A stretch of 64,000 bases of DNA, taken from NCBI RefSeq assembly GCF_014203735.1, contig NZ_JACHJQ010000002.1, positions 929,224-993,223 on the forward strand. The letters are read 5' to 3'. The position numbers were made by a program, and so were the translations under genes. Every line of letters begins with the position of its first letter. Within the stretch, counting starts at the first letter, position 1. The notes beneath the pieces are model-generated. The model had not been told where the DNA came from, made no database searches, and worked only from the letters and a program-made list of their open reading frames with translations. Shown here one piece after another: positions 1 through 64,000 of the stretch. The DNA comes from Actinophytocola algeriensis. Its GTDB lineage: Bacteria > Actinomycetota > Actinomycetes > Mycobacteriales > Pseudonocardiaceae.

Positions 1-2
1 AC

Positions 3-1175
3 CCCCGCGCGGGCGGCGCCTCGCACTACGCCAACCGCGCCTTCGGCCCGTTCGCGGGCTCGGTCGTCGGGTTCTGCATGCTCGCGGCCGGCGTGGTGTC
101 CGTCGCGGCGCTGGCGCGGGCGTTCGGCGGCGACTACCTCAGCGAGTTCGTCTCACTGCCCACCGCGGTCGTCGCGACCATCGTCCTCGTCGCGCTCGCG
201 CTGCTGAACATCCGCGGCATCAAGGAATCCCTGCGCGCCAACATGGTCGCGACGATCATCGAGGTCAGCGGGCTCTTGTTGGTCGTCGGGCTCGGCGGGT
301 GGCTGATCCTGCGCGGCGACGCCGACTTCAGCCGACTCACGGACTTCGGGAACTGGGAGGGCGCCGCGATCGGCGGCGTGCTCGGCGGCGCGGTGCTCGC
401 CTACTACTCGTTCCTCGGGTTCGAGACGTCGGTCAACCTCGGCGAGGAGACCAAGGACCCGCGCCGCGCCTACCCCCGCGCGCTGTTCGGCGCGCTGGCG
501 GTCGCGGGCGTCATGTACCTCCTGATCGGGGTCGTCGCCAGCGCGGTGGTGCCGACCGACGTGCTGGTCGAGTCGAGCGGTCCGCTGCTGGAGGTCGTCC
601 GCGAGGCCGGTGGCGTGCCGGAGTGGCTGTTCAGCCTGGTCGCGCTCGTCGCGATCTCCAACGGCGCGCTGCTCACCGGCATCATGTCCTCCCGGCTCGC
701 CTACGGCATGGCACGCGACGGGCTCCTGCCCGCCGTCCTCGCCACGGTGCTGCCCCGCCGCCGGACCCCGTGGGTGGCGGTCGTGGTCACCGCGGCCGTC
801 TCACTCGTCCTCGCGCTGACCGGTGACGTCGCCGGGCTCGCCGCCACACTGGTCCTGTTGCTGCTCATCGTGTTCACCGGCGTCAACGCGGCCGTGCTCG
901 TGCTGCGCCGCGACCGCGTCGAGCAGGACCACTTCCGCATCCCCGTGATCGTGCCGTGGCTCGGCATCGCCTCGTGCCTGCTGCTGTTCACCCAGATCGA
1001 GGCGGACGTGTGGCTGCGCGGGCTCGTACTGCTCGCCATCGGGCTGGTCCTGGCGACCGTCAACGCGGTCCGTGCCGGCCGCGGCCACCTCGACAGCCAT
1101 CTCGACGACACTCCGGACGACCGCCTCGATGACAGCACGGTCATGGCCGATCCGGAGCGGTCGGAGCAGGACTGA
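3..1175 (+). CDS. APC-family amino acid permease, 5' end missing
   Basis: Integral membrane transporter of the amino acid-polyamine-organocation superfamily, expected to move an amino acid or polyamine across the cytoplasmic membrane with a coupling ion. The frame is open from base 3, and residues before the first internal ATG (78) already read as permease (GGASHYANRAFGP, the loop after TM3 in this family), so the gene begins outside the window. About nine hydrophobic segments follow. The conserved stretch GFETSVNLGEETKDPRR after TM6 is typical of bacterial cationic or broad-range APC permeases. The hydrophilic C-terminal tail is rich in Asp and Arg. The substrate cannot be told from sequence. 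The next gene lies 118 bp downstream and is unrelated. Confidence 0.9.
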   Translation, partial: PRAGGASHYANRAFGPFAGSVVGFCMLAAGVVSVAALARAFGGDYLSEFVSLPTAVVATIVLVALALLNIRGIKESLRANMVATIIEVSGLLLVVGLGGWLILRGDADFSRLTDFGNWEGAAIGGVLGGAVLAYYSFLGFETSVNLGEETKDPRRAYPRALFGALAVAGVMYLLIGVVASAVVPTDVLVESSGPLLEVVREAGGVPEWLFSLVALVAISNGALLTGIMSSRLAYGMARDGLLPAVLATVLPRRRTPWVAVVVTAAVSLVLALTGDVAGLAATLVLLLLIVFTGVNAAVLVLRRDRVEQDHFRIPVIVPWLGIASCLLLFTQIEADVWLRGLVLLAIGLVLATVNAVRAGRGHLDSHLDDTPDDRLDDSTVMADPERSEQD

Positions 1176-1292
1176 GCGTGGTGGTATCCGCACTCTCCGT
1201 CAACACGGCGGCCGCGCGGACAACGCCGGGCCGGTTCGGATCCGGTGACCGGGGTATGTCCACGACGGACTGACGGACCAGGGAGGCCGACG

Positions 1293-1712
1293 ATGCGGGA
1301 TCCACAGGTTGGTGCCCCGGTACCCGCCGCGGACACGGAGCTCGACGAGTCACTGATGTGCGAGAACCTGGCGGTGGTGCGCCGCGAGATCGAGCGGGTC
1401 CTCACCGGCATGGACCGGGAGCTGGTCCAGGACGTCGAACTGGTCGCGACCGAGCTCGCGTCCAACGCCTGCGACCACGCGGACCACCCCCGGCAGCTGC
1501 GGCTGCGCAGGGGGGTCGAGCAGCACGACCAGACCCTCCTCATCGAGGTGTGGGACGCGACGCCCGACCTGGCCCCGGTGGTCGGCACGTCCAGCCTCGG
1601 TGACCACCGCGGCCGCGGCATGAAGCTCGTGACCAGGCTGTGCGACGACTGGGGCGTGCGCAAGGACTCCGACCGCAAGGTCGTGTGGGGCCGCATGCGG
1701 CTGGCCCGGTGA
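1293..1712 (+). CDS. RsbW-like anti-sigma / serine-kinase ATPase domain protein
   Basis: A 139-residue stand-alone GHKL ATPase domain (HATPase_c_2), as in actinobacterial anti-sigma factors and serine kinases of the RsbW/SpoIIAB type. Visible motifs are the N box (ELASNACDHA, residues about 55-64), a divergent G1 box (EVWDATPDLAP) and the G2 box (RGRGMKLV). By family role it would bind a sigma factor or phosphorylate an anti-anti-sigma partner; neither partner gene is adjacent. I chose ATG 1293 over an upstream in-frame start because GGGAGG (1281-1286) sits at ideal spacing. The stop overlaps the GTG of the next gene (GTGA), so the two are probably translationally coupled. Confidence 0.85.
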   Translation: MRDPQVGAPVPAADTELDESLMCENLAVVRREIERVLTGMDRELVQDVELVATELASNACDHADHPRQLRLRRGVEQHDQTLLIEVWDATPDLAPVVGTSSLGDHRGRGMKLVTRLCDDWGVRKDSDRKVVWGRMRLAR

Positions 1713-1987
1713 GCGCGACCGACGACCGGCTGGCGCGGACGATCCTCGCGCTGACCCGCGAACGCGGCCCGGACAGCTCGATCTGCCCGTCCGACGCGGC
1801 CCGCGCGGTCGGCGGCGAGAACTGGCGCGAGCTCATGGCACGGACCCGGGCGGTGGCCCGTGAACTGGCCAGAGAGGGCCACGTGGCGGTCACGAGCCGG
1901 GGGCGTGTGCTGTCGCCGAACGGCACGTGGCACGGCCCGGTCCGCATCCGCGGCGCCGACTCATCGACAGATCACTCGTTTGAGTGA
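1709..1987 (+). CDS. DUF3253 small protein
   Basis: A 92-residue soluble protein matching the DUF3253 type. The N-terminal part (RTILALTRERGPDSSICPSD) and the following AARAVGGENWRELM are the family signature, and the predicted fold is a small winged-helix-like domain. Biochemical function is unknown to me. The GTG start at 1709 overlaps the previous stop by the GTGA arrangement, so it is read as the second gene of a short operon with the RsbW-like ATPase. An upstream in-frame ATG (1640) lies deep inside the preceding gene and is not used here. Confidence 0.75.
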   Translation: MSATDDRLARTILALTRERGPDSSICPSDAARAVGGENWRELMARTRAVARELAREGHVAVTSRGRVLSPNGTWHGPVRIRGADSSTDHSFE

Positions 1988-2043
1988 CCGTCACACGGGT
2001 AGCCCTTGATCAGGACATAACCGGCGACGAGGAGGAGATGACC

Positions 2044-2181
2044 ATGGTCAGGCCAGCCCGCCGCACGAGCAACGCAGCCGGCTCGGTGATGAGCACGGTG
2101 ATGAGCGTTGTCACGCTGCCGTTCCGTGTGCTCGGCCAACTGTTCGGCGGTCGTCGCCGGCGCACCGCCCGGACGCGCTGA
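2044..2181 (+). CDS. very small cationic, amphipathic protein
   Basis: A 45-residue ORF beginning MVRPARRTSN, with a central hydrophobic stretch (VMSTVMSVVTLPFRVLGQLF) and an Arg-rich end (GGRRRRTARTR). GGAGGAG (2031-2037) lies six bases before ATG 2044; the ATG at 2038 is too close to it. It follows the DUF3253 gene by 56 bp and is closed by a strong hairpin. The pattern of a hydrophobic or amphipathic helix followed by a basic tail suggests membrane surface or nucleic acid contact. I do not recognise the family. Confidence 0.6.
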   Translation: MVRPARRTSNAAGSVMSTVMSVVTLPFRVLGQLFGGRRRRTARTR

Positions 2182-2190
2182 GCCAACTCG

Positions 2191-2229
2191 CCAGGGGCCG
2201 GCGAGGTGCACCACCTCGCCGGCCCTTGG
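2191..2229 (+). terminator. hairpin terminator after the small-protein operon
   Basis: An 18-bp GC-rich stem (2191-2208 pairs with 2212-2229, one G-T wobble) with a three-base loop lies 10 bp after the stop of the 45-residue gene. There is no U-tract, as is usual for actinobacterial terminators. Confidence 0.8.
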
Positions 2230-2280
2230 CATGTCCGGGCGGGACCTGCTGCCGGGAAAGGCGATCGCGTACCGCCCGGA

Positions 2281-2305
2281 GCCCGCGAAACGCGGTTTCG
2301 CGGGC
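2281..2305 (-). terminator. hairpin terminator of lsr2
   Basis: A perfect 10-bp inverted repeat (GCCCGCGAAA, 2281-2290, with its complement 2296-2305, five-base loop) lies 18 bp beyond the lsr2 stop on the minus strand. Together with 2191-2229 it separates two convergent transcripts. Confidence 0.7.
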
Positions 2306-2322
2306 GCGGACCAGACAGGCGA

Positions 2323-2700
2323 TCAACTCTTCTTCCTGGCATTCCTTCGCTTCGAAGGTTTCGCCGTCTTGCTCTCCTTGTACGCCTCGATGACATGGCC
2401 GGGAATCCGTCCGCGACCGGACAGTTCGTAACCGTTCTCGAGCGCCCACTCCCGCACGAGGGCCGCCTCACCCGGATCAGCCGACCCGCGAGCCGGCGCG
2501 GTACCACGACGCAGCCGCCCACCGGTACGGCGCGCCGCGGCGACGTACTCCTCGAAAGTTTTGCGAAGCTTCTCCGCATTCGGAGAACCGAGATCGATCT
2601 CGTACGTCACACCGTCGAGTCCGAAGGTGAGCGTGGAGACGTCATCCGATGAAGTGCCGTCGAGGTCGTCGACCAGTTGCACCAGAACCTGTTGAGCCAT
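2323..2700 (-). CDS. lsr2: Lsr2, xenogeneic-silencing nucleoid protein
   Basis: A 125-residue DNA-bridging protein, the actinobacterial functional counterpart of H-NS, which coats AT-rich and horizontally acquired DNA and represses it. The N-terminal dimerisation domain reads MAQQVLVQLVDDLDG, then an acidic stretch and TFGLDGVTYEIDLG. The C-terminal DNA-binding domain has EWALENGYELSGRGRIP, containing the AT-hook-like RGR element, then HVIEAY. A Lys/Arg-rich tail follows. ATG 2700 is preceded by AGGA at correct spacing; an upstream in-frame start would add 16 unrelated residues. The gene stands alone between a terminator and a long AT-richer leader, as expected for a single-gene unit. Confidence 0.95.
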   Translation of the reverse strand: MAQQVLVQLVDDLDGTSSDDVSTLTFGLDGVTYEIDLGSPNAEKLRKTFEEYVAAARRTGGRLRRGTAPARGSADPGEAALVREWALENGYELSGRGRIPGHVIEAYKESKTAKPSKRRNARKKS

Positions 2701-2748
2701 TTTCCTACTTTCCCGCGGAGCTTCGTGCACGATACGTGGGATGCGCAC

Positions 2749-2771
2749 ACTGCATACAGTATGACTGTATC
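2749..2771 (-). promoter_or_regulatory. nested inverted repeats upstream of lsr2
   Basis: The segment contains overlapping small palindromes: ACTG-4-CAGT (2749-2760), ATACAG-5-CTGTAT (2754-2770) and CAGT-3-ACTG (2757-2767). It lies about 50-70 bp before the lsr2 start in AT-richer sequence, a plausible place for the promoter or an operator. No regulator is assigned. The rest of 2701-2983 shows no gene. Confidence 0.4.
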
Positions 2772-2983
2772 AGAACCACAACAACAACCGGCACCCAAAA
2801 ATGGCGGCGACCACATATTCACGAATTGCCCCAGCACGGATATACCCCAATGCGGACCGGGGTTCGCCGGTGGTACGCCCGGCGCCACCAGGTCCGATGT
2901 GGACTGGTGGATGGTGGTCGGGACATCGAATCAATCGATCCGCTCCGCGGTAGATTTCCCCGGTCGGGCGGAACGGAGGCAGC

Positions 2984-3544
2984 GTGATCAGTGGGGGGTA
3001 CGCCTGGCTCGGTACGTTCACCGGCATCGCGGTCATCACGGTGGCCGCACTGCCGTTGGCCGCGCTGACGGTGTGGGCTCTGGCACGCCGCCGGATTGCC
3101 GGCGGCACCACGACGGCGTGGGCGTGGCGCAGGTCGCTGGCCGAGGTCGGCATCGTCTACGGGACGGTGCCGTGGGTGTGCATGACCATGTTGCCCGGCG
3201 GCCAGGCAGGCGCGGTCCCCGGCCGGGTGAGCCTGGTGCCGCTGCGGGACCTGCTCATGATGTCGGCCGGCCAGATCGTCGGCAACCTGCTGGTGTTCGC
3301 CGCGCTGGGGTTCCTCGCGCCGCTGCGGTTCGCGGCGCTGGCGTCGGTGCCGCGGATCCTGGCGCTCGCGGCGAGTTGCTCGGTCCTGGTCGAGACCGCG
3401 CAGTACGTCCTGCGGCTCGACCGGGTGTCCTCTGTGGATGACGTACTGCTCAACGCCGCCGGCGCCGGCCTGGCCGCGCTGGCGACGCGCCGCTGGTGGC
3501 GGGACACCTCCGTCGACCATGCCTCGGCCGGTGCCGCTGTGTAG
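2984..3544 (+). CDS. VanZ-like membrane protein
   Basis: A 186-residue protein with about four or five transmembrane helices and the VanZ-family pattern: QIVGNLLVFAALGFLAPL in the middle, ETAQYVL and RVSSVDDVLLNAAGAGLA near the end (Glu plus Asp-Asp-x-x-x-Asn). VanZ proteins were named from teicoplanin resistance, but most family members are of unknown role in envelope physiology. The start is GTG 2984 with GGAGG (2975-2979) upstream. It is monocistronic here and converges on the HEAT-repeat gene. Confidence 0.85.
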   Translation: MISGGYAWLGTFTGIAVITVAALPLAALTVWALARRRIAGGTTTAWAWRRSLAEVGIVYGTVPWVCMTMLPGGQAGAVPGRVSLVPLRDLLMMSAGQIVGNLLVFAALGFLAPLRFAALASVPRILALAASCSVLVETAQYVLRLDRVSSVDDVLLNAAGAGLAALATRRWWRDTSVDHASAGAAV

Positions 3545-3600
3545 GTGCGGCCGGCAGCGGCCTCCCGCGGCGACGTGGGCTCATGCCGACGTGCGAGTGT

Positions 3601-4875
3601 TCACAGATCGAGTCCGGCGGCCATGGCGATGGAGAGACGTCGGCCGCGGCTGAGCGGAGCGTCGGCGAGCAGTTCCGCGATGCGTTGTTTCCGCGCGCTG
3701 GTCGGTGTGAAGTACATCGGTGGCACGGGCTGGCGGGCCAGGGCGGCCACATGCGGGTCCGTGTCGCGAACGAGTTCGAGATCCGCGATGACCGCTTCCC
3801 AACCGCCGTGGCGCCGGTGGAGCCACCAGGCGCGGCGACGGAGTTCCGGATCCGCTGCCTGTTTGAGCGGCGCGAGGTCGGGAAGGGACCACAGTCCTGG
3901 GCAGTTGGTGAGGACCTCGCCCGCGAGCCGGGCCACCCGCGAGTGCTCGCTGCCCACCAGGCGGAGCAACAACGGGACGTCCTCGGCGGTGGCGACGTCC
4001 CGGAGCAGCGACAGACCGACTTTCCGCAGCGCGGGCTCCGCGCTCTGGACGAGGTCGAGGATCTCCTCGCGCACGACCGGCGATCCGGTCTCGCCGAGCC
4101 CGGTGTAGGCGCGTGCGCGCACGGCAGGCGTGGCGGTGGAACGCGCGACCGCGGCATAGGTGGTGGCCGGGTCGTGTCCCATTTCCTGCCGGCGCCGGCG
4201 GGCCCACAGTCGCACGAGCACCGAAGGGTCGACCAGAAGCCGCTCCACGTCGGCAGGGTCGAGCTCCTCGGCTGTCAGCTTCACCAAGCCCGCGACGCGC
4301 CCCTCAGCGGAACGGCCGCGAAGCAGCACCCTGGCGATGTCCTCTGGCGTCGCCGCGTCGGCGATGACCCGGATGAGCTGCCTGCGGACGACCTGGTCCC
4401 CCTCGTCGGGGAACGACACGACCGCGTCCCGCGGTCCGATCAGCCCGGAGTCGAAGCTGTGCCGGAAAGCGGCACGCCGGACCGCGAGGTCGGCACAGCC
4501 GCGCAGGCGGGCCCACACGCCGGCCTCGCCGTGTTCGGTGACCAGTGCGCGCAGGTACGACGGCAGGACGTCAGCCCCCCGGCCGCGCAGCTCGATCCGT
4601 TGCAGCAGCGGCACGATGTGGTCGGCGTGGTCCAACGCCGAGCGTCGCAGCACCTCCCGCGTCGCCAACTCCCTGACCACTCCGATGTGGTCGCTGACCC
4701 GGACCGCGAGTGCGCGATCGCCCAACGGATCGGAAGAGGCGGCCAACGACCGGACAGCGCGCTCGCGTACGTGTCCGTCAGGGTGCATGCTGCCCAGCAC
4801 CGCGACGACCGGCAGCGGCCCCTCCAGCACCTCCCGCGGCCTTCTCCGCCCCTCCCAGCGCCTGCCCTTCGTCAC
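3601..4875 (-). CDS. HEAT-repeat protein, possibly frameshifted at its 5' end
   Basis: A 424-residue alpha-helical protein made of repeated helix pairs rich in Leu, Ala and Arg (for example HVRERAVRSLAASSDPLGD, HIGVVRELATREVLRRSA, PAVRARAYTGLGETGSPVVR), typical of HEAT or PBS-lyase-like scaffolds that bind protein partners. No catalytic motif is visible. The open frame starts at GTG 4875 and overlaps the upstream minus-strand ORF (4778-5065) by 98 bp. The HEAT pattern seems to extend left of the internal ATG (4788), so the two ORFs may be one gene with a frameshift. The alternative is a coupled second gene starting at ATG 4788, next to the upstream stop. Confidence 0.65.
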   Translation of the reverse strand: MTKGRRWEGRRRPREVLEGPLPVVAVLGSMHPDGHVRERAVRSLAASSDPLGDRALAVRVSDHIGVVRELATREVLRRSALDHADHIVPLLQRIELRGRGADVLPSYLRALVTEHGEAGVWARLRGCADLAVRRAAFRHSFDSGLIGPRDAVVSFPDEGDQVVRRQLIRVIADAATPEDIARVLLRGRSAEGRVAGLVKLTAEELDPADVERLLVDPSVLVRLWARRRRQEMGHDPATTYAAVARSTATPAVRARAYTGLGETGSPVVREEILDLVQSAEPALRKVGLSLLRDVATAEDVPLLLRLVGSEHSRVARLAGEVLTNCPGLWSLPDLAPLKQAADPELRRRAWWLHRRHGGWEAVIADLELVRDTDPHVAALARQPVPPMYFTPTSARKQRIAELLADAPLSRGRRLSIAMAAGLDL

Positions 4876-5065
4876 CGAACCGGCGGGCGTGATAGTCGAT
4901 CCGCAACAACTCGCGTGCGGTCACGGCGACAAGCCAGGACGCGGTCTCCCCCAGCGACACCCTGTCATCCCGCACGACCGCCGCGGCACTGTCACGCAAC
5001 CGGTGACGGATCTGCGATGGGCTCAGCACGCAGCCGATTCTGACGGCTTCGCGACGATCAGTCAC
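4778..5065 (-). CDS. N-terminal part of, or partner to, the HEAT-repeat protein
   Basis: A 95-residue ORF from GTG 5065. Residues 1-65 look like real helical protein (SPSQIRHRLRDSAAAVVRDD, TASWLVAVTARELLRIDYHA). The last 30 residues are Ala/Gly/Arg-rich low-complexity sequence of the kind seen when a frame is read beyond a frameshift. It lies directly upstream of the HEAT ORF on the same strand and overlaps it by 98 bp. I read it most simply as the displaced N-terminus of the HEAT protein. No ribosome-binding site is obvious before 5065, so the start is uncertain. Confidence 0.45.
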   Translation of the reverse strand: MTDRREAVRIGCVLSPSQIRHRLRDSAAAVVRDDRVSLGETASWLVAVTARELLRIDYHARRFGDEGQALGGAEKAAGGAGGAAAGRRGAGQHAP

Positions 5066-5232
5066 CCGGATTGCCGTGAGGCGCCCGGCTCCATTCTCGA
5101 TGTTCCACGATGTCGCCTCGCGTGCACGGCTGCCACGTGGGCGGATCGTGCCATTCCCCTGCGAACTCGAGGCTGAGCGTGGTGACATGCGACGTTCAGG
5201 GAAGAGTCCGAACCCGACACACCAAGGACGCG

Positions 5233-6525
5233 ATGAGACCACTGACCTTCAGCGACGACAAGGACGAGGAGCAGAAGTGGCTCCCGGGTGGCCCTCAATC
5301 CGCCGTCGACGCGTTCCTGGAGTTCGTCGCCCGACACCGTGATGTCGACAACACGTCGTTCGGCATCGAAGATGAGGAGAACGAAGAGGCGCTGTTGTTC
5401 ATGTTCGAGGTTGGGGCCATCTGCCGGATCAGGTGGGGGCAGAACTCGCGGAACGAGTACCGCGTCGTCACCAACCGCGGCGACTACCGGACCCAGGCGA
5501 GCTATTTCGTCCGCGGCGGTTTCACCGCCCTCGACCGCCACGGCCCGTGGATGCCGGACGTCGACAGCTTCAAGCGTGCACGATCGGCTCACCTCCGCCA
5601 ACGGGCCGCGCGAGATGCTCACCGAGGCCAGGAAGCACCTGGAGGAGTCCGTGACCAGCGCGGAGAAGAACTCCGGTCCCAGTTCGACGGGTCGGTGTTG
5701 CGGCGGACCCATCCGCGCGAGCTGCGCCGTCGGCTGGAGGTCCTGACCTACGTCGACGGACGCGAGCCGACGACGGTTGCCGGGGTCACGCACTGTGGCT
5801 TCGGCAACGGCGGCGGCGAGACCGTCAACGCCTGGTTTGCCGCCGACGGTCGCGGCCTGGTGGTGACGTTCGACCACACCAGCGCGCTCAACTCCTCCGA
5901 CGACGCCCGCGCGCAGGCAGCGCTGTACGACGGCGTACCGGCAGACCTCCTCGATCTGGTGAGGGACGTGCCGGAAGCAGACACGACGCTCGGTGTCTCG
6001 CATCCTGACGGCGGCACCCTGGTGGCCGCCACCGGCATCTTCACCTTCTCGGGTCCCTGTGCCATGGCGGACGGCCTGGTGTCCCGCTTGACGGAGGCGC
6101 GGTTGGGCGTCGAGGACACCGGGGTCGGTTGGCTGGTGGAGGGCTTCCTCGCGATGGAAGACTTCACCCCCGCCGCGGTCGCGGAGGCAGTGAAGTGGTG
6201 GAGCGCCGAGGACATCGCCAGAGGTTTCGCCGCGACGGCCGCGCTTGACCACGAGCGGTCCGCGACCGCGCCACTCGACCGGGAGGCAGCGGACCGCTTC
6301 TGCCGGATCTGGGCCGACGCCGGGTACAACGATCGCTGGGGTGTGCACTACGTCCTCTTCGACAGCCGCACACTGGAGGAGGCGGGCGAAGATCGGGAGG
6401 AGCTCCTGAGGTTGATCCAGACGCTCGGACTCGAGCGCGTCGACGCCCCGCCGGGAGCCGCCACCGGTGAGGTGTGGGTCCGCACGGACCCCCGTATCGA
6501 CGCCGAGCTCGAGCACTGGTCATGA
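5233..6525 (+). CDS. unassigned acidic protein with an internal reading-phase anomaly
   Basis: A 430-residue soluble protein, unrecognised. ATG 5233 is preceded by AAGGA. The first 115 residues (begins MRPLTFSDDKDEEQKWL) and the last 270 or so look like normal acidic soluble protein. Between about 5575 and 5672 the annotated frame turns Arg-rich with poor third-position GC, while the frame one base on reads well (HDRLTSANGPREMLTEARKH) with G or C at nearly every third position. One gene with two compensating frameshifts explains this best. The stop overlaps the next start as ATGA, suggesting an operon with 6522 and 6659/6704. Confidence 0.55.
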   Translation: MRPLTFSDDKDEEQKWLPGGPQSAVDAFLEFVARHRDVDNTSFGIEDEENEEALLFMFEVGAICRIRWGQNSRNEYRVVTNRGDYRTQASYFVRGGFTALDRHGPWMPDVDSFKRARSAHLRQRAARDAHRGQEAPGGVRDQRGEELRSQFDGSVLRRTHPRELRRRLEVLTYVDGREPTTVAGVTHCGFGNGGGETVNAWFAADGRGLVVTFDHTSALNSSDDARAQAALYDGVPADLLDLVRDVPEADTTLGVSHPDGGTLVAATGIFTFSGPCAMADGLVSRLTEARLGVEDTGVGWLVEGFLAMEDFTPAAVAEAVKWWSAEDIARGFAATAALDHERSATAPLDREAADRFCRIWADAGYNDRWGVHYVLFDSRTLEEAGEDREELLRLIQTLGLERVDAPPGAATGEVWVRTDPRIDAELEHWS

Positions 6526-6662
6526 CCGGTCGCTGCCGTCTGCGCGGCCACGGCCGGCGCCCCTCGGCTTGGGCGAACATCGATGAGGTTCGCGAGGAGC
6601 TGCGTCGTCGTTTCGAGGGGATCGGCGAGGAGTCTCGTCCGGTGGAGACTTCGGCGGCATGA
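6522..6662 (+). CDS. 46-residue peptide coupled to its neighbours
   Basis: A short ORF whose ATG overlaps the preceding stop (ATGA, 6522-6525) and whose stop overlaps the next possible ATG (6659). Its C-terminal half forms a charged helix (NIDEVREELRRRFEGIGEES). The double ATGA overlap is the main argument that it is translated. Function unknown. It may be the N-terminal part of the following product in another organism. Confidence 0.45.
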   Translation: MTGRCRLRGHGRRPSAWANIDEVREELRRRFEGIGEESRPVETSAA

Positions 6663-6703
6663 GCGAGGTCCTCTTCGCTCGAGAGAACGGCTGGATCCCG
6701 TGA

Positions 6704-7471
6704 GTGGTCCGCGCGGACGGTGAGCTCAGGCTGGAGGTCACCGCCGGAGCCGACGCACTTCACGACCCTCGCACGTTCGCCGTCCCGGTCTCCGCGGCTC
6801 ACCTCGAGGTGATCGGGGACGACCTGACCCGGCACCTGCTGCTGTGGAGCGCGATCCTGCCCCTGTGCAGTGCCGCCGGGATCCGAGGCCCCCTTGACCA
6901 ACACGCGGCCGTTGCGCTGCTGGACCCGATCCTCTTCGGCACGCCCGACGACGTCGAGTCGTTGTTCCTGGGCATCCCCTGGGACAGGCGCCGGCTCGTC
7001 GCTCAGGGCGCGGACATCGCACTGCTCGAGCGTGGCGAGATCTTCGCCGCGCTGCGTTCCGCGACCGTGGAGTCCGACTGGCATCGCGTCCAGACCTACG
7101 ACGCGGACCGTGGCCGTGCCCGGCGCGGTGTACGACTCACCCCGCTCGACGCGGCACTCCTCAGGTACACGGGCCGCTACCTGCATTGCGGGAGGCTCCC
7201 GACCCGCGAGCCCGATGCCGTCGATCCCGACCTGCTACCCGAGGTCATGCGGGTGATCGCCATCGCCGAGCAGGCGTGCGCCGGGATGCGGCTCTCCTCC
7301 GATCGGAGACGAGGCCGGAGCGCTGTGAAGGAGGACCGCGGGTGGAAACGGATCGAGGAGAAGGTCGACCGTGCGGTTCGCCGCGCCTACCCGGATCTCG
7401 TCGATGACGCGGTGCGCACCGTGAGCTTCCTGATGTGCTCGGAAGCTGCCGCCCGGGCACGGACAACCTGA
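6704..7471 (+). CDS. unassigned protein, upstream start separated by in-frame TGA
   Basis: A 255-residue protein not recognised by me, with alternating helix and loop composition, no signal peptide or membrane segment, and a C-terminal region rich in Ala and Arg. The usable start is GTG 6704. However, ATG 6659 overlaps the stop of the preceding ORF (ATGA), is in the same frame and reads MSEVLFARENGWIP before a single TGA codon (6701-6703), directly followed by this GTG. The natural gene probably began at 6659, and the TGA is a nonsense change or sequence error. It is the last gene of the 5233-7471 run. Confidence 0.6.
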   Translation: MVRADGELRLEVTAGADALHDPRTFAVPVSAAHLEVIGDDLTRHLLLWSAILPLCSAAGIRGPLDQHAAVALLDPILFGTPDDVESLFLGIPWDRRRLVAQGADIALLERGEIFAALRSATVESDWHRVQTYDADRGRARRGVRLTPLDAALLRYTGRYLHCGRLPTREPDAVDPDLLPEVMRVIAIAEQACAGMRLSSDRRRGRSAVKEDRGWKRIEEKVDRAVRRAYPDLVDDAVRTVSFLMCSEAAARARTT

Positions 7472-7474
7472 GCG

Positions 7475-7979
7475 CGGACGAAGCGACGGGCTGACTGCCG
7501 GTCCTCTGCGGGGCAAGCTGGCGGCGACACCTTCCGGGCCGGTCGCGCGTGCCTGGTGCTGCGCGCGGCGCGCTCCGGCTTCGAACCTCGATCATCTTCG
7601 TGGTTGGGGGGTCAGGTGGGGCTCGAGTGCGCGCAGCAGGTCGAGTTGACGACGCAACGCTTCTCGTGGGGAGGAACGGAGGATCTCGCGAATCCGACCT
7701 CGACCGGGTCCGCACGGTGGTGCACCGCCGGCATTGTCGGACGCACGTGCTGCCACAGCTGGGCGTAGTGGGCTTTGACTGGCACAGGAGTCCGGTAACG
7801 AGACGTCAGCCGGCACGGCAAGCGAGTGTAGGCAACACCTGCTCAGGCAGAACGCTGCGATTCGAGCGGTCGGAGTGGTCGGGCAAACGCACGGTCATGC
7901 CCATTCCGTGCGTGACATGCACGGACCCGGCGAGGGTCGGATGTCCCTGGCCGGGTCCGGGCCGGGTTTCGTCCGCCGA
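7475..7979. other. non-coding or degenerate stretch
   Basis: About 500 bp with no ORF of convincing codon pattern on either strand. Short ORFs on both strands lack ribosome-binding sites and have weak third-position GC bias. It borders the deletion scar at about 8395, so it may be decayed sequence. Confidence 0.5.
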
Positions 7980-8399
7980 TCAGCTCGCCATGCTGTCGAA
8001 CGTGCCGGGTTCGTACGAACCGCCCTTGGTGCGCGTGATCACGAGGAGCCGGTTGGCAGCGTTGATCATGGCGACCAGGTAGACCAGCGCGGCGATCTGG
8101 TCGTCGTCGTAGTGCTTGCGTACCTGGGCCCAGGTCTCGTCGGACACTCCCTGGTGAGCGTCGGCGAGCCGGGTGCCCTCCTCGGCGAGCGCCAGCGCGG
8201 CCTGCTCGGCCTCGGTGAACACGGTGGCCTCACGCCAGGCCGCGACCAGGTTGATCCGGACCGCGGGTTCGCCGGCGGCCGCCAGCTCCTTGGTGTGGGC
8301 GTCGACGCAGTAACCGCAGCCGTTGAGCTGGCTGGCGCGCAGCTCGACCAGCTCCAGCGTGGCCTTCGGCAGCGACGACTGCACGACCGCCAGGCTGGA
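7980..8399 (-). pseudogene. carboxymuconolactone decarboxylase / AhpD-like protein, 5' truncated
   Basis: The C-terminal 140 residues of a carboxymuconolactone-decarboxylase family protein. The redox or substrate motif NGCGYCVDAHTKE (Cys-Gly-Tyr-Cys-x3-His) is intact, followed by NLVAAWREATVFTEAEQAAL and the usual LVAMINAANRLLV helix. Homology begins abruptly at SSLPKATLEL (about 8390); upstream the frame reads into antisense of an unrelated gene, so the first 25 or so residues and the native start are lost. Genes of this family are the classic partners of ECF41 sigma factors, and the remains of one start at the same point on the other strand. Confidence 0.8.
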
Positions 8400-8624
8400 G
8401 TGGCCCCGCTGCTGGCCGCCAGCGAGCTGGCGAGGGCCGCCGCCGCGGCGCCACTGCAGCCGGCACAGGTCAACGGCTACCCGGCGCTGATCCTCCGGCT
8501 CGCCGGCAAGATCGACACCGTCGTGGCGGTGCGCATCGACGACGGCCTCATCACCGGGCTCTACGCCGTGCGCAATCCCGACAAGCTGTCGCACATGGAG
8601 CGGGAGACCGCCCTGCACCGCTGA
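8400..8624 (+). pseudogene. ECF41-type sigma factor, C-terminal SnoaL-like remnant
   Basis: About 75 residues that match the C-terminal extension of ECF41/SigJ-type sigma factors: QPAQVNGYPALILRLAG, DTVVAVRIDDGLITGLYA, then VRNPDKLSHMERETAL. The sigma2 and sigma4 DNA-binding domains are absent; left of about 8400 the frame enters antisense of the decarboxylase fragment. In intact loci this extension controls sigma activity. The remnant can have no sigma function. Orientation shows the two genes were divergent before the region between them was lost. Confidence 0.75.
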
Positions 8625-8712
8625 GCCCAACCCAACCGGCATCTCCACCCGCACGTCGCTGCCGGCGACGGCGTAGCAACTGTGCCTGTGGCGACTGCGG
8701 AATACTGTGCCG

Positions 8713-9207
8713 ATGTCAGATTTGCTGCACCCACCTTCCGAGTTGTCCAAGGCCACCTGGTCCGATGAGGATTTCTCGGTCATGGGGTGGCACGACTGCA
8801 GAGTCCATGCGATCAGCATCGGTGAGTACGAAGACGACACTCTGCCGCCGGCTCGGTTGCTCATGGATCTGGACTACATCGTGCGCTGGGTCCATCCGGT
8901 ACGCCCGGCAAGCCATTTCACCTTCTGGGTCGCGCCCGCGACACTCGTGTTCGAACGTGCGTGGGACATCACCGGCGAGTTCGGGCCGCTCCACGAACTC
9001 CTCGAGATCGCCGACCTGCACCGCCTCGGACCACCGGACAACAGTCCAGAGCCGTCCTGGCACATCGAAGGGCAGTCCTTCGACATCCGACTCCGCGCCG
9101 ACGGCTACCGGCAGTACCTGCGCCAGCCGCCTCGACACATACCCCAGCAGATTCTCACCACGGCCCAGCGCGGCGGGATCAGCTTCGCCGAACAATCCTT
9201 CGGCTAA
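8713..9207 (+). CDS. unassigned conserved-looking protein
   Basis: A 164-residue soluble protein. Its pattern (GWHDCRVHAISI, LLMDLDYIVRWV, FWVAPATLVFERAWDI) alternates beta strands and looks like a small beta-rich domain, of a type I have seen as a stand-alone hypothetical in diverse bacteria. No catalytic signature is evident. Start is ATG 8713; GTG 8707 is in frame and possible. No clear ribosome-binding site is visible. It stands alone after the sigma-factor remnant. Confidence 0.65.
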   Translation: MSDLLHPPSELSKATWSDEDFSVMGWHDCRVHAISIGEYEDDTLPPARLLMDLDYIVRWVHPVRPASHFTFWVAPATLVFERAWDITGEFGPLHELLEIADLHRLGPPDNSPEPSWHIEGQSFDIRLRADGYRQYLRQPPRHIPQQILTTAQRGGISFAEQSFG

Positions 9208-9290
9208 TGCTGTGTCCACCAACGTTTGCCGGCTCCTGCGGCAGGTCCGGCCAAGCCGACGGTGATCGTCGTGCCGGGGTGGGCTGGTTT

Positions 9291-9407
9291 GCTGTGAAAG
9301 GCGCGTTCACGGCATCCCCAGTGCCGTGAATGGCGCGTTGAGGTCGCCCAGTGCCCTGAAAGCGCCTTTCACAGCATGGCCAACGCCGTGAACGCGCCTT
9401 TCACGGC
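9291..9407. repeat. four copies of a short GTGAA...TTTCAC palindromic repeat
   Basis: Four related 20-23 bp units (9291-9313, 9323-9342, 9353-9375, 9385-9407) share the core GTGAA-x-GCGC and TTCAC-GGC. The last copy is an almost perfect palindrome (GCCGTGAACGCG...TTTCACGGC). They sit between an unassigned gene and a convergent membrane-protein gene. The remaining 9208-9587 holds no gene. Confidence 0.75.
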
Positions 9408-9587
9408 ACAACGGGACGTCGTCAGGGTGCGCAGCGCGCCCCGCAGCCGAGCACCTCCGCGATCTCGAGCGGTGGGCGAAGATCGGCGGGCTCGACAGGC
9501 CCGCCGCGGGTGTGGAGCCCAGAGACTCCGGCGGGACGGCGATCCGGCGCACGGCTATTTGCCGCCCCGGACCGGTGAGCCGTAGGA

Positions 9588-10331
9588 CTAGGAGTAGTCG
9601 ATGCCCTCGTCGTGTACGTCGGTGTCCGAGGTGAGCAGCACGATCCGGAGGCTGTCGCCTGGCTCGATGTCGACCTCCCGCAGGTACCGGTTGTCACCGA
9701 GGCTCGGATCGTGCGACGTGCTCGAGGTTCGCGTCGAGGGGAAGCGCTTCCTGGTCCCGACGTTCTCGAGAATCCATTGGTCGCCATAGGTGTAGGGCGC
9801 GAAGACCGGATACAGCTTTGCCCACAGCTCGTCGAGGAACTCCTGCATCGTCGTGTCGTCGAACGCCGTGATCGCCACGCTCTTCGGCACGGGGTCGCCG
9901 TACCTCTTGGCAACAGCGGAACTGTCGATGACAACCTGGAGTCGCTCGAACCTCTCGTGAGCTTCCTGGACGGCTTCCTTGACGTTCGTGGTGACCTGTT
10001 GGGACGGCAGATCGGTCAGATGTTTCTCGATCAGGGTCTCGGCGGTGGCGCGGACGGCTTCCTCGATGGCCCTGTTCCGGTTCCGCTGCGCGATCGTCAT
10101 CGCTTCGACGAAGGAAGGAAGACTCGCGTTCTTCGTGTAGTCGCGAGGCGCGTACAGCACGTACGGCCTGTGCCACACCACGAAGAAGAACGCAGCGGCG
10201 ACACCTGCCGGAAAGGTGACGGCGAATATCGCGAGCAGTCCCTGAACCCAGCCGGACAGTTGTGTGGCAACCGCGCCGATCGTTACCTCGGACAACGTAA
10301 GAAAGAGCGATATCACCCATATGGGGTTCAG
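9588..10331 (-). CDS. two-helix membrane protein with cytosolic domain
   Basis: About 247 residues. Two hydrophobic helices near the N-terminus (PIWVISLFLTLSEVTIGA and LLAIFAVTFPAGVAAAFFFV) are followed by a charged helical region with coiled-coil character (EEAVRATAETLIEKHLTD, EAVQEAHERFERLQVV) and a C-terminal acidic beta-type segment. The family is unknown. The start is unclear: AAGGAG on the minus strand (10343-10348) lies 11 bases before a CTG at 10331, while the first normal start, GTG 10316, is 26 bases away. The frame stays open far upstream but that part has no coding character. 10332-10612 shows no gene. Confidence 0.6.
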   Translation of the reverse strand: MNPIWVISLFLTLSEVTIGAVATQLSGWVQGLLAIFAVTFPAGVAAAFFFVVWHRPYVLYAPRDYTKNASLPSFVEAMTIAQRNRNRAIEEAVRATAETLIEKHLTDLPSQQVTTNVKEAVQEAHERFERLQVVIDSSAVAKRYGDPVPKSVAITAFDDTTMQEFLDELWAKLYPVFAPYTYGDQWILENVGTRKRFPSTRTSSTSHDPSLGDNRYLREVDIEPGDSLRIVLLTSDTDVHDEGIDYS

Positions 10332-10612
10332 GTTCGCGGAGACTCCTTTTCGATCATGCTGCGCGCCCCTCCGCGTCCCCGGTATGACCACCGTGGCTGA
10401 ACAAAACCTAGCAACGGGGCCGGGACGAGTCCGGATGCGCTGTGCGGTCCGGATTCCTCGGGTTCCATCGGCCATCGCGACGGCGAGGTCGGCGCCACCC
10501 AGCCAGCCGTGGCCGTGACGGGTGGCGGGCAGCGGCAGCGTGGATCCGGTGCTGTGAGGTCGATGTCGGCCGACGGTTCGGCTCGACGCGAGTGTGCGCT
10601 CGGTGATCCCGG

Positions 10613-11053
10613 TCAGCGACGGCTGGTGGCCAGGATGACGAGGAACTGGCCGCCGCCCGCCTCGATGTCGGCGGTCACCGGCAACCCTGGTGCCAGTCGG
10701 GAGAACCGGTCCACCAGCCAGTCCGCTGCCTCTTGGGCGTCCTGCCTGGTCGGGCAGCGGGCCACCATCTCGCGGCCCCCCTTGCGCTCCAGCCTCCCGG
10801 CAACGGTGATCAACGGCGCGGGTTCGACCACGTGCAGGCGGTCCGGCCAGGCGATGACCACCTTGACCGCGCCCTTGCGGGTGTTGCACCCGCGGTGCGC
10901 GAGCCGCTCGGCGACCTTGGCCTTCCGGTCGGCGGTCCGGCTGTCGACGCTGGGCCCCCGCGGGTCGTTCACCGACATGTCGGGGTCGACCGGTTCGTCG
11001 CACACCCAGCATCGCCAGCCGTCGCGTTCGGCCACATCATCGAGGAGACTCAC
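10613..11053 (-). CDS. HNH-like zinc-ribbon protein
   Basis: A 146-residue protein whose N-terminal half has the layout of an HNH endonuclease: RDGWRCWVC (first Cys pair), an acidic loop, and LAHRGCNTRKG, where a Cys and Asn follow a His. This resembles HNH proteins in which paired cysteines bind structural zinc and the His/Asn sit in the beta-beta-alpha metal site. The second cysteine pair is incomplete (only one Cys in RGCN), so nuclease activity is uncertain. The C-terminal half is a small alpha/beta segment of unknown role. No partner gene is adjacent. Confidence 0.65.
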   Translation of the reverse strand: MSLLDDVAERDGWRCWVCDEPVDPDMSVNDPRGPSVDSRTADRKAKVAERLAHRGCNTRKGAVKVVIAWPDRLHVVEPAPLITVAGRLERKGGREMVARCPTRQDAQEAADWLVDRFSRLAPGLPVTADIEAGGGQFLVILATSRR

Positions 11054-11241
11054 CCGGGCAAACTAGCCTGCCCGGCCACTACCCCGCGTACCGCACCCAG
11101 GCAAGCGCCACCAGCCTCCGTGGTCACCGGGCGAGGACATCCTCGTCGGCTGAACGCGCGCAGGTGCGGCCGTGCCGCGACGCCGCCAGAGCGTGACGGG
11201 GCCGCACAAACCCGGCGACGTCGGTGGTCATCCCCGCGATA

Positions 11242-11988
11242 ATGGCCGACATGCAGGAGGTCGAGGTCGTCGTCGCGCATCACGAGTGTGCGACCCTGCG
11301 TGTCGGCGACGTGTTCCTGAAGATCGACGCTGATCAGGCGCGCACCGACGTCGAGGTCGACGCGATGACCATGGCGCCGATCCCGACACCGCGGATCCTG
11401 TGGCGCACACCGCCCGTGCTCGCCCTCGCCGCCCTCCCGGGGACCGCACTCGGCCGCCTCGGCCAGCCGTCGACCGCGTCGCGGGCAGCGTGGGCCGCGG
11501 CGGGCGCCGCCGCTCGGGAGCTGCACGACGCGCCACTGCCACCACGGCCCGGCCGCGACCGCGCCGACATCGCGGCACACCTCGACGACGAATGCGCATG
11601 GCTCCTCGCCAACAACGTCCTCCCCGCCGACCTGGTCACGCGCAACCGCCAGGTCGCCGAGGCCGCGCTCCGGCCGTGGACACCGGTGTTCACCCACGGC
11701 GACCTGCAGGTCGCCCACGTGTTCGTCGACGGTGACGAGATCACCGGCGTGCTCGACTGGTCCGAGGCGGGCCAGGGCGATGCACTGTTCGACCTCGCCA
11801 CCCTGACCCTCGGACACCAGGAGCACCTCGACGACGTCATCGCGGGCTACGGCACCGACGTCGACCTCGACGTGATCCGCGCGTGGTGGTCACTGCGCAG
11901 CCTGCGGGCGATCCGCTGGCTGACCGAACACGGCTTCGACCCCTCCGCGCCAGGCTGCGAGATCGACGTGCTCACAGCCCAGATGTAA
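11242..11988 (+). CDS. aminoglycoside-phosphotransferase-fold protein
   Basis: A 248-residue kinase-like protein of the APH/choline kinase fold. The catalytic loop reads FTHGDLQVAHVFVDGD and the metal-binding segment GVLDWSEAGQGDALFDLA, so the catalytic Asp of HGD and the DxD-type Asp are present. The Asn that normally follows (HGDLxxxN) is His here. The N-lobe is short. By family it would phosphorylate a small hydroxylated compound, but the substrate is unknown and nothing nearby points to antibiotic resistance. ATG 11242 was chosen; GTG 11224 and ATG 11251 are in frame. It precedes the cyclase/NB-ARC gene by 60 bp. Confidence 0.8.
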   Translation: MADMQEVEVVVAHHECATLRVGDVFLKIDADQARTDVEVDAMTMAPIPTPRILWRTPPVLALAALPGTALGRLGQPSTASRAAWAAAGAAARELHDAPLPPRPGRDRADIAAHLDDECAWLLANNVLPADLVTRNRQVAEAALRPWTPVFTHGDLQVAHVFVDGDEITGVLDWSEAGQGDALFDLATLTLGHQEHLDDVIAGYGTDVDLDVIRAWWSLRSLRAIRWLTEHGFDPSAPGCEIDVLTAQM

Positions 11989-12048
11989 GGCCCGGCCAGT
12001 GCGGTGCGCTGACCCCGGACCCGACCTGGCGGTACGTGACAATTGGGC

Positions 12049-14607
12049 GTGGCCCCCGCACTGCACGGCACGATCGTGGTCGTCGACGTCGTCGGCTTCG
12101 GCGACCTCCGGCGAACCAACACCCACCAGGTCAACGTGCGCACAGCGTTGTACCGGATCGTGGACGACGCGTTCGCGCGGTCGGGCGTGAACTGGACAGG
12201 CTGCCACCACGAGGACCGCGGGGACGGAATCCTCGTCGTCCTCCCGCCCACCGCCGCGAAGGCCCCACTCGTCGAGTCGCTCCCCGGTCATCTGCTCGGG
12301 CTGCTGAGCGAGCACAACGCGGCACGCGACCCCGAAGAGCGGATCCGCCTGCGCGTGGCACTGCACGCGGGCGAGGTCCACCACGACGACCACGGCGTCG
12401 CCGGCCGCGCCGTCACGCATGCCTTCCGCCTCGTCGACGCCCCCGCGTTCCGCGCGGTGGCCGCCGGTTCGAGCGGCGACCTCGCGGTCATCGCCTCCGC
12501 GTGGTTCTACGAGGAGGTCGTGTGGCACAGCGGGCTCACCGGCTACGAGCAGGTCACGGTGGGCAACAAGGAGACCACGACGACAGCGTGGGTGTGGTCA
12601 CCCAGCTCGCAGAGCACCCGGCCGGCCCCTGGCCCGGTCCCGCATCAGCTGCCCACCAACATCAGGCGCTTCGTCGGCCGCGAGGCAGAGCTGAACCGGC
12701 TGACGGCACTGCTCGACGAATCCGAGCAGACCGGCGGGACCGTCGTCATCACCGCGATCGACGGCAGCGCCGGTATCGGCAAGACGTCTCTCGCGTTGCA
12801 CTGGGCGCACACCGTGAAAACACGCTTCCCCGACGGCCATCTGCACGTCAACCTGCGCGGCTTCGACCCGCGGGAACCGATGGACGCCGGCCAGGCGCTG
12901 CACGACTTCCTCCAGGCCCTCGGTGTCGCCCCGGAGAGCATTCCGGCTGAGCTCGACGCGAAGGCGGCGCTCTACCGCAGCGTGCTCGCCGACCGACGGA
13001 TGCTGGTGGTACTCGACAACGCCCGGTCTTCCGAGCACGTCCGGCCGCTGCTGCCCGGAACGTCGTCGTGCATCACGATCGTCACGAGCCGCAACCGCCT
13101 CGACGGTCTCGTGATCCGCGATGGCGCGCAGCGCATCCCGCTCGACGTGATGTCCGAAGTGGAAGCCCGCGCCCTGCTGACCGAACGAGTGCCGTGGGTG
13201 GCTGACGACCACGCGGCGGCCGACGAGCTGATCCAGCTGTGCGCGCGGCTGCCGCTCGCCCTCAGCGTCGTCGCCGCGCGCGCCGCGGTCCAGCCGAGCC
13301 TGCCCCTGCGCGAACTGGCCCGCGAGATTCGTGAGGAACGCAACCGGCTCGACCTCCTCGACCTCGGCGAGGTCGACCTGAGCGTCCGTGCCGTCTTCTC
13401 CTGGTCCTACGCCGTCCTCCCGGCCGGCGCGGCACGTCTGTTCGTACTGCTCGGTGTCCACTCCGGACCCGACATCGACCTGCTGGCATGCGACGCGCTG
13501 CTCGGTGCCCCGGCCCGCGCGGCGGTGCTCACCCTGACCCGCGCCCACCTTCTCACCGAGTACGTCCCCGGCCGCTACCGGTTCCACGACCTGCTCCGCG
13601 CGTACTCGACGGAGCTGGCCGAAACCGCCCCGGACCGCACCGCCGCGGTCGAACGCGTGCTCGACCACTACGTCACGACCGCCCTGCACGCCGACACCCT
13701 GCTCCTCCCTTTCCGCGACGGGGTTCTGCGCATTCCCGAGCCCCACCCGCGCTTGACGACCTACCGCGACGCGATGACGTGGTTCGCCGCCGAGGACACC
13801 ACGCTGCTGGCGATGGTCGGTCTCGCAGCCGACCTCGGCCGCCACCGCCACGTTGCACGCCTCGTCTGGGCCTGCGCGACCTACCTGCGCCGCAACGGCC
13901 GGCTGGAGGACCGGGTCGCCGCCGACCGGCTCGTCATCGCCGCCACCCGGGCCAGTGGTGACCAGGACGGACAGGTTCGCGCACTGTGCAGCCTGGCGCG
14001 CGTGCTCGCGCGGATCGGCCGGTTCGCCGAGGGGCTCGAGACACTCACCCACGTCGAGCCCCTGCTCGGGTCGGTCACGGGCACCGCGACCCGGATCTCG
14101 GTACAGCTGTCCTACGCGCGGGTGCTCGGGCTGGCCGGGCGGTTCGATGAGGCGCTCGCGCACGCACGAGCCGCCCACGCACTGACACCGACCGAGGAGG
14201 GATCCATGCGGCAGGCCGACACCCTCAACTCGGTGGGCAAGCAGCTGTCGAACACGGGTGACGACGCGGCCGCACTCCCCTACTGCGAGCAGGCACTCGC
14301 CCACTACCGGCGGCTCGGCAGCCACGACGGGCAGGCCGAAGCACTCGTCAACATCGGCGACATCAACCGGAACCTCGGACATCACGACGCGGCGATCGCG
14401 TGCTTCACCGAGGCGTTGGAGATCGACCGGCAACTCGGCGACTGGTACTGGCAAGGCGAGATCCTCGAGAACATCGGCCGTACCCACCTGTCCGCCGGCG
14501 ACAGCCACGCCGCGGACATCGCGTTCGAACAGGCACTCGCGATCTTCACCAGGATCCGGCATCCCAAGGCCGAAGTCGTGGCACAGCTCCGTACGACAGT
14601 GATGTGA
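12049..14607 (+). CDS. cyclase-like / NB-ARC / TPR signalling protein
   Basis: An 852-residue multidomain protein. Residues 1-185 resemble a class III nucleotide cyclase catalytic domain (IVVVDVVGFGDL, HEDRGDGILVVLP, RLRVALHAGEVHHDD); the second metal Asp-containing segment (RGDGILV) is kept. Residues 210-500 form a STAND/NB-ARC ATPase: P-loop DGSAGIGKTSLALHWA, Walker B RRMLVVLDNA, then TSRNRLDGL and CARLPLALSVVAARAA. Residues 590-850 are TPR repeats. The architecture is that of AfsR/SARP-like signalling ATPases with the DNA-binding domain replaced by a cyclase-like module. The start is GTG 12049; GACAAT (12038-12043) just upstream could be the -10 of a leaderless promoter. Confidence 0.8.
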   Translation: MAPALHGTIVVVDVVGFGDLRRTNTHQVNVRTALYRIVDDAFARSGVNWTGCHHEDRGDGILVVLPPTAAKAPLVESLPGHLLGLLSEHNAARDPEERIRLRVALHAGEVHHDDHGVAGRAVTHAFRLVDAPAFRAVAAGSSGDLAVIASAWFYEEVVWHSGLTGYEQVTVGNKETTTTAWVWSPSSQSTRPAPGPVPHQLPTNIRRFVGREAELNRLTALLDESEQTGGTVVITAIDGSAGIGKTSLALHWAHTVKTRFPDGHLHVNLRGFDPREPMDAGQALHDFLQALGVAPESIPAELDAKAALYRSVLADRRMLVVLDNARSSEHVRPLLPGTSSCITIVTSRNRLDGLVIRDGAQRIPLDVMSEVEARALLTERVPWVADDHAAADELIQLCARLPLALSVVAARAAVQPSLPLRELAREIREERNRLDLLDLGEVDLSVRAVFSWSYAVLPAGAARLFVLLGVHSGPDIDLLACDALLGAPARAAVLTLTRAHLLTEYVPGRYRFHDLLRAYSTELAETAPDRTAAVERVLDHYVTTALHADTLLLPFRDGVLRIPEPHPRLTTYRDAMTWFAAEDTTLLAMVGLAADLGRHRHVARLVWACATYLRRNGRLEDRVAADRLVIAATRASGDQDGQVRALCSLARVLARIGRFAEGLETLTHVEPLLGSVTGTATRISVQLSYARVLGLAGRFDEALAHARAAHALTPTEEGSMRQADTLNSVGKQLSNTGDDAAALPYCEQALAHYRRLGSHDGQAEALVNIGDINRNLGHHDAAIACFTEALEIDRQLGDWYWQGEILENIGRTHLSAGDSHAADIAFEQALAIFTRIRHPKAEVVAQLRTTVM

Positions 14608-14755
14608 AAGGAGAAACCTGCCGACCTCGGCCTCCACGCCGACGACGGCTGGGCCGCGGTCCTCGAGACAGCATTCGGTCCTGGCTTGTTCCGGGTCGTC
14701 GAGTCCGAGCCGGAGCCGGACCACGAGTTGTCACGACGCACGGCCGGGCCGTGCT
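14608..14755 (+). other. short coding-like segment after the NB-ARC gene
   Basis: AAGGAG follows the NB-ARC gene stop, and the same frame continues about 35 codons with good codon bias (LHADDGWAAVLETAFGPGLF), but no start codon is placed near the ribosome-binding site. It could be a remnant of a lost downstream gene, or the protein may once have been longer. Confidence 0.3.
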
Positions 14756-14780
14756 GGGCTGGGCTGGGCTGGGCTAGGGT
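14756..14780 (+). promoter_or_regulatory. GGGCT tandem repeat and leaderless-type -10 before the SUKH gene
   Basis: Four exact GGGCT units (14756-14775) run into TAGGGT (14775-14780), which lies eight bases before GTG 14789. This spacing fits a -10 element whose transcript begins at or next to the start codon. No good -35 is visible. Confidence 0.4.
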
Positions 14781-14788
14781 CGTCGGAC

Positions 14789-15337
14789 GTGACAGCAGGC
14801 GTTTCTCCGACTCCTCCGACGTTCACCGCGCTCGAGGCGTGGGCCGGAGCGGGGCGGGTCATCCGTGCCGACAAGTCGGAGCTGGCCGCCTGGCAGCTCC
14901 CCGAACAGCAGAAGGCGACGCTGGTCTCGTGCGGGGTGCCGTTGCTCGAAGGCGTCGTCGACGCGGTGTCGTTCACGACGGAGTCGGGGATGTACCGGCT
15001 CGCGGGATACGGCGACGACCGATGCCGGTCCGGTTCGGTCTACGCCGCGGAGCCGGAGACCGGACGTGTGCTCGAACTGACGACCTCGGGCGCTGCCAGG
15101 TTGGTCAACTCGTCGATCGCTCACTGGCTCTGTTCGCTGCACCTGGTCGGCACCTGGCTGGCGAGCTCGACGGCGATCCGCTGCTGGGACGAGGACGACG
15201 CGATGGAAGAGCTGGCACTCACCGAACTCGCCGACCTGTCGGAGCAGATCATCCACCTCGACCCGCCCACCTACGGCGACGACGGTGATCACCGAACCCG
15301 CTTCTGGCCTGCTGTCCTGGACCGGTGGTTGTACTGA
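14789..15337 (+). CDS. SUKH-4 family immunity-like protein
   Basis: A 182-residue protein with the SUKH-4 layout: an N-terminal helical LEAWAGAGRVIRAD, a Leu-rich LVSCGVPLLEGVV, a YRLAGYGDDR turn, then VYAAEPETGRVLELTTSG and SSIAHWLCSLHLVGTW near the middle, and a C-terminal helix ending VLDRWLY. SUKH proteins are often immunity partners of polymorphic toxins, but no toxin gene is adjacent, so it is an orphan here. GTG 14789 lacks a ribosome-binding site, fitting leaderless translation. It converges on the P450 gene. Confidence 0.7.
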   Translation: MTAGVSPTPPTFTALEAWAGAGRVIRADKSELAAWQLPEQQKATLVSCGVPLLEGVVDAVSFTTESGMYRLAGYGDDRCRSGSVYAAEPETGRVLELTTSGAARLVNSSIAHWLCSLHLVGTWLASSTAIRCWDEDDAMEELALTELADLSEQIIHLDPPTYGDDGDHRTRFWPAVLDRWLY

Positions 15338-15455
15338 CACACCGCGACATCCGCTTCTGCCGCTGGGCGCCGTGGCCTGGCGGGCAGGCCGACAGCACGA
15401 TCCCGTCGGCCTGTCCGCGGTCGTGATTCACATCCGGCGTCCGCTCCTCGTCGGC

Positions 15456-16703
15456 TCAGGCGGCCTTCGTTGCCTCGTGGTGCAGCAGTACCGGCAGCGC
15501 GGCCACGTCGTTGGCCATGAACGAGCGCAGTGGCGGGATGTCCTCCGGGGCGGTCGCCAGTGCCAGGTCCGGGTACCGGGCGAACAGCGCGGGTACCGCC
15601 ACCACGGCCTCCAGCCGCGCCAGGCGCGCGCCGGGGCAGAAGTGGGGCCCGCCGCCGAACGCGATGTGCTCCTTGTTCTCCCGGTCGATGTCGAACACCT
15701 CGGGGTCGGGGAACACGTTGGGGTCCCGGCCGTGGGCGAGGTAGCTGATCATGATGGCGTCGTACTTCCTGATCACGACGCCTTCGCCGAGGTCGATGTC
15801 CTCCTTGGCCCACCGCATCGGCAGGTGCCCGACGGGGCACTGGAGGCGCAGTGACTCCTCGATCGCGTCCGGCCACCGGCTCGGGTCCGCCCGGACGATG
15901 GCCAGCTGGTCGGGGTTGGCGAGCAGCTCCCGGACGGTGTGGTCGATGAGCGAGACCGTGGTCTGGCTGCCGCCCCCGATCAGCAGGATCAGCATGTCGA
16001 CCAGTTCCTGCTCCGACAGCGGCTCCTCGCCGTCGACGCGGGCCGCGATCAGGAAGCTGGTCAGGTCGTCCCCCGGCTCGCGGCGCTTGCCCTCGATGAG
16101 GGTGCGCATCGCGGTGTTGATGTCGACGAAGACCCTCGCCGACTCCTCCTCCGGCACGTTGTCGGTGTCGAGCACGACTCGCAGGATCCGCAGCACTTCG
16201 GGACGCAGGTCCTCGGGCACGCCGAACAGGTCGCAGATCATCCTGGTCGGCAGCTGCTGGGAGAACGCGGTGTGCAGGTCCACCGGTCCGCCGGCCGCGC
16301 GGATCGCCAGCTCGTCGAGCAGCGTCGCGGCGATGGCATCCAGGTGCGGCTTCATCGCGTCGATGCGCTTGGGTGTCAGTGCGGGCGCGACCATCTTGCG
16401 CAGCCGCTGGTGTTCGCGGCCTTCAGCGGTGGACATGGACTCCACGTCCACCCACGGCGACAGCCAGGGCACCTCGCCCGGCACGTACATGGGCAGGTTG
16501 TTCCTGAGGTTGCGGGAGACACCCGGGTGGTTCAGCAGGTACTTGACCACGTCTCCTCGCGTGATGGACCACACCACGACACCCTCTGGCAGCTCGACGG
16601 CCACCGCGGGAGCGGCCTCGCGGAAGCGGTCGAGCTGTGCGTACATGCACTTGCCGCCGCCGCTGTCGATCTTCTCGCTCGGCGCGGTGCTGAAGGGGAT
16701 CAT
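15456..16703 (-). CDS. cytochrome P450
   Basis: A 415-residue bacterial class I P450. The heme loop is FGGGPHFCPGARLARLE with the axial Cys; the K-helix ExxR is EESLR; the meander has PDPEVFDIDREN. The I-helix, usually AGxE/DTT, reads IGGGSQTTVSL: the Thr pair is kept but the acidic residue is Gln, which should affect proton delivery. The length is normal. The substrate is unknown; no ferredoxin is adjacent, so redox partners come from elsewhere. It lies 86 bp after a GNAT gene on the same strand and probably shares its mRNA. AGGAG and GGACGAG precede ATG 16703. Confidence 0.92.
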   Translation of the reverse strand: MIPFSTAPSEKIDSGGGKCMYAQLDRFREAAPAVAVELPEGVVVWSITRGDVVKYLLNHPGVSRNLRNNLPMYVPGEVPWLSPWVDVESMSTAEGREHQRLRKMVAPALTPKRIDAMKPHLDAIAATLLDELAIRAAGGPVDLHTAFSQQLPTRMICDLFGVPEDLRPEVLRILRVVLDTDNVPEEESARVFVDINTAMRTLIEGKRREPGDDLTSFLIAARVDGEEPLSEQELVDMLILLIGGGSQTTVSLIDHTVRELLANPDQLAIVRADPSRWPDAIEESLRLQCPVGHLPMRWAKEDIDLGEGVVIRKYDAIMISYLAHGRDPNVFPDPEVFDIDRENKEHIAFGGGPHFCPGARLARLEAVVAVPALFARYPDLALATAPEDIPPLRSFMANDVAALPVLLHHEATKAA

Positions 16704-16789
16704 CTCGTCCTACTCCTGTGTCTACTAGGGACGCCCCGGGTTCGGGCGTTGATGGGCGGTGGGCTGCCGCGTCGCGGCCCATGGACTGG

Positions 16790-17548
16790 TCACGTGGTCA
16801 GGCGGTGCCGGATCCACACGTTGGGTTCGATGTAGACAGCGCGGTCGTGCTTGACGCTGACCTCGACCAGCGTCAGTGCGCCGGGCACCGCCACCGGCCC
16901 GTCGGTGTCGAACGGCAAGCCCGTCCACCCGCGCCACTGAGCGAGGCTCCCGGCGATGGCCATCGACACCGGGCAGACCTTGATGATCTGGCCGCCCTCC
17001 CGGACGTGCACGCGCAACCAGGCGTCGGCAGGCAGCCCGTCCGACCGGGTACGCGCCGTGTAGTCGGTGATCGACGTCTCGGGTTCGGCGTGCTTGTTGC
17101 TCGGCCGGACCGGGGCCATGAGGTCGGCGAACCCGAAACGTCGCGCGTTGTCGTTGAGTGCCACGAGTGTCCGGCTGGAGAGGTTCCTGGCCTGCGAACC
17201 GGGGACCACGGCGATCTCGAGCGCGCACACGGCGGTGAGCTCGCGCCCGGCGTAGGTGTCGAGCATGCTCTGGCGAAGCACCTCGTCCCAGCCGGTGTCG
17301 GGCAGGCTGTCGACGTCACCGTCCCATGCGAACGGCACGCTCGCCGCCCTGGCGATCACCCGCTCGTCGTCACCCTCACCGTCGAGCACGACGAGCTGGT
17401 GCTCGGGATGCCGCTCGAAGGCCCAGTTGATGAGCAGTGGCTCCGCTCGGACGTACGCGGGCCAGGTCGACTCCATGGTCAACATCGCCGACGCGAGGTC
17501 GGGCCGCTCGGCAAGACTGACCACACGCAGGTGCACTGCTACGGACAT
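16790..17548 (-). CDS. GNAT-like acyltransferase
   Basis: A 252-residue protein that resembles a divergent GNAT N-acyltransferase: beta strand HQLVVLDGEG, then ALEIAVVPGSQARNLSSRTL, where the V-P-x-x-Q-x-x-x-L/S region corresponds to the acetyl-CoA pyrophosphate loop, followed by FADLMAPVRPSNKH. The C-terminal half (LRVHVREGGQIIKVCPVSM) is longer than in simple GNATs. A role with the P450 downstream in tailoring a small molecule is inference from co-transcription only. ATG 17548 is preceded by AAGGAG at ideal spacing. Confidence 0.65.
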   Translation of the reverse strand: MSVAVHLRVVSLAERPDLASAMLTMESTWPAYVRAEPLLINWAFERHPEHQLVVLDGEGDDERVIARAASVPFAWDGDVDSLPDTGWDEVLRQSMLDTYAGRELTAVCALEIAVVPGSQARNLSSRTLVALNDNARRFGFADLMAPVRPSNKHAEPETSITDYTARTRSDGLPADAWLRVHVREGGQIIKVCPVSMAIAGSLAQWRGWTGLPFDTDGPVAVPGALTLVEVSVKHDRAVYIEPNVWIRHRLTT

Positions 17549-17765
17549 GTCGGGCTCCTTACGAGCGCAGGATCACGCCGAAAGTCTCGCCCGCCGAACT
17601 GGTGCCACACCCGCACCAGACTCGCCGCACCCACCGCCCGGTCAGGAGTCTCTGGTGTGGTGGGGGTCGGCGTGGCAGCCCGCACACCGCGGTCACTCAG
17701 CGGCAACTCGCTGCCCACGGCGCGCCCGGCGACCTCGTCCCTGCCCAGCAGGGTCCGGCTTTGTG

Positions 17766-17771
17766 TATAAC
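17766..17771 (+). promoter_or_regulatory. leaderless-type -10 of the dipeptidase gene
   Basis: TATAAC ends seven bases before GTG 17779, the distance expected when transcription starts at the start codon. No ribosome-binding site is present. 17549-17765 shows no gene. Confidence 0.5.
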
Positions 17772-17778
17772 AGTCCTC

Positions 17779-18567
17779 GTGTCCCGAACCTCCCGCCTCA
17801 GCGCGGCTGTGCTGGCCCTCTTCTCGTGCGTGGCTCTCGCCGCACCCGCCGCCGCGAGCGACAAGCACGGCGCGCCACCCGAGTTCGTCGTCCTGCACGA
17901 CGTCGACCCGACGATCCGGTACGACATCCGCTACTTCGGGCGGCACAACTTCGTCGGTGACCGCATCGACGGCTACCGGCAACCGCAGTGCATCCTCACC
18001 CGTCACGCCGCGACAGCCCTGCGCACCGCACAACGCACGCTGCTGCGGCAGGGCTACACGCTCAAGGTCTACGACTGCTACCGCCCACAGCGCGCGGTCG
18101 ACCACTTCGTCCGCTGGGCCACGGACCTCGACGACGAACGGATGAAGGCCGAGTTCTACCCCAACGTCGACAAGTCACGGCTGTTCGCCGACGGCTACAT
18201 CGCGGAGAAGTCCGGCCACAGCCGCGGCAGCACCCTCGACGTCACGCTGGTCAAGCTGCCCGCGGGTCCCCAACGGCCGTACCGCCCCGGCGAGCCGCTG
18301 GTCGCCTGCTTCGCCCCGGTCGAGCAGCGTTTCCCCGACAACGGCGTCGACATGGGCACTGGCTACGACTGCTTCGACCCGTTGTCCCACACCGACAACC
18401 CGGCCATCACCGGTGCCGCCCGCCACCACCGCGACCTGCTCCGCACCACGCTCGCGGACGCCGGGTTCCGCAACCTCCCCGAGGAGTGGTGGCACTTCAC
18501 CCTCAACGACGAACCCTTCCCCGACACGTACTTCGACTTCCCCGTCAGCCGAGGTGCACTGGACTGA
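17779..18567 (+). CDS. secreted D-alanyl-D-alanine dipeptidase (VanX-like, M15D)
   Basis: A 262-residue exported zinc dipeptidase expected to cleave D-Ala-D-Ala or related peptides outside the membrane. A signal peptide (AAVLALFSCVALAAPAAAS) is followed by the VanX domain: KVYDCYRPQRAVDHFVRWA, zinc ligands in SGHSRGSTLDVTL (SxHxxGxxxD), and the catalytic/zinc EEWWHFTL (ExxWH). The native secretion signal and lack of vanH or vanA homologues nearby argue for a wall-recycling role and not vancomycin resistance. The GTG start at 17779 is supported by the position of the signal peptide and the -10 box. Confidence 0.88.
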   Translation: MSRTSRLSAAVLALFSCVALAAPAAASDKHGAPPEFVVLHDVDPTIRYDIRYFGRHNFVGDRIDGYRQPQCILTRHAATALRTAQRTLLRQGYTLKVYDCYRPQRAVDHFVRWATDLDDERMKAEFYPNVDKSRLFADGYIAEKSGHSRGSTLDVTLVKLPAGPQRPYRPGEPLVACFAPVEQRFPDNGVDMGTGYDCFDPLSHTDNPAITGAARHHRDLLRTTLADAGFRNLPEEWWHFTLNDEPFPDTYFDFPVSRGALD

Positions 18568-18649
18568 CAGGGCCTGGCCTGGTTCAGCCGGCCCGAGTCC
18601 GCGGTCCGATCCCGGCGTCACATCGTCGGTGCGGTAGTACTTTGGTGAT

Positions 18650-19450
18650 GTGGCGGTCGTTACCGGGTTGGTGTGCTACCCGATCAAGGGGTGTGCCGGG
18701 GTCGTTCTGGAGCGCGGTGAGGTCACGCCGGCCGGGTTGGCGCACGACCGGACCTTCGCGGTCGTCGACCGGTCAGGTGCGAGCCTGTGGCAGGGCGAAG
18801 TGCCGCGGATGGCGGTCGTTCGAGGCCGGGTGCTGGACGCGGGCGCCGGCATCGTGCTGAGCGCCCCCGGTGCGGACGACCTCGAGGTGGACGTGGCGTC
18901 CGGCGGGCGGACCCTGGCGGTCGAGGTGGAGAAGTGGCCGGGCACGGGGATCGACCAGGGCGATGAGGCGGCGGGGTGGTTGTCCGAGGTGCTCGACGTT
19001 CCGGTCCGCCTGGTGCGTGAGCCACCGGGCGCCCGCACCGGCGCCGACCCGACCGCGCTGCTGATCACGTCGCGGTCGTCGCTGGACGGCCTCAACGCAC
19101 GGATCCAGGCCAAGGGTGCCGCCCCGGTGCCGATGGACCGCTTCCGCCCCAACGTGATCGTCACGGGCTGGGCCGAGGCGCACACCGAGGACCTGGTCGC
19201 CCGCATGACCGTGGGCACCGCCCAGTTCGGCTTCGGCGAGCTGGCGATCCGGTGCGCGGTCACCATGGTCGACCAGCTGGCCGGCGTCCGGGCGGGCCCC
19301 GAACCGTTGCGCACGCTGGCCGACTACCGCCGCGAGCCGGACGGTGTCGCCTTCGGCATGAAGGCCACCGTGCACACCCCGGGCCACGTCGCCGTCGGTG
19401 ACCAGGTCACCATCACCGCCCGAAGATCCACAATGGACGGTGCACGCTGA
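18650..19450 (+). CDS. MOSC-domain protein
   Basis: A 266-residue protein with an N-terminal MOSC beta-barrel (GLVCYPIKGCAGVVLERGEV, GLAHDRTFAVVD) and a C-terminal MOSC domain (FRPNVIVTG, then LAIRCAVTMVDQLAG, with the Cys characteristic of molybdenum cofactor sulfuration/binding proteins, and LADYRR). Family members (mARC/YcbX type) use Mo cofactor to reduce N-hydroxylated compounds. GTG 18650 has no ribosome-binding site but TAGTAC (18635-18640) is suitably placed for a leaderless promoter. It stands alone. Confidence 0.88.
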   Translation: MAVVTGLVCYPIKGCAGVVLERGEVTPAGLAHDRTFAVVDRSGASLWQGEVPRMAVVRGRVLDAGAGIVLSAPGADDLEVDVASGGRTLAVEVEKWPGTGIDQGDEAAGWLSEVLDVPVRLVREPPGARTGADPTALLITSRSSLDGLNARIQAKGAAPVPMDRFRPNVIVTGWAEAHTEDLVARMTVGTAQFGFGELAIRCAVTMVDQLAGVRAGPEPLRTLADYRREPDGVAFGMKATVHTPGHVAVGDQVTITARRSTMDGAR

Positions 19451-19555
19451 TCGGCTCCACCCGGTCCCATGTGGACACCGGACCCTCGGTTCGGCTCGGG
19501 TGACACGGAACCACGCAACACCCGCTTCACCCCGAACCACGGACGCGGAGCCGGG

Positions 19556-20551
19556 TCATCCGCCCGTCGCGCGCTGGTAGCGGTCGGCGAGTGTCGCGCA
19601 GGCGGTGCGCAGCTCGGCCGGTTCGATGTCGGTCAGGTCGGTGTCGAAGGTGGCGAGGATGCCCGCGATGCCCGCCCAGGACCACGCGCCGAGCGTGAGC
19701 CGGGTGGTCTCCTCGGTGACGGGTTCGACGACCGACCCGCCCGGTGCCCACCGCGCGACGATGGCCGCGGGGTGGCGCAGGACCGCCGAGCCGAGGCACT
19801 GCCAGCGGGCGGGGGTGTCGCCGCGGTCGAAGCTGGTGACCACGTGCTCCGCGACTCCGCGTCCGGGCAGGGGCCGGCGGGTGAACGGGATCCCGGTGGG
19901 GTCGTGCGGGTGGATCCGGTCGACGCGGAAGATCGGCCACGTGTCGTCGTCCGGGTCGCGGGCCACGAGGTACCAGCGGCCGGCCCACACCACGAGGTGG
20001 TGCGGCTCGACCGCGCGCGGCGCGGCGAAGTCGGGGTCGCGCGGGCCGGGCCGGGTGCCGTCGGCGCGCAGCCGGTCGAACCGCAGCACGTGCCGCCCGC
20101 GCACCGCGTCGCCGACCGCCTTGAGCGTGGCCGCCCCGATCGGCGGCGCGGCGAACTCCCAGTGGTTGCGCAGCGAGGTCAGCTGCATGGCGTCGATCTC
20201 GGCGCGCAGCCGCACCGGCATCACCTGCCGCAGCGTCTCCAGCGCCCGGGCGCTCGCCTCCCGCAGCCCGAAGACCGTCAGCGGTGTGGTCTGCAGCGCC
20301 AGCGCGACGGCGACCGCCTAGTCGTCGTCGAACAGCAGCGGCGGGAGGGTCGAGCCGGCCCCGAGGCGGTACCCGCCGTCCGGCCCCTTCGCCGCCGCCA
20401 CCGGGTACCCCAGGTCACGCAGGGTGCCGATGTCCCGCCGCACGGTCCGGGTGCTGACCGCGAGACGCTCGGCCAGTTCCACGCACGACCACTCGCGGCG
20501 GGTGGCCAGCAGCGACAGCAGGGTCAGCGCCCGCGACGACGTGGTTGCCAT
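19556..20551 (-). pseudogene. WYL-domain transcriptional regulator with in-frame amber codon
   Basis: A YafY-type regulator of about 330 codons: N-terminal helix-turn-helix (ELAERLAVSTRTVRRDIGTL, GPDGGYRLGAG) in 20318-20551 and a WYL domain (HHLVVWAGRWYLVARDPDDD, FRVDRI) in 19556-20224. Between them a single TAG (20318-20320) interrupts one continuous frame: LLFDDD, stop, AVAVALALQTTPL. In relatives this reads DDDEAVAVA, so a GAG-to-TAG change at a conserved Glu is the simplest explanation. The protein is likely non-functional unless the base is a sequencing error. It is divergent from a VOC gene with a palindrome between them. Confidence 0.8.
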
Positions 20552-20572
20552 GACGCCATCGTCCCCGAAGAA

Positions 20573-20591
20573 GCGGACACTCGATGTCCGC
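20573..20591. promoter_or_regulatory. operator-like inverted repeat between WYL regulator and VOC gene
   Basis: A perfect 7-bp inverted repeat, GCGGACA (20573-20579) and TGTCCGC (20585-20591), with a five-base spacer lies in the short divergent interval. It is the natural candidate binding site for the neighbouring WYL regulator. Confidence 0.6.
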
Positions 20592-20613
20592 CACCGCTGC
20601 CAGAGTGCGGGAC

Positions 20614-21039
20614 ATGAGCGACACCGCCTCCCCCTACACCGGCTCCCGCATCGACCACCTCAACGTCGCGGTGCCCGATCTCGACCGGTCGATCGCGTTC
20701 TACAGCCGGGTCCTCGAGGTCATCGGCATCGAGACGAAGCTGCACGTCCCCGCCCGCCCGGACCTGCCAGAGATGCACGGGTTCGGCGTCGGCGGCAAGC
20801 CGTTCTTCTGGCTCATCGCGGACGGCACGGTCGGCACCAACATGCACGTCGCCTTCACCGTGGGCTCCCGGGACCTCGTGCGGCGCTTCTACGACACCGC
20901 ACTCGCGGCCGGCGCCACGCCGCTGCACTCCCCTGCCGCCTGGACCGAGTACCACCCGGACTACTACGGCGGGTTCGTGCTCGACCCCGACGGCATCAAC
21001 CTCGAGGCCGTGTGCCACGAGCCGGCCGACCGGTCCTGA
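20614..21039 (+). CDS. VOC / glyoxalase-family protein
   Basis: A 141-residue single-domain vicinal-oxygen-chelate protein: RIDHLNVAVPDLDRSIAFYS at the start (metal His), NMHVAFTV in the second motif and FVLDPDGINLEAVCH at the end (metal Glu). The metal ligands His, His and Glu are thus kept. The family includes dioxygenases, glyoxalases and resistance proteins, so the substrate is unknown. ATG 20614 was chosen because the other in-frame ATG (20584) lies within the operator palindrome. Divergence from a WYL regulator suggests control by it. Confidence 0.85.
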   Translation: MSDTASPYTGSRIDHLNVAVPDLDRSIAFYSRVLEVIGIETKLHVPARPDLPEMHGFGVGGKPFFWLIADGTVGTNMHVAFTVGSRDLVRRFYDTALAAGATPLHSPAAWTEYHPDYYGGFVLDPDGINLEAVCHEPADRS

Positions 21040-21176
21040 GTGGCGAGGCTGCGGTCCCGTAGGCGCTCCAGGCCGCCTTGCCCGGCGACGGTGTGCGTGC
21101 GTCGGCGCCGGGTGCACCACCGCCGTCATCCGCGTCCCGCCGCGCGCCGACGGCGCTGATCGGCGAGGCTGGGGCC

Positions 21177-22100
21177 ATGCGGGTACTGGTGACGGGAGCG
21201 TCGGGGTTCGTCGGGCGGCGGCTGGCGGCCGCGCTGGTGGACGAGGGGCACGAGGTGCGGGCCATGACCCGCGAGGTCGACCGCTACCGCGGCGCCGGGA
21301 CGCCCGTCCACGGCGACGTGCGGGAAGCCGGCTCGCTGCGCGCGGCGGCCGAGGGCTGCGGGGCGGCCTACTACCTCGTCCACTCGCTGGACGACCCGCG
21401 GTTCGCCCAGCGGGACGCCGACGCGGCGCGGACGTTCGCGGCGGCCGCCGCGGCAGCCGGGGTCCGGCGGATCGTCTACCTGGGCGGGCTCGGCGCGGAC
21501 GACGGGAAGCTGTCCGAGCACCTCGGCAGCCGCCGGGAGGTGGAGACGCTCCTCGGCGAGGGCGGGGTGCCGGTCACGACGCTGCGTGCGGGCATCGTGA
21601 TCGGGCACGGCGGCACCTCCTGGGAGATGACGCGCAAGCTGGTGGAGCGCCTGCCGCTGATGGTGGTGCCGCAGTGGGTGTACACCCGTTGTCAGCCCAT
21701 CGCGGTCGCGGACGTCGTCCACTACCTCGTCAGGGTGCTGGAGGCGCCGGCCGCGGAGGGGCGGACGTTCGAGATCGGCGGCCGGGACGTCTACACATAC
21801 CTGGACATGATGCGCAGGCTCGCGGTGATCGAGGGCCGCTTCCTGCCGATGCTCCCCGCCCCGGTGCCGATGGTCGGCCCGGTCACGTGGCTGTCCGCGC
21901 AGTGGATCGCGGTGTTCGCCGGGGTCGACGCGCGGACCAGCCGGGCCCTGATCGACTCGATGAACACCGAAGTGGTCGTGCACGACCACACCATCGACGA
22001 GGTGGTGCCGCACGAGCCGATGAACTTCGACGACGCCGTGCTCGCCGCGCTCGCGGAACGGGCGCGGGAGACGAGGGCCGCGTCGGAGGCCGCGCGGTGA
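21177..22100 (+). CDS. NAD(P)H-binding atypical SDR
   Basis: A 307-residue protein with an N-terminal Rossmann motif (VLVTGASGFVGRRLAAAL) and the pattern of atypical short-chain dehydrogenases of the YbjT/NmrA type: YYLVHSLDDPRFAQRDAD, IVYLGGLG, TLRAGIVIGHGGTSWEM and EIGGRDVYTYLDMM. No Tyr-x-x-x-Lys catalytic pair is clear. Many relatives are nucleotide sensors or reductases of unknown substrate. ATG 21177 is the first codon that starts the Rossmann fold; upstream in-frame sequence is Pro/Ala-rich non-homologous. The stop overlaps the next ATG by one base (TGATG). Confidence 0.82.
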   Translation: MRVLVTGASGFVGRRLAAALVDEGHEVRAMTREVDRYRGAGTPVHGDVREAGSLRAAAEGCGAAYYLVHSLDDPRFAQRDADAARTFAAAAAAAGVRRIVYLGGLGADDGKLSEHLGSRREVETLLGEGGVPVTTLRAGIVIGHGGTSWEMTRKLVERLPLMVVPQWVYTRCQPIAVADVVHYLVRVLEAPAAEGRTFEIGGRDVYTYLDMMRRLAVIEGRFLPMLPAPVPMVGPVTWLSAQWIAVFAGVDARTSRALIDSMNTEVVVHDHTIDEVVPHEPMNFDDAVLAALAERARETRAASEAAR

Positions 22101-22840
22101 TGCGGGTCCTCCGCACGCTGTTCCGCGAGGTCCCGCGCGACCACCGGGAGACGTCCGAGGCGATCCGGCGGCGCAGGCGGGTCGTCACGGTGACCGCCGT
22201 GGCGGGCGCGGGGCTGCTCGGCACCTCGCTGTCGACCACACCGGGCTCGCCGCGGTTCTACCGGCTGACCACCGCGACGGCGGCCACCTGGGTCGCCGGG
22301 GGCCTGCTGTCCGGGCCGTTGCACCTCGGCCGCGCGTTCGGCGGCGGCGACCGGCTGCGGCGCCCGGCGCTGGTGCCGGTCCTGCTCGGGGCGGCAGCTT
22401 TCGCGCCGTTCTACGGGTGCGCGCTGGTGTGCAGGCGCATCCCGCCGCTCAACCGCATGCTCACGTCCATCCTCGCCTACGCCCACCAGGGCAGCGGCGG
22501 CGCGGTGCTCGCCACCACCCTGGTGAACGGCGCGGCGGAGGAGGTGTTCTTCCGCGGCGCCCTGTACGCGGCGGTGCGCCACGCGAACCCGGCGGTCGTG
22601 TCCACCGGCACCTACGTGCTCGCGACCACCGCGACCCGCAACCCCGTGCTCGTGGCCGCGTCCGCGGTCATGGGCACGCTGTTCGCACTGCAGCGACGCG
22701 CCTCGGGCGGGATCCAGGCACCGATGATCACGCACCTCGTGTGGTCCGCACTCATGCTGCGGTTCCTGCCACCGCTGTTCCCGCCACCGGCCGCTCGCCC
22801 GCGTTCGACGGGCTCGCGAGTCAGAGGTCGTCCAGATTGA
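22100..22840 (+). CDS. CPBP-family intramembrane metalloprotease
   Basis: A 246-residue membrane protein with the CPBP (Abi/Rce1-like) signature: AAEEVFFRGALYAAVRH, giving the Glu-Glu-x3-Arg motif, and a later His in MITHLVWSALML. About six membrane helices are present. The first 30 residues are basic and cytosolic. Family roles include CAAX-like processing and bacteriocin self-immunity. It is translationally coupled to the SDR gene, and its 3' end overlaps the convergent response-regulator gene by 20 bp. Confidence 0.85.
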   Translation: MRVLRTLFREVPRDHRETSEAIRRRRRVVTVTAVAGAGLLGTSLSTTPGSPRFYRLTTATAATWVAGGLLSGPLHLGRAFGGGDRLRRPALVPVLLGAAAFAPFYGCALVCRRIPPLNRMLTSILAYAHQGSGGAVLATTLVNGAAEEVFFRGALYAAVRHANPAVVSTGTYVLATTATRNPVLVAASAVMGTLFALQRRASGGIQAPMITHLVWSALMLRFLPPLFPPPAARPRSTGSRVRGRPD

Positions 22841-23486
22841 TCAGGCCGTCCTCGATCGCGCGGGCGGCGAGCGCGACCTTGCTCGGCGCTTCCCTGCCGA
22901 TCTGCGTGTACTTGACCCGGATCCGTTCGAGGTGGGAGTTGACCGTACTCGGGGAGATCCCGAGGCGGTGGGCGACGAACTCCTTCGACTCCGACTGGAA
23001 CCACTCGATCAGCACCTCGATCTCCCGCGACGACAACGCGGGCCGCCGCTCGGACCGATCACCCGCGAGCGCCCCGGCCAGCGACGGCGGCGTGTACGGC
23101 TTGTTCCACGCCGCGGCGTGCACCGCCTTCACCAGGTGCGCCGCCCCCTCGATCTTCGTCAGATAGCAGTGGGCGCCCAACTCCAGGCACTGCAACGCGA
23201 TGCTGTCGTCCGCGCGCATGGAATAGACCACCACCCGCCTGCCCGCGTCGACCAGCCGGCGCAGGTCACCGAGCACCGGGGCCGGGCCGCCCAGGTTGAG
23301 GTCCAGGATCACCACATCCGCGTCGGCGCCCCGCCCCAGCCACGCCACCCGCACGTCCGCGCCCTCGGCGACCACCGTGACCGGCGGAGTCCCCTCGGTC
23401 AGCCACTGACCGACCCCAGCTCGCACAGCCGGATGATCGTCGACGATCACCGCGGTCAGACCGGCCACCTCGGTACCAGAAGCCAC
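22821..23486 (-). CDS. orphan NarL/FixJ-type response regulator
   Basis: A 221-residue two-domain regulator. The receiver domain has Asp-Asp at VIVDDHPAV (residues 15-18), the probable phospho-acceptor Asp62 (DVVILDLN) and Lys111 (CYLTK). The C-terminal LuxR-type helix-turn-helix is ALSSREIEVLIEW, FVAHRLGISPSTVNSHLERI. The linker and the last residues are typical length. No histidine kinase lies nearby. GTG 23486 follows GGGGAGG. The mRNA would start some 130 bases earlier, at a promoter nearly identical to that of the StrR-like gene at 63.4 kb. Confidence 0.88.
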   Translation of the reverse strand: MASGTEVAGLTAVIVDDHPAVRAGVGQWLTEGTPPVTVVAEGADVRVAWLGRGADADVVILDLNLGGPAPVLGDLRRLVDAGRRVVVYSMRADDSIALQCLELGAHCYLTKIEGAAHLVKAVHAAAWNKPYTPPSLAGALAGDRSERRPALSSREIEVLIEWFQSESKEFVAHRLGISPSTVNSHLERIRVKYTQIGREAPSKVALAARAIEDGLINLDDL

Positions 23487-23621
23487 CCGACCTCCCCCCG
23501 ACCATGAGCACCGCGCACATACCGGGTTACGTCCACCGGTGATGTCGTCGCGGAGCTTCCCTTTTCTGGCGTGCGCTTCCAGTCCGGGAACTGCTCGGCG
23601 GTTCCTGGACGGCGCGGTGGC

Positions 23622-23669
23622 ACTGTAGAAACCGTGGCTGGCACGGCTCTGCCCGTACCCCACCCGTAC
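23622..23669 (-). promoter_or_regulatory. promoter with GTACGGG direct repeats, response-regulator copy
   Basis: On the minus strand two exact GTACGGG heptamers (23663-23669 and 23652-23658) are separated by four bases, and a -10 box TACAGT (23622-23627) follows after 24 bases. The same arrangement, with the same spacings, stands before the StrR-like gene (63437-63484). No standard -35 is present, fitting activator-dependent transcription. Confidence 0.65.
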
Positions 23670-23734
23670 CACGTGTGCGGCCACTCCTGCCATCGCGCCT
23701 CGACGAACCGGGCGGGCACTCCGCCGCCGTGGTG

Positions 23735-23948
23735 GAGAGAAGTGCCCGTCGATGCACAACCGCATGGTCCGCGGTGCCCATGCCACCATTCGGCTCACGA
23801 ACGCGGCCTGCTCCGAGTCGACCGCCCAGTTGCCGTGGTAGACCAGGTTGTCGAACAAGTCGTTGCGCTCGAACGGGTCGGCGGCCGGGCCGAGGTCGGC
23901 GGGGAACGCGTCGGTCAGCCGCCCGAGTGCGGCCGCGAGGTCGTCCAT
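23735..23948 (-). pseudogene. truncated unassigned gene
   Basis: From ATG 23948 about 70 codons have strong third-position GC bias and protein-like content (ALGRLTDAFPADLGPAAD, FERNDLFDNLVYHGNWA). The coding signal fades after about 23740, and the frame then runs through the promoter of the response-regulator gene. It looks like the 5' end of a gene whose remainder has been lost. The family is not recognised. Confidence 0.4.
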
Positions 23949-24027
23949 GACAGTCCCAACAGGACTCCGCACCATGGGAGAACGACGTTACGCCGGATCG
24001 GCACACGGGCCATGCCGGTTTCCGGCA

Positions 24028-27000
24028 TCAGGACTCGGCGCTTCCGGAGGCGGGGTCACCGTTGCTTGCTGTGGTCTGAGGCGTAGGTCTGCGGTGCGCG
24101 CGTACCCGTGCCAGGACGATGCCGCCGCCCACCAGGACCACCAGCGCGACGGTGACGACCGTCCCGGCGGAGATGCCCGATGGCGCACCTCCCGAGATCG
24201 CCGGGGCGTCGGCGGCCCTGACCAGGACACGCACCTGGGCGGTGTCCGGTTGCAGGAAGTACAGGTCGCCGCCCGGGCCGATGGCGAGCTGGGTCACCGG
24301 GCCGTGCTCACCGCGGTGGACGACCTCGGTCTCGCCGTCCGGCGAGAACCGGTGGATCTCCGAGCCCGCGCTGACGAACATCACCCCGTCCGTCGTGAAC
24401 GCGATGTCCTCCGGGTCCTCGAGGGTCATGTCGTAGACCGGGTTCGCATCGTCGCGGCCCCTGCCGACGACAGGTTCGGCCTTCCCGTCCACCACCCGGT
24501 CCACGCCGCTCAGGCCGGTGACGACGTGCGGTGTGCCGTCCGGGTCGAGCGCGATGCCGTCGAAGAACTCGTGCTCGCCCGCCCTGAGCACCACGTCGAG
24601 TGCGCCGTCCTCGCTCATCGCGTAGACGCCGTGGGACGTGCTCAGGTACAGCGTGCCGTCCTGCGCGACGGCGATGTCGTGCGGGTCGCCCTCGCGGAAG
24701 GTGTAGTCCGTCGGGGACGACCAGTTCTCGATCGGCTGGTCGGCCATCCGGTTGTCCATGCCACCACCGAGCAGCGCCACCACCGCGCCGTCCGGGTGTC
24801 GGCGCAGCGCGGCGTCCGGCACGAGGTAGAGCGAGCCGTCCGGTCCGGTGGTCAGCGGTCCGGCCTCGAGCGGACCGGTCGGGCCGTACTTGACGAACGT
24901 GGGCAGCGGGGGGTGGAGCTCGACCGGCCGCAGCTCACCGCCTGGCCGGGCCGAGTGCACGCCGGTCGCGCTGGCCAGGTAGACCGTCCCGTCCGCGCCG
25001 ACGGCGAACGACTCGAGGTCGCTGAACGGCACGTCCGTGGCCTTGCGGACCGGTGCCGGGTCGAGGTCGGCGACGGTGCGGATGACACCGTCGGTGCCGA
25101 CGGCCCGCACCTGGCCGCCCGCGGTGAGGACGTGGAGCGTGCCGTCCGGTCCGAACGCGACACCCGTCGGGTCGGTCACCTCGGTGGCGACGGCGGGAAC
25201 ACCGTCGCCACCGTCGCCCCGCTTCCCGTTGCCCGCGACCGTCGTGATGACGCCGTTCCGGTCGACGCGGCGGACGCGGTTGTTGTTGGCGTCGGCGACA
25301 TGGCACGCGCCGTCCGCGCCCACGGCGACGCCGAGCACGTTGTTCAGCACGCCGCCTTCGGCCGGTCCGCCGTCACCCCCGTACCCCGCCGTGGGGCCGC
25401 CGGTGAGCGTGCTCACGGTGCCGTCCGGGCGGGCCACCTCGACCGCGTTCGCGGCCCGCTGGACGAAGTAGACCGAACCGTCCTGGCCGACGGCGAACCA
25501 GCGCACGTCGTGCAGCAGGGTGCGCAGTGCCTGGCTGGTGCTCTCCTCCGCGTCCCGCTCGTACCCGACGACCATCTCCTGACCGCCGGGCGTGAGCCGC
25601 TGGATGGACACGTAGTCGGAGTAGTACACCGTGCCCGCGGGATCGGTGGCCACGAGGCGGGGCGCGTCGAGGTTGTCCTGCGCGGACTCCGCCCAGGTCT
25701 CGACCGTGTCGATCATCCCGTCGGGCGTCACCCGGTACAGCAGGCCGTTGGCGGTGAGGTAGACGGCGCCTGCCGTGGCCGCGACCCCGGTCGGCCGGTT
25801 CAGCACGACCTCGGTGGCCGTCTTGTCGTGGTAGGCGCCGTCGGTCTCGGCGCTCCTGCCGGTGCCTGCGAACCGCCGGACAGTGCCGTCCGGCGCGATG
25901 GCGCGCACCTGGTGGCGGTACGGCTCGGCGACGTAGATCGTGCCGTCCGGCCCGACCGCGAGCCCGCCGGGAACCCGCTCGTCCTCGGTGATCCGCACCG
26001 TGTCCTGCGCGGCCGGTGGCCGCTTGCCGCTGCCTGCGACCGTGTGCACGGCGCCCGGCTCGTCGTCGGCCCACGCCGACCGTGCCCGCGCCACGGGTCG
26101 GGCCGCGTTCGCGGCGCCGTGCTGGACGAGCCGGAGGACCTGGCTGGTGCCGGTGAGCGTCTCGACGCGGCTGACGTACAGGTCGCCGTCCGGACCGACG
26201 GCGAGATCGCCGATGCCGTCCAGTGCCGGGCCGACCGGGCTGCTCGCACCGTCCTCGCCGGCCAGCATGACCTGCTCGCGGTTGTGGTCGACGAAGTACA
26301 CGCGACCGTCTGGCGCGACCGCGGGCCCGCCCAGTCCCCTGGTGTCCATGGCGGCGGTGACGGTGGCGACGGTGCGCAGCGGACCGGTGGGGCCGAGCGC
26401 CTGGATCTGGCCACCGGACACACCGCGCCCTGGCTCCGGGATCCTCGTCAGGAACACCGTGCCGTCCTGGCCGACCGCGAGCCACACACCGGCCAGGTCC
26501 ACGGCCGCCTCGCCGACCCGGGTGACACGGCCTGCCCGGTCGACCCGCACGACGCGCTTGTTGGTGGCGTCGTACAGGTACGCGTTGCCCTCGGCGTCGA
26601 CCGCGACGTCGTCGTCCTCGGCGGGTCCCGACGTGGCGGCGCCGAGCGTGTCCTCGCGCGCCACCACCGTCACCGCGCCGCCGGGGTCGATCCTGCTGAG
26701 CTGCCGTTCGTAGTCGTCGTCGAGGGTCAGGTACAGGGCGCCGCCCGGGGCGGCCGCCATCCCGGTGATCGTCGGGCGGCTCCCGGAGCCCGGTTCGGCG
26801 CCCGCGACGTACACGGTGTCGATCACACCGTCCGGGGCGACCCGCCGCACACGTGCGGTGTCGGTCAGGTAGACCGATCCGTCCGCGCCGACCGCGATCC
26901 GCTCGACGCTGATCCTGGCGTCCCGTGCCGGGCCGCCGTCACCGGAGAACCCGGTGGGCCCGAGCCCGGCCACCACGACGACCTGACCGGCACGGAGCGG

Positions 27001-27126
27001 CGCGGCCTGCGCAGGCGCGGACACGGCGAGCAGGGCCGCGACGCCCGCGAGGGCCGCCGTGACGCGGGCACCCGTGCGCCTGCCACGCGCGGTGAGTGAT
27101 CGGTGGCGCACCACAGGCTCCCCCAT
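24028..27126 (-). CDS. large membrane-anchored NHL-repeat protein
   Basis: A 1032-residue exported beta-propeller protein. The N-terminal signal peptide (VTAALAGVAALLAVSAPAQA) follows a basic head. About 900 residues then carry many copies of the NHL/SMP-30-like unit, in the form VGADGSVYLTD...RVRRV. PDGVIDTV. A single C-terminal transmembrane helix (GTVVTVALVVLVGGGIVLAR) and short tail anchor it with the propellers outside. Such repeats usually bind proteins or glycans. ATG 27126 is the only start that places the signal peptide correctly. It lies 107 bp after the Hsp70-like pair on the same strand and may be in the same operon. Confidence 0.85.
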   Translation of the reverse strand: MGEPVVRHRSLTARGRRTGARVTAALAGVAALLAVSAPAQAAPLRAGQVVVVAGLGPTGFSGDGGPARDARISVERIAVGADGSVYLTDTARVRRVAPDGVIDTVYVAGAEPGSGSRPTITGMAAAPGGALYLTLDDDYERQLSRIDPGGAVTVVAREDTLGAATSGPAEDDDVAVDAEGNAYLYDATNKRVVRVDRAGRVTRVGEAAVDLAGVWLAVGQDGTVFLTRIPEPGRGVSGGQIQALGPTGPLRTVATVTAAMDTRGLGGPAVAPDGRVYFVDHNREQVMLAGEDGASSPVGPALDGIGDLAVGPDGDLYVSRVETLTGTSQVLRLVQHGAANAARPVARARSAWADDEPGAVHTVAGSGKRPPAAQDTVRITEDERVPGGLAVGPDGTIYVAEPYRHQVRAIAPDGTVRRFAGTGRSAETDGAYHDKTATEVVLNRPTGVAATAGAVYLTANGLLYRVTPDGMIDTVETWAESAQDNLDAPRLVATDPAGTVYYSDYVSIQRLTPGGQEMVVGYERDAEESTSQALRTLLHDVRWFAVGQDGSVYFVQRAANAVEVARPDGTVSTLTGGPTAGYGGDGGPAEGGVLNNVLGVAVGADGACHVADANNNRVRRVDRNGVITTVAGNGKRGDGGDGVPAVATEVTDPTGVAFGPDGTLHVLTAGGQVRAVGTDGVIRTVADLDPAPVRKATDVPFSDLESFAVGADGTVYLASATGVHSARPGGELRPVELHPPLPTFVKYGPTGPLEAGPLTTGPDGSLYLVPDAALRRHPDGAVVALLGGGMDNRMADQPIENWSSPTDYTFREGDPHDIAVAQDGTLYLSTSHGVYAMSEDGALDVVLRAGEHEFFDGIALDPDGTPHVVTGLSGVDRVVDGKAEPVVGRGRDDANPVYDMTLEDPEDIAFTTDGVMFVSAGSEIHRFSPDGETEVVHRGEHGPVTQLAIGPGGDLYFLQPDTAQVRVLVRAADAPAISGGAPSGISAGTVVTVALVVLVGGGIVLARVRAHRRPTPQTTASNGDPASGSAES

Positions 27127-27233
27127 TCTCGCGACCGGTACGGCAGTACCGACGCACCCGTCGCGAGCACGGTTCCTCCGCCGCCCGGCTGACACCCCGC
27201 CCGGCCGGCGCACGCTCCGGTCGACATGGCGGC

Positions 27234-29486
27234 TCAGGTGGGCACGTTCCAGATCCGCCAGTCGGCCGGGGCGCCGCTCGCGGTGCGGGGCGCGTAGACG
27301 ATCCGGCTGATCGTGGCGTCCCGGGCCAGCCCGAACACGAGGCAACCCTGAGCCGTGTCGCCCGGCGGGACATCCGGGGGCTCCTCGTACGGGTCGGGGC
27401 ACTCGCGCAGGTGGTAACGGACGAACACGTCGGCCGAGACCAGCAGGCCGCGGTCGTCCAGCACGTGCAGGGCGCCGGCGACGCTCGGCAGCCGCGCCGT
27501 GCCGACACCGCCCGCGCGCATGGAGAAGCGCACGACGTACTGCCGGGAGCCGGGTGGGGGCTTCGGGTCCGCCAGGTACGCCGAGGGCGTGTCGATGAGG
27601 TCGGCGATCGCGACATCGGCGTAGCCCGAGCCGGTGTCGACCTCCAGCGGCGGGCCGCCGACCTGCCCCTCACCACCCGGCGGGGCCGCGGGGCCGGTCG
27701 CGGGCAGGTCGGCCGGGAACAGCAGCGCGTGCGCGCCGAGCCGGTCGACGGTCCGGTCGACGTAGACCACGCCGCGCACGGCGGTGGCGGCCGGGACGAG
27801 GAACGCGGCGCACTCGATCCGGGGCGTGCCCTGGGGCGTGGCGGGCAGGTCCTGTTGGCTCGAGCCGCAGAGTTCCACGGTGACGTCGCCCGCGCGGTCG
27901 ACCGTGTCGACGAGCTGGCCGCGGTCGTCCAGCAGGTACACGTTGTGCCCGTCGCCCGCGTTGAGTTCGCCCTCGACCCGCAGGGTCGTCTCGACGCCGG
28001 CGACCACCCACCGGTAGCCGGCAGGCGCCGTCCGGTCGGCCACCTCGCCACGCTGGAGCCGGACCTCCACCCGGGTCTCGGTGGCGCCCTCGTAGGTTCC
28101 GGTGGCCCGGAACAACCCGGTGCCGCCCGGCGGCACGACCGTCGGGTTGGGCGACCCAGGGCCCGTCACCGGGGAACCCGGCCGCACGGGCGGGAACTCC
28201 GGCATCGGGTCCGGGGCGTCCGGGTCCGAGGTGGCCGTCGGGTGGCCGCCGGCCCGCACGGCGACGGGCGTGCCGCCGACCTCCTTGCCGCCGGCCAGCA
28301 CACCGGCGGTCACGAGCGCCGCCGCCGTGAGCACCACGGTGCCGGCCGCGGCCAGCGCGCGCGTGCGCCGCGGGCGGCTCGGTGCACCGGGGACAACCGG
28401 TGCCGGGTGGACGGGTCGCGTCGGCGTGACGGACTCGTCGGCCGCGGCCAGACCGACCGCGCCCCAGGCGACCCCGGCCTCCGGTTCCGGGTCGGGGTGG
28501 ACCGGCAGCTCCAGCGCCGTCCTGAGCAGCTCCGCGACGCGGGGGATCCTGCTGGTGCCGCCGACCAGGTGCACGGCGCGCAGCGTCGCCCGGTCCACAC
28601 CGGACGACTCGACCACCCGGCCTGCCAGCTCGACCACCCGCAGCAGATCGTCGGCCACCAGGGTCTCGAACTCGGCCCGGGACAACGTCGCCGGCTCGGC
28701 GGCGCCCGCCGACAGCAGTGCGGACTCGTGACGACTGAGCAGTTCCTTGGCGGCGCGGGCGTCCTGGCGCACCAGCAGCTCCGCCCGCCGCGCCTTGTCG
28801 TCGGCGGGCGGCTCCGCCGCCGTCCGCAGCCGGTCGACGATCCGTTGGTCGAGGTCGTCGCCGCCGAGGTCCGGCAGCCCGGCGCACGCCAGTACCGCGA
28901 ACCCGGAGCCGTGCCGCCGGACCACGGCGGCGTCGGAGGTACCGCCACCGAGGTCGACCACGAGCACCGCGGCGCCGTCGGCGAGCCCGGCCCGCACGGC
29001 GGCGGCGACCGGCTCCGGCACCAGGCTCAGCCGGGACGCCAGACCGGCGGCGGCGCGGGGCAGCCTGCCCATCCGCACCGGGCCCCAGTCGGCCGGGTGG
29101 GTCAGCACCAGGTGGTCGATCGGTCCGCCCGCCTGCCTGGCCGCGGCCGAGCAGACCCTGGACAGCACCGCCCGCACCGCCGCCAGGACGTCGACCGTGG
29201 TCTCGCCGAGCAGGAGGGTGTCCTCGTCGAGTCGAGCCTTGGGCCGCGGCTCCAACCGGTGTGGCGCGGACCGGCCGAGCCGCAGCGCGTCCGTGCCGAC
29301 GACGAGCCCGCCGTCGTCGCCGAGGAACACCGCCGACGGCAGCTGCGGCGCGCCGTCCACACTGACCACCCTCGGCGCGGCCCCGTCCCGCCTGGCCACC
29401 GCGACGGTGTTGGTGGTGCCGAAGTCGATGGCGACGGTCAGTTCACCCGCGCTCCGTGATGCCGGTTCGCTCGCAAGCTCGCTCAC
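27234..29486 (-). CDS. membrane-anchored Hsp70-like ATPase, copy 2
   Basis: A 750-residue protein. Residues 15-350 form a DnaK-type actin-fold ATPase: AIDFGTTNTVAVARR (phosphate 1), VLVVDLGGGTSDAAVV (phosphate 2) and HLVGGTSRIPRVAEL (adenosine motif). The Hsp70 substrate-binding domain is missing. Instead a Pro-rich linker leads to a transmembrane helix (about 375-399) and an extracellular region of about 350 residues rich in beta strand. ATP-driven signalling or force across the membrane is a reasonable inference. GTG 29486 overlaps the stop of copy 1 (GTGA). The two copies are clear tandem duplicates. Confidence 0.85.
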   Translation of the reverse strand: MSELASEPASRSAGELTVAIDFGTTNTVAVARRDGAAPRVVSVDGAPQLPSAVFLGDDGGLVVGTDALRLGRSAPHRLEPRPKARLDEDTLLLGETTVDVLAAVRAVLSRVCSAAARQAGGPIDHLVLTHPADWGPVRMGRLPRAAAGLASRLSLVPEPVAAAVRAGLADGAAVLVVDLGGGTSDAAVVRRHGSGFAVLACAGLPDLGGDDLDQRIVDRLRTAAEPPADDKARRAELLVRQDARAAKELLSRHESALLSAGAAEPATLSRAEFETLVADDLLRVVELAGRVVESSGVDRATLRAVHLVGGTSRIPRVAELLRTALELPVHPDPEPEAGVAWGAVGLAAADESVTPTRPVHPAPVVPGAPSRPRRTRALAAAGTVVLTAAALVTAGVLAGGKEVGGTPVAVRAGGHPTATSDPDAPDPMPEFPPVRPGSPVTGPGSPNPTVVPPGGTGLFRATGTYEGATETRVEVRLQRGEVADRTAPAGYRWVVAGVETTLRVEGELNAGDGHNVYLLDDRGQLVDTVDRAGDVTVELCGSSQQDLPATPQGTPRIECAAFLVPAATAVRGVVYVDRTVDRLGAHALLFPADLPATGPAAPPGGEGQVGGPPLEVDTGSGYADVAIADLIDTPSAYLADPKPPPGSRQYVVRFSMRAGGVGTARLPSVAGALHVLDDRGLLVSADVFVRYHLRECPDPYEEPPDVPPGDTAQGCLVFGLARDATISRIVYAPRTASGAPADWRIWNVPT

Positions 29487-31729
29487 GACGCCGCCCACAC
29501 GGTCGGGTCCGTGCCGTAGAGCGAGATCTCCACGTCCCGCACCGGCGTCGCGGTCGGCACCGCGAACAGGAAGCAGCGCACCTGGACGGCCGTGGATTCG
29601 GTGAGCCGTCGTCTCTCGACGCACTCCTGCCCCACCACCTCGTCGGCCTGTTCGATGGTGGTGCCCCGGTCGTCGCGGAGCTGGACCAGCAGCGGCGGCG
29701 CGATGTCGGAGTCGGCGGGCACCCGGATGGCCAGGCGCGCCACCACGCCCCGGGTGCCGGGCAGGCCGATGGGTTCGGTCCTGAAGTAGGCCGACGGCGC
29801 CGACACGAGGTCCGCCACGGCGACGTCGGCGGAGTAGGACCCGTCCTCGGCACGGAAGGTGTGCGGGACCAGCAGCGGCAGCGCCTCGCGCGGCAGCGGC
29901 TGGGCCGCGCCGTCCACCCGCTGTCCGGTCACCAGGACCCGGGCGCCGTTCGCGGTCGGCATGCGGTCGCCTGGCGCCGCGGTGCTGTTGGGCGTGAGCG
30001 CGACCTCGGTCACCGGCGTGGTCCGTCCCAACCGGAACGCCAGGCACGCCTGCCGTTGCTCGCCTGGCTCCAGCAGCTCGTCCCCGACGCGGTCCGGGCA
30101 ACCGGCCAGCCGGAGATCATCGTCCGAGCTGATCATCAACCCGCGGTCGTCGACCACGTATGTCTCCGCCTCGACCTGTTTCGGGCTGGCCTGCTGGTCC
30201 ACCGGCCCGGTGGTGATCCGGACCAGCACCAGCCGGTGCTCGTCGTCGGTGTGGACCCCGGCCTCGGCGAGTTCGGCACTCTGCTCCGGGGTGTCGATGA
30301 AGGAGTCCAGCCGCCACATCATGGTCACCCCGCCCTGCTCGTACCGGATCCCGGTGCCCTTCTCGACGACCGGCAGGCGTTGCGTCGACTGTCCTGGCAC
30401 GGTGATCGGGTCGCCGTCGGCGGGCGGTGGCACGGAGAGCCGCTCGGGCGCCGACCCCGCTGCCCGTGCGGCGCCGGGCACGGTGCGGCCGCCGCCCAGG
30501 GCGACCGCCGTGACGGCGGTGAGCGCGACGACGGCAGCGACGGCGACCGCGATCCACGCCTGGCGCCGGTCCCGCGCCGCGGCGGGCACGGGCGCCGCCG
30601 TGCGGACCGGTCCGGTGGGTGCCGGGTCCGGCTCGCTCACCGGGCGGGTGGCGACGTCATCGGCGGTGGACCGGTCGGCGTCGGTGAGGGTGTGCCCGCC
30701 GAGCGCCACGACGGACTGCGGCGCCTCGTCGAGCCGGATCCGGGTGCCGAACGCGGCGCCGAGCAGGGTGCCCAGCAACGGGATCTGGCTCGCGCCGCCG
30801 ACCAGGTGCACCGCGTGCAGGTCGCCGGGGGTCAGGCCGCAGCCCGCCACCACGTCGGCGAGCAGGTCGACCGCGCGGGCGACGTCCGCCGACACGAGGC
30901 GCTCGAACTCCGGCCGGGTGAGCAGCCGGTCGGGCAGGTCGTCGGGCATCGCGATGTCGACCTGCGGGTGGCGGGACAGCACCTCCTTGGCGGCCCGCAC
31001 ATCGTCGCGGAACCGGAGCAGCGCGGCCATCTCGTCGGGCCGCAACCGCTGCTGGCGGTCGAGCAGGTCCGCGACCGCGGGCTCGTCGACGCGGATCCGG
31101 TCGACGACGCGCTGGTCGAGATCGTCCCCGCCGAGATCGGGCAGGCCGGCGCAGCCGACCACGCTCAGCCCGGACCGTTCCCGCCGGACCACCGCCGCGT
31201 CGCAGGTGCCGCCGCCGAAGTCGAGCACGCCGATCGACGCGCCGACCGGGAACTCGTGCTGGTGGGCGAACCAGGCCGCCGCGGCCACCGGCTCGGACGT
31301 GGTGGACAGCCGGGGCGCGAGGCCCTGGGCCGCGGTCAGCAGCGCGCCGATCCGCGTCGAGCCCCAGTTCGCGGGGTGGGTGAGCACCAGGTGCTGCACC
31401 GGTGCCGCGGCCGTCGCGGAGGCTTCGGCGACGACCCGGGACAGGACGGCGCGGACCAGCGTGGTCGTGGGCACCACGGTGTCGCCGAGCAGCACCTCGG
31501 CATCCGCGATCCTGGCCTTCGGCCGAGGCTCCAGCCGGGCCGGTTCGGCCCGGGCCAGCCGCAGCGCGTCGGTGCCGACCACCGCCGTGCCCCGCCCGGT
31601 CCAGAACACGGCGGACGGGAACCACGGTTGCCCGTCGACCGTGACCAGCCGGGCGGGCAGCGCAGGACCGGACACCACGGCGACCGTGTGCGAGGTACCG
31701 AAATCCACTGTCGCGGTGACCTGCCCCAA
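29483..31729 (-). CDS. membrane-anchored Hsp70-like ATPase, copy 1
   Basis: A 748-residue protein with the same plan as its neighbour: ATPase motifs VDFGTSHTVAVV, GVLDFGGGTCDAAVV and HLVGGASQIPLLG within residues 1-330, a Pro/Ala linker, one transmembrane helix at about 390-412 (WIAVAVAAVVALTAVTAVAL) and an outside domain of about 330 residues. The start is TTG 31729, with GGAGG six bases upstream; the Asp-Phe-Gly-Thr motif begins at residue 9, so no longer N-terminus is needed. It is first in a three-gene minus-strand set with copy 2 and the NHL-repeat protein, and diverges from the EspC/WXG operon. Confidence 0.85.
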   Translation of the reverse strand: MGQVTATVDFGTSHTVAVVSGPALPARLVTVDGQPWFPSAVFWTGRGTAVVGTDALRLARAEPARLEPRPKARIADAEVLLGDTVVPTTTLVRAVLSRVVAEASATAAAPVQHLVLTHPANWGSTRIGALLTAAQGLAPRLSTTSEPVAAAAWFAHQHEFPVGASIGVLDFGGGTCDAAVVRRERSGLSVVGCAGLPDLGGDDLDQRVVDRIRVDEPAVADLLDRQQRLRPDEMAALLRFRDDVRAAKEVLSRHPQVDIAMPDDLPDRLLTRPEFERLVSADVARAVDLLADVVAGCGLTPGDLHAVHLVGGASQIPLLGTLLGAAFGTRIRLDEAPQSVVALGGHTLTDADRSTADDVATRPVSEPDPAPTGPVRTAAPVPAAARDRRQAWIAVAVAAVVALTAVTAVALGGGRTVPGAARAAGSAPERLSVPPPADGDPITVPGQSTQRLPVVEKGTGIRYEQGGVTMMWRLDSFIDTPEQSAELAEAGVHTDDEHRLVLVRITTGPVDQQASPKQVEAETYVVDDRGLMISSDDDLRLAGCPDRVGDELLEPGEQRQACLAFRLGRTTPVTEVALTPNSTAAPGDRMPTANGARVLVTGQRVDGAAQPLPREALPLLVPHTFRAEDGSYSADVAVADLVSAPSAYFRTEPIGLPGTRGVVARLAIRVPADSDIAPPLLVQLRDDRGTTIEQADEVVGQECVERRRLTESTAVQVRCFLFAVPTATPVRDVEISLYGTDPTVWAAS

Positions 31730-31902
31730 CGGAAACCTCCGATCTGCGCGAACGCGGCATATGACTGTGCCGCGGTCGCACCAGTTCCCTGAAACGTGCG
31801 GCGGCCGAGCCCCGCCGAGTGTGACAGATTCTCCACGAATGGAACGGCGGGGCCGATCGCGGAGTCCATGTCAGGTACGCAACACGAATTCAGGGAGGAA
31901 AC

Positions 31903-32361
31903 ATGTCGACGACCCCACCCGCGGTGGTGCCCCAGTCCGTGCGCAACGCGACGCTCGCCGTGTGGGCGATGCTCGGGCTGCTCGTGTTCCGCGTCATTCT
32001 GACCTTCGCGTTCGCCGACGACCTGCTCGACGCCTACATCGGGGACAACGAGGCCAGGAAGGCGCTGCCGCGTGAGCTTGTCGAGGCCGCGGCGCCCAGT
32101 TACTCGGGGGTCGCGATCGGCGTCCTGATCATCGGCGCGGTCCTCGCGTTCGCCGCGCTCAACCTGGGCAAGGGCGCGCGGTGGGCGCGGGTGGTGACCG
32201 TGGTCTTCGCCGCGCTGAGCCTGCTCGGTACCGTCGCGTCCCTGCTCGCACCGACGATCGCCGTGCTGCTGATCATCAACATCCTCGTCGGGTTGCTCGC
32301 GGTGGCCGTCATCGTGCTGGTCTTCTCCGGCGAGGCCAACCGGTTCTTCGCCGCGAAATGA
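31903..32361 (+). CDS. small integral membrane protein
   Basis: A 152-residue protein with about four transmembrane helices (LAVWAMLGLLVFRVILTFAF, GVAIGVLIIGAVLAFAAL, VVTVVFAALSLLGTVASLLA, TIAVLLIINILVGLLAVAVI). The family is not recognised. AGGGAGG precedes ATG 31903. The stop overlaps the next gene (ATGA), so it opens a four-gene operon with the SAV_915, EspC-like and WXG100-like genes and may serve in the same envelope function. Confidence 0.75.
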   Translation: MSTTPPAVVPQSVRNATLAVWAMLGLLVFRVILTFAFADDLLDAYIGDNEARKALPRELVEAAAPSYSGVAIGVLIIGAVLAFAALNLGKGARWARVVTVVFAALSLLGTVASLLAPTIAVLLIINILVGLLAVAVIVLVFSGEANRFFAAK

Positions 32362-33092
32362 CCGCCCGCGGCCGGTCGGTCCACTCAGGACGGTCCACGG
32401 GCGGCGCGCTGGTGCCCTTCGGCCGACGCGTGCTGAGGGACCTCGACGACATGGCTGCCGACGGGCGCGACGAGCTGCTCGCGTTGACATTGCCCGACGG
32501 CGACCTCGAACTGTATGTCACGGACCGGGATGAGCAGGTCCTCTTCTGCTACACCGAGTCGCGGTACCTCGTGGCGGCGTGCGGTCCGGGACAGCCGTGG
32601 GCCCGAGTCCGCCCGTCGAGCCTGGTCGCGTCCGCCGAAGCGGCGGGGCGCCCCGTGTTCGTCGCACTGGACGCCTGGCATCCCGCCGGGATCCGTTACG
32701 CCGAGCCGGACGTGCGTGAACTCGAGCCCCTGCTGCCCGTGGAGCCGGCGCCGCCGATCACGCGGGTGTGGATTCCGTCCCGTCCGGTCGGGCCCGGCGC
32801 GAAGAAGGTGCACCTCGAACTGCATTGCGTGGTTCCCGGTGAGCCGATGGTTCTCGGGTACGGGTCGCTGCCCGACCTGCTCGACGCGTGCGGTCCGCAC
32901 CAGGCGGCCGTCGCGGTCCGCCCACAGGACCTGGACGAGATCGTCCGGACGACCGGTGCCCACGGCGTGCTGATGGACGCGGTGCTCGATGAGGACCTGC
33001 GGCATGCGGCTCCCGTCGTGGACTGGAGCCGCGAGGACCTGTTCTCCGTGGACAGTGCCCAGACAAGCACCGGTGAGCACGGTGTCCGGTAG
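32358..33092 (+). CDS. SAV_915-family (SseB-like) protein
   Basis: A 244-residue soluble protein made of two similar halves of the SseB/SAV_915 kind: YVTDRDEQVLFCYTESRYLVAACGPGQPW in the first, and MVLGYGSLPDLLDACGPHQAAV in the second. The duplicated CGP-x-Q element is characteristic. In ESX-type loci such proteins are often found beside secretion substrates, but their biochemical role is not established. ATG 32358 overlaps the preceding stop (ATGA). It is followed by the EspC-like gene after 33 bp. Confidence 0.7.
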   Translation: MTARGRSVHSGRSTGGALVPFGRRVLRDLDDMAADGRDELLALTLPDGDLELYVTDRDEQVLFCYTESRYLVAACGPGQPWARVRPSSLVASAEAAGRPVFVALDAWHPAGIRYAEPDVRELEPLLPVEPAPPITRVWIPSRPVGPGAKKVHLELHCVVPGEPMVLGYGSLPDLLDACGPHQAAVAVRPQDLDEIVRTTGAHGVLMDAVLDEDLRHAAPVVDWSREDLFSVDSAQTSTGEHGVR

Positions 33093-33125
33093 CAACCGCC
33101 ACCGGTCAACGAGGAGGGAGTACTC

Positions 33126-33515
33126 ATGCCAGACGGTTACGGTTTCGAACCGGCCGCCCTCGACTCCATTGCCAGTCATCTGAAGGCAGCGGCGTCCGCA
33201 CTCGACAGCGCGACCCAGGGCGCGGCTCCCGAGGTCGACGCGGGTCTGTCGTCGAGCTTCGTCGGCGCACGGCTTTCGGTCGTGCACCGCGCCGGAGTCA
33301 TCCTGGCCGAGTTCCTCGACGACAGCGGGCACGCCGTGGAGCTCGGTCACGGGGACTACAACGACATCGAGAACACCGTCGCCGACGAATTCGCCGCGAC
33401 AGAACGCATCGCCGCCCTGACCGAGCAGAATCGCGAGCAGGACAGCGGACTCCGCGACACGCGAGTCTACGACGAGGACAAGCGAACGGACGCACGATCC
33501 TGGGAGAACCGGTGA
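33126..33515 (+). CDS. EspC-like type VII secretion target
   Basis: A 129-residue helical protein resembling the ESX EspC/DUF2580-type secretion targets: FEPAALDSIASHLKAAASAL as the first helix, a short turn near residues 38-45 (DAGLSSSF), and a second long helix with ILAEFLDDSGHAVELGHGDY. No WxG is seen at the turn. AGGAGGGAG stands at ideal spacing before ATG 33126. Its stop overlaps the GTG of the next gene (GTGA). The pair looks like the usual two-protein helical hairpin substrate, though no ESX machinery lies in the window. Confidence 0.7.
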   Translation: MPDGYGFEPAALDSIASHLKAAASALDSATQGAAPEVDAGLSSSFVGARLSVVHRAGVILAEFLDDSGHAVELGHGDYNDIENTVADEFAATERIAALTEQNREQDSGLRDTRVYDEDKRTDARSWENR

Positions 33516-34876
33516 CCGCACTCAACACGCTCGTCAACGGCAGCCCCGGCACGTGCACCGCGACGGCCGACTGGCTCAGGAAGCTGAGCCTGATGGCGAC
33601 CGAGGCCGCCAACGGGGCGAACAGCGCGCGGAACACGGCACTCTCGGGGTGGACCGGCCCAGCCGCGGGCGTGTTCGTCAACGAGGTGGCCGCGCCCCGC
33701 GACGACTGCGACGACCTCGCCTTCACCTGTCACACCTACGAACAGGCGTTGCGCGACTTCGCGAGCGCACTGGAGAGCATCGGCCGCACGATGGACGGCG
33801 CGATGACGACAGCGGCGGACGGCGGGCTGGAGGTCGCGGGCACCTTCATCCATTCGCCTGATCGCGCGGCGATGATCGGCGAAGCGCCGGCGAAGCCGGC
33901 GGCGGCCACCAGTGACACCCTGCAGAAGTACAACGCCGCGATCGCCTCGTTCAACGCCAAGGTCGACGCGTACAACGCCAAGGCGGCCGTGTTCAACGCC
34001 TGCAGCGAGATCGTGAAGCAGGCGCGGATCGCCGAGGACGAAGCACATGGTGCGCTGCGCGCGACGTTCGGCGCGCCAGGCCAGGGCAGTGGCGAAGCCT
34101 GGAAAATAGGGTCGGTGGCGGCGAAGGAAGTCGCGGCGTTCGGGGAGGGCGTCGACGACAAGGACGGTCGCTTCGAGACCGCGCGAGCCCGCGACGCCGC
34201 GTTGAAGGAAGCCAACCGCTGGGACGAGAAGACGCAGTTGTTCACCGACTGGGCCAACGGCGAGCGTTATCAGGAGTTCACCACCGCCCAACGCGCGACC
34301 CTGCGAGCGGCAGCCGAACACGCGGGCTCCCTCAGGAACGAAGCCCTCGGCAGGGTGGCCCAGTACGAGGAGTTCCTCACCGACCCCGCATACCGTGCCA
34401 CCAGGGAATGGGTGAAGACGGCGGCGGCCGGACAGCACGGCAAGGCGACCGAGCACCCCGGCGCCCACAAGGCGCGAGCGACCTTCCGCAGGCTGCCGTA
34501 CCTCGGCGCCGGGCTCGGCATCGGCAACGAACTGTACGGCGCGCTCAAGGGCGAGCAGACGCTCTACGCGGCCGGCGCGAAGATAGGCGCCGATGTCGCG
34601 ACAGGCAAGGCCACGTCAGCGGTGCTCACCAGGGTCGCGCCCAGGATCAGCGGAGTGGTCGGCGGCCTGATCGGGCTCGGCGTCAGCGTTGCGGCCAGCC
34701 TCGGCATGGAGGTCGTGGTCGAAACATTCATGCCGGACCACTACAAGCCGGAGTACAACCAGCCCAAGGTCGAGATGGCGGACCGCCTGCACCCCGGTTC
34801 CCCGCTCACACCACCGCAGCCGACCGGAGGAACCCCGGCGCCCGGCGGTTCCCCGGGACCCGCGCCACAACGCTGA
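33512..34876 (+). CDS. large WXG100-like protein with glycine-zipper C-terminus
   Basis: A 454-residue protein. The N-terminal 100 residues form a WXG100-like helical hairpin (RNTALSGWTGPAAGVFVNEV gives the W-x-G turn). The middle is long helical, coiled-coil-like sequence (SDTLQKYNAAIASFNAKVDA). Residues 335-410 contain Gly/Ala-rich helices (LPYLGAGLGIGNELYGAL, ISGVVGGLIGLGVSVAASLG), suggesting a membrane-inserting or channel-like end. The tail is Pro-rich. It is likely a type VII secretion substrate with membrane activity, by analogy with WXG-fused effectors; no toxin domain is recognisable. Coupled by GTGA to the EspC-like gene. Confidence 0.65.
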   Translation: MTALNTLVNGSPGTCTATADWLRKLSLMATEAANGANSARNTALSGWTGPAAGVFVNEVAAPRDDCDDLAFTCHTYEQALRDFASALESIGRTMDGAMTTAADGGLEVAGTFIHSPDRAAMIGEAPAKPAAATSDTLQKYNAAIASFNAKVDAYNAKAAVFNACSEIVKQARIAEDEAHGALRATFGAPGQGSGEAWKIGSVAAKEVAAFGEGVDDKDGRFETARARDAALKEANRWDEKTQLFTDWANGERYQEFTTAQRATLRAAAEHAGSLRNEALGRVAQYEEFLTDPAYRATREWVKTAAAGQHGKATEHPGAHKARATFRRLPYLGAGLGIGNELYGALKGEQTLYAAGAKIGADVATGKATSAVLTRVAPRISGVVGGLIGLGVSVAASLGMEVVVETFMPDHYKPEYNQPKVEMADRLHPGSPLTPPQPTGGTPAPGGSPGPAPQR

Positions 34877-34903
34877 CGGATCGGCAGGTGCCCCTGACCG
34901 CCG

Positions 34904-35755
34904 TCAATGGGGCACTGGCCGCACGAGCATCTCCTGGCTCGCGGTGGCGAGCAGGGTGCCCTCGGCGGTGAACAGCGCCGCCTGTCCCATCGCCCTGGCG
35001 CCCGCGGCGGACGGGCTGCGGCTCTCGTAGAGCAGCCAGTCGTCCGCCCGGCCCGGGCGGTGCAGCCACATGCTGTGGTCGAGGCTCGCGGTGCGGACCT
35101 GGCTGCGGGCCACGCCGTGGTGGCGGAACGCACCGTGCAGGATGCTGAAGTCCGACAGGTAGATCAACATCGCCTGGTGCAGCAACGCGTCGTCCGGGAG
35201 CGGCGCGGTGATGCGCAGCCACACCGACGACTCCGGCTCGTCCCCTCCGGGAGGGACCGCGCGGAGGTCCACCGCGCCTGCACGGGCGGGCCCGTCCGCC
35301 GCGACGTGGAACGGTGTGCGGGCCGGGAGGTCGGCAGGCGCCGGGCGGGCCGGCATCGGGTCCTGGTGTGCCAGCCCCTCCTCCGGGACGTGGTACGAGG
35401 CGCTCATCGAGGTCACGATCTCGTTGTCCTGCACCGCGTCCACGCGACGTGCGGCGAAGGAGCGGCCGTCGCGCAGGGTCGTCACCTCGAAGTGGAGCTT
35501 CACCCCGGGACGGCCGGCTCGCACGAAGTACGCGTGCATCGAGTGCAGGGCCGCTGGCGGGGCGACCGTCTGCGCCGCGGCCACCGCGCACTGGGCCAGG
35601 ATCTGGCCGCCGAACACCCGCCGCGCCGGCACGGTGGTGCTGTGACCGGTGAACGTCGTCACCGAGACGCGTTCCACCGCCAGCACCGACACCAGCTCGT
35701 CCACTGTGGACACCCCGGACCGGTGTGCGCGCCAGGCCGCCAGGTCCGCGGTCAC
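34904..35755 (-). CDS. tesB: acyl-CoA thioesterase II
   Basis: A 283-residue double-hotdog thioesterase that hydrolyses fatty acyl-CoA to free acid and CoA. The N-terminal hotdog has RVFGGQILAQCAVAAAQTV and HSMHAYFVRAG; the C-terminal one has ASLDHSMWLHRPGRADDWLLY, with the catalytic Asp of the TesB triad, followed by SPSAAGARAMGQAALFTAEG. Its GTG start overlaps the ligase stop. It ends a four-gene operon with TetR, enoyl-CoA hydratase and acyl-CoA ligase, implying a role in an acyl-CoA degradation or release pathway under TetR control. Confidence 0.93.
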   Translation of the reverse strand: MTADLAAWRAHRSGVSTVDELVSVLAVERVSVTTFTGHSTTVPARRVFGGQILAQCAVAAAQTVAPPAALHSMHAYFVRAGRPGVKLHFEVTTLRDGRSFAARRVDAVQDNEIVTSMSASYHVPEEGLAHQDPMPARPAPADLPARTPFHVAADGPARAGAVDLRAVPPGGDEPESSVWLRITAPLPDDALLHQAMLIYLSDFSILHGAFRHHGVARSQVRTASLDHSMWLHRPGRADDWLLYESRSPSAAGARAMGQAALFTAEGTLLATASQEMLVRPVPH

Positions 35756-37188
35756 GACGTCGCCCCGGTCGGCGAGGTGCGCCGCTCCGCGCGCAACGCG
35801 GCACGGCGCACCTTGCCCGCCTCGTCACGCAGCGCCGACCGCGTCAGCTCGTAGGCGCGCGGGCGTTTGTACGGCGCCAGCAACGACCTCAGGTGCTCGT
35901 CCAGCGCGGCCGCCGTCACGTGCTGGTCCGCCTCGACGATCGCGACCACCCGTTGTCCGAGGTCCTCGTCCGGCAGGCCGATCACCGCGCTGGCCCGCAC
36001 CCCCGGGTAGGAGTCCAGCGCGCCCTCGACCTCCGCCGGGTACACGTTCGCACCGCCGGTGACGATGCAGTCCGTCGAGCGGTCGTCGAGGTACAGGTAA
36101 CCGTCCTCGTCGTAGTGCCCGAGGTCGCCGAGGGACTCCCAGCCGTCGCGGCCGCGTGGCGTCGCGCCGACGTAGTGGTACGTCGAGCCGGGGCCGCCCT
36201 CGGGCATGAGGAACACCTCACCCACCACCCCCGGCGGCACGACGTCGCCGTGCTCGTCCTGCACCTGGAAACGGGAGCCACGGATCGCCCTGCCCACCGA
36301 GCCCCGGTGGGTCAGCCACTCCCGGCCGGTGATCATCGTGATGCCCTGGTTCTCGGTGCCCGCGTACACCTCGACCACGCGGTCCGGGCCGAGCCAGTCG
36401 ATCCAGGCCTCCTTCAGCCACGGCGCACACGGGCCGCCGACGTGCAGCAGCGTCCGCAGCGACGACAGGTCCGCGGCGGCCCGCACCTCCGGCGGCAGCT
36501 TCCAGATCCGGTTCATCATGGTGGGCACGAGCTGCATCCAGGTCACGGCGTGCTCGTCCACCAGGCGCAGTACCCGGGCCGCGTCGAACCCGCGCATGAC
36601 CACGAGCCTGCTCCCGCTGAACAGACCGCGCATGGCGTAGACGAACGCCGCGTTGTGGTACAGCGGGCCGACCACCAGCTGGACGCCGTCAGCGTGCATG
36701 TACTCGACCACCGCCTGGCCGGGGTCCCACTTCGGCTGGTCGTGGCTCACGATCAGCTTCGGCTTTCCCGTGCTGCCACCGGACGTGAGCGCCTTCCAGT
36801 ACGTCGGCGAGACGTCCGGCAGCTCCGTGCCGGCCAGCCCCGCACTGTCCGGTTCGGACTCGACGACCAGCGCGGGCGGCGCCAGCGCGAGAATCCGCTC
36901 CCGCTCGGCGGGCGGCAGCTTCACCGACAGCGGCAACGCGGTCGCGCCGAGCTTCCACGCCGCGACACACGCGCGCACGAACGCCGCCGAGTTCGGCAGC
37001 ACGACCGCGACGACCGAGTCCCTGACCACGCCAGCCGCCGCGTACGCCCGCGCCAGCCGATTGGTGGCGCGGTCCAGTTCCGCCCACGTCATCACGTCGG
37101 CGGAACCGTCCTCGACGAGCGCGACGACGTCGGGCCGGGTGGCGGCGAAGTGCCCTATCAGCCTGCCGATGGACAGCTCCCCGCCCAT
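35752..37188 (-). CDS. AMP-forming acyl-CoA ligase
   Basis: A 478-residue ANL-superfamily ligase that activates an organic or fatty acid to its CoA thioester via acyl-AMP. Motifs: LTSGGSTGKPKLI (P-loop), VVEVYAGTEN (A5), LGDLGHYDEDGYLYLDDRS (A7/A8) and DEAGKVRRAAL containing the C-terminal catalytic Lys. The sequence VTWMQLVPTMMNRI is typical of the bile acid/steroid and carnitine-CoA ligase branch. ATG 37188 is preceded by GGGAGGA. It lies between an enoyl-CoA hydratase and TesB in one operon. The acid substrate is unknown; side-chain degradation of sterol-like acids is possible. Confidence 0.9.
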   Translation of the reverse strand: MGGELSIGRLIGHFAATRPDVVALVEDGSADVMTWAELDRATNRLARAYAAAGVVRDSVVAVVLPNSAAFVRACVAAWKLGATALPLSVKLPPAERERILALAPPALVVESEPDSAGLAGTELPDVSPTYWKALTSGGSTGKPKLIVSHDQPKWDPGQAVVEYMHADGVQLVVGPLYHNAAFVYAMRGLFSGSRLVVMRGFDAARVLRLVDEHAVTWMQLVPTMMNRIWKLPPEVRAAADLSSLRTLLHVGGPCAPWLKEAWIDWLGPDRVVEVYAGTENQGITMITGREWLTHRGSVGRAIRGSRFQVQDEHGDVVPPGVVGEVFLMPEGGPGSTYHYVGATPRGRDGWESLGDLGHYDEDGYLYLDDRSTDCIVTGGANVYPAEVEGALDSYPGVRASAVIGLPDEDLGQRVVAIVEADQHVTAAALDEHLRSLLAPYKRPRAYELTRSALRDEAGKVRRAALRAERRTSPTGATS

Positions 37189-37241
37189 GCGTCCTCCCTG
37201 TCCCGCCAAGTACGCCCCTGAAACTTCCCGTGCCCGGCGGC

Positions 37242-38060
37242 TCAGCTGAAGACGGGCGGGCGCTTCTCCACGAATGCCCGCACCGCCTCCTTGTGGTTGT
37301 CGGTCAGCCCGCACGCGAGGTGACGGGGCACCTCGCGGTCCATCGCCTCGGCGAGCCCGTACCGCTGCGCGTCGAGCAGGTTCTGTTTCATGGCGGCGAG
37401 GGACTCCGGCGACCCGGCCGCCAGCTCGGCGGCCGTCGTGCGGGCGAACCCGGCCAGTCCACCGGCGTCGACGACCCAGTCGAGCAGCCCCCACCGCTCG
37501 GCGGTCGCCGCGTCGATCCGCTCGCCGAGGAACATGGCGCGCCGGGCCCGTGCGGGACCGACGAGCCGGGAGAGCAGCCAGGTCGCGCCGTAGTCGCCGG
37601 AGAGCCCGACCTTGCCGAAGGCGGTCGCGAACACCGTCCCCGGCTGCCCGACCCGCAGGTCGCAGGCCAGCGCGAGCCCGAGCCCCGCACCGGCGACCGC
37701 ACCGGGCAACGCGGCGACAGTCGGTTTGGTGAAGTCGTACAACCGGCCGGTGATCGCCCGCTGCATGGCCTGCTGGCGGGTGATCCGCTCCTCGTGCGGC
37801 ACGGTCGTACCGCCGCCCTCCCCACCGCGTGCGGCGAACGCCTTGACGTCGCCGCCCGCGCAGAACGCGCCGCCCGCGCCGGTGAGCACGACGGCCCGCA
37901 CGTCCTCGGCGTCCTCCAGTTCGGGCAGCAGCGCGGACAACGCGGTGAGCATCTCCGGCGAGAGCGCGTTGCGCCGGTCGGGCCGGTTCAGGGTGACGAC
38001 CGCGACGCCGCGTTCGACGTGTGCCAGCAGGTCACCGGTGCCGGTGTGGATTTCACGCAT
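37242..38060 (-). CDS. enoyl-CoA hydratase/isomerase
   Basis: A 272-residue crotonase-fold enzyme. LTGAGGAFCAGGDVKAFAAR is the oxyanion-hole and CoA-binding segment, and ALPGAVAGAGLGLALACDLR the second oxyanion element. The two Glu residues of classical hydratases fall in the region GKVGLSGDYGATWLL, where Asp and Tyr replace them; a Glu is thus missing and isomerase or another crotonase reaction is equally possible. It follows the TetR gene and precedes the ligase with short spacing. Confidence 0.88.
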   Translation of the reverse strand: MREIHTGTGDLLAHVERGVAVVTLNRPDRRNALSPEMLTALSALLPELEDAEDVRAVVLTGAGGAFCAGGDVKAFAARGGEGGGTTVPHEERITRQQAMQRAITGRLYDFTKPTVAALPGAVAGAGLGLALACDLRVGQPGTVFATAFGKVGLSGDYGATWLLSRLVGPARARRAMFLGERIDAATAERWGLLDWVVDAGGLAGFARTTAAELAAGSPESLAAMKQNLLDAQRYGLAEAMDREVPRHLACGLTDNHKEAVRAFVEKRPPVFS

Positions 38061-38099
38061 GGTTCATGCCTCTCGGTCCACCAGCGACGCGTGCCATGG

Positions 38100-38693
38100 T
38101 CAGTGACCTTCCCGTGTGGCGAGCAGCGCGGTGACGGCCCGCCGCATGACGGCGGTGGCCTCGGCAACGGACAGCCCGAGGTCGTCCCGGCACCCCATCC
38201 AGGCGGGCCAGGTCGTGGCGACGAGCACGGCGGTCAGGAGCTCGTCGTCGCCTGCGAGCTCCGCGCGGAACAACTCCCCGGCCTCCGCCCGCAGCCGCTC
38301 GTTGTGCCGGGCCCGGTTGCGCCGCAGCTGCGCGGAGAAGGGGAGCCGGACCTGCGCGGCCCGGGAGGCGCCCGCGATGACGTCGAGCATGCGGGCCCGC
38401 TGCAGGCAGAACTGCTCGATCCGGTCGGCGAGGGGCTGGTCGGCAGGAACCGGCCGGAAGCCGGTGTACTGGATCTCCAACGCCTTGTGCCCCGCCGCGG
38501 CGAACAACGTCTCGAGATCCTTGAAGTGCCCCCACAACGTCCGCAGCGAGACACCCGCCCGCTCGGCGATCCGCCGGGCGGTGGGCTGCAGGTCACCGTC
38601 GAGCATCAGCGCCATGTGCGCGTCGATGATCGACTCGCGCGTGCGCTCGGCGCGCAGCGCACGCCCGTCCGCGAGCACGGCCACCGGCACCAC
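38100..38693 (-). CDS. TetR-family repressor of the acyl-CoA operon
   Basis: A 197-residue regulator: helix-turn-helix TARRIAERAGVSLRTLWGHF at residues 38-57 and a ligand-binding helical domain. It is the first gene of the minus-strand operon and lies next to a near-perfect palindrome (38703-38727), so autoregulation with control of the three downstream enzymes is likely. An acyl-CoA or acid is the expected inducer by analogy with such operons. The start is GTG 38693; no strong ribosome-binding site is visible. Confidence 0.88.
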   Translation of the reverse strand: MVPVAVLADGRALRAERTRESIIDAHMALMLDGDLQPTARRIAERAGVSLRTLWGHFKDLETLFAAAGHKALEIQYTGFRPVPADQPLADRIEQFCLQRARMLDVIAGASRAAQVRLPFSAQLRRNRARHNERLRAEAGELFRAELAGDDELLTAVLVATTWPAWMGCRDDLGLSVAEATAVMRRAVTALLATREGH

Positions 38694-38702
38694 CCCGTCG
38701 AA

Positions 38703-38727
38703 CTATTTGCACATCGAGTGCAGATAG
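38703..38727 (-). promoter_or_regulatory. TetR operator and promoter
   Basis: CTATTTGCAC (38703-38712) and GTGCAGATAG (38718-38727) form an inverted repeat with one mismatch and a five-base centre, 10 bp before the TetR start. On the minus strand it overlaps a possible promoter, TTGCTA -18 bp- CAAATA. Confidence 0.65.
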
Positions 38728-38751
38728 TAGCAAGGCCGGGATCGCGGCGGC

Positions 38752-39870
38752 TCAGAGTGGGATGTACACGCCGAAGTCGCGGTTCGCGGTGCGGAAGTCC
38801 TGGAAGCCGATGCGGGCGCCCGCCGTCCTGGTGACGGTGCCCTTCGCGATGACGCCGCCCGCCGACGACGGGCCGTAGACCGGGCCACCGCTGTCGCCGG
38901 GCCGTGCGGCGGGCTGGCCGTTCATCTGCTCGCCCTCCACGAGGTCCTCGCGGTCGGCGTAGAAGAACAGCACCTTGATGTCGCAGACCGGGCCGCCGGT
39001 CTCGCGCGCGCTGGTGACCCCGGACTGGCACAGGATCTCGCCGGTGAACACGTCACCCCATCCCCGGACGGGCACGGTGGTGTTGCTGTCGCCGCCGCCG
39101 ACGTACTGCTGTGCCGTCACGTTCCCGGTGGGGATCAGCATGATGTCGTGGTCGCCGTGCTTGGCACCGGCGGTGCCGATGTACTCGCCGGTCGGGTCGG
39201 TCACCCGGGTGCCGGGGTTGCCGCAGTGGCCCGCGGTGAGCAGGAAGCGGTCGTTGTTGCCGTTGCGGACCGAGAAGCCTGACGTGCAGGCGGCGTTGCC
39301 GAGCACGATCGTCGCGCCGCCTTTCCACGGCGGGCTGTCGTTCTGGCGCGACACCGGGGCGAGCGGCTCCTCGACCACGGTGCGGACCGGCACGTCGACC
39401 AGCGTGGTGAGCGCGCGGGTCGCGACGGCCTCGGTGGTGCCCAGCACCAGGCCGCTGCCGTCAGCGGGGATCTTCACGGCGTGCACGGGAGACTTCGCGC
39501 CCTTGCGCGTCTCGATCATCTCGGCGGCGACCTGCAACTCGGCGTTGGAGTACGCGGCCTGTTCGATCTCGACCGGCGCCTGTCTCGCCGCCGCCGCCAC
39601 GGCGGCGGCGACGCCCGCCGGGACCTGCCCCTTCCACCAGAGCGCGACGTGGTCCTCCTCGAGGACGATGCCCGCGAAGCCCTGATCCGAGCCCCGGTCG
39701 ACCTCGGCCTGGATGGTCTCGGCGGCGTGGACGAGCGGCTGTTGTGCCAGCATGCGTTGCCAGCCGGTGGGTTCCGGCGCGGCCGGTGCCGCCTGTACCG
39801 CGGGCACCAGGCCCGAGGACGCGGCTACGGCCAGTGCGAACGCGAGCGAGAACGAGCGGCGTGCGGTCAT
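38752..39870 (-). CDS. secreted S1-family serine protease
   Basis: A 372-residue preproprotein. Signal peptide SLAFALAVAASSGLVPAVQA, a prodomain of about 150 residues that acts as folding chaperone in relatives, and a chymotrypsin-fold domain with His (FLLTAGHCGNPG), Asp (KHGDHDIMLIP) and Ser (ARPGDSGGPVYG). The organisation resembles streptogrisin/alpha-lytic-type proteases. ATG 39870 is preferred, with AAGGAG nine bases upstream; TTG 39879 is in frame. The promoter is covered by two DasR-type sites, predicting repression relieved by amino sugars. Confidence 0.9.
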   Translation of the reverse strand: MTARRSFSLAFALAVAASSGLVPAVQAAPAAPEPTGWQRMLAQQPLVHAAETIQAEVDRGSDQGFAGIVLEEDHVALWWKGQVPAGVAAAVAAAARQAPVEIEQAAYSNAELQVAAEMIETRKGAKSPVHAVKIPADGSGLVLGTTEAVATRALTTLVDVPVRTVVEEPLAPVSRQNDSPPWKGGATIVLGNAACTSGFSVRNGNNDRFLLTAGHCGNPGTRVTDPTGEYIGTAGAKHGDHDIMLIPTGNVTAQQYVGGGDSNTTVPVRGWGDVFTGEILCQSGVTSARETGGPVCDIKVLFFYADREDLVEGEQMNGQPAARPGDSGGPVYGPSSAGGVIAKGTVTRTAGARIGFQDFRTANRDFGVYIPL

Positions 39871-39915
39871 CGTCGACAACTCCTTGCCCGATCAAGGAAA
39901 ACGCGGCTGTCAGCC

Positions 39916-39950
39916 AGTCTATGGTCCAGACCACCAGGTGGTCCAGACCA
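39916..39950 (-). promoter_or_regulatory. tandem DasR-like (dre) sites on the protease promoter
   Basis: TGGTCCAGACCA occurs twice (39922-39933 and 39939-39950), five bases apart. It differs from the palindromic DasR core TGGTCTAGACCA by one base. On the minus strand TAGACT (39916-39921) is a good -10 box, abutting the first site, and the second site includes a weak -35 (TGGACC), so bound regulator would block polymerase. The rest of 39951-40165 is AT-richer and shows no gene. Confidence 0.65.
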
Positions 39951-40165
39951 AAAATCGCGCAAACCATCCTTGTAAGTTCTCGAAAGCGTGGTCAACCCTC
40001 CACTTTCGAGTGCCCCTGACCAGGGTTGATTGCAACAGACTGTCATAAGACAACGCGGGAATGTCCTTCTGACGGGTTTGCGAAATCTGAACCGTACGAT
40101 TCGCCTCCATCGAAGCGACGATCGCTCGAAAGCCGGGCGGTGAGGCATTCCCAAGGGGTTGTAGC

Positions 40166-41002
40166 GTGCTCGCACACATCGAACTCGCGGTGTCGACCGC
40201 CATGTACGGGATGGGAATCGTCGCGCAGAGCGTCGCCGCCCGGCGGGCGGATCGACGTGGTGCGGGGCTCGGGCTGCTCGCCCGGTTGGCCACGGACCGG
40301 TTGTACCAACTCGGGTTCGCCGGTCAGGTCGGCGGGTTCGCACTCGCCTTCCTCGCCCGTGCGGAGCTGCCGCTGTACCTCGTGCAGGCAGGCTCCTCCT
40401 GCGCCGTCGGCCTCGCCACCGCCTTCGGCGTGCTGGCACTCGGCTGGCGGGTCCGACCCGTCGAGGTCGCGATGCTGGGCGTGCTGGCAGCCGGGCTCGT
40501 GCTGCTGGCCACCGCGTCGGTGCCGTCGATCGCGCACGACATCCCGGCCGGGCTCGGCTGGGTGCTGCTCGGGCTGCCACTGCTGATCGGCCTGGTCGCG
40601 ATCCGGGCCTGCCGCACGGATTCGGTCCTGTTCCTGGCGCTGCTGGCCGGTCTGGCGTTCGCGGTGGTCGCCATCAGCGGCCGGTCGCTGGCCGACGAGC
40701 CCCTGCACCAGCTGCCCCTGAACCCGCTGACCTGGCTGATGCTGATGGCGGCGGTACTCGGCCAGGCGTGCATGACCGTGGCGCTGGCGAGGGGGTCCGC
40801 CACCTCGACAGTGGCGACGATGGACGCCGCCTCCATGGTGCTCACCTCGGTGGTGGGCATCGCCGCGCTGGGTGACCGGGTCGCCCCCGGCAGGCAGTGG
40901 TCGGTCGTGCTCGGTCTCGCGCTCGTCGTGCTGGGGGTGCTGGTGCTCGGTTCCGCCGGACGCCCGGTCGTGGCGCGCGAACCCGCGCGGGAGGCGGTGT
41001 GA
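40166..41002 (+). CDS. EamA/DMT-like multi-span membrane protein
   Basis: A 278-residue protein with about nine membrane helices and the weak internal duplication of drug/metabolite transporters (GLATAFGVLALGWRVRPVEV; MDAASMVLTSVVGIAALGDR). Such proteins often open actinobacterial polysaccharide operons; its substrate is unknown, and it could move a lipid or precursor. GTG 40166 is preceded by AAGGGG. Its stop overlaps the next start (GTGA), the first of many such overlaps that run through 50254. Confidence 0.8.
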   Translation: MLAHIELAVSTAMYGMGIVAQSVAARRADRRGAGLGLLARLATDRLYQLGFAGQVGGFALAFLARAELPLYLVQAGSSCAVGLATAFGVLALGWRVRPVEVAMLGVLAAGLVLLATASVPSIAHDIPAGLGWVLLGLPLLIGLVAIRACRTDSVLFLALLAGLAFAVVAISGRSLADEPLHQLPLNPLTWLMLMAAVLGQACMTVALARGSATSTVATMDAASMVLTSVVGIAALGDRVAPGRQWSVVLGLALVVLGVLVLGSAGRPVVAREPAREAV

Positions 41003-41976
41003 CCACCCGGCCGCTCGCGAGCGTGTCGCTCGACCTGGACAACCTCTGGGCGTACCTCAAGACCCACGGTGACGCGGAATGGGAGCGGATGCCGAGCTTC
41101 CTGCCCACCGCCGCACCCCGCCTGCTGGAGCTCTTCGGGGAGCACGGCGTGACCGGCACGGTGTTCGCGGTCGGCGCCGACGTCGAACGCGAGGACGGCG
41201 CCAAGGCGGTGGCGGCGTTCGCCGCCGAGGGCCACGAGGTCGCGAACCACTCCTACCGCCACGAGCCGTGGCTGCACCGGTACTCCCGCACGGAGCTGGA
41301 GGCCGAGCTGGCGAGGACGGAGGAGGCGATCGTCGCCGCAGGCGCGCCGCGACCGGTCGGGTTCCGCGGCCCCGGCTTCAGCGTCTCCCCCACGCTCGTC
41401 GAGGTGCTCGCCGACCGCGGCTACACCTATGACGCGAGCACACTGCCCACCTGGATCGGCCCACTGGCCCGGGCTTTCCACAACCGCACCGCGCCGCCGG
41501 GGGACGCCCGGCGCGACGAGCTGTTCGGCGGCTTCTCCCGGGTCCTCGCACCCAACTCCGCCTACCGCTGGCGAACCGGCTCCGGCGCGGACCGCGCGGA
41601 CCTCGTGGAGCTGCCGGTGACCACGATGCCGCTGCTCCGCGTCCCGATCCACGGGGCATATGTCCTGCAGCTGCACCAGATCTCGCCACGACTGGCGCGG
41701 TGCTACTTCGCCACGGCACTGCGGCTGTGCCGGGCACTGGGCGTGTCCCCGTCGCTCCTGGTGCACCCCACCGACGTGCTGGGTGCCGCCGAGGCGCCGG
41801 GCATGGCGTTCTTCCCCGGCATGGGCGTGCCGACCGCGCGGAAGGTCGCACTGCTGAGCTGGATGCTGACCACCGTGCGCGCGAGCTTCACCGTGGTGGG
41901 CACCGGCGAGCACGTCACCCGCGCTGGCCCGCCGCGCCGCGAGCGGGACGTCCGCGAACTGGGACGCGGCACATGA
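40999..41976 (+). CDS. polysaccharide deacetylase (NodB domain)
   Basis: A 325-residue carbohydrate esterase of family 4. Metal-site residues are present: Asp14 in VSLDLDNLW, and His84 and His88 in NHSYRHEP, matching the Asp-His-His triad. FRGPGFSVSP is the arginine-containing motif. There is no signal peptide, so it would act in the cytosol or be exported otherwise, removing N-acetyl groups from a lipid-linked or nascent glycan. GTG 40999 has GGGAGG upstream and overlaps the preceding stop. Second gene of the exopolysaccharide operon. Confidence 0.88.
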   Translation: MTTRPLASVSLDLDNLWAYLKTHGDAEWERMPSFLPTAAPRLLELFGEHGVTGTVFAVGADVEREDGAKAVAAFAAEGHEVANHSYRHEPWLHRYSRTELEAELARTEEAIVAAGAPRPVGFRGPGFSVSPTLVEVLADRGYTYDASTLPTWIGPLARAFHNRTAPPGDARRDELFGGFSRVLAPNSAYRWRTGSGADRADLVELPVTTMPLLRVPIHGAYVLQLHQISPRLARCYFATALRLCRALGVSPSLLVHPTDVLGAAEAPGMAFFPGMGVPTARKVALLSWMLTTVRASFTVVGTGEHVTRAGPPRRERDVRELGRGT

Positions 41977-43199
41977 CCACGCCGCACGCCCTCCGGGTCC
42001 CGGCCGGCACGACCGTCCTCCGCGTGCTCGCCTGCGCGACCGTAGCCCTGGCGCCCGTCGAGGGCTACCTCGCCTCGGTGCACGCCCAGCTCGCGAAGCT
42101 GCCGCCCGCGTTGCTGATCGCGGCCTGGGCCGTGGTGCGGCTGCGGCGGCGGGAGATGCCGCGGCCGCACGCGGTCCACGTGGTGCTCGCCGCCTTCACG
42201 GTGCTGGTGCTGGCGTCCGCGGCGGCGCACGCGGACGGGCCGTTCACCGTCGAGTACACGATCCGGTGGCTGCCCTTCGTCGCGGTCGCGGTGGTCCTGA
42301 TCGACGTCGCGGCCACCGACGTGCCGATCCGCGCGCTCCTGATCGCGGCGGTCGCCGGCGCCACGGTGGCGGGCGCGGGGGCGCTCCACAGCCTTGTCGT
42401 GGCGGGCGCGGCACGCGCGACCGGGCCCCTAGCCGACCCCAACGACCTCGCCTTCGTCGTGGTGACCGCGGTGCCGCTGCTGGCCGCGGTACTGCCTGCC
42501 GAACCGGCGCCACGGCACGTCCTCGCGGTCACGGTCGCGGCCGCCGTGCTCGTGGCCGGTGCGGCGGCGACCTTCTCCCGCGGCGGCGCGCTCGCGCTCA
42601 CCGCGGCCGTCGGCTGGCTGGTGCTGCGCCGCGCGCTGTCGCCGAAGGTGCTCGCGGGCGCGGCCGCGGCGGTGGTGGTCGCGGCGGGCGCCACGGCGCT
42701 GCTCGCCGGTCCGCACCTCGCGCGGTCGTTGCGGGAGAAGAGCTTCATCGCCGGTGCCAATGTGGACACCAGGGAGCTTCGCTGGCAGGCGTCGGCGCGC
42801 ATGCTCGCGGAGCACCCGCTGCTCGGCGTCGGGCCCGGCGGGTTCCGTGCCGAGTACGCCGCCGCGTCGCACAACGCGGAGATCGCTGAGCAGACACCGG
42901 TGGCGCACAACATGTTCCTTGAGGTGGCAGCCGAGCTCGGCCTGCCCGCGTTCTGCTTGTTCCTCGCGTTGACCGCCATCGCGATGGTGTCGAGTGAGCA
43001 CGTGCTGCGGTCCACAGTGGACCGCAGGCCGATGGTCGCGGTGCAGGCGAGCGTGGTCGCCGTCGCGATCGGCGCCGTTTTCCTGTCCGAGCAGTACTAC
43101 CTGCCGTTGTGGCTGCTGATCGCCGTCTCGGTCGCGGCCGCGCTGCGTACTCGTCGAGAAGGGAGGAGCGCCGGTGCGGGTGCTCCACGTGATCAGTGA
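41973..43199 (+). CDS. O-antigen-ligase-like polymerase
   Basis: A 408-residue membrane protein with 10-12 helices and the Wzy/WaaL-type periplasmic loop containing RWQASARMLAEHPLLGVGPG and AHNMFLEVAAELGLP (the His-Asn and Gly-Pro-Gly features of the family). It is expected to polymerise or ligate lipid-linked repeat units outside the membrane. ATG overlaps the deacetylase stop (ATGA). Its 3' end overlaps the next glycosyltransferase by 26 bp. Confidence 0.85.
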   Translation: MTTPHALRVPAGTTVLRVLACATVALAPVEGYLASVHAQLAKLPPALLIAAWAVVRLRRREMPRPHAVHVVLAAFTVLVLASAAAHADGPFTVEYTIRWLPFVAVAVVLIDVAATDVPIRALLIAAVAGATVAGAGALHSLVVAGAARATGPLADPNDLAFVVVTAVPLLAAVLPAEPAPRHVLAVTVAAAVLVAGAAATFSRGGALALTAAVGWLVLRRALSPKVLAGAAAAVVVAAGATALLAGPHLARSLREKSFIAGANVDTRELRWQASARMLAEHPLLGVGPGGFRAEYAAASHNAEIAEQTPVAHNMFLEVAAELGLPAFCLFLALTAIAMVSSEHVLRSTVDRRPMVAVQASVVAVAIGAVFLSEQYYLPLWLLIAVSVAAALRTRREGRSAGAGAPRDQ

Positions 43200-44253
43200 G
43201 ATGGGCAGCGGCGGCGCCGAGACGCTCGTCGCGGGCATGGCAATGGCTGGCGGATCCGTCGGGTGGGAGTCGGCTGTCGCCAGCGGCGGCGGGCACCGCG
43301 CCGACGCGCTGCGGGCCCGCGGCGTGCCCACGTTCACCGTGCCGGTGGCCCGGCGCAGGGCCGCGGGCGTGCTGCGGGCGGCCTCGGCAACCCGGGCGGC
43401 GGTCCGCCGGTTCGGCCCGGATGTCGTGCTGGCACACAACGTCTCCGCGACCCTCGTGGCCCGGCTGGCCGTGGCGCCGGGCCGCGCGGTGCCGGTCGTG
43501 ACGGTGTGCCACGGGCTCGCCGACGCGGACTACCCCGGTGCCGCCCGGATCCTCCGCCACACCGCGCGCACCGTGATCGCCGTCGCCGGCGCCACGGCGG
43601 AGCGGCTGCGAACCGCCGGTCTCCCCGACCCCGTGGTGATCCCCAACGCGGTCTTCCCCCAGCAGGCGACGGCAGGCCGCGACACGGTCCGCGCGGCACT
43701 CGGCATCGTCCAGGACGTGCCGGTGGCGCTGTGCGTGGCACGCATGGAACCGCAGAAACGGCACGACGTCCTGCTCGACGCCTGGGCGAAGCTCGGCGGC
43801 GACGCGGTCCTGCTGCTCGCCGGTGACGGCAGCCTGCGCGCGGAACTGGCACACCGCTGCACGGAACTGGCGCTGACCGGCCGGGTCCGCTTCCTCGGCA
43901 CCCGCGCCGACGTGCCCGACCTGCTGGCCGCCGCCGACGTCACGGTGCTCACCAGTGACTGGGAGGGCATGCCGGTCGCGGTGCTGGAGTCGATGGCGGC
44001 GGGCCGCCCGGTGGTGGCCACCGACGTCTCCGGGGTGCGTGCCGTGCTCGCCGGGGGCGGCGGCATCGTCGTGCCGCGCCGCGACCCGGCGGCGACCGCC
44101 GAGGCGCTTGACGCCCTGTTGTTCGACCCGGCCGCCCGGGACGCCGCCGCGGCAGCGGGTCTCGCGACGATCCGCTGCGGGCACGACCCACACACGTTCA
44201 TGAGGTCCTACGACGAGCTGCTGCGGGCCGCGATCCGAGGGAGACGACGGTGA
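43174..44253 (+). CDS. GT4 glycosyltransferase
   Basis: A 359-residue GT-B enzyme. N-lobe GSGGAETLVAGMA is the acceptor-side glycine loop; the C-lobe has CVARMEPQKRHDVLLDA, LLLAGDGSLRAEL, and the nucleotide-sugar motif SDWEGMPVAVLESMAAGRPVV, whose Glu-x7-Glu pair is diagnostic. It would transfer a sugar from a nucleotide donor to the growing lipid-linked glycan on the cytosolic face. GTG 43174 with GGGAGGAG upstream. Confidence 0.9.
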   Translation: MRVLHVISEMGSGGAETLVAGMAMAGGSVGWESAVASGGGHRADALRARGVPTFTVPVARRRAAGVLRAASATRAAVRRFGPDVVLAHNVSATLVARLAVAPGRAVPVVTVCHGLADADYPGAARILRHTARTVIAVAGATAERLRTAGLPDPVVIPNAVFPQQATAGRDTVRAALGIVQDVPVALCVARMEPQKRHDVLLDAWAKLGGDAVLLLAGDGSLRAELAHRCTELALTGRVRFLGTRADVPDLLAAADVTVLTSDWEGMPVAVLESMAAGRPVVATDVSGVRAVLAGGGGIVVPRRDPAATAEALDALLFDPAARDAAAAAGLATIRCGHDPHTFMRSYDELLRAAIRGRRR

Positions 44254-45290
44254 AGACCACCACCAGGAAGCGCCCGGCGAACAGGCCCGCCGTGCGCAAA
44301 GCCACGCGCACCACCACGAACAAGGCCACCCCCGCACCCGCCCCGGTGCCGGACCCGGCACCCACGACCACGCCGACCGCCGCCGCCACTGTCCACAAAG
44401 TACTGTCGTACGCCAGGCGGCCCGCCGTGGCGGGGCTCGTGGCGGCTGTGCTCGTCGGCCTGCTCGTCCTGCTCGTGACCGAGCTGCGGGGCGACCGGTA
44501 CCAGGCCAGGGTCGGGCTCCTCGCCGAGCCGGCCGCACCGGGCACCGCCGCCGTGCCGCAGTACGGCGAGGTCGTCGCCCTCACCCTGCCCGCACTCGTC
44601 GAACTGGCACGCAGCCCGTCGGTGGTCGGGTCCGCCGCCGCGACGACCGGCCTCCCGCCCGACGAACTCAGCGACGGGTTATCGGTGGAGCTGGTGCCCG
44701 CGTCCGGGCTGGCGCGTCTCGCGGTCATCGGGCCGTCCGCCGAGCAGTCCGGTGCCGCGGCCACCGCGATCGCCCGCGCGATGATCGACGCCGACCTGCT
44801 CGCCCCGGCCGGTGCGCTCCGGCTGCTCGACGAGCGACCCGACATCACCCAGGTGGCCCCGGACCGGCCGCTGGGCCTCGGGCTGGCCCTCGCCGCCGCC
44901 GCGGTGGCCGGGGTGGCGACCGGCGCGCTGCGGCACCTGCGCCGGGGACGGGCCGGTGAGCACGCGGTGCACACGGCACTCGCCGCCGCCGGGGTCCGCA
45001 GGCCCGTGACCACGCTGAGCGCGACCGACCCGGAACTGGCCGGGCGCCTGCGCACACTCTGCGACGCCGCCGCCCGGCCCGTCCGGGTGGTCCCGGTGGC
45101 GCCGGACCTGGCGGCCCAGGCGGAGGCGCTGGCCGGCCAGTTGCCCGGCATGTCCGCCGAAACGTCCGCCGAACCGTCGGCCGACGCGGTCGTCGTGGTG
45201 GCCCGCGCGGGCAGGCGCCAGGACGAACTGGGTGCCGTGGCAGGGGTGCTGCCGGGCGCCGTCGTCGTGGTCGCGGTGGTCCTCGCATGA
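44250..45290 (+). CDS. Wzz-like chain-length / capsular assembly protein
   Basis: A 346-residue protein with a long basic, Thr/Pro-rich N-terminal tail, one transmembrane helix (VAGLVAAVLVGLLVLLVTEL), an outside region of about 130 residues (YQARVGLLAEPA, LVELARSPSVVGSAA) and a second helix (GLGLALAAAAVAGVATGAL), then a cytosolic segment. This is the Wzz/polysaccharide co-polymerase plan. The C-terminal region resembles the fold of a tyrosine kinase but has no P-loop, so no kinase activity is expected. GTG 44250 overlaps the preceding stop. Confidence 0.75.
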   Translation: MKTTTRKRPANRPAVRKATRTTTNKATPAPAPVPDPAPTTTPTAAATVHKVLSYARRPAVAGLVAAVLVGLLVLLVTELRGDRYQARVGLLAEPAAPGTAAVPQYGEVVALTLPALVELARSPSVVGSAAATTGLPPDELSDGLSVELVPASGLARLAVIGPSAEQSGAAATAIARAMIDADLLAPAGALRLLDERPDITQVAPDRPLGLGLALAAAAVAGVATGALRHLRRGRAGEHAVHTALAAAGVRRPVTTLSATDPELAGRLRTLCDAAARPVRVVPVAPDLAAQAEALAGQLPGMSAETSAEPSADAVVVVARAGRRQDELGAVAGVLPGAVVVVAVVLA

Positions 45291-46591
45291 GCACCAGGTT
45301 CCGGGTCGCGTTCGCCGTCACCGCCGTGGTCGGCGCGTTCGGCGCGTGGTGGGCGCTGCGGCCGTCCTGGCAGGTGCCGCTGCCCACGATGGCGAACCGG
45401 TCAGAGGTGCGGATGCAGGACTTCCGCGACGCGCTCTACTTCCCCCTCCGGGAGTTCCTGGCGGGCGGCAACCCGTACGACCCGGCCGCGATGTTCGCGC
45501 ACTGGCCGGTACGGCAGATCTTCAACTTCTACCAGCCCTACCACCTCGCGCTGCACCTGCCGTTCGCGCTGCCGGGCTACCGCGTGGGCGCGGTGGCGTT
45601 CGCCGTCGTCTCATTGCTGCTGCTCGTGGTGCTCGCCGGCATGGCGGCGAGCAGGCTCCGGTCACGGGTGCCGCTGGTGCTCGGCACCGCGGTGCTGGCC
45701 ACGCTCTTGGTGCTGAGCCAGGTCGGCAAAGCCCAGCTCTACCTCGGCCAGGTGAACCCGCTGGTCGTGGTCGGCGCGGCGGGCGCGTTGCTGGCCCGGT
45801 CCAGCCATCCGCGGCTGGCGGCGGTGGCGCTCGCACTGGCCTGGCTCAAACCGCAGTTCGGCCTGCCACTCACGATCCTGCTGTTCGCCCGCGGCTCTCG
45901 CTCGACGGCGCTGGCGGGCACGGCCGTCGCGGCGATCGCGAGCCTGCCGGTCGTCGTGCTGCTGGTCCTGCGCGGTGGCGGTGTCGGGCCGTTCCTCGAC
46001 GCGGCCGCCGCGAACCTCACCTACGCCACCGGCACGGACTACGGTGCGGTCGACTCCCCCACCGGGCAGCGCGTCGACCTGGCGGCCGTGCTCTACCGGC
46101 TCACCGACTGGCTGGCACCCGCCGCGGAACCGGTGGCGCTGGCAGGCGTCCTCGCCGTGAGCGTGCTGCTGGTGCGGCGGCTCGACCGGCTGGGGGACGC
46201 GGACGCCACCGCGGTCGCCGACCTGCTGACCTGCCTCGCCGTGGTCGTGGCCGTGGTGCACCAGCCGGGTGACGTGCTGCTCGCGGTGCCCGCGGCGACG
46301 CTGGCCGCGGTGGTGTGGTGGCGGCGCCGACGGGAGCGCGGCTGGCCGTTGGCCGGTCTCGCCGTCGCGGCACTCGCCGTCCCGTTCGCGCACCTGCACG
46401 TCGTGGACTCGGCGGTGCGGGCACTGTTCTCCGCACGGGCGGCGGTCACCCTCGACGGTGTGGCCGTCGTGGCCGCGTGGCTCGTGCTCGTCGTGTTCGC
46501 GGCGCGGCACACCCGGGCCGCCCTGGCGGCCCGGTCCGAGGCCCTCTCCGCCGCCGGACGGCCCGAATGGACTGCCGGACGGGCAGGGTGA
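45287..46591 (+). CDS. GT87-type polyprenyl-sugar glycosyltransferase
   Basis: A 434-residue membrane enzyme with about ten helices and the GT87 (DUF2029, alpha-mannosyltransferase-like) pattern: an outside loop with RDALYFPLREFLAGGNPYDP, whose Asp residues include the catalytic candidate, then LGQVNPLVVVGAAGALLAR and ALAWLKPQFGLPL. It uses a polyprenyl-phosphate sugar donor and acts outside the membrane. ATG 45287 overlaps the preceding stop (ATGA). Confidence 0.85.
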   Translation: MSTRFRVAFAVTAVVGAFGAWWALRPSWQVPLPTMANRSEVRMQDFRDALYFPLREFLAGGNPYDPAAMFAHWPVRQIFNFYQPYHLALHLPFALPGYRVGAVAFAVVSLLLLVVLAGMAASRLRSRVPLVLGTAVLATLLVLSQVGKAQLYLGQVNPLVVVGAAGALLARSSHPRLAAVALALAWLKPQFGLPLTILLFARGSRSTALAGTAVAAIASLPVVVLLVLRGGGVGPFLDAAAANLTYATGTDYGAVDSPTGQRVDLAAVLYRLTDWLAPAAEPVALAGVLAVSVLLVRRLDRLGDADATAVADLLTCLAVVVAVVHQPGDVLLAVPAATLAAVVWWRRRRERGWPLAGLAVAALAVPFAHLHVVDSAVRALFSARAAVTLDGVAVVAAWLVLVVFAARHTRAALAARSEALSAAGRPEWTAGRAG

Positions 46592-48036
46592 CCGCCGGCA
46601 TCGGCAGCCACGCGGTCCGGGGCACGCTGTGGCTCGGGCTGGTCAACCTGGTGAGCAAGGGCAGCCAGGTGGTCGTGACCCTGGTGCTGGCGGCCACCCT
46701 CACCGAGGGCGGGCTCGGCTCCGTGGCCCTGGCCGTCGCGGTCGTGAACATCGGCCAGGTCATCCAGGCGATGGGCGTCTACGACGTCATCGGCCGCACC
46801 GAGCGCGACCCGGACCGGCTGGCGGGCACCGTGCTGACGTTGAGCGTGGGCACCGGGCTCGCGCTCGCCGCGGTGCTCGTGGCGGCCGCCGCGCCGGTCG
46901 CGGCCCTGCTCGGCGCGCCGGACGCGGCTCCGCTCGTGCGGCTCGCGGCGGTCAGCCTGCCCTTCACCGCGGCGGGCGGGGTGCAGATGGCCGTGATGCA
47001 CCGGCGGCTGGACTTCCGCCGCAGGCTGCTGCCCGACGCGGGGAGCGCGGTGCTCGGCGCGGCCGTGACGGTCGTGCTCGCCGTGACCGGGGCCGGACCC
47101 GTCGCGCTGGTCGCCGGCCTGCTGTGCACAGCGGTCGCGCAGCCGGTTCTCGGCGCGGTGGTCGGGGTGCCACCACGCCCGGCATGGGACGCCGGGGCAG
47201 CCCGCGAGGCCCTGGGCTGGATCGCCGTCGTCGGCCCGGCGGCGCTCGTCGCGATCGTGCTGGTGAACGTGGACTACCTCGCGATCGGGCACGTGCTCGG
47301 CCCGGCCGCGGTCGGCGTGTACTCGCTGGCCTACCGGATCGCCTGGGTGCCTTACATCATGGTGGCGATCGTGCTGGCCGCGGTCGCGTTCCCGGTGTAC
47401 ACCAAGCTGGTCCGGGACGGCGACCGCGCCGCGCTGCCCGCGGCCACCGCCCGGTTCACCCGCGCGACGCTGGTGGTGACCGCGGGCCTGTACCTGGTCA
47501 TCGCGCTGCTGGCCGACCGGGTGGTGCTGCTCGGCGACCGCTGGGCCCCCGCCACGCCGGTCCTCGTCCTGCTGTGCGCCTACGGCCTCGCCATCAGCCT
47601 GCTGCAGAGCTGGTACCAGGTGATCAAGGCGGCCGGGCAGGCGCGGTGCTACCTCCTGCTCGAGGTCACCCACCTCGTCTCGCTGGGCGCGGCACTCGTG
47701 CTGGTCACCCGGCACGGCATGGTGGCGGTCGCCGCCGCGCAGGTCGCCGCGGCGTGGCTCCTGGTCGTGCTCACCTGGTGCGTGCTGACCCGGCTCGCGC
47801 TCGCCTTCCCGACCGCGGAGCTGGCCGCGATGACCGCGGCGGTGCTCGGTGCCGCCGTGCCGTGCGTCGCCGTCGCGGTCCTCGCCGACCGGCTGTTCGG
47901 ACCGCCGGGCACTGTGGCGGGGGTGCTGGCCGAGGCGCTGGCGCTGGTGGTGGCCTACGCGGGCGGCTCCCTGCTCACCCAGCGAGCCGCGGTCCGCGAG
48001 CTGCGCGCGCTGACGCTGGCCGGCGGTGGGCGGTGA
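46588..48036 (+). CDS. polysaccharide flippase (MOP family)
   Basis: A 482-residue protein with 12-14 membrane helices of the Wzx/oligosaccharide flippase type (LWLGLVNLVSKGSQVVVTLV, then YLAIGHVLGPAAVGVYSLAY and VAFPVYTKLVRDGD). It should flip undecaprenyl-linked repeat units to the outer face. GTG 46588 overlaps the preceding stop; ATG 46567 is in frame but has no better ribosome-binding site. Confidence 0.88.
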   Translation: MTAGIGSHAVRGTLWLGLVNLVSKGSQVVVTLVLAATLTEGGLGSVALAVAVVNIGQVIQAMGVYDVIGRTERDPDRLAGTVLTLSVGTGLALAAVLVAAAAPVAALLGAPDAAPLVRLAAVSLPFTAAGGVQMAVMHRRLDFRRRLLPDAGSAVLGAAVTVVLAVTGAGPVALVAGLLCTAVAQPVLGAVVGVPPRPAWDAGAAREALGWIAVVGPAALVAIVLVNVDYLAIGHVLGPAAVGVYSLAYRIAWVPYIMVAIVLAAVAFPVYTKLVRDGDRAALPAATARFTRATLVVTAGLYLVIALLADRVVLLGDRWAPATPVLVLLCAYGLAISLLQSWYQVIKAAGQARCYLLLEVTHLVSLGAALVLVTRHGMVAVAAAQVAAAWLLVVLTWCVLTRLALAFPTAELAAMTAAVLGAAVPCVAVAVLADRLFGPPGTVAGVLAEALALVVAYAGGSLLTQRAAVRELRALTLAGGGR

Positions 48037-49142
48037 AGATCGCGCACGTGACCCAGCCGGTGACCGCCGGGGTGGCCAAGGTGGTGCTGCAGCTCGCCAC
48101 CGCGCAGCACGACCGCGGGTGGTCGGTCACCCTCGTGTGCCCGAGGACCGGCTGGCTCGCCGACCGGGCCCGCGAGGCCGGGATCGACGTGCACGCCTGG
48201 CAGGCGAGCCGTGGTCCGGGACCGGCCTCGGCAGGCGAGGTGACCCGCCTGCGCCGGATCCTCGACCGGCTCGCCCCCGACGTCGTGCACCTGCACAGCT
48301 CGAAGGCAGGCCTCGCGGGCAGACTCGCCGTGCGCGGCACCCGGCCGACGATCTTCCAGCCCCATCTGTGGTCCTTCCAGTCGGCGCCCGGTCCCCTGCG
48401 GAGCGCGGCCGCGGCGTGGGAACGGTTCGCGTCCCGGTGGACCCATCAGCTCGTGTGCGTCAGCGACGACGAGCTGGCCGCGGGCCGGGCCGCGGGCGTC
48501 ACCGCCGCCGCCGAGGTGGTCTGCAACGGCGTGGACACCGACCGCCTGCGCCCGGCGGACCGGTCGGCCGCGCGCCGCGGACTCGGTCTCGCCGAGCACG
48601 CACCCACCGCGGTGTGCGTCGGCCGCCTGGCCGCGCAGAAGGGACAGGACCAGCTGTTGTCCGCGTGGCCCGCCGTCCTGGCCGAGGTCCCGGCCGCCCG
48701 GCTCGTGCTCGTCGGCGACGGACCGCTTGGCGACCGCTGGCGGACCGGGCACCCCGTCGCCGCGCACCCTTCCGTGCGGTGGTGGGGACACAGCGACGCG
48801 GTCGCCGAGCACTACGCGGCCGCCGACGTGCTGGTGCTGCCCTCCAGGGCGGAAGGGATGGCGCTGGTGCCGCTCGAAGCGATGGCCTGCGCTCGCCCGG
48901 TGGTGGCCTTCGACGTCGGCGGTGTACGGCAGAGCGTCGGCGGCGCGGGCGCCGTCGTGCCCCCTGGCGACGGGGCGGCACTCGCCAGGGCGATCGCCAC
49001 CCGGCTGGCCGACCCCGCGCTCGCCGCCCGCGAAGGCCTGCTTGGTCGCCACCGCGTCGACAACCTGTTCGGCGGCGACCGCGTGCACGAGCGGATCGCC
49101 ACGCTCGTCGAGAAACTCACCGACCCGGGAGCAGCAGGATGA
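48033..49142 (+). CDS. GT4 glycosyltransferase
   Basis: A 369-residue GT-B enzyme. Acceptor loop VTAGVAKVVLQLATAQ, C-lobe CVGRLAAQKGQDQLLSAWP, LVLVGDGPLGDRW, and EGMALVPLEAMACARPVVAF with the Glu-x7-Glu motif. GTG 48033 overlaps the flippase stop. One of three GT4 enzymes in the operon; donor and acceptor are unknown. Confidence 0.9.
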   Translation: MKIAHVTQPVTAGVAKVVLQLATAQHDRGWSVTLVCPRTGWLADRAREAGIDVHAWQASRGPGPASAGEVTRLRRILDRLAPDVVHLHSSKAGLAGRLAVRGTRPTIFQPHLWSFQSAPGPLRSAAAAWERFASRWTHQLVCVSDDELAAGRAAGVTAAAEVVCNGVDTDRLRPADRSAARRGLGLAEHAPTAVCVGRLAAQKGQDQLLSAWPAVLAEVPAARLVLVGDGPLGDRWRTGHPVAAHPSVRWWGHSDAVAEHYAAADVLVLPSRAEGMALVPLEAMACARPVVAFDVGGVRQSVGGAGAVVPPGDGAALARAIATRLADPALAAREGLLGRHRVDNLFGGDRVHERIATLVEKLTDPGAAG

Positions 49143-50254
49143 CCCGCCGCACACGCATCGCGTACCTGCTGACACAGGACCGGGGCGGACCGGTCGACGC
49201 CGCGGTCGGCCTCGCCGGGGCGCTGCTCGCGACCGGCGAGGTCGACGTGCGCGTGTTCGGCCCGGTGCCGAGCCGCGGCACCGCGTCGATCACGGCCCAC
49301 CACGAGCCGGTTCTGGTGGCGCGCAAGGGAGATCTCCGCGCCGGCCGGGCGGCGCGCGCCGCGGTGCACGCGTGGCGGCCGGACGTGGTGCACGCCCAGG
49401 ACCGCCGTGCGGGGCTGGTGTGCGCGCGTCTCCGCACGCGGTACCCCGTGGTGCACACCTACCACGGCGTGCCGGACGACGTCACCGAGCCGTGGTTCCG
49501 CGGCGTCCGCGGCGCACCAGGCCCCTCCCCCTACACCAGGGCAGTACTCGCCGCGGACGCCGTGGTGGCCAGGACTGTCACCCACACGGTCGTGCCCGCC
49601 GACGCGATGGGTGATTTCCTGCGACGACGTCTTCTGGTGCCCGCCAACCGGTTGACGCACATCGACAACTCGGTCCACCTGCCCGCCGCGCGACCGGCCG
49701 CCGGGCCGGTGCGCAGGCTGGCGTTCGCCGGTCTCCTGGTGGCACGCAAGGGGTTGCTGCCACTGCTCGACGCGCTGGCCATGCCCGGTGTCATGCCGCC
49801 GGACGCGACGCTCACGGTCATCGGCGACGGCCCGCAGCGCGCGGAGGCGGAACGGTCCGCGAGCCGGCCGGAGCTGGCGGGCCGCGTGCGGTTCCTCGGG
49901 TTCCGCACCGACGTCCCCGCCTTGCTGTGCGAGCACGACGCACTCGTCCTGCCGTCCACAATGGAGCAGCAGCCGCTCGTCGTGGCCGAGGCCATGGCCG
50001 CGGGCAAACCGGTGGTGGCCACCGACACCGGTGGCGTGGCCGACATGCTCGACGTGCCGGGCGCGGTCAGCAGGCTCGCCCGGCCCGGTGACGTCGCCGG
50101 GCTCGCGGCGCGGCTGCGTGAGCTGTTCGCCGACCCGGACCCCGCGGGCGCCGGACGCCTGCTCGCCGCCCGCGCGCGGCAACGGTTCGCGCCGGAGGTC
50201 GCCGCGCGCCGCCACCTCCAGCTGTACCGCGAGCTGCTCAACCCGCCGGTTTGA
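49139..50254 (+). CDS. GT4 glycosyltransferase
   Basis: A 371-residue GT-B enzyme with DRGGPVDAAVGLAGALL as acceptor loop, AGLLVARKGLLPLLDAL, TVIGDGPQRAEA, and a modified donor motif STMEQQPLVVAEAMAAGKPVV, in which the first Glu of the usual EGxP is in MEQQP. ATG 49139 overlaps the preceding stop (ATGA). It ends the plus-strand operon; its last 17 bp overlap the convergent glycoside hydrolase gene. Confidence 0.88.
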   Translation: MTRRTRIAYLLTQDRGGPVDAAVGLAGALLATGEVDVRVFGPVPSRGTASITAHHEPVLVARKGDLRAGRAARAAVHAWRPDVVHAQDRRAGLVCARLRTRYPVVHTYHGVPDDVTEPWFRGVRGAPGPSPYTRAVLAADAVVARTVTHTVVPADAMGDFLRRRLLVPANRLTHIDNSVHLPAARPAAGPVRRLAFAGLLVARKGLLPLLDALAMPGVMPPDATLTVIGDGPQRAEAERSASRPELAGRVRFLGFRTDVPALLCEHDALVLPSTMEQQPLVVAEAMAAGKPVVATDTGGVADMLDVPGAVSRLARPGDVAGLAARLRELFADPDPAGAGRLLAARARQRFAPEVAARRHLQLYRELLNPPV

Positions 50255-51473
50255 CCAGCACCGAGCCGTCCGCGGCCGCGAGGTCCACTTGGGACACCGG
50301 GTTGCCCGCCGGGTCGACCAGCCCGGCTGGCGGGGTCACCGACACCGCGACGGAGGTGGGGTTGACCGCCACCCAGCCGTTCGTGAACTGGCGGGTCCAG
50401 ACACCGGTCGGCTGCCGGGTCGCCGCGTCGACGGCCTCCCCGAGCCCCGAGTCCTGCAACTTCGACCACTCGGGGTTCAGGTAGGTCGCCGTGGTGGCCG
50501 GGGTCCAGCAGGTGTGCGGCCCGGCCAGCAGGGCCGCGCTGGCGTAGCCCGCGCGCTCCTCACGGGCGCCCCGCGTGCGGGTGAGCAACAGCAGCCAGGA
50601 CTCGCCGAGCGCCGCCTGCGCACGCAGTTCCTCCCACTCGTTGCCCTGGAAGGTCAGCAGCTCACCGGTGCCGCCGTCGTCGCGGAAGCCGAAGTTCTCC
50701 TCCATCGCCCCGCTGAACCTGGAGTGCGCCGTCCACCTGCCGGGGATCAGCCGCGTCTCCGACACGTTGGGCACGAACATCTTCCCGGCCTTCTCCAACG
50801 ACTCGCCCACCATGGTCAGGAACGCGTCCAGGCCGTCGCGCAGCTTCCGGTCGGTCTCCTCGGCGTTCGCGGTGCCTGCCAGGACCGCGGACGAGTAGTG
50901 CCTCAGCGAGTTGAAGTCGTTGTCCGCGAGGATCCCGTCCCAGCCCTGCTTGGTGACCTCCTCGGTCACCGCGGTGGTCCAGGCCTGCTGGTAGGCGACC
51001 GTCCACACCGTCATCTGCCAGTGTTTCGGGTAGCCGCGCCACTCGATGCGCCCGCCCGTGTTGTCGAGCGCGAACCAGTCCGGGTGCTTGGTCTGCGCGG
51101 CGTAATAACCGATGCCGCTCGGCAACCAGGTGGCGTCGGTGTTCCCGTGCACGGCGCCGGGATAGTTGCGGGTGCTGGAGAGATCCTTGTACACCAGCAC
51201 CTTGATCTTCGGGTTCAGCTCACGCAGCTTGCGCATGGCGGCGGTCTCGGTGGCGTTGAGCACCACCACGTCGTAGCGCTTGGCCGCGACCTCCAGGTCG
51301 GCGGCCGTCGGCGGCTCGCCGATGCCGTACCACCACGCACACGGCGCGAGCGGCTTCGGCGGCGGCGCGACGGTGTTCGTCGCCCAGCCGGGCGCGCACG
51401 AAACCACGAGAACCAGCGCGGCAACGCCGGCGAGAACTCCGCGCCACCGCCGGTTCAACGATTGCGCCTGCAC
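50238..51473 (-). CDS. exported putative glycoside hydrolase (GH114/GHL15-like lipoprotein)
   Basis: A 411-residue exported protein. The signal peptide ends in a lipobox-like VVSC (Cys26), suggesting a lipoprotein. The body is a TIM-barrel glycosidase of the type grouped with endo-alpha-1,4-polygalactosaminidases and GHL15 proteins: VVLNATETAAMRKL, IKVLVYKDLSS, WDGILADNDFNSLRHYS (acidic candidate catalytic residues) and GAMEENFGFRDDGGTGEL. Within a polysaccharide locus it probably trims or releases the polymer. The start overlaps the stop of the initiating sugar transferase by 19 bp, so they are co-transcribed. Confidence 0.75.
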   Translation of the reverse strand: MQAQSLNRRWRGVLAGVAALVLVVSCAPGWATNTVAPPPKPLAPCAWWYGIGEPPTAADLEVAAKRYDVVVLNATETAAMRKLRELNPKIKVLVYKDLSSTRNYPGAVHGNTDATWLPSGIGYYAAQTKHPDWFALDNTGGRIEWRGYPKHWQMTVWTVAYQQAWTTAVTEEVTKQGWDGILADNDFNSLRHYSSAVLAGTANAEETDRKLRDGLDAFLTMVGESLEKAGKMFVPNVSETRLIPGRWTAHSRFSGAMEENFGFRDDGGTGELLTFQGNEWEELRAQAALGESWLLLLTRTRGAREERAGYASAALLAGPHTCWTPATTATYLNPEWSKLQDSGLGEAVDAATRQPTGVWTRQFTNGWVAVNPTSVAVSVTPPAGLVDPAGNPVSQVDLAAADGSVLVKPAG

Positions 51474-52882
51474 ACCAGTTCACCCACCGTCAACAGCACG
51501 ATCTTCACATCCAACCACAAGGACCAGTTCGCGATGTAGTAATTGTCGTACCGGGCCCGGTCGGCGATCGACGTGTCGCCGCGCAACCCGTGCACCTGGG
51601 CGAGCCCGGTCAATCCGGTCGGCACCCGGTGCCGCGCCCAGTAGAGGTCGTGAATGGCGGAGAACTCGCGCACGAAAGCGGGCCGCTCGGGCCGCGGCCC
51701 GACAATGGACATGTCACCGCGCAGAATGTTCCACAACTGCGGCAGTTCGTCCAAAGATGTGCGTCGCAGGAACCGCCCGACCGGGCCGACCCTGGCGTCG
51801 CCGACGACCGACCACCGGCTCTGGGAGTCGTCCACGTCGCCGATGCGGACGCTGCGGATCTTGTAGAGCTGGAACGTGCGGTCGTCCATGCCGACCCGGA
51901 CCTGGCGGAAGATCACCGGCCGGCCGCTCTCCAGCAGCACCGCGAGCGCGCACAGCGCGATCACCGGTGCCAGCACGGTGAGCGCCACCGCGGCGAGCAC
52001 CACGTCCAGCCCACGCTTCACCCACCAACTCGGCCTGCTGGTCGGCGCGGTGCTCAGCCGGACCAGCGGGTAGCTGCGCAGCCGTTCGATGTGCGGCCCG
52101 TCCTCGTGCAGCTCGAACATCCTGGGCACGACGAAGGTGGCGCAACCGAGCCGGTGGGCGGCGATCGCCGCGTCGACCACCGGGGAGTCGCGGGCGTGGG
52201 AGAAGGCGAGCACGACGGTGCCCACCCGCAGCCGGGTGATCGCCGCCGACAGGTCCTCGTCGAGCAGCTCGACCGGCAGGGACGCGGGGTCGGACCGGGG
52301 TTCCGAGTCGACGACGGCCACCGGCCGCAGCCCGAACTCGGGGTGGTGCAACATGGTTCTGACCAGGTCCGTGCCGACCTTGCCCGCGCCGACCACGATC
52401 GTCCGGTCGCAGCGGCCGAGCCTGCGCCGGCAGCAGCGCCCGAACGCGAAGACGCCGAAGCGGGCCGGTTCGCCGAGGACGGCGAAGGCCAGCACCGCCG
52501 TCTGCACCGCAGTGGTGGTGGCCGGGGCCTGCCCGGTGAGCAGCGCGATACCCGTGAGCAGCGCGAACGCCGTCATCGTCGAGGCGACCGAGCGTGGCAG
52601 GTCGTGCAGCCACGACAGCCACAGCCGCCTGCGGTAGAGCCGGTTGCCCGCCCGGACTCCGAGCAGTGTGGCCGCCAGGACCAGCGTCCAGTCCCAGCGG
52701 GGTGTGACGGCCGTGGCCGCGGCGGCCACCGCCAGCACGTCGACGGCGACGAGCAGCACCGCGACGGCCTTCACCCGGCTCAGCGCCTCCGCGACCGGTA
52801 CCCGGCTCACCGACCGGTCGCGGGGCCGGACCGGCCTGCGCTTCCTCGTCGCGGCACCGGCCGCCCCCGCCGCGGTCAACAT
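51455..52882 (-). CDS. initiating polyprenyl-phosphate sugar-phosphate transferase
   Basis: A 475-residue WbaP/CpsE-type enzyme that transfers the first sugar-1-phosphate to undecaprenyl phosphate. The N-terminal half has four membrane helices and a Rossmann-like CoA-binding domain (TIVVGAGKVGTDLVRTML); the C-terminal catalytic domain begins at the membrane-associated WWVKRGLDVVLAAVALTVL, with FQLYKIRSV, FLRRTSLDELPQLWNIL, GDMSIVGPRPERP and a LTGLAQVHG end. All conserved acidic and basic residues of the PNPT catalytic core are visible. It diverges from the GT2 gene over a 314-bp intergenic. Confidence 0.93.
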   Translation of the reverse strand: MLTAAGAAGAATRKRRPVRPRDRSVSRVPVAEALSRVKAVAVLLVAVDVLAVAAAATAVTPRWDWTLVLAATLLGVRAGNRLYRRRLWLSWLHDLPRSVASTMTAFALLTGIALLTGQAPATTTAVQTAVLAFAVLGEPARFGVFAFGRCCRRRLGRCDRTIVVGAGKVGTDLVRTMLHHPEFGLRPVAVVDSEPRSDPASLPVELLDEDLSAAITRLRVGTVVLAFSHARDSPVVDAAIAAHRLGCATFVVPRMFELHEDGPHIERLRSYPLVRLSTAPTSRPSWWVKRGLDVVLAAVALTVLAPVIALCALAVLLESGRPVIFRQVRVGMDDRTFQLYKIRSVRIGDVDDSQSRWSVVGDARVGPVGRFLRRTSLDELPQLWNILRGDMSIVGPRPERPAFVREFSAIHDLYWARHRVPTGLTGLAQVHGLRGDTSIADRARYDNYYIANWSLWLDVKIVLLTVGELVCRRNR

Positions 52883-53196
52883 GGTTCACCCTTTCGGGTC
52901 GTGCTCGGCGGAGCCACGCTCGCCTCACTGCGATCACCCATTCGAGTACACCCGAAAGCGATCTTCGTAACCCCTGCCTGAACTATTACGAGGAAATGCG
53001 TTCGAGGCAATCTGTCCGAGGTCAAGTTATTACTCCCTTGGGCGAATTTGCTGTGTTCGCGTCGAGCTCTTTCAGCTCCACCAAAGCCCGATATTGGCGG
53101 AACTTCCCGGAAAACGTCGAGGGCGACACGAGAACTGTCGGCTCCGGGTTGATAATTTTGCGCCACCCGAAAGCGGATCGACAAATGAGGGGTCCC
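52883..53196. promoter_or_regulatory. divergent intergenic of the exopolysaccharide locus
   Basis: An AT-richer 314-bp interval between the initiating transferase and GT2 genes. It contains an inverted repeat TCGTAA (52965-52970) and TTACGA (52986-52991). No ORF with coding bias is present. It probably holds both divergent promoters; I could not assign them. Confidence 0.4.
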
Positions 53197-54030
53197 GTGG
53201 CGCTCGAAGAGGTCAAGGTGCTCGACGCGCAGAAACCGGCCGGCCAGCCCGCGGCGGGCACGGCACCGGCGCAGACCGCGGGCAGGGCGCACGTCGTGCT
53301 GCCCGCCTACAACGAGGCGGCCGCGCTGCCGCCGCTGTTCGGCAGGCTCGCCGAGCTCGCGCGCACCGAGGAGCTGACGGTCTGGGTGGTCGACGACGGC
53401 TCGACGGACGCCACCGCCGCCACCGCCACCGCGGGAGCACCCGGTCTCGACGTGCGGCTGGTGCGGCACGAGGTCAACCTGGGGCTCGGTCAGGCCGTGC
53501 GGTCGGGCCTGCGCGCGGTGCTGGCGGCCGCGGACGGGGATGACATCGTGGTCGTCATGGACGCCGACGACACCCACGACCCGGCGCTGATCCCCCGGCT
53601 GCGGGCGGAGATCTCGGCAGGCGCGGACCTGGCCATCTGCTCGCGGTTCGTCGCGGGCGGGGACGACACGAGCGCCCCGTTCGGCAGGCGGCTGCTGTCC
53701 CGCGGTGCCGCGGTGCTGTTGCGGCGCACGCTGCGACTCGACGGGGTGCGGGACTTCACCAGTGGCTTCCGCGCCTACCGGGTCAGCCTGCTCGACCGGG
53801 CCGCTCGCCACTGGGGTGAGCGCCTCATCGAGGAACAGGGGTTCGCCTGCATGGTGGAGCTGCTGCTCAAGCTGCGCCACTGCGGGCCGGTGATCAGCGA
53901 GGTGCCGCTGCACCTCCGGTACGACCGCAAACCGGGCGCCAGCAAGCTCAAGCTGGTGCGGACGGTGCTGCAGTACCTGCGGCTACTGCTGCGCGACCGG
54001 CTCGCGCCCGCGCCCTACCGGGCGCTGTGA
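53197..54030 (+). CDS. GT2 family glycosyltransferase
   Basis: A 277-residue dolichol-phosphate-mannose-synthase-like GT-A enzyme: HVVLPAYNEAAALPPLF, VVDDGSTDATAA, VVVMDADDTHDP (DxD), then DFTSGFRAYRVSLL and EQGFACMVELLLKL. It lacks C-terminal membrane helices. GTG 53197 was chosen, with GAGGGG four bases upstream; ATG 53185 is in frame. Its stop overlaps the next ATG (TGATG). It may supply polyprenyl-phosphate sugar to the GT87 enzyme, an inference from family roles. Confidence 0.88.
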   Translation: MALEEVKVLDAQKPAGQPAAGTAPAQTAGRAHVVLPAYNEAAALPPLFGRLAELARTEELTVWVVDDGSTDATAATATAGAPGLDVRLVRHEVNLGLGQAVRSGLRAVLAAADGDDIVVVMDADDTHDPALIPRLRAEISAGADLAICSRFVAGGDDTSAPFGRRLLSRGAAVLLRRTLRLDGVRDFTSGFRAYRVSLLDRAARHWGERLIEEQGFACMVELLLKLRHCGPVISEVPLHLRYDRKPGASKLKLVRTVLQYLRLLLRDRLAPAPYRAL

Positions 54031-55388
54031 TGGCCGGGACGAGCACGACGGCCCGGCATGTCGCGGTCCTCGGCGGCGGGATCTGCGGCCTGGCGACGGC
54101 GCACCGGCTCACCAGGAGCGGGCACCGGGTGACGCTACTGGAGGGCAGTGCGCAGCTCGGTGGTCTTGGCACCTACTTCCCGTGGCGCGACGGGTGGGTC
54201 GAACGGTTCTACCACTGCGTGATGCCCTCCGACGACGAACTGCTGGGCCTGTTGGCGGAGCTGGGACTCGCCGACGAGGTGCGCTGGCGCCGGACCGACA
54301 TGGGCATGATCGTCGACGGCGAGCACCACGCGTTCAACACCGCGCGGGACCTCCTGCGGTTCACCCCGCTCGGGCTGCCCGACCGGCTGCGGTTCGGTGT
54401 GGTGTCCCTGCTGTTGCGCAGGCTCGGCCGCGGCAAGGACCTCGACAACACCCGCACCGAGGACTGGCTGCGCGGGCTCTACGGGAACGCCGTGTGGGAG
54501 ACACTGCTCGCTCCCATGTTCGGCTCGAAGTTCGGCCGCTCCTTCGGGGACGTACCCGCGTTGTACCTGTGGCAGCGGCTCGGCCGGGACGGCAACGTGG
54601 CCACGCGTGGCTACCCGGCCCGCGGCTACAAGTCCGTCATCGACGGGCTGCGGGCGGCCCTCGAGGCAGGCGGCGCGAGGGTGCGCACGTCCGCACCGGT
54701 CCAGCGGCTGTCCGTTGTGGATGGATCGGCGCGCATCACCCTGCCGGACAAGGAAATGGTCGAGGCCGACCAGGTGGTGTCCACGCTGCCGCTGCCGCGG
54801 CTGCGGCAGCTCGCCGACGACGATCTGGCCACCCGCCTGCCGACCGGGCGGCTGCCGTACCAGGGTGTGGTGAACGCGCTGTTCTTCCTCCGCAGGCCGC
54901 TCGCCGGGCACTACTGGACACCCGTGGTGCGGTCGGGAACCGAGTTCGACGGCGTCGTGGAGATGTCCGCTCTCGCCGGAACAGCTCCATACGGCGGCAG
55001 GCACCTGGCCTACGCCATGCGCTACACGGACCGGGAGTCCGCGCTCTACCAGGAGGATGACGACCGCATCGCCGCGCGGTGGACCGCACAGCTGCGGACC
55101 CTCTACTCAGGACTGTCGCTCACCGCCGACGACATCGACGAGGTCCACGTCTTCAAGGCGCCCTTCGTGGAACCGGTGTACCCCCTCGGCTACCTGCGGC
55201 AGCGACCGCCCATCGAGCTGCCCGGCACCCCGCTGCTGCTGGCGACGACCGCGCACGTCTACCCCGAGGTCACCAGCTGGAACTCGAGCGTGCGGCTTGC
55301 CAATCAGGTCGCCGCCACCATCGACGGGGCCGCGGTCAGCCGCCGGACCGCGTCAGCGATGCGTGCCGACGGCGAGCCCTCCCCGTAG
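54030..55388 (+). CDS. FAD-dependent oxidoreductase of the UDP-galactopyranose mutase/protoporphyrinogen oxidase type
   Basis: A 452-residue flavoprotein. The N-terminal Rossmann motif VAVLGGGICGLATAHRLTRSG binds FAD, followed by GGLGTYFPWRDGWVERFYH; the C-terminal region has EPVYPLGYLRQRPP and ATTAHVYPEVTSWNSSVR (FAD contact). In polysaccharide loci such enzymes are often annotated as amine oxidases of unknown substrate. Coupled to GT2 by TGATG. Its 3' end overlaps the convergent wecB gene by 85 bp. Confidence 0.85.
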   Translation: MAGTSTTARHVAVLGGGICGLATAHRLTRSGHRVTLLEGSAQLGGLGTYFPWRDGWVERFYHCVMPSDDELLGLLAELGLADEVRWRRTDMGMIVDGEHHAFNTARDLLRFTPLGLPDRLRFGVVSLLLRRLGRGKDLDNTRTEDWLRGLYGNAVWETLLAPMFGSKFGRSFGDVPALYLWQRLGRDGNVATRGYPARGYKSVIDGLRAALEAGGARVRTSAPVQRLSVVDGSARITLPDKEMVEADQVVSTLPLPRLRQLADDDLATRLPTGRLPYQGVVNALFFLRRPLAGHYWTPVVRSGTEFDGVVEMSALAGTAPYGGRHLAYAMRYTDRESALYQEDDDRIAARWTAQLRTLYSGLSLTADDIDEVHVFKAPFVEPVYPLGYLRQRPPIELPGTPLLLATTAHVYPEVTSWNSSVRLANQVAATIDGAAVSRRTASAMRADGEPSP

Positions 55389-56518
55389 GGCGACGGGATG
55401 CCTGCCAGCCGGGCGCGGTTGCCTGCCACGTCGTCCAGCCACCTGAGGACCTCGCTGTGGATCCGCGGCCCTGGCGGCACCAACGTGCCGAACGTCCCTT
55501 CGATCTCGGGACGTTCGGTACTGCGCCGGACCACCACGACCGGACGCTTGAGCACGCTCACCTCCTCCTGGATCCCGCCCGAGTCGGAGACGACGACCGC
55601 CGCGCCGCACACCAGGCCCAGGAAGGCCGGGTACGCCTGCGGTTCGACCACCCGCAACCCGTCGAGCAGCGAAACCATGCCGAACTGCTCGATCCGCTTG
55701 CCCGTCCTCGGGTGCAGCGGCAGGACCACCGGTAGCGGCAGCCGGGCCAGCTCCCGCAGGATGCTCGCGAGCCTGCCGGGCTCGTCCACGTTCTCCGGCC
55801 GGTGGATGGTCGCCACGATGTAGCCGTCCGGCACCAGTCCCAGCGCGGACAGCGCGTCGCACTGTTCGGCGGCGCTGGGCACGGCGGACCGCAGCGCCTC
55901 GACGACCGTGTTACCGGTCACCGCGATCCGTTCCGCCGCAACACCTTCTGCGAGCAGGTTGTCGCGGTTCAGTCCGGTCGGCGCACAGCAGAGGTCGGCG
56001 AGGTGGTCGATGAGGACGCGGTTGTGCTCCTCCGGCATCGCCCGGTCGTAGCTGCGCAACCCGGCCTCGACGTGCACCAGCGGGACCTCGGCCGCGTTGG
56101 CGGCCAGTGCGCCTGCGAGCGCGGAGGTGGTGTCGCCCTGGACGAACACCGCCGACGTCGGGTGGTTCGTGAGGATCTCGTCGACCGCGGCCACCGACTG
56201 CCCCAGCTGCCTGCCACGGCTGGCACCGCCGACGGCGAGCTCGTGGAACCGGCCCGGCTCGGCGATGTCCCGCCGGATGAGCGAGTACATCGAGGAGTCG
56301 TAGTGCTGTCCGGTGTAGACGACCGCCGCTCTTCGGCCGAAGAGGCGGATCAACGGAGCGAGCTTGATCAGCTCGGGCCGGGTGCCGCACACGAGCGTGA
56401 CCGTGTCCTCGTCATCTCGACCAGGCGCGTCAGCCGACCCGGTGAGGTTCAGCTCCGGCGCGATCCGGCCGGAGGGGAGGAGCACGCGAACGCCCATCCT
56501 GATACCCACGTACAGCAT
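55304..56518 (-). CDS. wecB: UDP-N-acetylglucosamine 2-epimerase (non-hydrolysing)
   Basis: A 404-residue GT-B-fold epimerase that makes UDP-ManNAc from UDP-GlcNAc. Motifs: LVCGTRPELIKLAPLI, FVQGDTTSALAGALAA, LVHVEAGLRSYDRAMPEEHN, IATIHRPENVDEPGRL, and VVSDSGGIQEEVSVL. All conserved catalytic acids appear present. Its N-terminus has about 40 extra residues before the GTRPE motif. The start is uncertain: ATG 56518 directly abuts AAAGG, while GTG 56509 has AAAGGA at eight bases. It supplies a donor to the exopolysaccharide locus. Confidence 0.93.
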   Translation of the reverse strand: MLYVGIRMGVRVLLPSGRIAPELNLTGSADAPGRDDEDTVTLVCGTRPELIKLAPLIRLFGRRAAVVYTGQHYDSSMYSLIRRDIAEPGRFHELAVGGASRGRQLGQSVAAVDEILTNHPTSAVFVQGDTTSALAGALAANAAEVPLVHVEAGLRSYDRAMPEEHNRVLIDHLADLCCAPTGLNRDNLLAEGVAAERIAVTGNTVVEALRSAVPSAAEQCDALSALGLVPDGYIVATIHRPENVDEPGRLASILRELARLPLPVVLPLHPRTGKRIEQFGMVSLLDGLRVVEPQAYPAFLGLVCGAAVVVSDSGGIQEEVSVLKRPVVVVRRSTERPEIEGTFGTLVPPGPRIHSEVLRWLDDVAGNRARLAGIPSPYGEGSPSARIADAVRRLTAAPSMVAAT

Positions 56519-56575
56519 CCTTTCGACACCTGACAGGTGGTCGAGCCACTGAGGTTCCGCACGCCGGAGCGCGGG

Positions 56576-57649
56576 TTACCCACCCCGGGTGAAGTCCGCC
56601 GGCAGGACGAGCAGTCGGTCGTCGCCCGCGCGTGCCACGCCGATGCCATCGGTGTTGCTGGTGAGCACCCACAGGGCACCGTCGGGCGCGACCACGACCT
56701 CGCGCATCCGCCCGTGCGTCCCGACGAAGTGCGCGACCGGCGTGCCAGGACGGCCGTTGGCGCCCAGCGGGACCTGCCAGAGCCGTTCACCACCCAGTCC
56801 GGCGACCCACAAGGAACCGCCGGCGAACGCGACGCCCGACGGTGACGCATCGCCCGTTCGCCAGGTCAGCTCGGGGTTGGTGAAGCGGGGGTCGGCAGCG
56901 GATCCCTCGACGTGCGGCCACCCGTAGTTGTGGCCGCGCCTGATCCGGTTCAGCTCGTCGAACGCGGCTTCGCCGAACTCGGTCGCGTAGGCCCTGCCGT
57001 AGGGGTCCCAGGCGAGGCCTTCCACGTTGCGGTGGCCCAGCGTCCACACGACAGAGCCCGGGAACGGGTTGCCCGGCGCGGGGCGGCCGTCCGGTGTCAT
57101 CCGCAGGATCTTCCCGCCCAGCGAGCCGGGGTTCTGCGCGAACTCGAGCCGGAAGTTGAAGCCCGTGGTCGCGTACAGCATCCCGTCCGGACCGAACTTC
57201 AGGCGACCGCCGTTGGCGGCGTCGGCGACGGGAATGCCGGCGAGCACGGTCTCGATCCCCGTGATGCCGGTGCCCTCGGGGTAGCGGAAACGCACGATCC
57301 GGTTGTCCTGGGCGGCGGAGACGAACGCGTAGACGTACCGGTCGGTCGAGAACCGCGGCGACACCGCGACACCGAGCAACCCGCCTTGTGGGCGCGGCAC
57401 CACACCAGGCACCACACCGACGACGGTCACCGCGCCGGCAGTCGTCACGCGCAGCAGCCGGGCGGTGTCCCGTTCGGTCACCAACGCGTCGCCGCCGGGG
57501 AGGAACGCGATCGCCCACGGGCTGTGCAGGCCCTGGGCGATCGTCCTCGCCGGCGTGTCCGCGTGCGCCGCGACCGCGCCGCCACTCAGCGCCGAGACGA
57601 GCACGCACAACAGCGCCACCGCGATCCTGCCGAAGTTCATGGGGGCCAT
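56576..57649 (-). CDS. secreted glucose/sorbosone-dehydrogenase-like (PQQ-type propeller) protein
   Basis: A 357-residue exported beta-propeller with a signal peptide (IAVALLCVLVSALSGGAVAA) and the PQQ-dependent sugar dehydrogenase pattern: GLHSPWAIAFLPGGDALVTE, GGLLGVAVSPRF, RLKFGPDGMLYATTG, GHRNVEGLAWDP and YGWPHVEG, near the end MREVVVAPDGALWVLTSNTDG. The His and Arg of the PQQ site (GHRN) are present. It would oxidise a sugar outside the cell. ATG 57640 is an alternative start. Confidence 0.85.
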   Translation of the reverse strand: MAPMNFGRIAVALLCVLVSALSGGAVAAHADTPARTIAQGLHSPWAIAFLPGGDALVTERDTARLLRVTTAGAVTVVGVVPGVVPRPQGGLLGVAVSPRFSTDRYVYAFVSAAQDNRIVRFRYPEGTGITGIETVLAGIPVADAANGGRLKFGPDGMLYATTGFNFRLEFAQNPGSLGGKILRMTPDGRPAPGNPFPGSVVWTLGHRNVEGLAWDPYGRAYATEFGEAAFDELNRIRRGHNYGWPHVEGSAADPRFTNPELTWRTGDASPSGVAFAGGSLWVAGLGGERLWQVPLGANGRPGTPVAHFVGTHGRMREVVVAPDGALWVLTSNTDGIGVARAGDDRLLVLPADFTRGG

Positions 57650-57784
57650 GGTTCAGCAATTCCGCCCCGGGAACGCGGCGGAACGCGTAGGTGCACCCGA
57701 TTCGGTGAAGACGAACCGTTCGACCGGATCAGGGCGTGCCACGTCACAGGCGATCCTGGACGCCGCGGAGGCAACACCGACGCC

Positions 57785-58138
57785 ATGGCCCGTGTCCTCG
57801 TCGCGGCCGGGCTGCCCGACGAGGACGGTCCAACCGGCGCGACGGCGCTCGCCCGAGCGCTCTGCTGGATTCTGGAGACCGTCGCCACGGAGGTCAAGGA
57901 CTTCGGCGTGCACGTGACGATCATCGAACCCGGCTCGTTCCGCCCAGACTGGGCAGGCCGGTCGATGGTGCGCACGGAACGGTCCATAGGACTACGACAG
58001 GCTGTTCGAGCCGCTCCGCGCGGCTCGGGAGGCAGCGAGCGGCAACCAGCTGGGGAACCCGGCCATGGCCGCGGCGGCTGTCCTGCGAGTCCTGGAGGCA
58101 AAGAACCCGCTCGTGCACCTGGTACTGGGTTCTGACGC
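57785..58138 (+). pseudogene. short-chain dehydrogenase remnant with frameshift
   Basis: From 57785 a frame reads the C-terminal half of an SDR (ATEVKDFGVHVTIIEPGSFR, WAGRSM) and stops making sense at about 57988, where the frame one base on continues with DYDRLFEPLRAAREAASGNQ and MAAAAVLRVLEAKNPLVHLV. The Rossmann N-terminus and catalytic Tyr-Lys are absent. A TetR-like fragment (SQAILDAAEA) just upstream may be another remnant. 57650-58290 otherwise holds no gene. Confidence 0.7.
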
Positions 58139-58163
58139 GCGGCGACCGGTCGTCGCCGGTCGC

Positions 58164-58189
58164 TCGACGGTCGACGGTCGACGGTCGAC
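58164..58189. repeat. TCGACGG tandem repeat
   Basis: Three exact TCGACGG units (58164-58184) and a partial fourth (TCGAC) form a short 7-bp tandem repeat at the end of the SDR remnant, 100 bp before the peptide-export operon promoter. Confidence 0.7.
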
Positions 58190-58291
58190 AAGGGCCTACT
58201 CGAGTGGGAGCTGTCCCGCTCCACCGACTTCCCTGACGGCCACCGGATCGCGTCCGACTGACGCTCCCGCGGCCGGTCTCGTGCGACGGCG

Positions 58292-58320
58292 TTGCCAAGT
58301 GATCTTCACCTGAGCAGAAT
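58292..58320 (+). promoter_or_regulatory. promoter of the peptide folding/export operon
   Basis: TTGCCA (58292-58297) and CAGAAT (58315-58320), separated by 17 bp, match the housekeeping consensus well. The mRNA would start near 58327 and give a 31-base leader before GTG 58358. Confidence 0.6.
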
Positions 58321-58357
58321 CGCGGCCATACGACGTGGCCGAAGTGGCGAGGTGGGC

Positions 58358-58894
58358 GTGGAGTATCTGGAGTTCGGCTGCCGGGTCCTGCTGGGCGGTG
58401 TGTTCGCCGTGTCCGCCGGCTCCAAGCTGTACTCGCGCACCGCGTTCGCCGATTTCACGGCGGCGACGGCCCGGCTGACCGGAGCGCGTGCGGCACGGGC
58501 GCGACAGCTCGCCGTCGCCGCCGTGGCGGCCGAGCTCGCCATCGTGCTCGCCTTGGCCGTCCCGGCGCTGGTCCTGTGGGGATTTGCCGCCAGTGTGGGC
58601 CTGCTCGCCGTCCTGACGGCGGCCGTCGTCCGCTCCCTGCGCCGGGGGCAGCGGTCGCCGTGCCGTTGCTTCGGCGCGTCGAACACGCCGCTCGGCACGC
58701 AGCATGTGGCCCGCAACGGCGTCCTCGCGGCGTTCGGTGGCCTCGGCATCGCCGCGGGCACGTTCGGGGAAGCGTCGTCGCTGGACCTGGGGCTGGCGTG
58801 CGTGGTCGCCTTCGCCGCGCTGATCGGTGTCGCGCTGACCGCCCGTCTCGACGACCTGATCAGTCTGTTCCGGGCGACGACAGCGACGTCGTAG
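58358..58894 (+). CDS. MauE/DoxX-like redox membrane protein
   Basis: A 178-residue protein with four membrane helices (VLLGGVFAVSAGSKLY; LAVAAVAAELAIVLALAV; ALVLWGFAASVGLLAVLTAA; LGLACVVAFAALIGVAL) of the MauE family, a DsbD/VKOR-like relay. Cys102 and Cys104 (SPCRCFGAS) form the redox Cys-x-Cys at the membrane face. In methylamine utilisation MauE works with the thioredoxin MauD to form disulfides in a small subunit; here I infer the same job for the neighbouring eight-cysteine peptide. GTG 58358 with GAGG upstream. Operon order: MauE-like, MauD-like, S26, ABC. Confidence 0.85.
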   Translation: MEYLEFGCRVLLGGVFAVSAGSKLYSRTAFADFTAATARLTGARAARARQLAVAAVAAELAIVLALAVPALVLWGFAASVGLLAVLTAAVVRSLRRGQRSPCRCFGASNTPLGTQHVARNGVLAAFGGLGIAAGTFGEASSLDLGLACVVAFAALIGVALTARLDDLISLFRATTATS

Positions 58895-58927
58895 CTCAGC
58901 AAGAATACTGAAGAGGGGCTGGATTCC

Positions 58928-59485
58928 GTGACGACGTTTCTCACCGCTGTGGTGACCGTGGTCGGCATTGTCTGCGTGCTGAACTTGTTGCTGCTGCTCG
59001 GTGTCATTCGCCGGCTGAAGGAGCATGACCAGGCGATCGCGAAGATCCCGCACGGCTCGATGGCGAGCGCGCCCGCGGATTCGATGCGGGCTCCCGGCTC
59101 GGAGGTCGACGAGTTCACCGCGGTGAGCACGGACGGTGTTCCGGTTACCAGGGACGCACTGGCCGAGGAGACGATGGTCGGCTTCTTCTCGGTGTCCTGC
59201 GCACCCTGCGCCGAGAACGCGCCGAAGTTCGCCGCACACGCCGCCGGAGTACCCGGTGGCAAGGACAGCGTGCTCGCGGTCGTCGTCGCCGACGGCGATG
59301 ACGACCCGTCCGAGATGGTCCGCACCCTCAGCGACGGCGCCCGGGTCGTCGTCGAGGGATACGACGGGCCGGTGGCCACCGCCTTCGGCGTGACCGCGTT
59401 CCCGACCTACGCCGTGGTCGCGTCCGGCAGGATCACCGCGACCGCGCTCCAGTTCACCACGCTGCCGGTCCCCGCTCCGGTCTGA
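58928..59485 (+). CDS. membrane-anchored MauD/TlpA-like thioredoxin
   Basis: A 185-residue protein anchored by an N-terminal helix (TAVVTVVGIVCVLNLLLLLG) with an outside thioredoxin domain. Active-site Cys91 and Cys94 form CAPC in FFSVSCAPCAENAPKF, and the cis-proline is Pro159 (AFPTYAVV). The Ala-Pro pair between the cysteines is found in MauD-like and some oxidising thioredoxins. It is the likely partner of the MauE-like protein for making or shuffling disulfides outside the membrane. GTG 58928 with GAGGGG upstream. Confidence 0.85.
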   Translation: MTTFLTAVVTVVGIVCVLNLLLLLGVIRRLKEHDQAIAKIPHGSMASAPADSMRAPGSEVDEFTAVSTDGVPVTRDALAEETMVGFFSVSCAPCAENAPKFAAHAAGVPGGKDSVLAVVVADGDDDPSEMVRTLSDGARVVVEGYDGPVATAFGVTAFPTYAVVASGRITATALQFTTLPVPAPV

Positions 59486-59508
59486 CGAACCCCGGCGGAG
59501 ATCTCCCG

Positions 59509-59976
59509 GTGATGTGGACAGTCGCTGCCGTCGTGGTGGCCGCGTCCCTCGCGCTGCTCCTGCGGGCGCGGCGGCTGGTGGTGGTCGACGTGCGGGGCCC
59601 GAGCATGGAACCGACCCTGTACGACGGCGACCGGGTCCTGGTCCGGCGCGTTCCGCTGACCGCGGTCCGAACCGGTGACCTGGTCGTCGTCGCCCGTCCG
59701 GACTCCCACGAGTTCGCGACGGCGGGGCCCTGGGTGATCAAGCGCGCCGCCGCGACGGCAGGCGAGCGGATACCGCCGGTCATCCGGCGCGGCTGGGCCG
59801 AAAACGGCGACATCGACTTCGCCGGCGCGTTGGTGCCGGAGGGACGGCTGCTGCTGCTCGGGGACAACCCGGCACGCAGCGGGGACTCCCGGCACTGGGG
59901 CTTCACCGCTGGGGATGCGGTACTCGGTGTGGTCACCAGGTCGATGCGCGCACGTGCCCGGGGTCAGGCCTCATGA
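59509..59976 (+). CDS. compact S26-type signal peptidase
   Basis: A 155-residue membrane-anchored Ser/Lys protease. One N-terminal helix (TVAAVVVAASLALLL), the catalytic Ser32 in VRGPSMEPTL, the general base Lys78 in PWVIKRAAATAGE, and LLLGDNPARSGDSRHWG as the last conserved box. It is shorter than housekeeping LepB (one membrane helix), in the manner of accessory or dedicated signal peptidases. Its natural substrate may be the peptide at 61843-62055, which has Ala-x-Ala before its first cysteine. Stop overlaps the ABC gene start (ATGA). Confidence 0.88.
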   Translation: MMWTVAAVVVAASLALLLRARRLVVVDVRGPSMEPTLYDGDRVLVRRVPLTAVRTGDLVVVARPDSHEFATAGPWVIKRAAATAGERIPPVIRRGWAENGDIDFAGALVPEGRLLLLGDNPARSGDSRHWGFTAGDAVLGVVTRSMRARARGQAS

Positions 59977-61796
59977 CGACGGACGTGCCGGACGGGCACA
60001 GGTGGCGTACCGCGCGAGGGTTGGCGCCCGCGGTGGCGCTGGCCTTCCGGGGCGCACCCGCGCAGCTGGGGCTGCTGAGCGTGGTCGCGTTGGCAGGGGC
60101 GGTACTCCCGGTCGCGATCACCTGGCTGACCAAGCTGGTCATCGACTCGGTGACCGGGGGCTCCGCGACAGACGCGCTGCTTCCGCTGGCGATCGCACTT
60201 GCCGTGCTCGGCGCGTTGACCGCGACGCTTGCGCAGCTCACGCAGTACCTCTCCGCGGAAGCGCAACGGCGCATCAGCCGAGCGGCCAAGGACCGGCTGT
60301 ACCAGGCGGTGAACCGGTTCCCCGGACTCGGCCGGTTCGAGGATCCTCGGTTCCTCAACCAGCTGCGTCTGGCGGAAGCCGCCGACAGTGCTCCCGCGCA
60401 GCTGACCACCGCGACGATGCAGCTGGTCAGGAACGCGATCACGGCACTCGGGCTGTTCGGATCGCTGTATGTCATCAGCCCGCTCATCGCCTGCGTCGTC
60501 CTGGTCGCCGCGCTGCCGACACTTTTCGCCGAGCTCGCGCTGACACAACGCCGGGTGAACACCACGACGCGGCTGAGCCCGGACGAACGCCGCGAGCTCT
60601 TCTACCAGATGCTGCTGTCCGATGAGCGCGCCAGCAAGGAGATCCGGCTGTTCGGCACCGGCGATTTCCTGCGCGGCAGGATGATGCGCACGATGTCGGG
60701 TATCCACGCCGCCCGGCGCGCACTCGACCGCCGCGAACTGTTCGTCCAAAGTGGCCTCGAGCTCTTCGCCGCCGCCGTCGCGGGCACGGGTCTGGTCTGG
60801 GCGATCCTCGCGGCAGGCCGCGGTGAGCTGACCGCGGGCGACATCGCCATGTTCATCGCCGCGGTCGCGGGTGTGCAGACGGCGGTGGCGGGCATCGTGT
60901 CGTTGCTGGCGCAGACGAACGAACAGCTGATGATCTTCACCCACTACACCGTCGTGGTCAGCGCTCCGCCAGAGCTGCCCATCGCGGAGCACCCGGTGCC
61001 GACGCCGGAACTGCGCCGCGGGATCGTGCTCGACGACGTGTGGTTCCGCTATGGCGACGACCTGCCGTGGGTGCTGCGAGGCGTGTCGCTCACCATTCCG
61101 TACGGCATGGCCGTGGGTCTGGTCGGGAAGAACGGCGCTGGCAAGTCCACCATCGTCAAACTCCTGTGCCGGATGTACGACCCGACGAAGGGCAGAATCA
61201 CCTGGGACGGAGTCGACCTGCGCGATCTCGATCCGGCCCGGCTACGGGATCGTATTGGTGCGGTGTTCCAGGACTTCATGTCCTATGACCTCACCGCGGC
61301 GGAGAACATCGCGCTCGGCGACCTCACGGCGCTGGCGGATCCGGCTCGGATCACCGCGGCTGCCGCGCGTGCGGACATCCACGATGTCGTCGAGAACCTT
61401 CCGGGCGGCTACCGCACCATGCTCAGCCGCATGTTCGCCGATGACGACGGATCGGACGGGACCGGGGTCGTCCTGTCCGGCGGACAGTGGCAGCGATTGG
61501 CGCTGGCAAGGGCCTTCCTCCGCGCCGAGGCAGACCTGTTGATCCTCGACGAGCCGAACGCGGGCCTCGATCCGGAGGCCGAAGCCGAGTCGCACGCCAG
61601 GATCAGCGCGTTGCGGGCGGGAAGCACCTCGGTGCTGATCTCGCACCGGCTCGGTACGCTGCGCGATGCCGATCTGATCGTCGTCCTGGACGACGGGGCA
61701 GTCACGGAGGCCGGTACCCACACGTCACTGCTCGCAAGCGGTGGCACCTACGCCCGCCTGTTCGCCACACAGGCCAAGGGTTACCAGAGCGAATAA
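59973..61796 (+). CDS. ABC exporter (half-transporter, TMD-NBD)
   Basis: A 607-residue type IV exporter half-unit that would work as a homodimer. Six membrane helices (residues 25-320) precede the ATPase: Walker A VGLVGKNGAGKSTI (about 381-394), Q-loop VFQDFMSYDL, signature LSGGQWQRLALARA (about 501), Walker B LLILDEPNAGLD and the H-loop ISHRLG. There is no C39 peptidase domain, so leader removal must be done by another enzyme, and the S26 peptidase fits. The substrate is probably the nearby Cys-rich peptide. ATG 59973 overlaps the S26 stop. Confidence 0.9.
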   Translation: MTTDVPDGHRWRTARGLAPAVALAFRGAPAQLGLLSVVALAGAVLPVAITWLTKLVIDSVTGGSATDALLPLAIALAVLGALTATLAQLTQYLSAEAQRRISRAAKDRLYQAVNRFPGLGRFEDPRFLNQLRLAEAADSAPAQLTTATMQLVRNAITALGLFGSLYVISPLIACVVLVAALPTLFAELALTQRRVNTTTRLSPDERRELFYQMLLSDERASKEIRLFGTGDFLRGRMMRTMSGIHAARRALDRRELFVQSGLELFAAAVAGTGLVWAILAAGRGELTAGDIAMFIAAVAGVQTAVAGIVSLLAQTNEQLMIFTHYTVVVSAPPELPIAEHPVPTPELRRGIVLDDVWFRYGDDLPWVLRGVSLTIPYGMAVGLVGKNGAGKSTIVKLLCRMYDPTKGRITWDGVDLRDLDPARLRDRIGAVFQDFMSYDLTAAENIALGDLTALADPARITAAAARADIHDVVENLPGGYRTMLSRMFADDDGSDGTGVVLSGGQWQRLALARAFLRAEADLLILDEPNAGLDPEAEAESHARISALRAGSTSVLISHRLGTLRDADLIVVLDDGAVTEAGTHTSLLASGGTYARLFATQAKGYQSE

Positions 61797-61802
61797 AGAA
61801 AA

Positions 61803-61828
61803 CGGCGGCGTTCGTTCGAACGCCGCCG
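61803..61828. terminator. bidirectional terminator between exporter and peptide genes
   Basis: A perfect 12-bp inverted repeat (CGGCGGCGTTCG, 61803-61814, with its complement 61817-61828) lies 6 bp after the exporter stop and 14 bp after the peptide stop on the other strand. It serves both convergent transcripts. Confidence 0.8.
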
Positions 61829-61842
61829 CCGGTCATGCGGGT

Positions 61843-62055
61843 CTACGGGGCGCAGCCGGGGTCAGCCGCACAGGTACGGGTCTCCGTCTGGCATCCCGGG
61901 CCGGACAGGCACACCTTGGTCCGGTACCTGCGGTTTCCGTTGCAACCACCGCACTGGCCGACCCAGCGGCACGGCGGACAGATCGCGGATGCCTCGATCT
62001 TTGGTGCGAATACGGAGAGCAGGCGGTCACTCAAGCTTCCGACAAACTTTGTCAT
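61843..62055 (-). CDS. eight-cysteine secreted peptide precursor
   Basis: A 70-residue precursor. Residues 1-25 (begins MTKFVGSLSDRLLSVF) form an amphipathic leader without a Sec-type hydrophobic core, ending A22-S23-A24, an Ala-x-Ala site for S26 peptidases. Cleavage there leaves a 46-residue peptide with cysteines at 26, 29, 35, 38, 49, 55, 62 and 68, net positive, rich in Gly, Arg and Thr. The Cys/Arg pattern (CGGCNGNRRYRTKVC, TETRTC) recalls thrombospondin type 1 repeats, but no homology is claimed. AGGAGG (62061-62066) is perfect for ATG 62055. The neighbours offer export, trimming and disulfide formation. Zinc binding is the main alternative. Confidence 0.8.
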   Translation of the reverse strand: MTKFVGSLSDRLLSVFAPKIEASAICPPCRWVGQCGGCNGNRRYRTKVCLSGPGCQTETRTCAADPGCAP

Positions 62056-62076
62056 GAATACCTCCTAAGTGCGGAA

Positions 62077-62105
62077 ACGATAACCGAGCCACCCAAGATG
62101 ATCAA
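62077..62105 (-). promoter_or_regulatory. promoter of the peptide gene
   Basis: On the minus strand TTGATC (62100-62105) and TATCGT (62077-62082) are separated by 17 bp. Transcription would start near 62070, leaving a leader of about 15 bases that contains the AGGAGG ribosome-binding site. Confidence 0.6.
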
Positions 62106-62120
62106 GACTTCGACAATCCC

Positions 62121-62137
62121 GCTTTCGACGCGAAAGC
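62121..62137 (-). promoter_or_regulatory. palindrome upstream of the peptide promoter
   Basis: GCTTTCG (62121-62127) and CGAAAGC (62131-62137) form a perfect inverted repeat with a three-base centre, just upstream of the -35 of the peptide promoter. Its position suits an activator or repressor site. Confidence 0.45.
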
Positions 62138-62234
62138 ATTCAGTGATTCAACATGTTTCGCCGAGTTCACCTATTAGCAGCAAACTGGGACATGGTCGAG
62201 TCCGAAGTGGTCTTCTCCGAAATCGGGACGCTGA

Positions 62235-62263
62235 CGCACACTGGGGACGTTCCCCGGTTGAAC
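62235..62263 (-). promoter_or_regulatory. degenerate StrR-type binding site
   Basis: On the minus strand GTTCAACCG (62255-62263), 11 bases, then CAGTGTGCG (62235-62243). The StrR consensus is GTTCGActG-N11-CagTcGAAc: the left arm matches 7 of 9 and the right arm only its first 4 bases, with the exact N11 spacing. It lies just after the StrR-like gene and about 180 bp before the peptide gene. Confidence 0.35.
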
Positions 62264-62274
62264 ACCCGTTGACA

Positions 62275-63411
62275 TCACGGCGCAGGCGGTTCGTGCCGCC
62301 GCTGGCCCGGCAGGCGTTCGCCGGAGCCCTTGGCGACCTCGTCGAGGTGCGCCGCGAACTGCTGCCACGCCAAGGCGAGCTCGTGGGCCCGATCAGCGAG
62401 CGACGGCGCCCAGTACGGGGGCACGCTGTCGGACAGGCGCCGCCATCCACCGCCCGCGATGGAATGCGAGCCGAACAGCTGCAGCACGGCGCGGCCCGCT
62501 TCTGTGAACCTGAGCGAGGGATCGGCCCTCAGCCTTCGCATCATCGACGCCCACTGCACGTCAGGGACGTCCGGGACAGCGATGCTGTGCACGTGCGCCG
62601 GCGGCTCCTCCGCGCGCCGGACGAGGCCGACGACCGGTTCACCATCCCGAACGCTCCCCGGTGGTACCGGCGAGGTTTCGGCGTTGTGGACGTTCACCTC
62701 CCGCCGTACGGCGTGGACGGTGCCGACCGAGACACCCGCGGCCCTGGCCACCGTCCGGAGCGAGGCATCGGGATCACGACGGACGATCTCCGCCGCACGC
62801 TCCCGGCCGCCGCGCCCGAGCGGACGGGCGTAGCCGTCGCGGCCGACCCTGCTCGTGGCCTCCGGGAGGTGCTCGGCGAGGTCACGCCGAATCCGCCCGA
62901 CAGTCTTGTGCGCCAGCCCGGTCACGCCCGCGATCATCCGGTCCGACCAGTGCGAATGCGTCGTCAGCACCCGTTCCGCCGCGGCCTTGCGATCGGCGAG
63001 CGACAGGGGCAGCCCGTGGGCGACGTTCGCCCTGACCTTCTCCACGAAGATCTCGTTCGGCCCACAGTCGAGGAATCGGACCCCGATCGCGCGCTGCCCT
63101 CGCAGCTGGGCGGCTCGGAGCCGGTGCATGCCGTCGATGACGAGCATCGACGGCCAGTGCACCAGGATCGGGGGCAGCGGCTCGTCCGTTTCGGCGAGCC
63201 GCTGGATGTGTTCCTCGTCCTCCCCGTCCAGCCGAGGCGAGTCACCCCGCACGAGATCGCTGATCGACACCATCGAGACGGCGTCGGCGAACTCGGGCCC
63301 GGTGGGGCCCGTCACCGTCGACGATACCGAGCGGGGTCGGGACGGACTGGGCATCGGCAACGATTCTGAACCCACGGCGGCTCCACCATCGTGTCGGCGG
63401 GTCAGGGCCAC
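62275..63411 (-). CDS. StrR-family (ParB-like) pathway-specific regulator
   Basis: A 378-residue DNA-binding protein. Residues about 45-135 form the ParB-like N-terminal domain (SISDLVRGDSPRL, LPPILVHWPSMLVIDGMHRL, VRANVAHGLPLSLADRKAAA), followed by a helix-turn-helix (WSDRMIAGVTGLAHKTVGRI) and a second one (DASLRTVARAAGVSVGTVHA). This is the layout of StrR, NovG and Bbr activators of antibiotic clusters, not of chromosome-partition ParB. The start is GTG 63411 with GGAAGG; a longer frame to 63459 would run through the promoter. Likely target: the peptide gene and/or its export operon. Confidence 0.85.
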   Translation of the reverse strand: MALTRRHDGGAAVGSESLPMPSPSRPRSVSSTVTGPTGPEFADAVSMVSISDLVRGDSPRLDGEDEEHIQRLAETDEPLPPILVHWPSMLVIDGMHRLRAAQLRGQRAIGVRFLDCGPNEIFVEKVRANVAHGLPLSLADRKAAAERVLTTHSHWSDRMIAGVTGLAHKTVGRIRRDLAEHLPEATSRVGRDGYARPLGRGGRERAAEIVRRDPDASLRTVARAAGVSVGTVHAVRREVNVHNAETSPVPPGSVRDGEPVVGLVRRAEEPPAHVHSIAVPDVPDVQWASMMRRLRADPSLRFTEAGRAVLQLFGSHSIAGGGWRRLSDSVPPYWAPSLADRAHELALAWQQFAAHLDEVAKGSGERLPGQRRHEPPAP

Positions 63412-63436
63412 GAACCTTCCGGACAAACCTGGTGGC

Positions 63437-63484
63437 AGCCTAGGAACCACGACTGACACGGGACTGCCCGTACTCCACCCGTAC
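63437..63484 (-). promoter_or_regulatory. promoter with GTACGGG direct repeats, StrR-like copy
   Basis: On the minus strand GTACGGG occurs at 63478-63484 and 63467-63473, four bases apart, with TAGGCT (63437-63442) as -10 after 24 bases. Spacing and most intervening bases equal those of the response-regulator promoter at 23622-23669. The mRNA starts near 63430, about 20 bases before GTG 63411. Confidence 0.65.
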
Positions 63485-63638
63485 TCGCCTTACCCGCTGG
63501 TCAGCCACCGGCCGCGGCTGCCGGTCCGGGACGCGGAGTCGAAGTCGGAGCCGGGATGGCGCCCACCACACCCGGGACGTATCGCTCCACAGTGGACACC
63601 GACTGGACCAGTTGCCGATCGGTCGGCACAATGCCGGG

Positions 63639-64000
63639 ATGCCACCCGACGTCGACGACACCTGGGACCGGATCGAAGCCTGGCTGCGGACCAACGCGCC
63701 CGCCTCCGACGAGCATCTCGGCATACCCGCGCGCAGGGACACGATCCCACCTGTCGCGGCGCTGGTGGACGAGCCGCTGCCCGACGACCTGGTCACGTGG
63801 TGGCGCCGCTCGTGCGGGACGACCAGTTTCCTCGCGGGCCGGCTGCTGACCGGGTTCGCCCCGTACTCGATCGACGAGGCCGTGGAGTGCCGCACGATGA
63901 TGCTGGAGATCGCGGCGTGCGACGACTCGGAACTGGCCGACCTGTCGGCGGAACCCGCGGGCTCCCCGTGCTGGCACTGGTTGCCGATGTGGGTACCCAT
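63639..64000 (+). CDS. SMI1/KNR4 (SUKH) family protein, 3' end outside window
   Basis: At least 120 residues from ATG 63639, open to the end of the window. The sequence fits a SMI1/KNR4-type protein: WDRIEAWLRTNAPASDEHLG at the start, LVDEPLPDDLVTWWRRSCG, and FAPYSIDEAVECRTMMLEI, the family's pattern of a helical start, a WW-type turn and a strand with Pro-Tyr. These proteins often act as immunity or regulatory factors; no toxin is visible. No ribosome-binding site is present, and CACAAT (63627-63632) could be a leaderless -10. Confidence 0.7.
   Translation, partial: MPPDVDDTWDRIEAWLRTNAPASDEHLGIPARRDTIPPVAALVDEPLPDDLVTWWRRSCGTTSFLAGRLLTGFAPYSIDEAVECRTMMLEIAACDDSELADLSAEPAGSPCWHWLPMWVP

Follow-up and report, generated by a model that had tools for sequence, protein, structure and literature searches.

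Sublancin-type systems of Bacillus (SunT, BdbA and BdbB) bring together an exporter, a thioredoxin and a membrane partner for one disulfide peptide, and in this they resemble the gene cassette described here. Gene families with mauE have also been predicted in Streptomyces by decRiPPter (PMC7794033, 2020): there are three, one also has mauD, and the precursors carry at least eight cysteines. The strict filter of that program demanded a transporter, a peptidase and a regulator. In the passages of the paper at hand these families are predictions with no product reported, and MauE is speculated to act on disulfides of the methylamine dehydrogenase beta-subunit; the terms S26 and signal peptidase have no occurrences in the main text. 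Among the matches listed by a literature search, only this paper is relevant to the gene set. An earlier note on a locus of Actinophytocola algeriensis had called its peptide system undescribed, which is too strong because these three families, as those passages present them, had already been predicted.

The window, a 64,000-nucleotide stretch of the A. algeriensis genome, contains all the parts claimed for the locus, as found by open reading frame and Pfam/NCBIfam searches. Four genes run on the forward strand. The first (58358..58894) encodes a MauE-like membrane protein as proposed, matching PF07291 at 85.8 bits (cut-off 27) and 74–80% identical to two Kribbella proteins. It has CRC within a CxCFG motif, which is present in 13/13 MauE set members. 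Translation more likely starts at GTG 58358 than at TTG 58292, since the Kribbella protein of locus L178 starts two residues before that point; its counterpart in L179 has an ambiguous start. The second gene (58928..59485) encodes a MauD/TlpA-like thioredoxin with an N-terminal membrane anchor and CAPC at residue 91. Its match to Redoxin (PF08534) is sub-threshold, at 24.6 bits against 26.6, and the thioredoxin assignment is borne out by the CxxC motif (12/12 MauD set members) and by the family profile, which finds thioredoxin structures (best 2l5o, E 2.4e-13) and ResA entries.

The third gene (59509..59976) encodes a one-helix S26 signal-peptidase-like protein, a probable leader peptidase with Ser32 and Lys78. 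The assignment agrees with PF10502 (76.4 bits against 22.9), and the SMxPT and [VIL]KR motifs are found in 12/12 S26 set members. The fourth (59973..61796) encodes an ABC exporter of 607 amino acids with fused membrane and ATPase domains, 86–87% identical to two Kribbella proteins. ABC_membrane and ABC_tran are matched and a C39 peptidase is not, as the note had stated.

The precursor gene (61843..62055, reverse strand) is convergent with this run and therefore not co-transcribed with the enzyme set here. It starts with ATG, has AGGAGG upstream, and encodes 70 residues with eight cysteines, with a predicted leader (residues 1–24, ending ASA) and a predicted core (25–70). At its transcript end is a terminator-like stem-loop with a T-run (61801..61830, reverse strand), a consensus match only, of a kind for which the scan expected 1.5 sites by chance. 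Adjoining the precursor is a regulator (62275..63459, reverse strand) that we take to be StrR/ParB-like; it matches no curated family above cut-off, and no library or structure search gave it that name.

The precursor has no Pfam or NCBIfam match. Homologues occur in two Kribbella genomes with all eight cysteines kept, and the core dN/dS among these relatives is 0.21; both leader and core have dN/dS below 0.4 in three groups. The original observation is confirmed: the precursor is a real gene and more than a chance reading frame, because it has relatives, is under purifying selection and is co-located with the enzyme set. A first search at E 0.01 gave 30 places, of which the leader marked 14, among them the window, as homologs. 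Two others (L015 and L023) were dropped as chance after reading, and the remaining 14 have no cassette gene alongside.

The family consists of one cysteine-free leader ending in AxA joined to variable cysteine-rich cores. The leader motif is L-[GAS]-D-R-[LM]-L-x-x-[FV]-[VA]-P-K-x-x-A-x-A, and the alignment has Ala at −1 in 61/62 rows and Ala or Val at −3 in 60/62. A leader HMM finds nothing that reaches 9 bits across 50 kb of the remaining window, and its top match in nine other control loci is 11.0 bits (L171). A Sec signal peptide was considered for the leader and rejected: the median best 10-residue hydropathy is 1.29, against 2.4–3.5, a rough comparison with three signal-peptide-like N-termini of the window in which each leader was truncated at its first AxA and the top value among the leaders was 2.73. 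Three loci of one genus (L160–L162) have cysteine-rich precursors with no AxA in the 15 residues preceding the first cysteine, and no S26 match in the 7–15 kb around each. A conserved leader, a variable core and adjoining maturation and export genes together give the family a RiPP-like character.

The note had proposed that recurrence be tested in both directions. In 298 genomes the precursor was located at 42 places, and for 36 of these a MauD-like gene is no more than 5 kb away. In the other direction, a leader-type precursor is found within 6 kb at 41 of 50 non-seed MauD places, by a leader model partly trained on the same loci, and at 27 of 30 non-duplicate named places. A seed-only precursor profile, built from the window and the 13 first loci, detects 43/50 at 12 bits and 31/50 at 20 bits, with 0/9 control loci. 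The 50 places count the split MauD of L165 once and exclude L169–L172 (MauD below 55 bits), none of which has a precursor. Nine of the 50 are without a leader-type precursor, and L117, L134 and L149 are unexplained exceptions. On these counts the outcome named in advance as refuting, the set usually without a cysteine-rich reading frame or the reverse, did not occur, and this two-way co-location supports the proposal that the parts may act together on the peptide.

When all distinct MauD places scoring at least 55 bits are taken (96, with seeds included and L165 counted twice), MauE, ABC, S26 and precursor are all within 6 kb at 74; singly, MauE is present at 81, ABC at 90, S26 at 90 and the precursor at 84. 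At ten places ABC, S26 and precursor are present with no nearby MauE match. Seven MauE-type matches against one precursor in the A. algeriensis genome indicate that MauE alone is not diagnostic. Two Kribbella loci have the same five genes without StrR, their other genes, judged by eye, being different. The kernel is precursor, MauE, MauD, ABC and S26. The StrR-type regulator, which had been counted among the parts, has no match in these loci and is not conserved alongside the kernel; the family that recurs in its place is of BTAD/SARP type, at 56/97 loci. By our own gene calls, and with seven duplicates among the 97, this regulator is the sole other family in more than eight loci beyond neighbours common to one genus. 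No recurring immunity gene was seen among the 97 loci.

We consider it probable (about 0.85) that the locus forms a self-contained cassette whose product is a leader-directed, RiPP-like secreted peptide rich in cysteine, matured mainly by oxidative folding. The interpretation of the earlier note is in this respect supported. Its observed basis is purifying selection, one leader with variable cores, co-inheritance with four enzymes, conserved catalytic motifs and mostly even cysteine numbers. The precursor, with its 24-residue leader, would cross the membrane through the dedicated, peptidase-free ABC exporter. Cleavage after A-x-A would fall to the membrane-anchored S26 protease, and the anchored thioredoxin MauD, recharged by its membrane partner MauE, would pair the eight cysteines; the predicted product has about 46 residues and four disulfides. 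From the sequences we infer disulfides, export, cleavage, bioactivity and the order of these steps, as well as a role in competition or signalling.

Cysteine numbers are mostly even, as expected from disulfide pairing. Clustering at 60% identity gives even counts in 66/73 core clusters and odd counts in seven, and clustering at 40% gives even counts in 26/30. These counts leave out L165 and L153 (frame-broken, poor assembly), L142_5410 (no AxA, three cysteines) and the precursors of L160–L162 (8, 6 and 8 cysteines). The odd-cysteine precursors are mostly in adjacent odd–odd pairs (L131, L139 and L164).

Cysteine makes up 17% of core residues, and CxC and CC motifs are present. This raises the question of whether the core binds metal, as a metallothionein-like peptide or a metallophore, and is kept reduced by the thioredoxin; the likeness of the leader to that of the nickel enzyme NiSOD points the same way. 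Such a function appears unlikely, as cysteine spacing varies widely and aromatic residues form about 12% of the cores. So many aromatic residues are unusual for metallothioneins. MauE, moreover, is linked to disulfide formation in the available passages of PMC7794033, where the function of MauD is called unclear. It is quite improbable that the cysteines go instead into thioethers or other cross-links through an unrecognised enzyme with MauD/MauE as auxiliaries: MauE–MauD does adjoin a lanthionine synthetase at L147 and, at L143, an ATP-grasp enzyme of MvdD type, but beyond the common neighbours of one genus no non-kernel maturation-type family exceeds eight of 97 loci, and even cysteine numbers fit Cys–Cys pairing. 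A bystander reading, in which MauE and MauD work on ordinary extracytoplasmic proteins or on methylamine dehydrogenase and the small reading frame has no part, is very improbable: MauE-type proteins are common and MauD-only places occur (L118, and L169–L172 at 46–52 bits), but the co-location largely refutes this reading, and the methylamine dehydrogenase light chain is found in 0/12 genomes, weak evidence as no positive control responded in that search.

A leader-directed disulfide peptide cassette may also be related to NiSOD maturation. NiSOD propeptides resemble the cassette leaders in ending with Pro at −7 and AxA/VxA, and 5/11 NiSOD leaders score above all 1747 control AxA segments. The window S26 protein matches SodX (TIGR02754) at 42.7 bits, below the cut-off of 63.25. 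In a tree, five SodX proteins, assigned by position beside NiSOD and by motifs, cluster with cassette S26, and 23 housekeeping signal peptidases fall outside this group (branch 100/100, in a bootstrap not settled); in this tree spI_L294 and spI_L295 are mislabelled cassette proteins and spI_L281 is a wrong-frame artefact.

One Micromonospora-family genome (G157) has a single cassette and approximately 16 unlinked precursors at 12 sites. Perhaps, and this joint reading is tentative, the set serves a large, hypervariable family of peptides as a general exporter-oxidiser and acts in trans where required, as in G157, which would parallel the prochlorosins with disulfide peptides. The leader and protease of the set would share ancestry with NiSOD propeptide/SodX, MauE–MauD would have moved into lanthipeptide and graspetide-like clusters, and the odd–odd pairs may represent disulfide-linked two-peptide products. 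SodX-like proteases would then have a second suggested substrate class. Carriers include Streptomyces clavuligerus plasmid pSCL4, Amycolatopsis, Lentzea, Micromonospora and Nonomuraea, and the recurrence of the set next to cysteine-rich peptides across many soil bacteria points to a large, little-studied natural product family. The leader motif and four genes offer a simple handle on many uncharacterised cysteine-rich peptides of Actinomycetota. The proposed oxidative-folding machine is testable and perhaps usable for producing disulfide peptides; since one genome appears to use it on about 16 precursors, the tolerance of one small machine for very varied cores can also be tested.

Compared with described systems, what is new is the definition by five genes, a common leader that resembles the NiSOD propeptide, and a genome in which about 16 unlinked precursors accompany a single cassette. 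By description only, the decRiPPter families share mauE, in one case mauD, and precursors of at least eight cysteines; they differ in that the passages at hand name no S26 and no leader motif and concern Streptomyces only (PMC7794033). The NiSOD system has a shorter leader (13–20 residues with chosen starts, against 24 in the window) and, unlike the cassette, neither a cysteine-rich core nor an exporter. Methylamine dehydrogenase maturation has the MauE family and a MauD-like thioredoxin in common with the cassette, which would instead act on a short peptide served by a dedicated exporter and S26 protease. Sublancin-type systems differ in an exporter C39 peptidase in place of S26, a DsbB-like protein in place of MauE, and glycosylation.

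All six genes named in the earlier note are present in the window sequence. MauE-like, MauD-like, S26 peptidase and ABC genes run on the forward strand (58358-61796), and a precursor gene (61843-62055) and a StrR-type gene (62275-63459) lie on the reverse strand. The MauE, S26 and ABC proteins exceed curated cut-offs in family profile searches. The MauD-like protein narrowly misses the Redoxin cut-off; it has a CxxC motif, and the MauD-like profile matches thioredoxin and ResA structures. The precursor gene has an AGGAGG site and encodes 70 amino acids with eight cysteines. It points toward the four-gene run in convergent orientation, and a terminator-like stem-loop lies between the two. The precursor matches no known family in Pfam or NCBIfam, and ten diverse relatives gave no credible family in either.

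Homologs with a common leader and a Cys-rich end were retrieved from 298 genomes of the order. Leaders are Cys-free in all 64 cluster representatives, with the consensus L-[GAS]-D-R-[LM]-L-x-x-[FV]-V-P-K-x-x-A-x-A, whose final residue is Ala in 61 of 62 rows; the cores are strongly divergent. By a simple counting method, dN/dS is 0.30 in the leader and 0.21 in the core of the Kribbella-like group (3 sequences), 0.34 and 0.36 in Amycolatopsis-Lentzea types (13 sequences), and 0.10 and 0.37 in Micromonospora types (9 sequences). Even Cys numbers are found in 83/91, 66/73, 53/59 and 26/30 clusters at 80, 60, 50 and 40% identity, respectively; the clusters are partly dependent, and the even excess is present at every cut. 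Neighboring odd-Cys precursors at loci L131 (7 + 7), L139 (11 + 9) and L164 (9 + 7) are possibly disulfide-linked pairs, and L135 and L140 have one odd-Cys precursor each. Odd and even precursors never occur together in 12 loci with multiple leader matches, save L142 with a dropped 3-Cys ORF. This is a lead only, as adjacent precursors are often related.

The proposal that the Cys-rich ORF and the enzyme genes belong together is supported in both directions. With precursor and MauD profiles run on the same 298 genomes, a MauD place is less than 5 kb away at 36 of 42 precursor places; five of the other six are in G157, a genome of the Micromonospora family whose cassette is elsewhere, and one is a weak match in genome G073. 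Both genes occur in 26 genomes, the precursor only in 1, MauD only in 13 and neither in 258 (Fisher p 1.2e-26, seeds included and kinship ignored). Conversely, a leader-type precursor lies within 6 kb at 41 of 50 MauD places that scored at least 55 bits and were not used as seeds; four places below 55 bits (L169-L172), left out of the 50, are without a precursor. Some of the tested loci had been among the training data of the leader model, so a recount used a precursor profile built solely on the window plus the 13 first loci and gave 43/50 at 12 bits and 31/50 at 20 bits, with 0/9 in control loci. In a named-collection scan, seeded with MauD from precursor-bearing loci, 34 of 36 loci have a leader-type precursor; minus duplicates, it is within 6 kb at 27 of 30 places, and two of the three misses are at a stretch end.

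The nine misses among the 50 places are varied. At L143 (5630-9778), MauE-MauD-ABC genes adjoin the gene for an MvdD-type ATP-grasp enzyme; a small ORF is also there, and the cluster is graspetide-like. At L147 (175-7578), MauE-MauD adjoin a RamC/LanC-type lanthionine synthetase and two ABC exporters; this is a redox pair within a lanthipeptide cluster. L151 is in G157, where precursors are unlinked. L160, L161 and L162 have an FtsX-type permease and, adjoining MauE-MauD, a Cys-rich precursor with a different leader (4273-4476, 8435-8692 and 8498-8707, respectively); these show no AxA in the 15 residues preceding the first Cys, and no S26 match within the fetched stretch. At L117, L134 and L149 the precursor is missing without explanation. 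L117 (8876-9771, contig C17 of the window's own genome) is a second MauD-like gene; S26 accompanies it, and its surroundings gave no match to MauE, ABC or the precursor.

MauE, ABC, S26 and precursor are all present at 74 of 96 distinct MauD places of at least 55 bits, and singly at 81, 90, 90 and 84, respectively. The StrR-type regulator had been counted as part of the system. It drops out, having no match in the two Kribbella loci; a BTAD/SARP-type regulator recurs in 56 of 97 loci (7 duplicates included; two members Pfam-checked). Families in 9-15 of the 97 are chromosomal neighbors common to Micromonospora loci, and FtsX-type permeases and GntR-type regulators are in 8 each.

The system is patchy across the phylum: MauD matched 4 genomes of a broader sample of 396, and the precursor 2. 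The nearest relatives found in the named collection are in two Kribbella genomes, with precursors 67-73% and enzymes 74-87% identical to those of the window. Their order is precursor-MauE-MauD-S26-ABC on a single strand; relative to this, only the window precursor is inverted, at the far end of the gene set. The family of the window genome appears to be that of Amycolatopsis, and Kribbella belongs to Propionibacteriales; therefore the cassette probably moved between orders. Cassettes are also on Streptomyces plasmids, pSCL4 of S. clavuligerus and a plasmid of S. atratus, where annotation gives hypothetical proteins, MauE/DoxX, ABC and S26 and where small ORFs carry the leader. More are on further Streptomyces and Embleya plasmids.

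G157 (L043, L151, L173-L176, L251-L260) is a one-contig genome of 5.66 Mb with one cassette and ∼16 unlinked precursors. Its single MauD place at E 1e-12, with MauE, ABC and S26 adjoining, is at ∼807 kb; five further MauE-type matches are elsewhere. The leader gave 19 matches at E 0.1. Sixteen were read as precursors, a few of them scoring weakly on the leader (E up to 0.034); those dropped were a nickel superoxide dismutase (NiSOD, SodN), a Cys-less ORF and one not read. All 16 have an even Cys number (4, 6 or 8); they are spread over 12 sites, none closer than 194 kb to the cassette. The arrangement suggests one machine that may act on many substrates in trans.

From family knowledge, the ABC protein would export the precursor, the S26 protein would cleave it, and MauD with MauE would oxidize it; this reading uses every conserved part. 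The earlier note had termed the system a candidate undescribed one. The idea is not wholly new, because decRiPPter foresaw mauE-bearing Streptomyces families with Cys-rich precursors (PMC7794033). The five-gene kernel, common leader, distribution, Cys parity, SodX link and in-trans case are absent from the available portion of that paper and from the literature matches listed.

The propeptide of NiSOD resembles the cassette leader end, with Pro at -7 and AxA or VxA (L262, L263-L273). The leader model first matched a NiSOD in G157, and a search for NiSOD gave 11 places, spread over 10 of 12 genomes. Pro at -7 is in 11/11 NiSOD leaders vis-à-vis 74/101 cassette leaders. With a cassette-leader matrix, five of the 11 outscore all 1747 control AxA segments, and the other six are outscored by 1, 2, 8, 16, 36 and 65 controls, the worst being the NiSOD of the window's own genome; with -7 and AxA removed the separation is weaker, and 2 to 263 controls then do equally well. 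Tree building places 23 housekeeping signal peptidases together in a single group (100/100), and five SodX proteins fall among cassette S26 proteins, adjoining the window S26 with unsure placement (89/73). The cognate peptidase SodX processes the SodN N-terminus (PMC3919588). Because of the leader-end likeness, the tree grouping and this processing, the best guess is that the S26 protein would cut the precursor after ASA. These likenesses suggest common descent of the cassette leader and S26 protein with the NiSOD propeptide and SodX.
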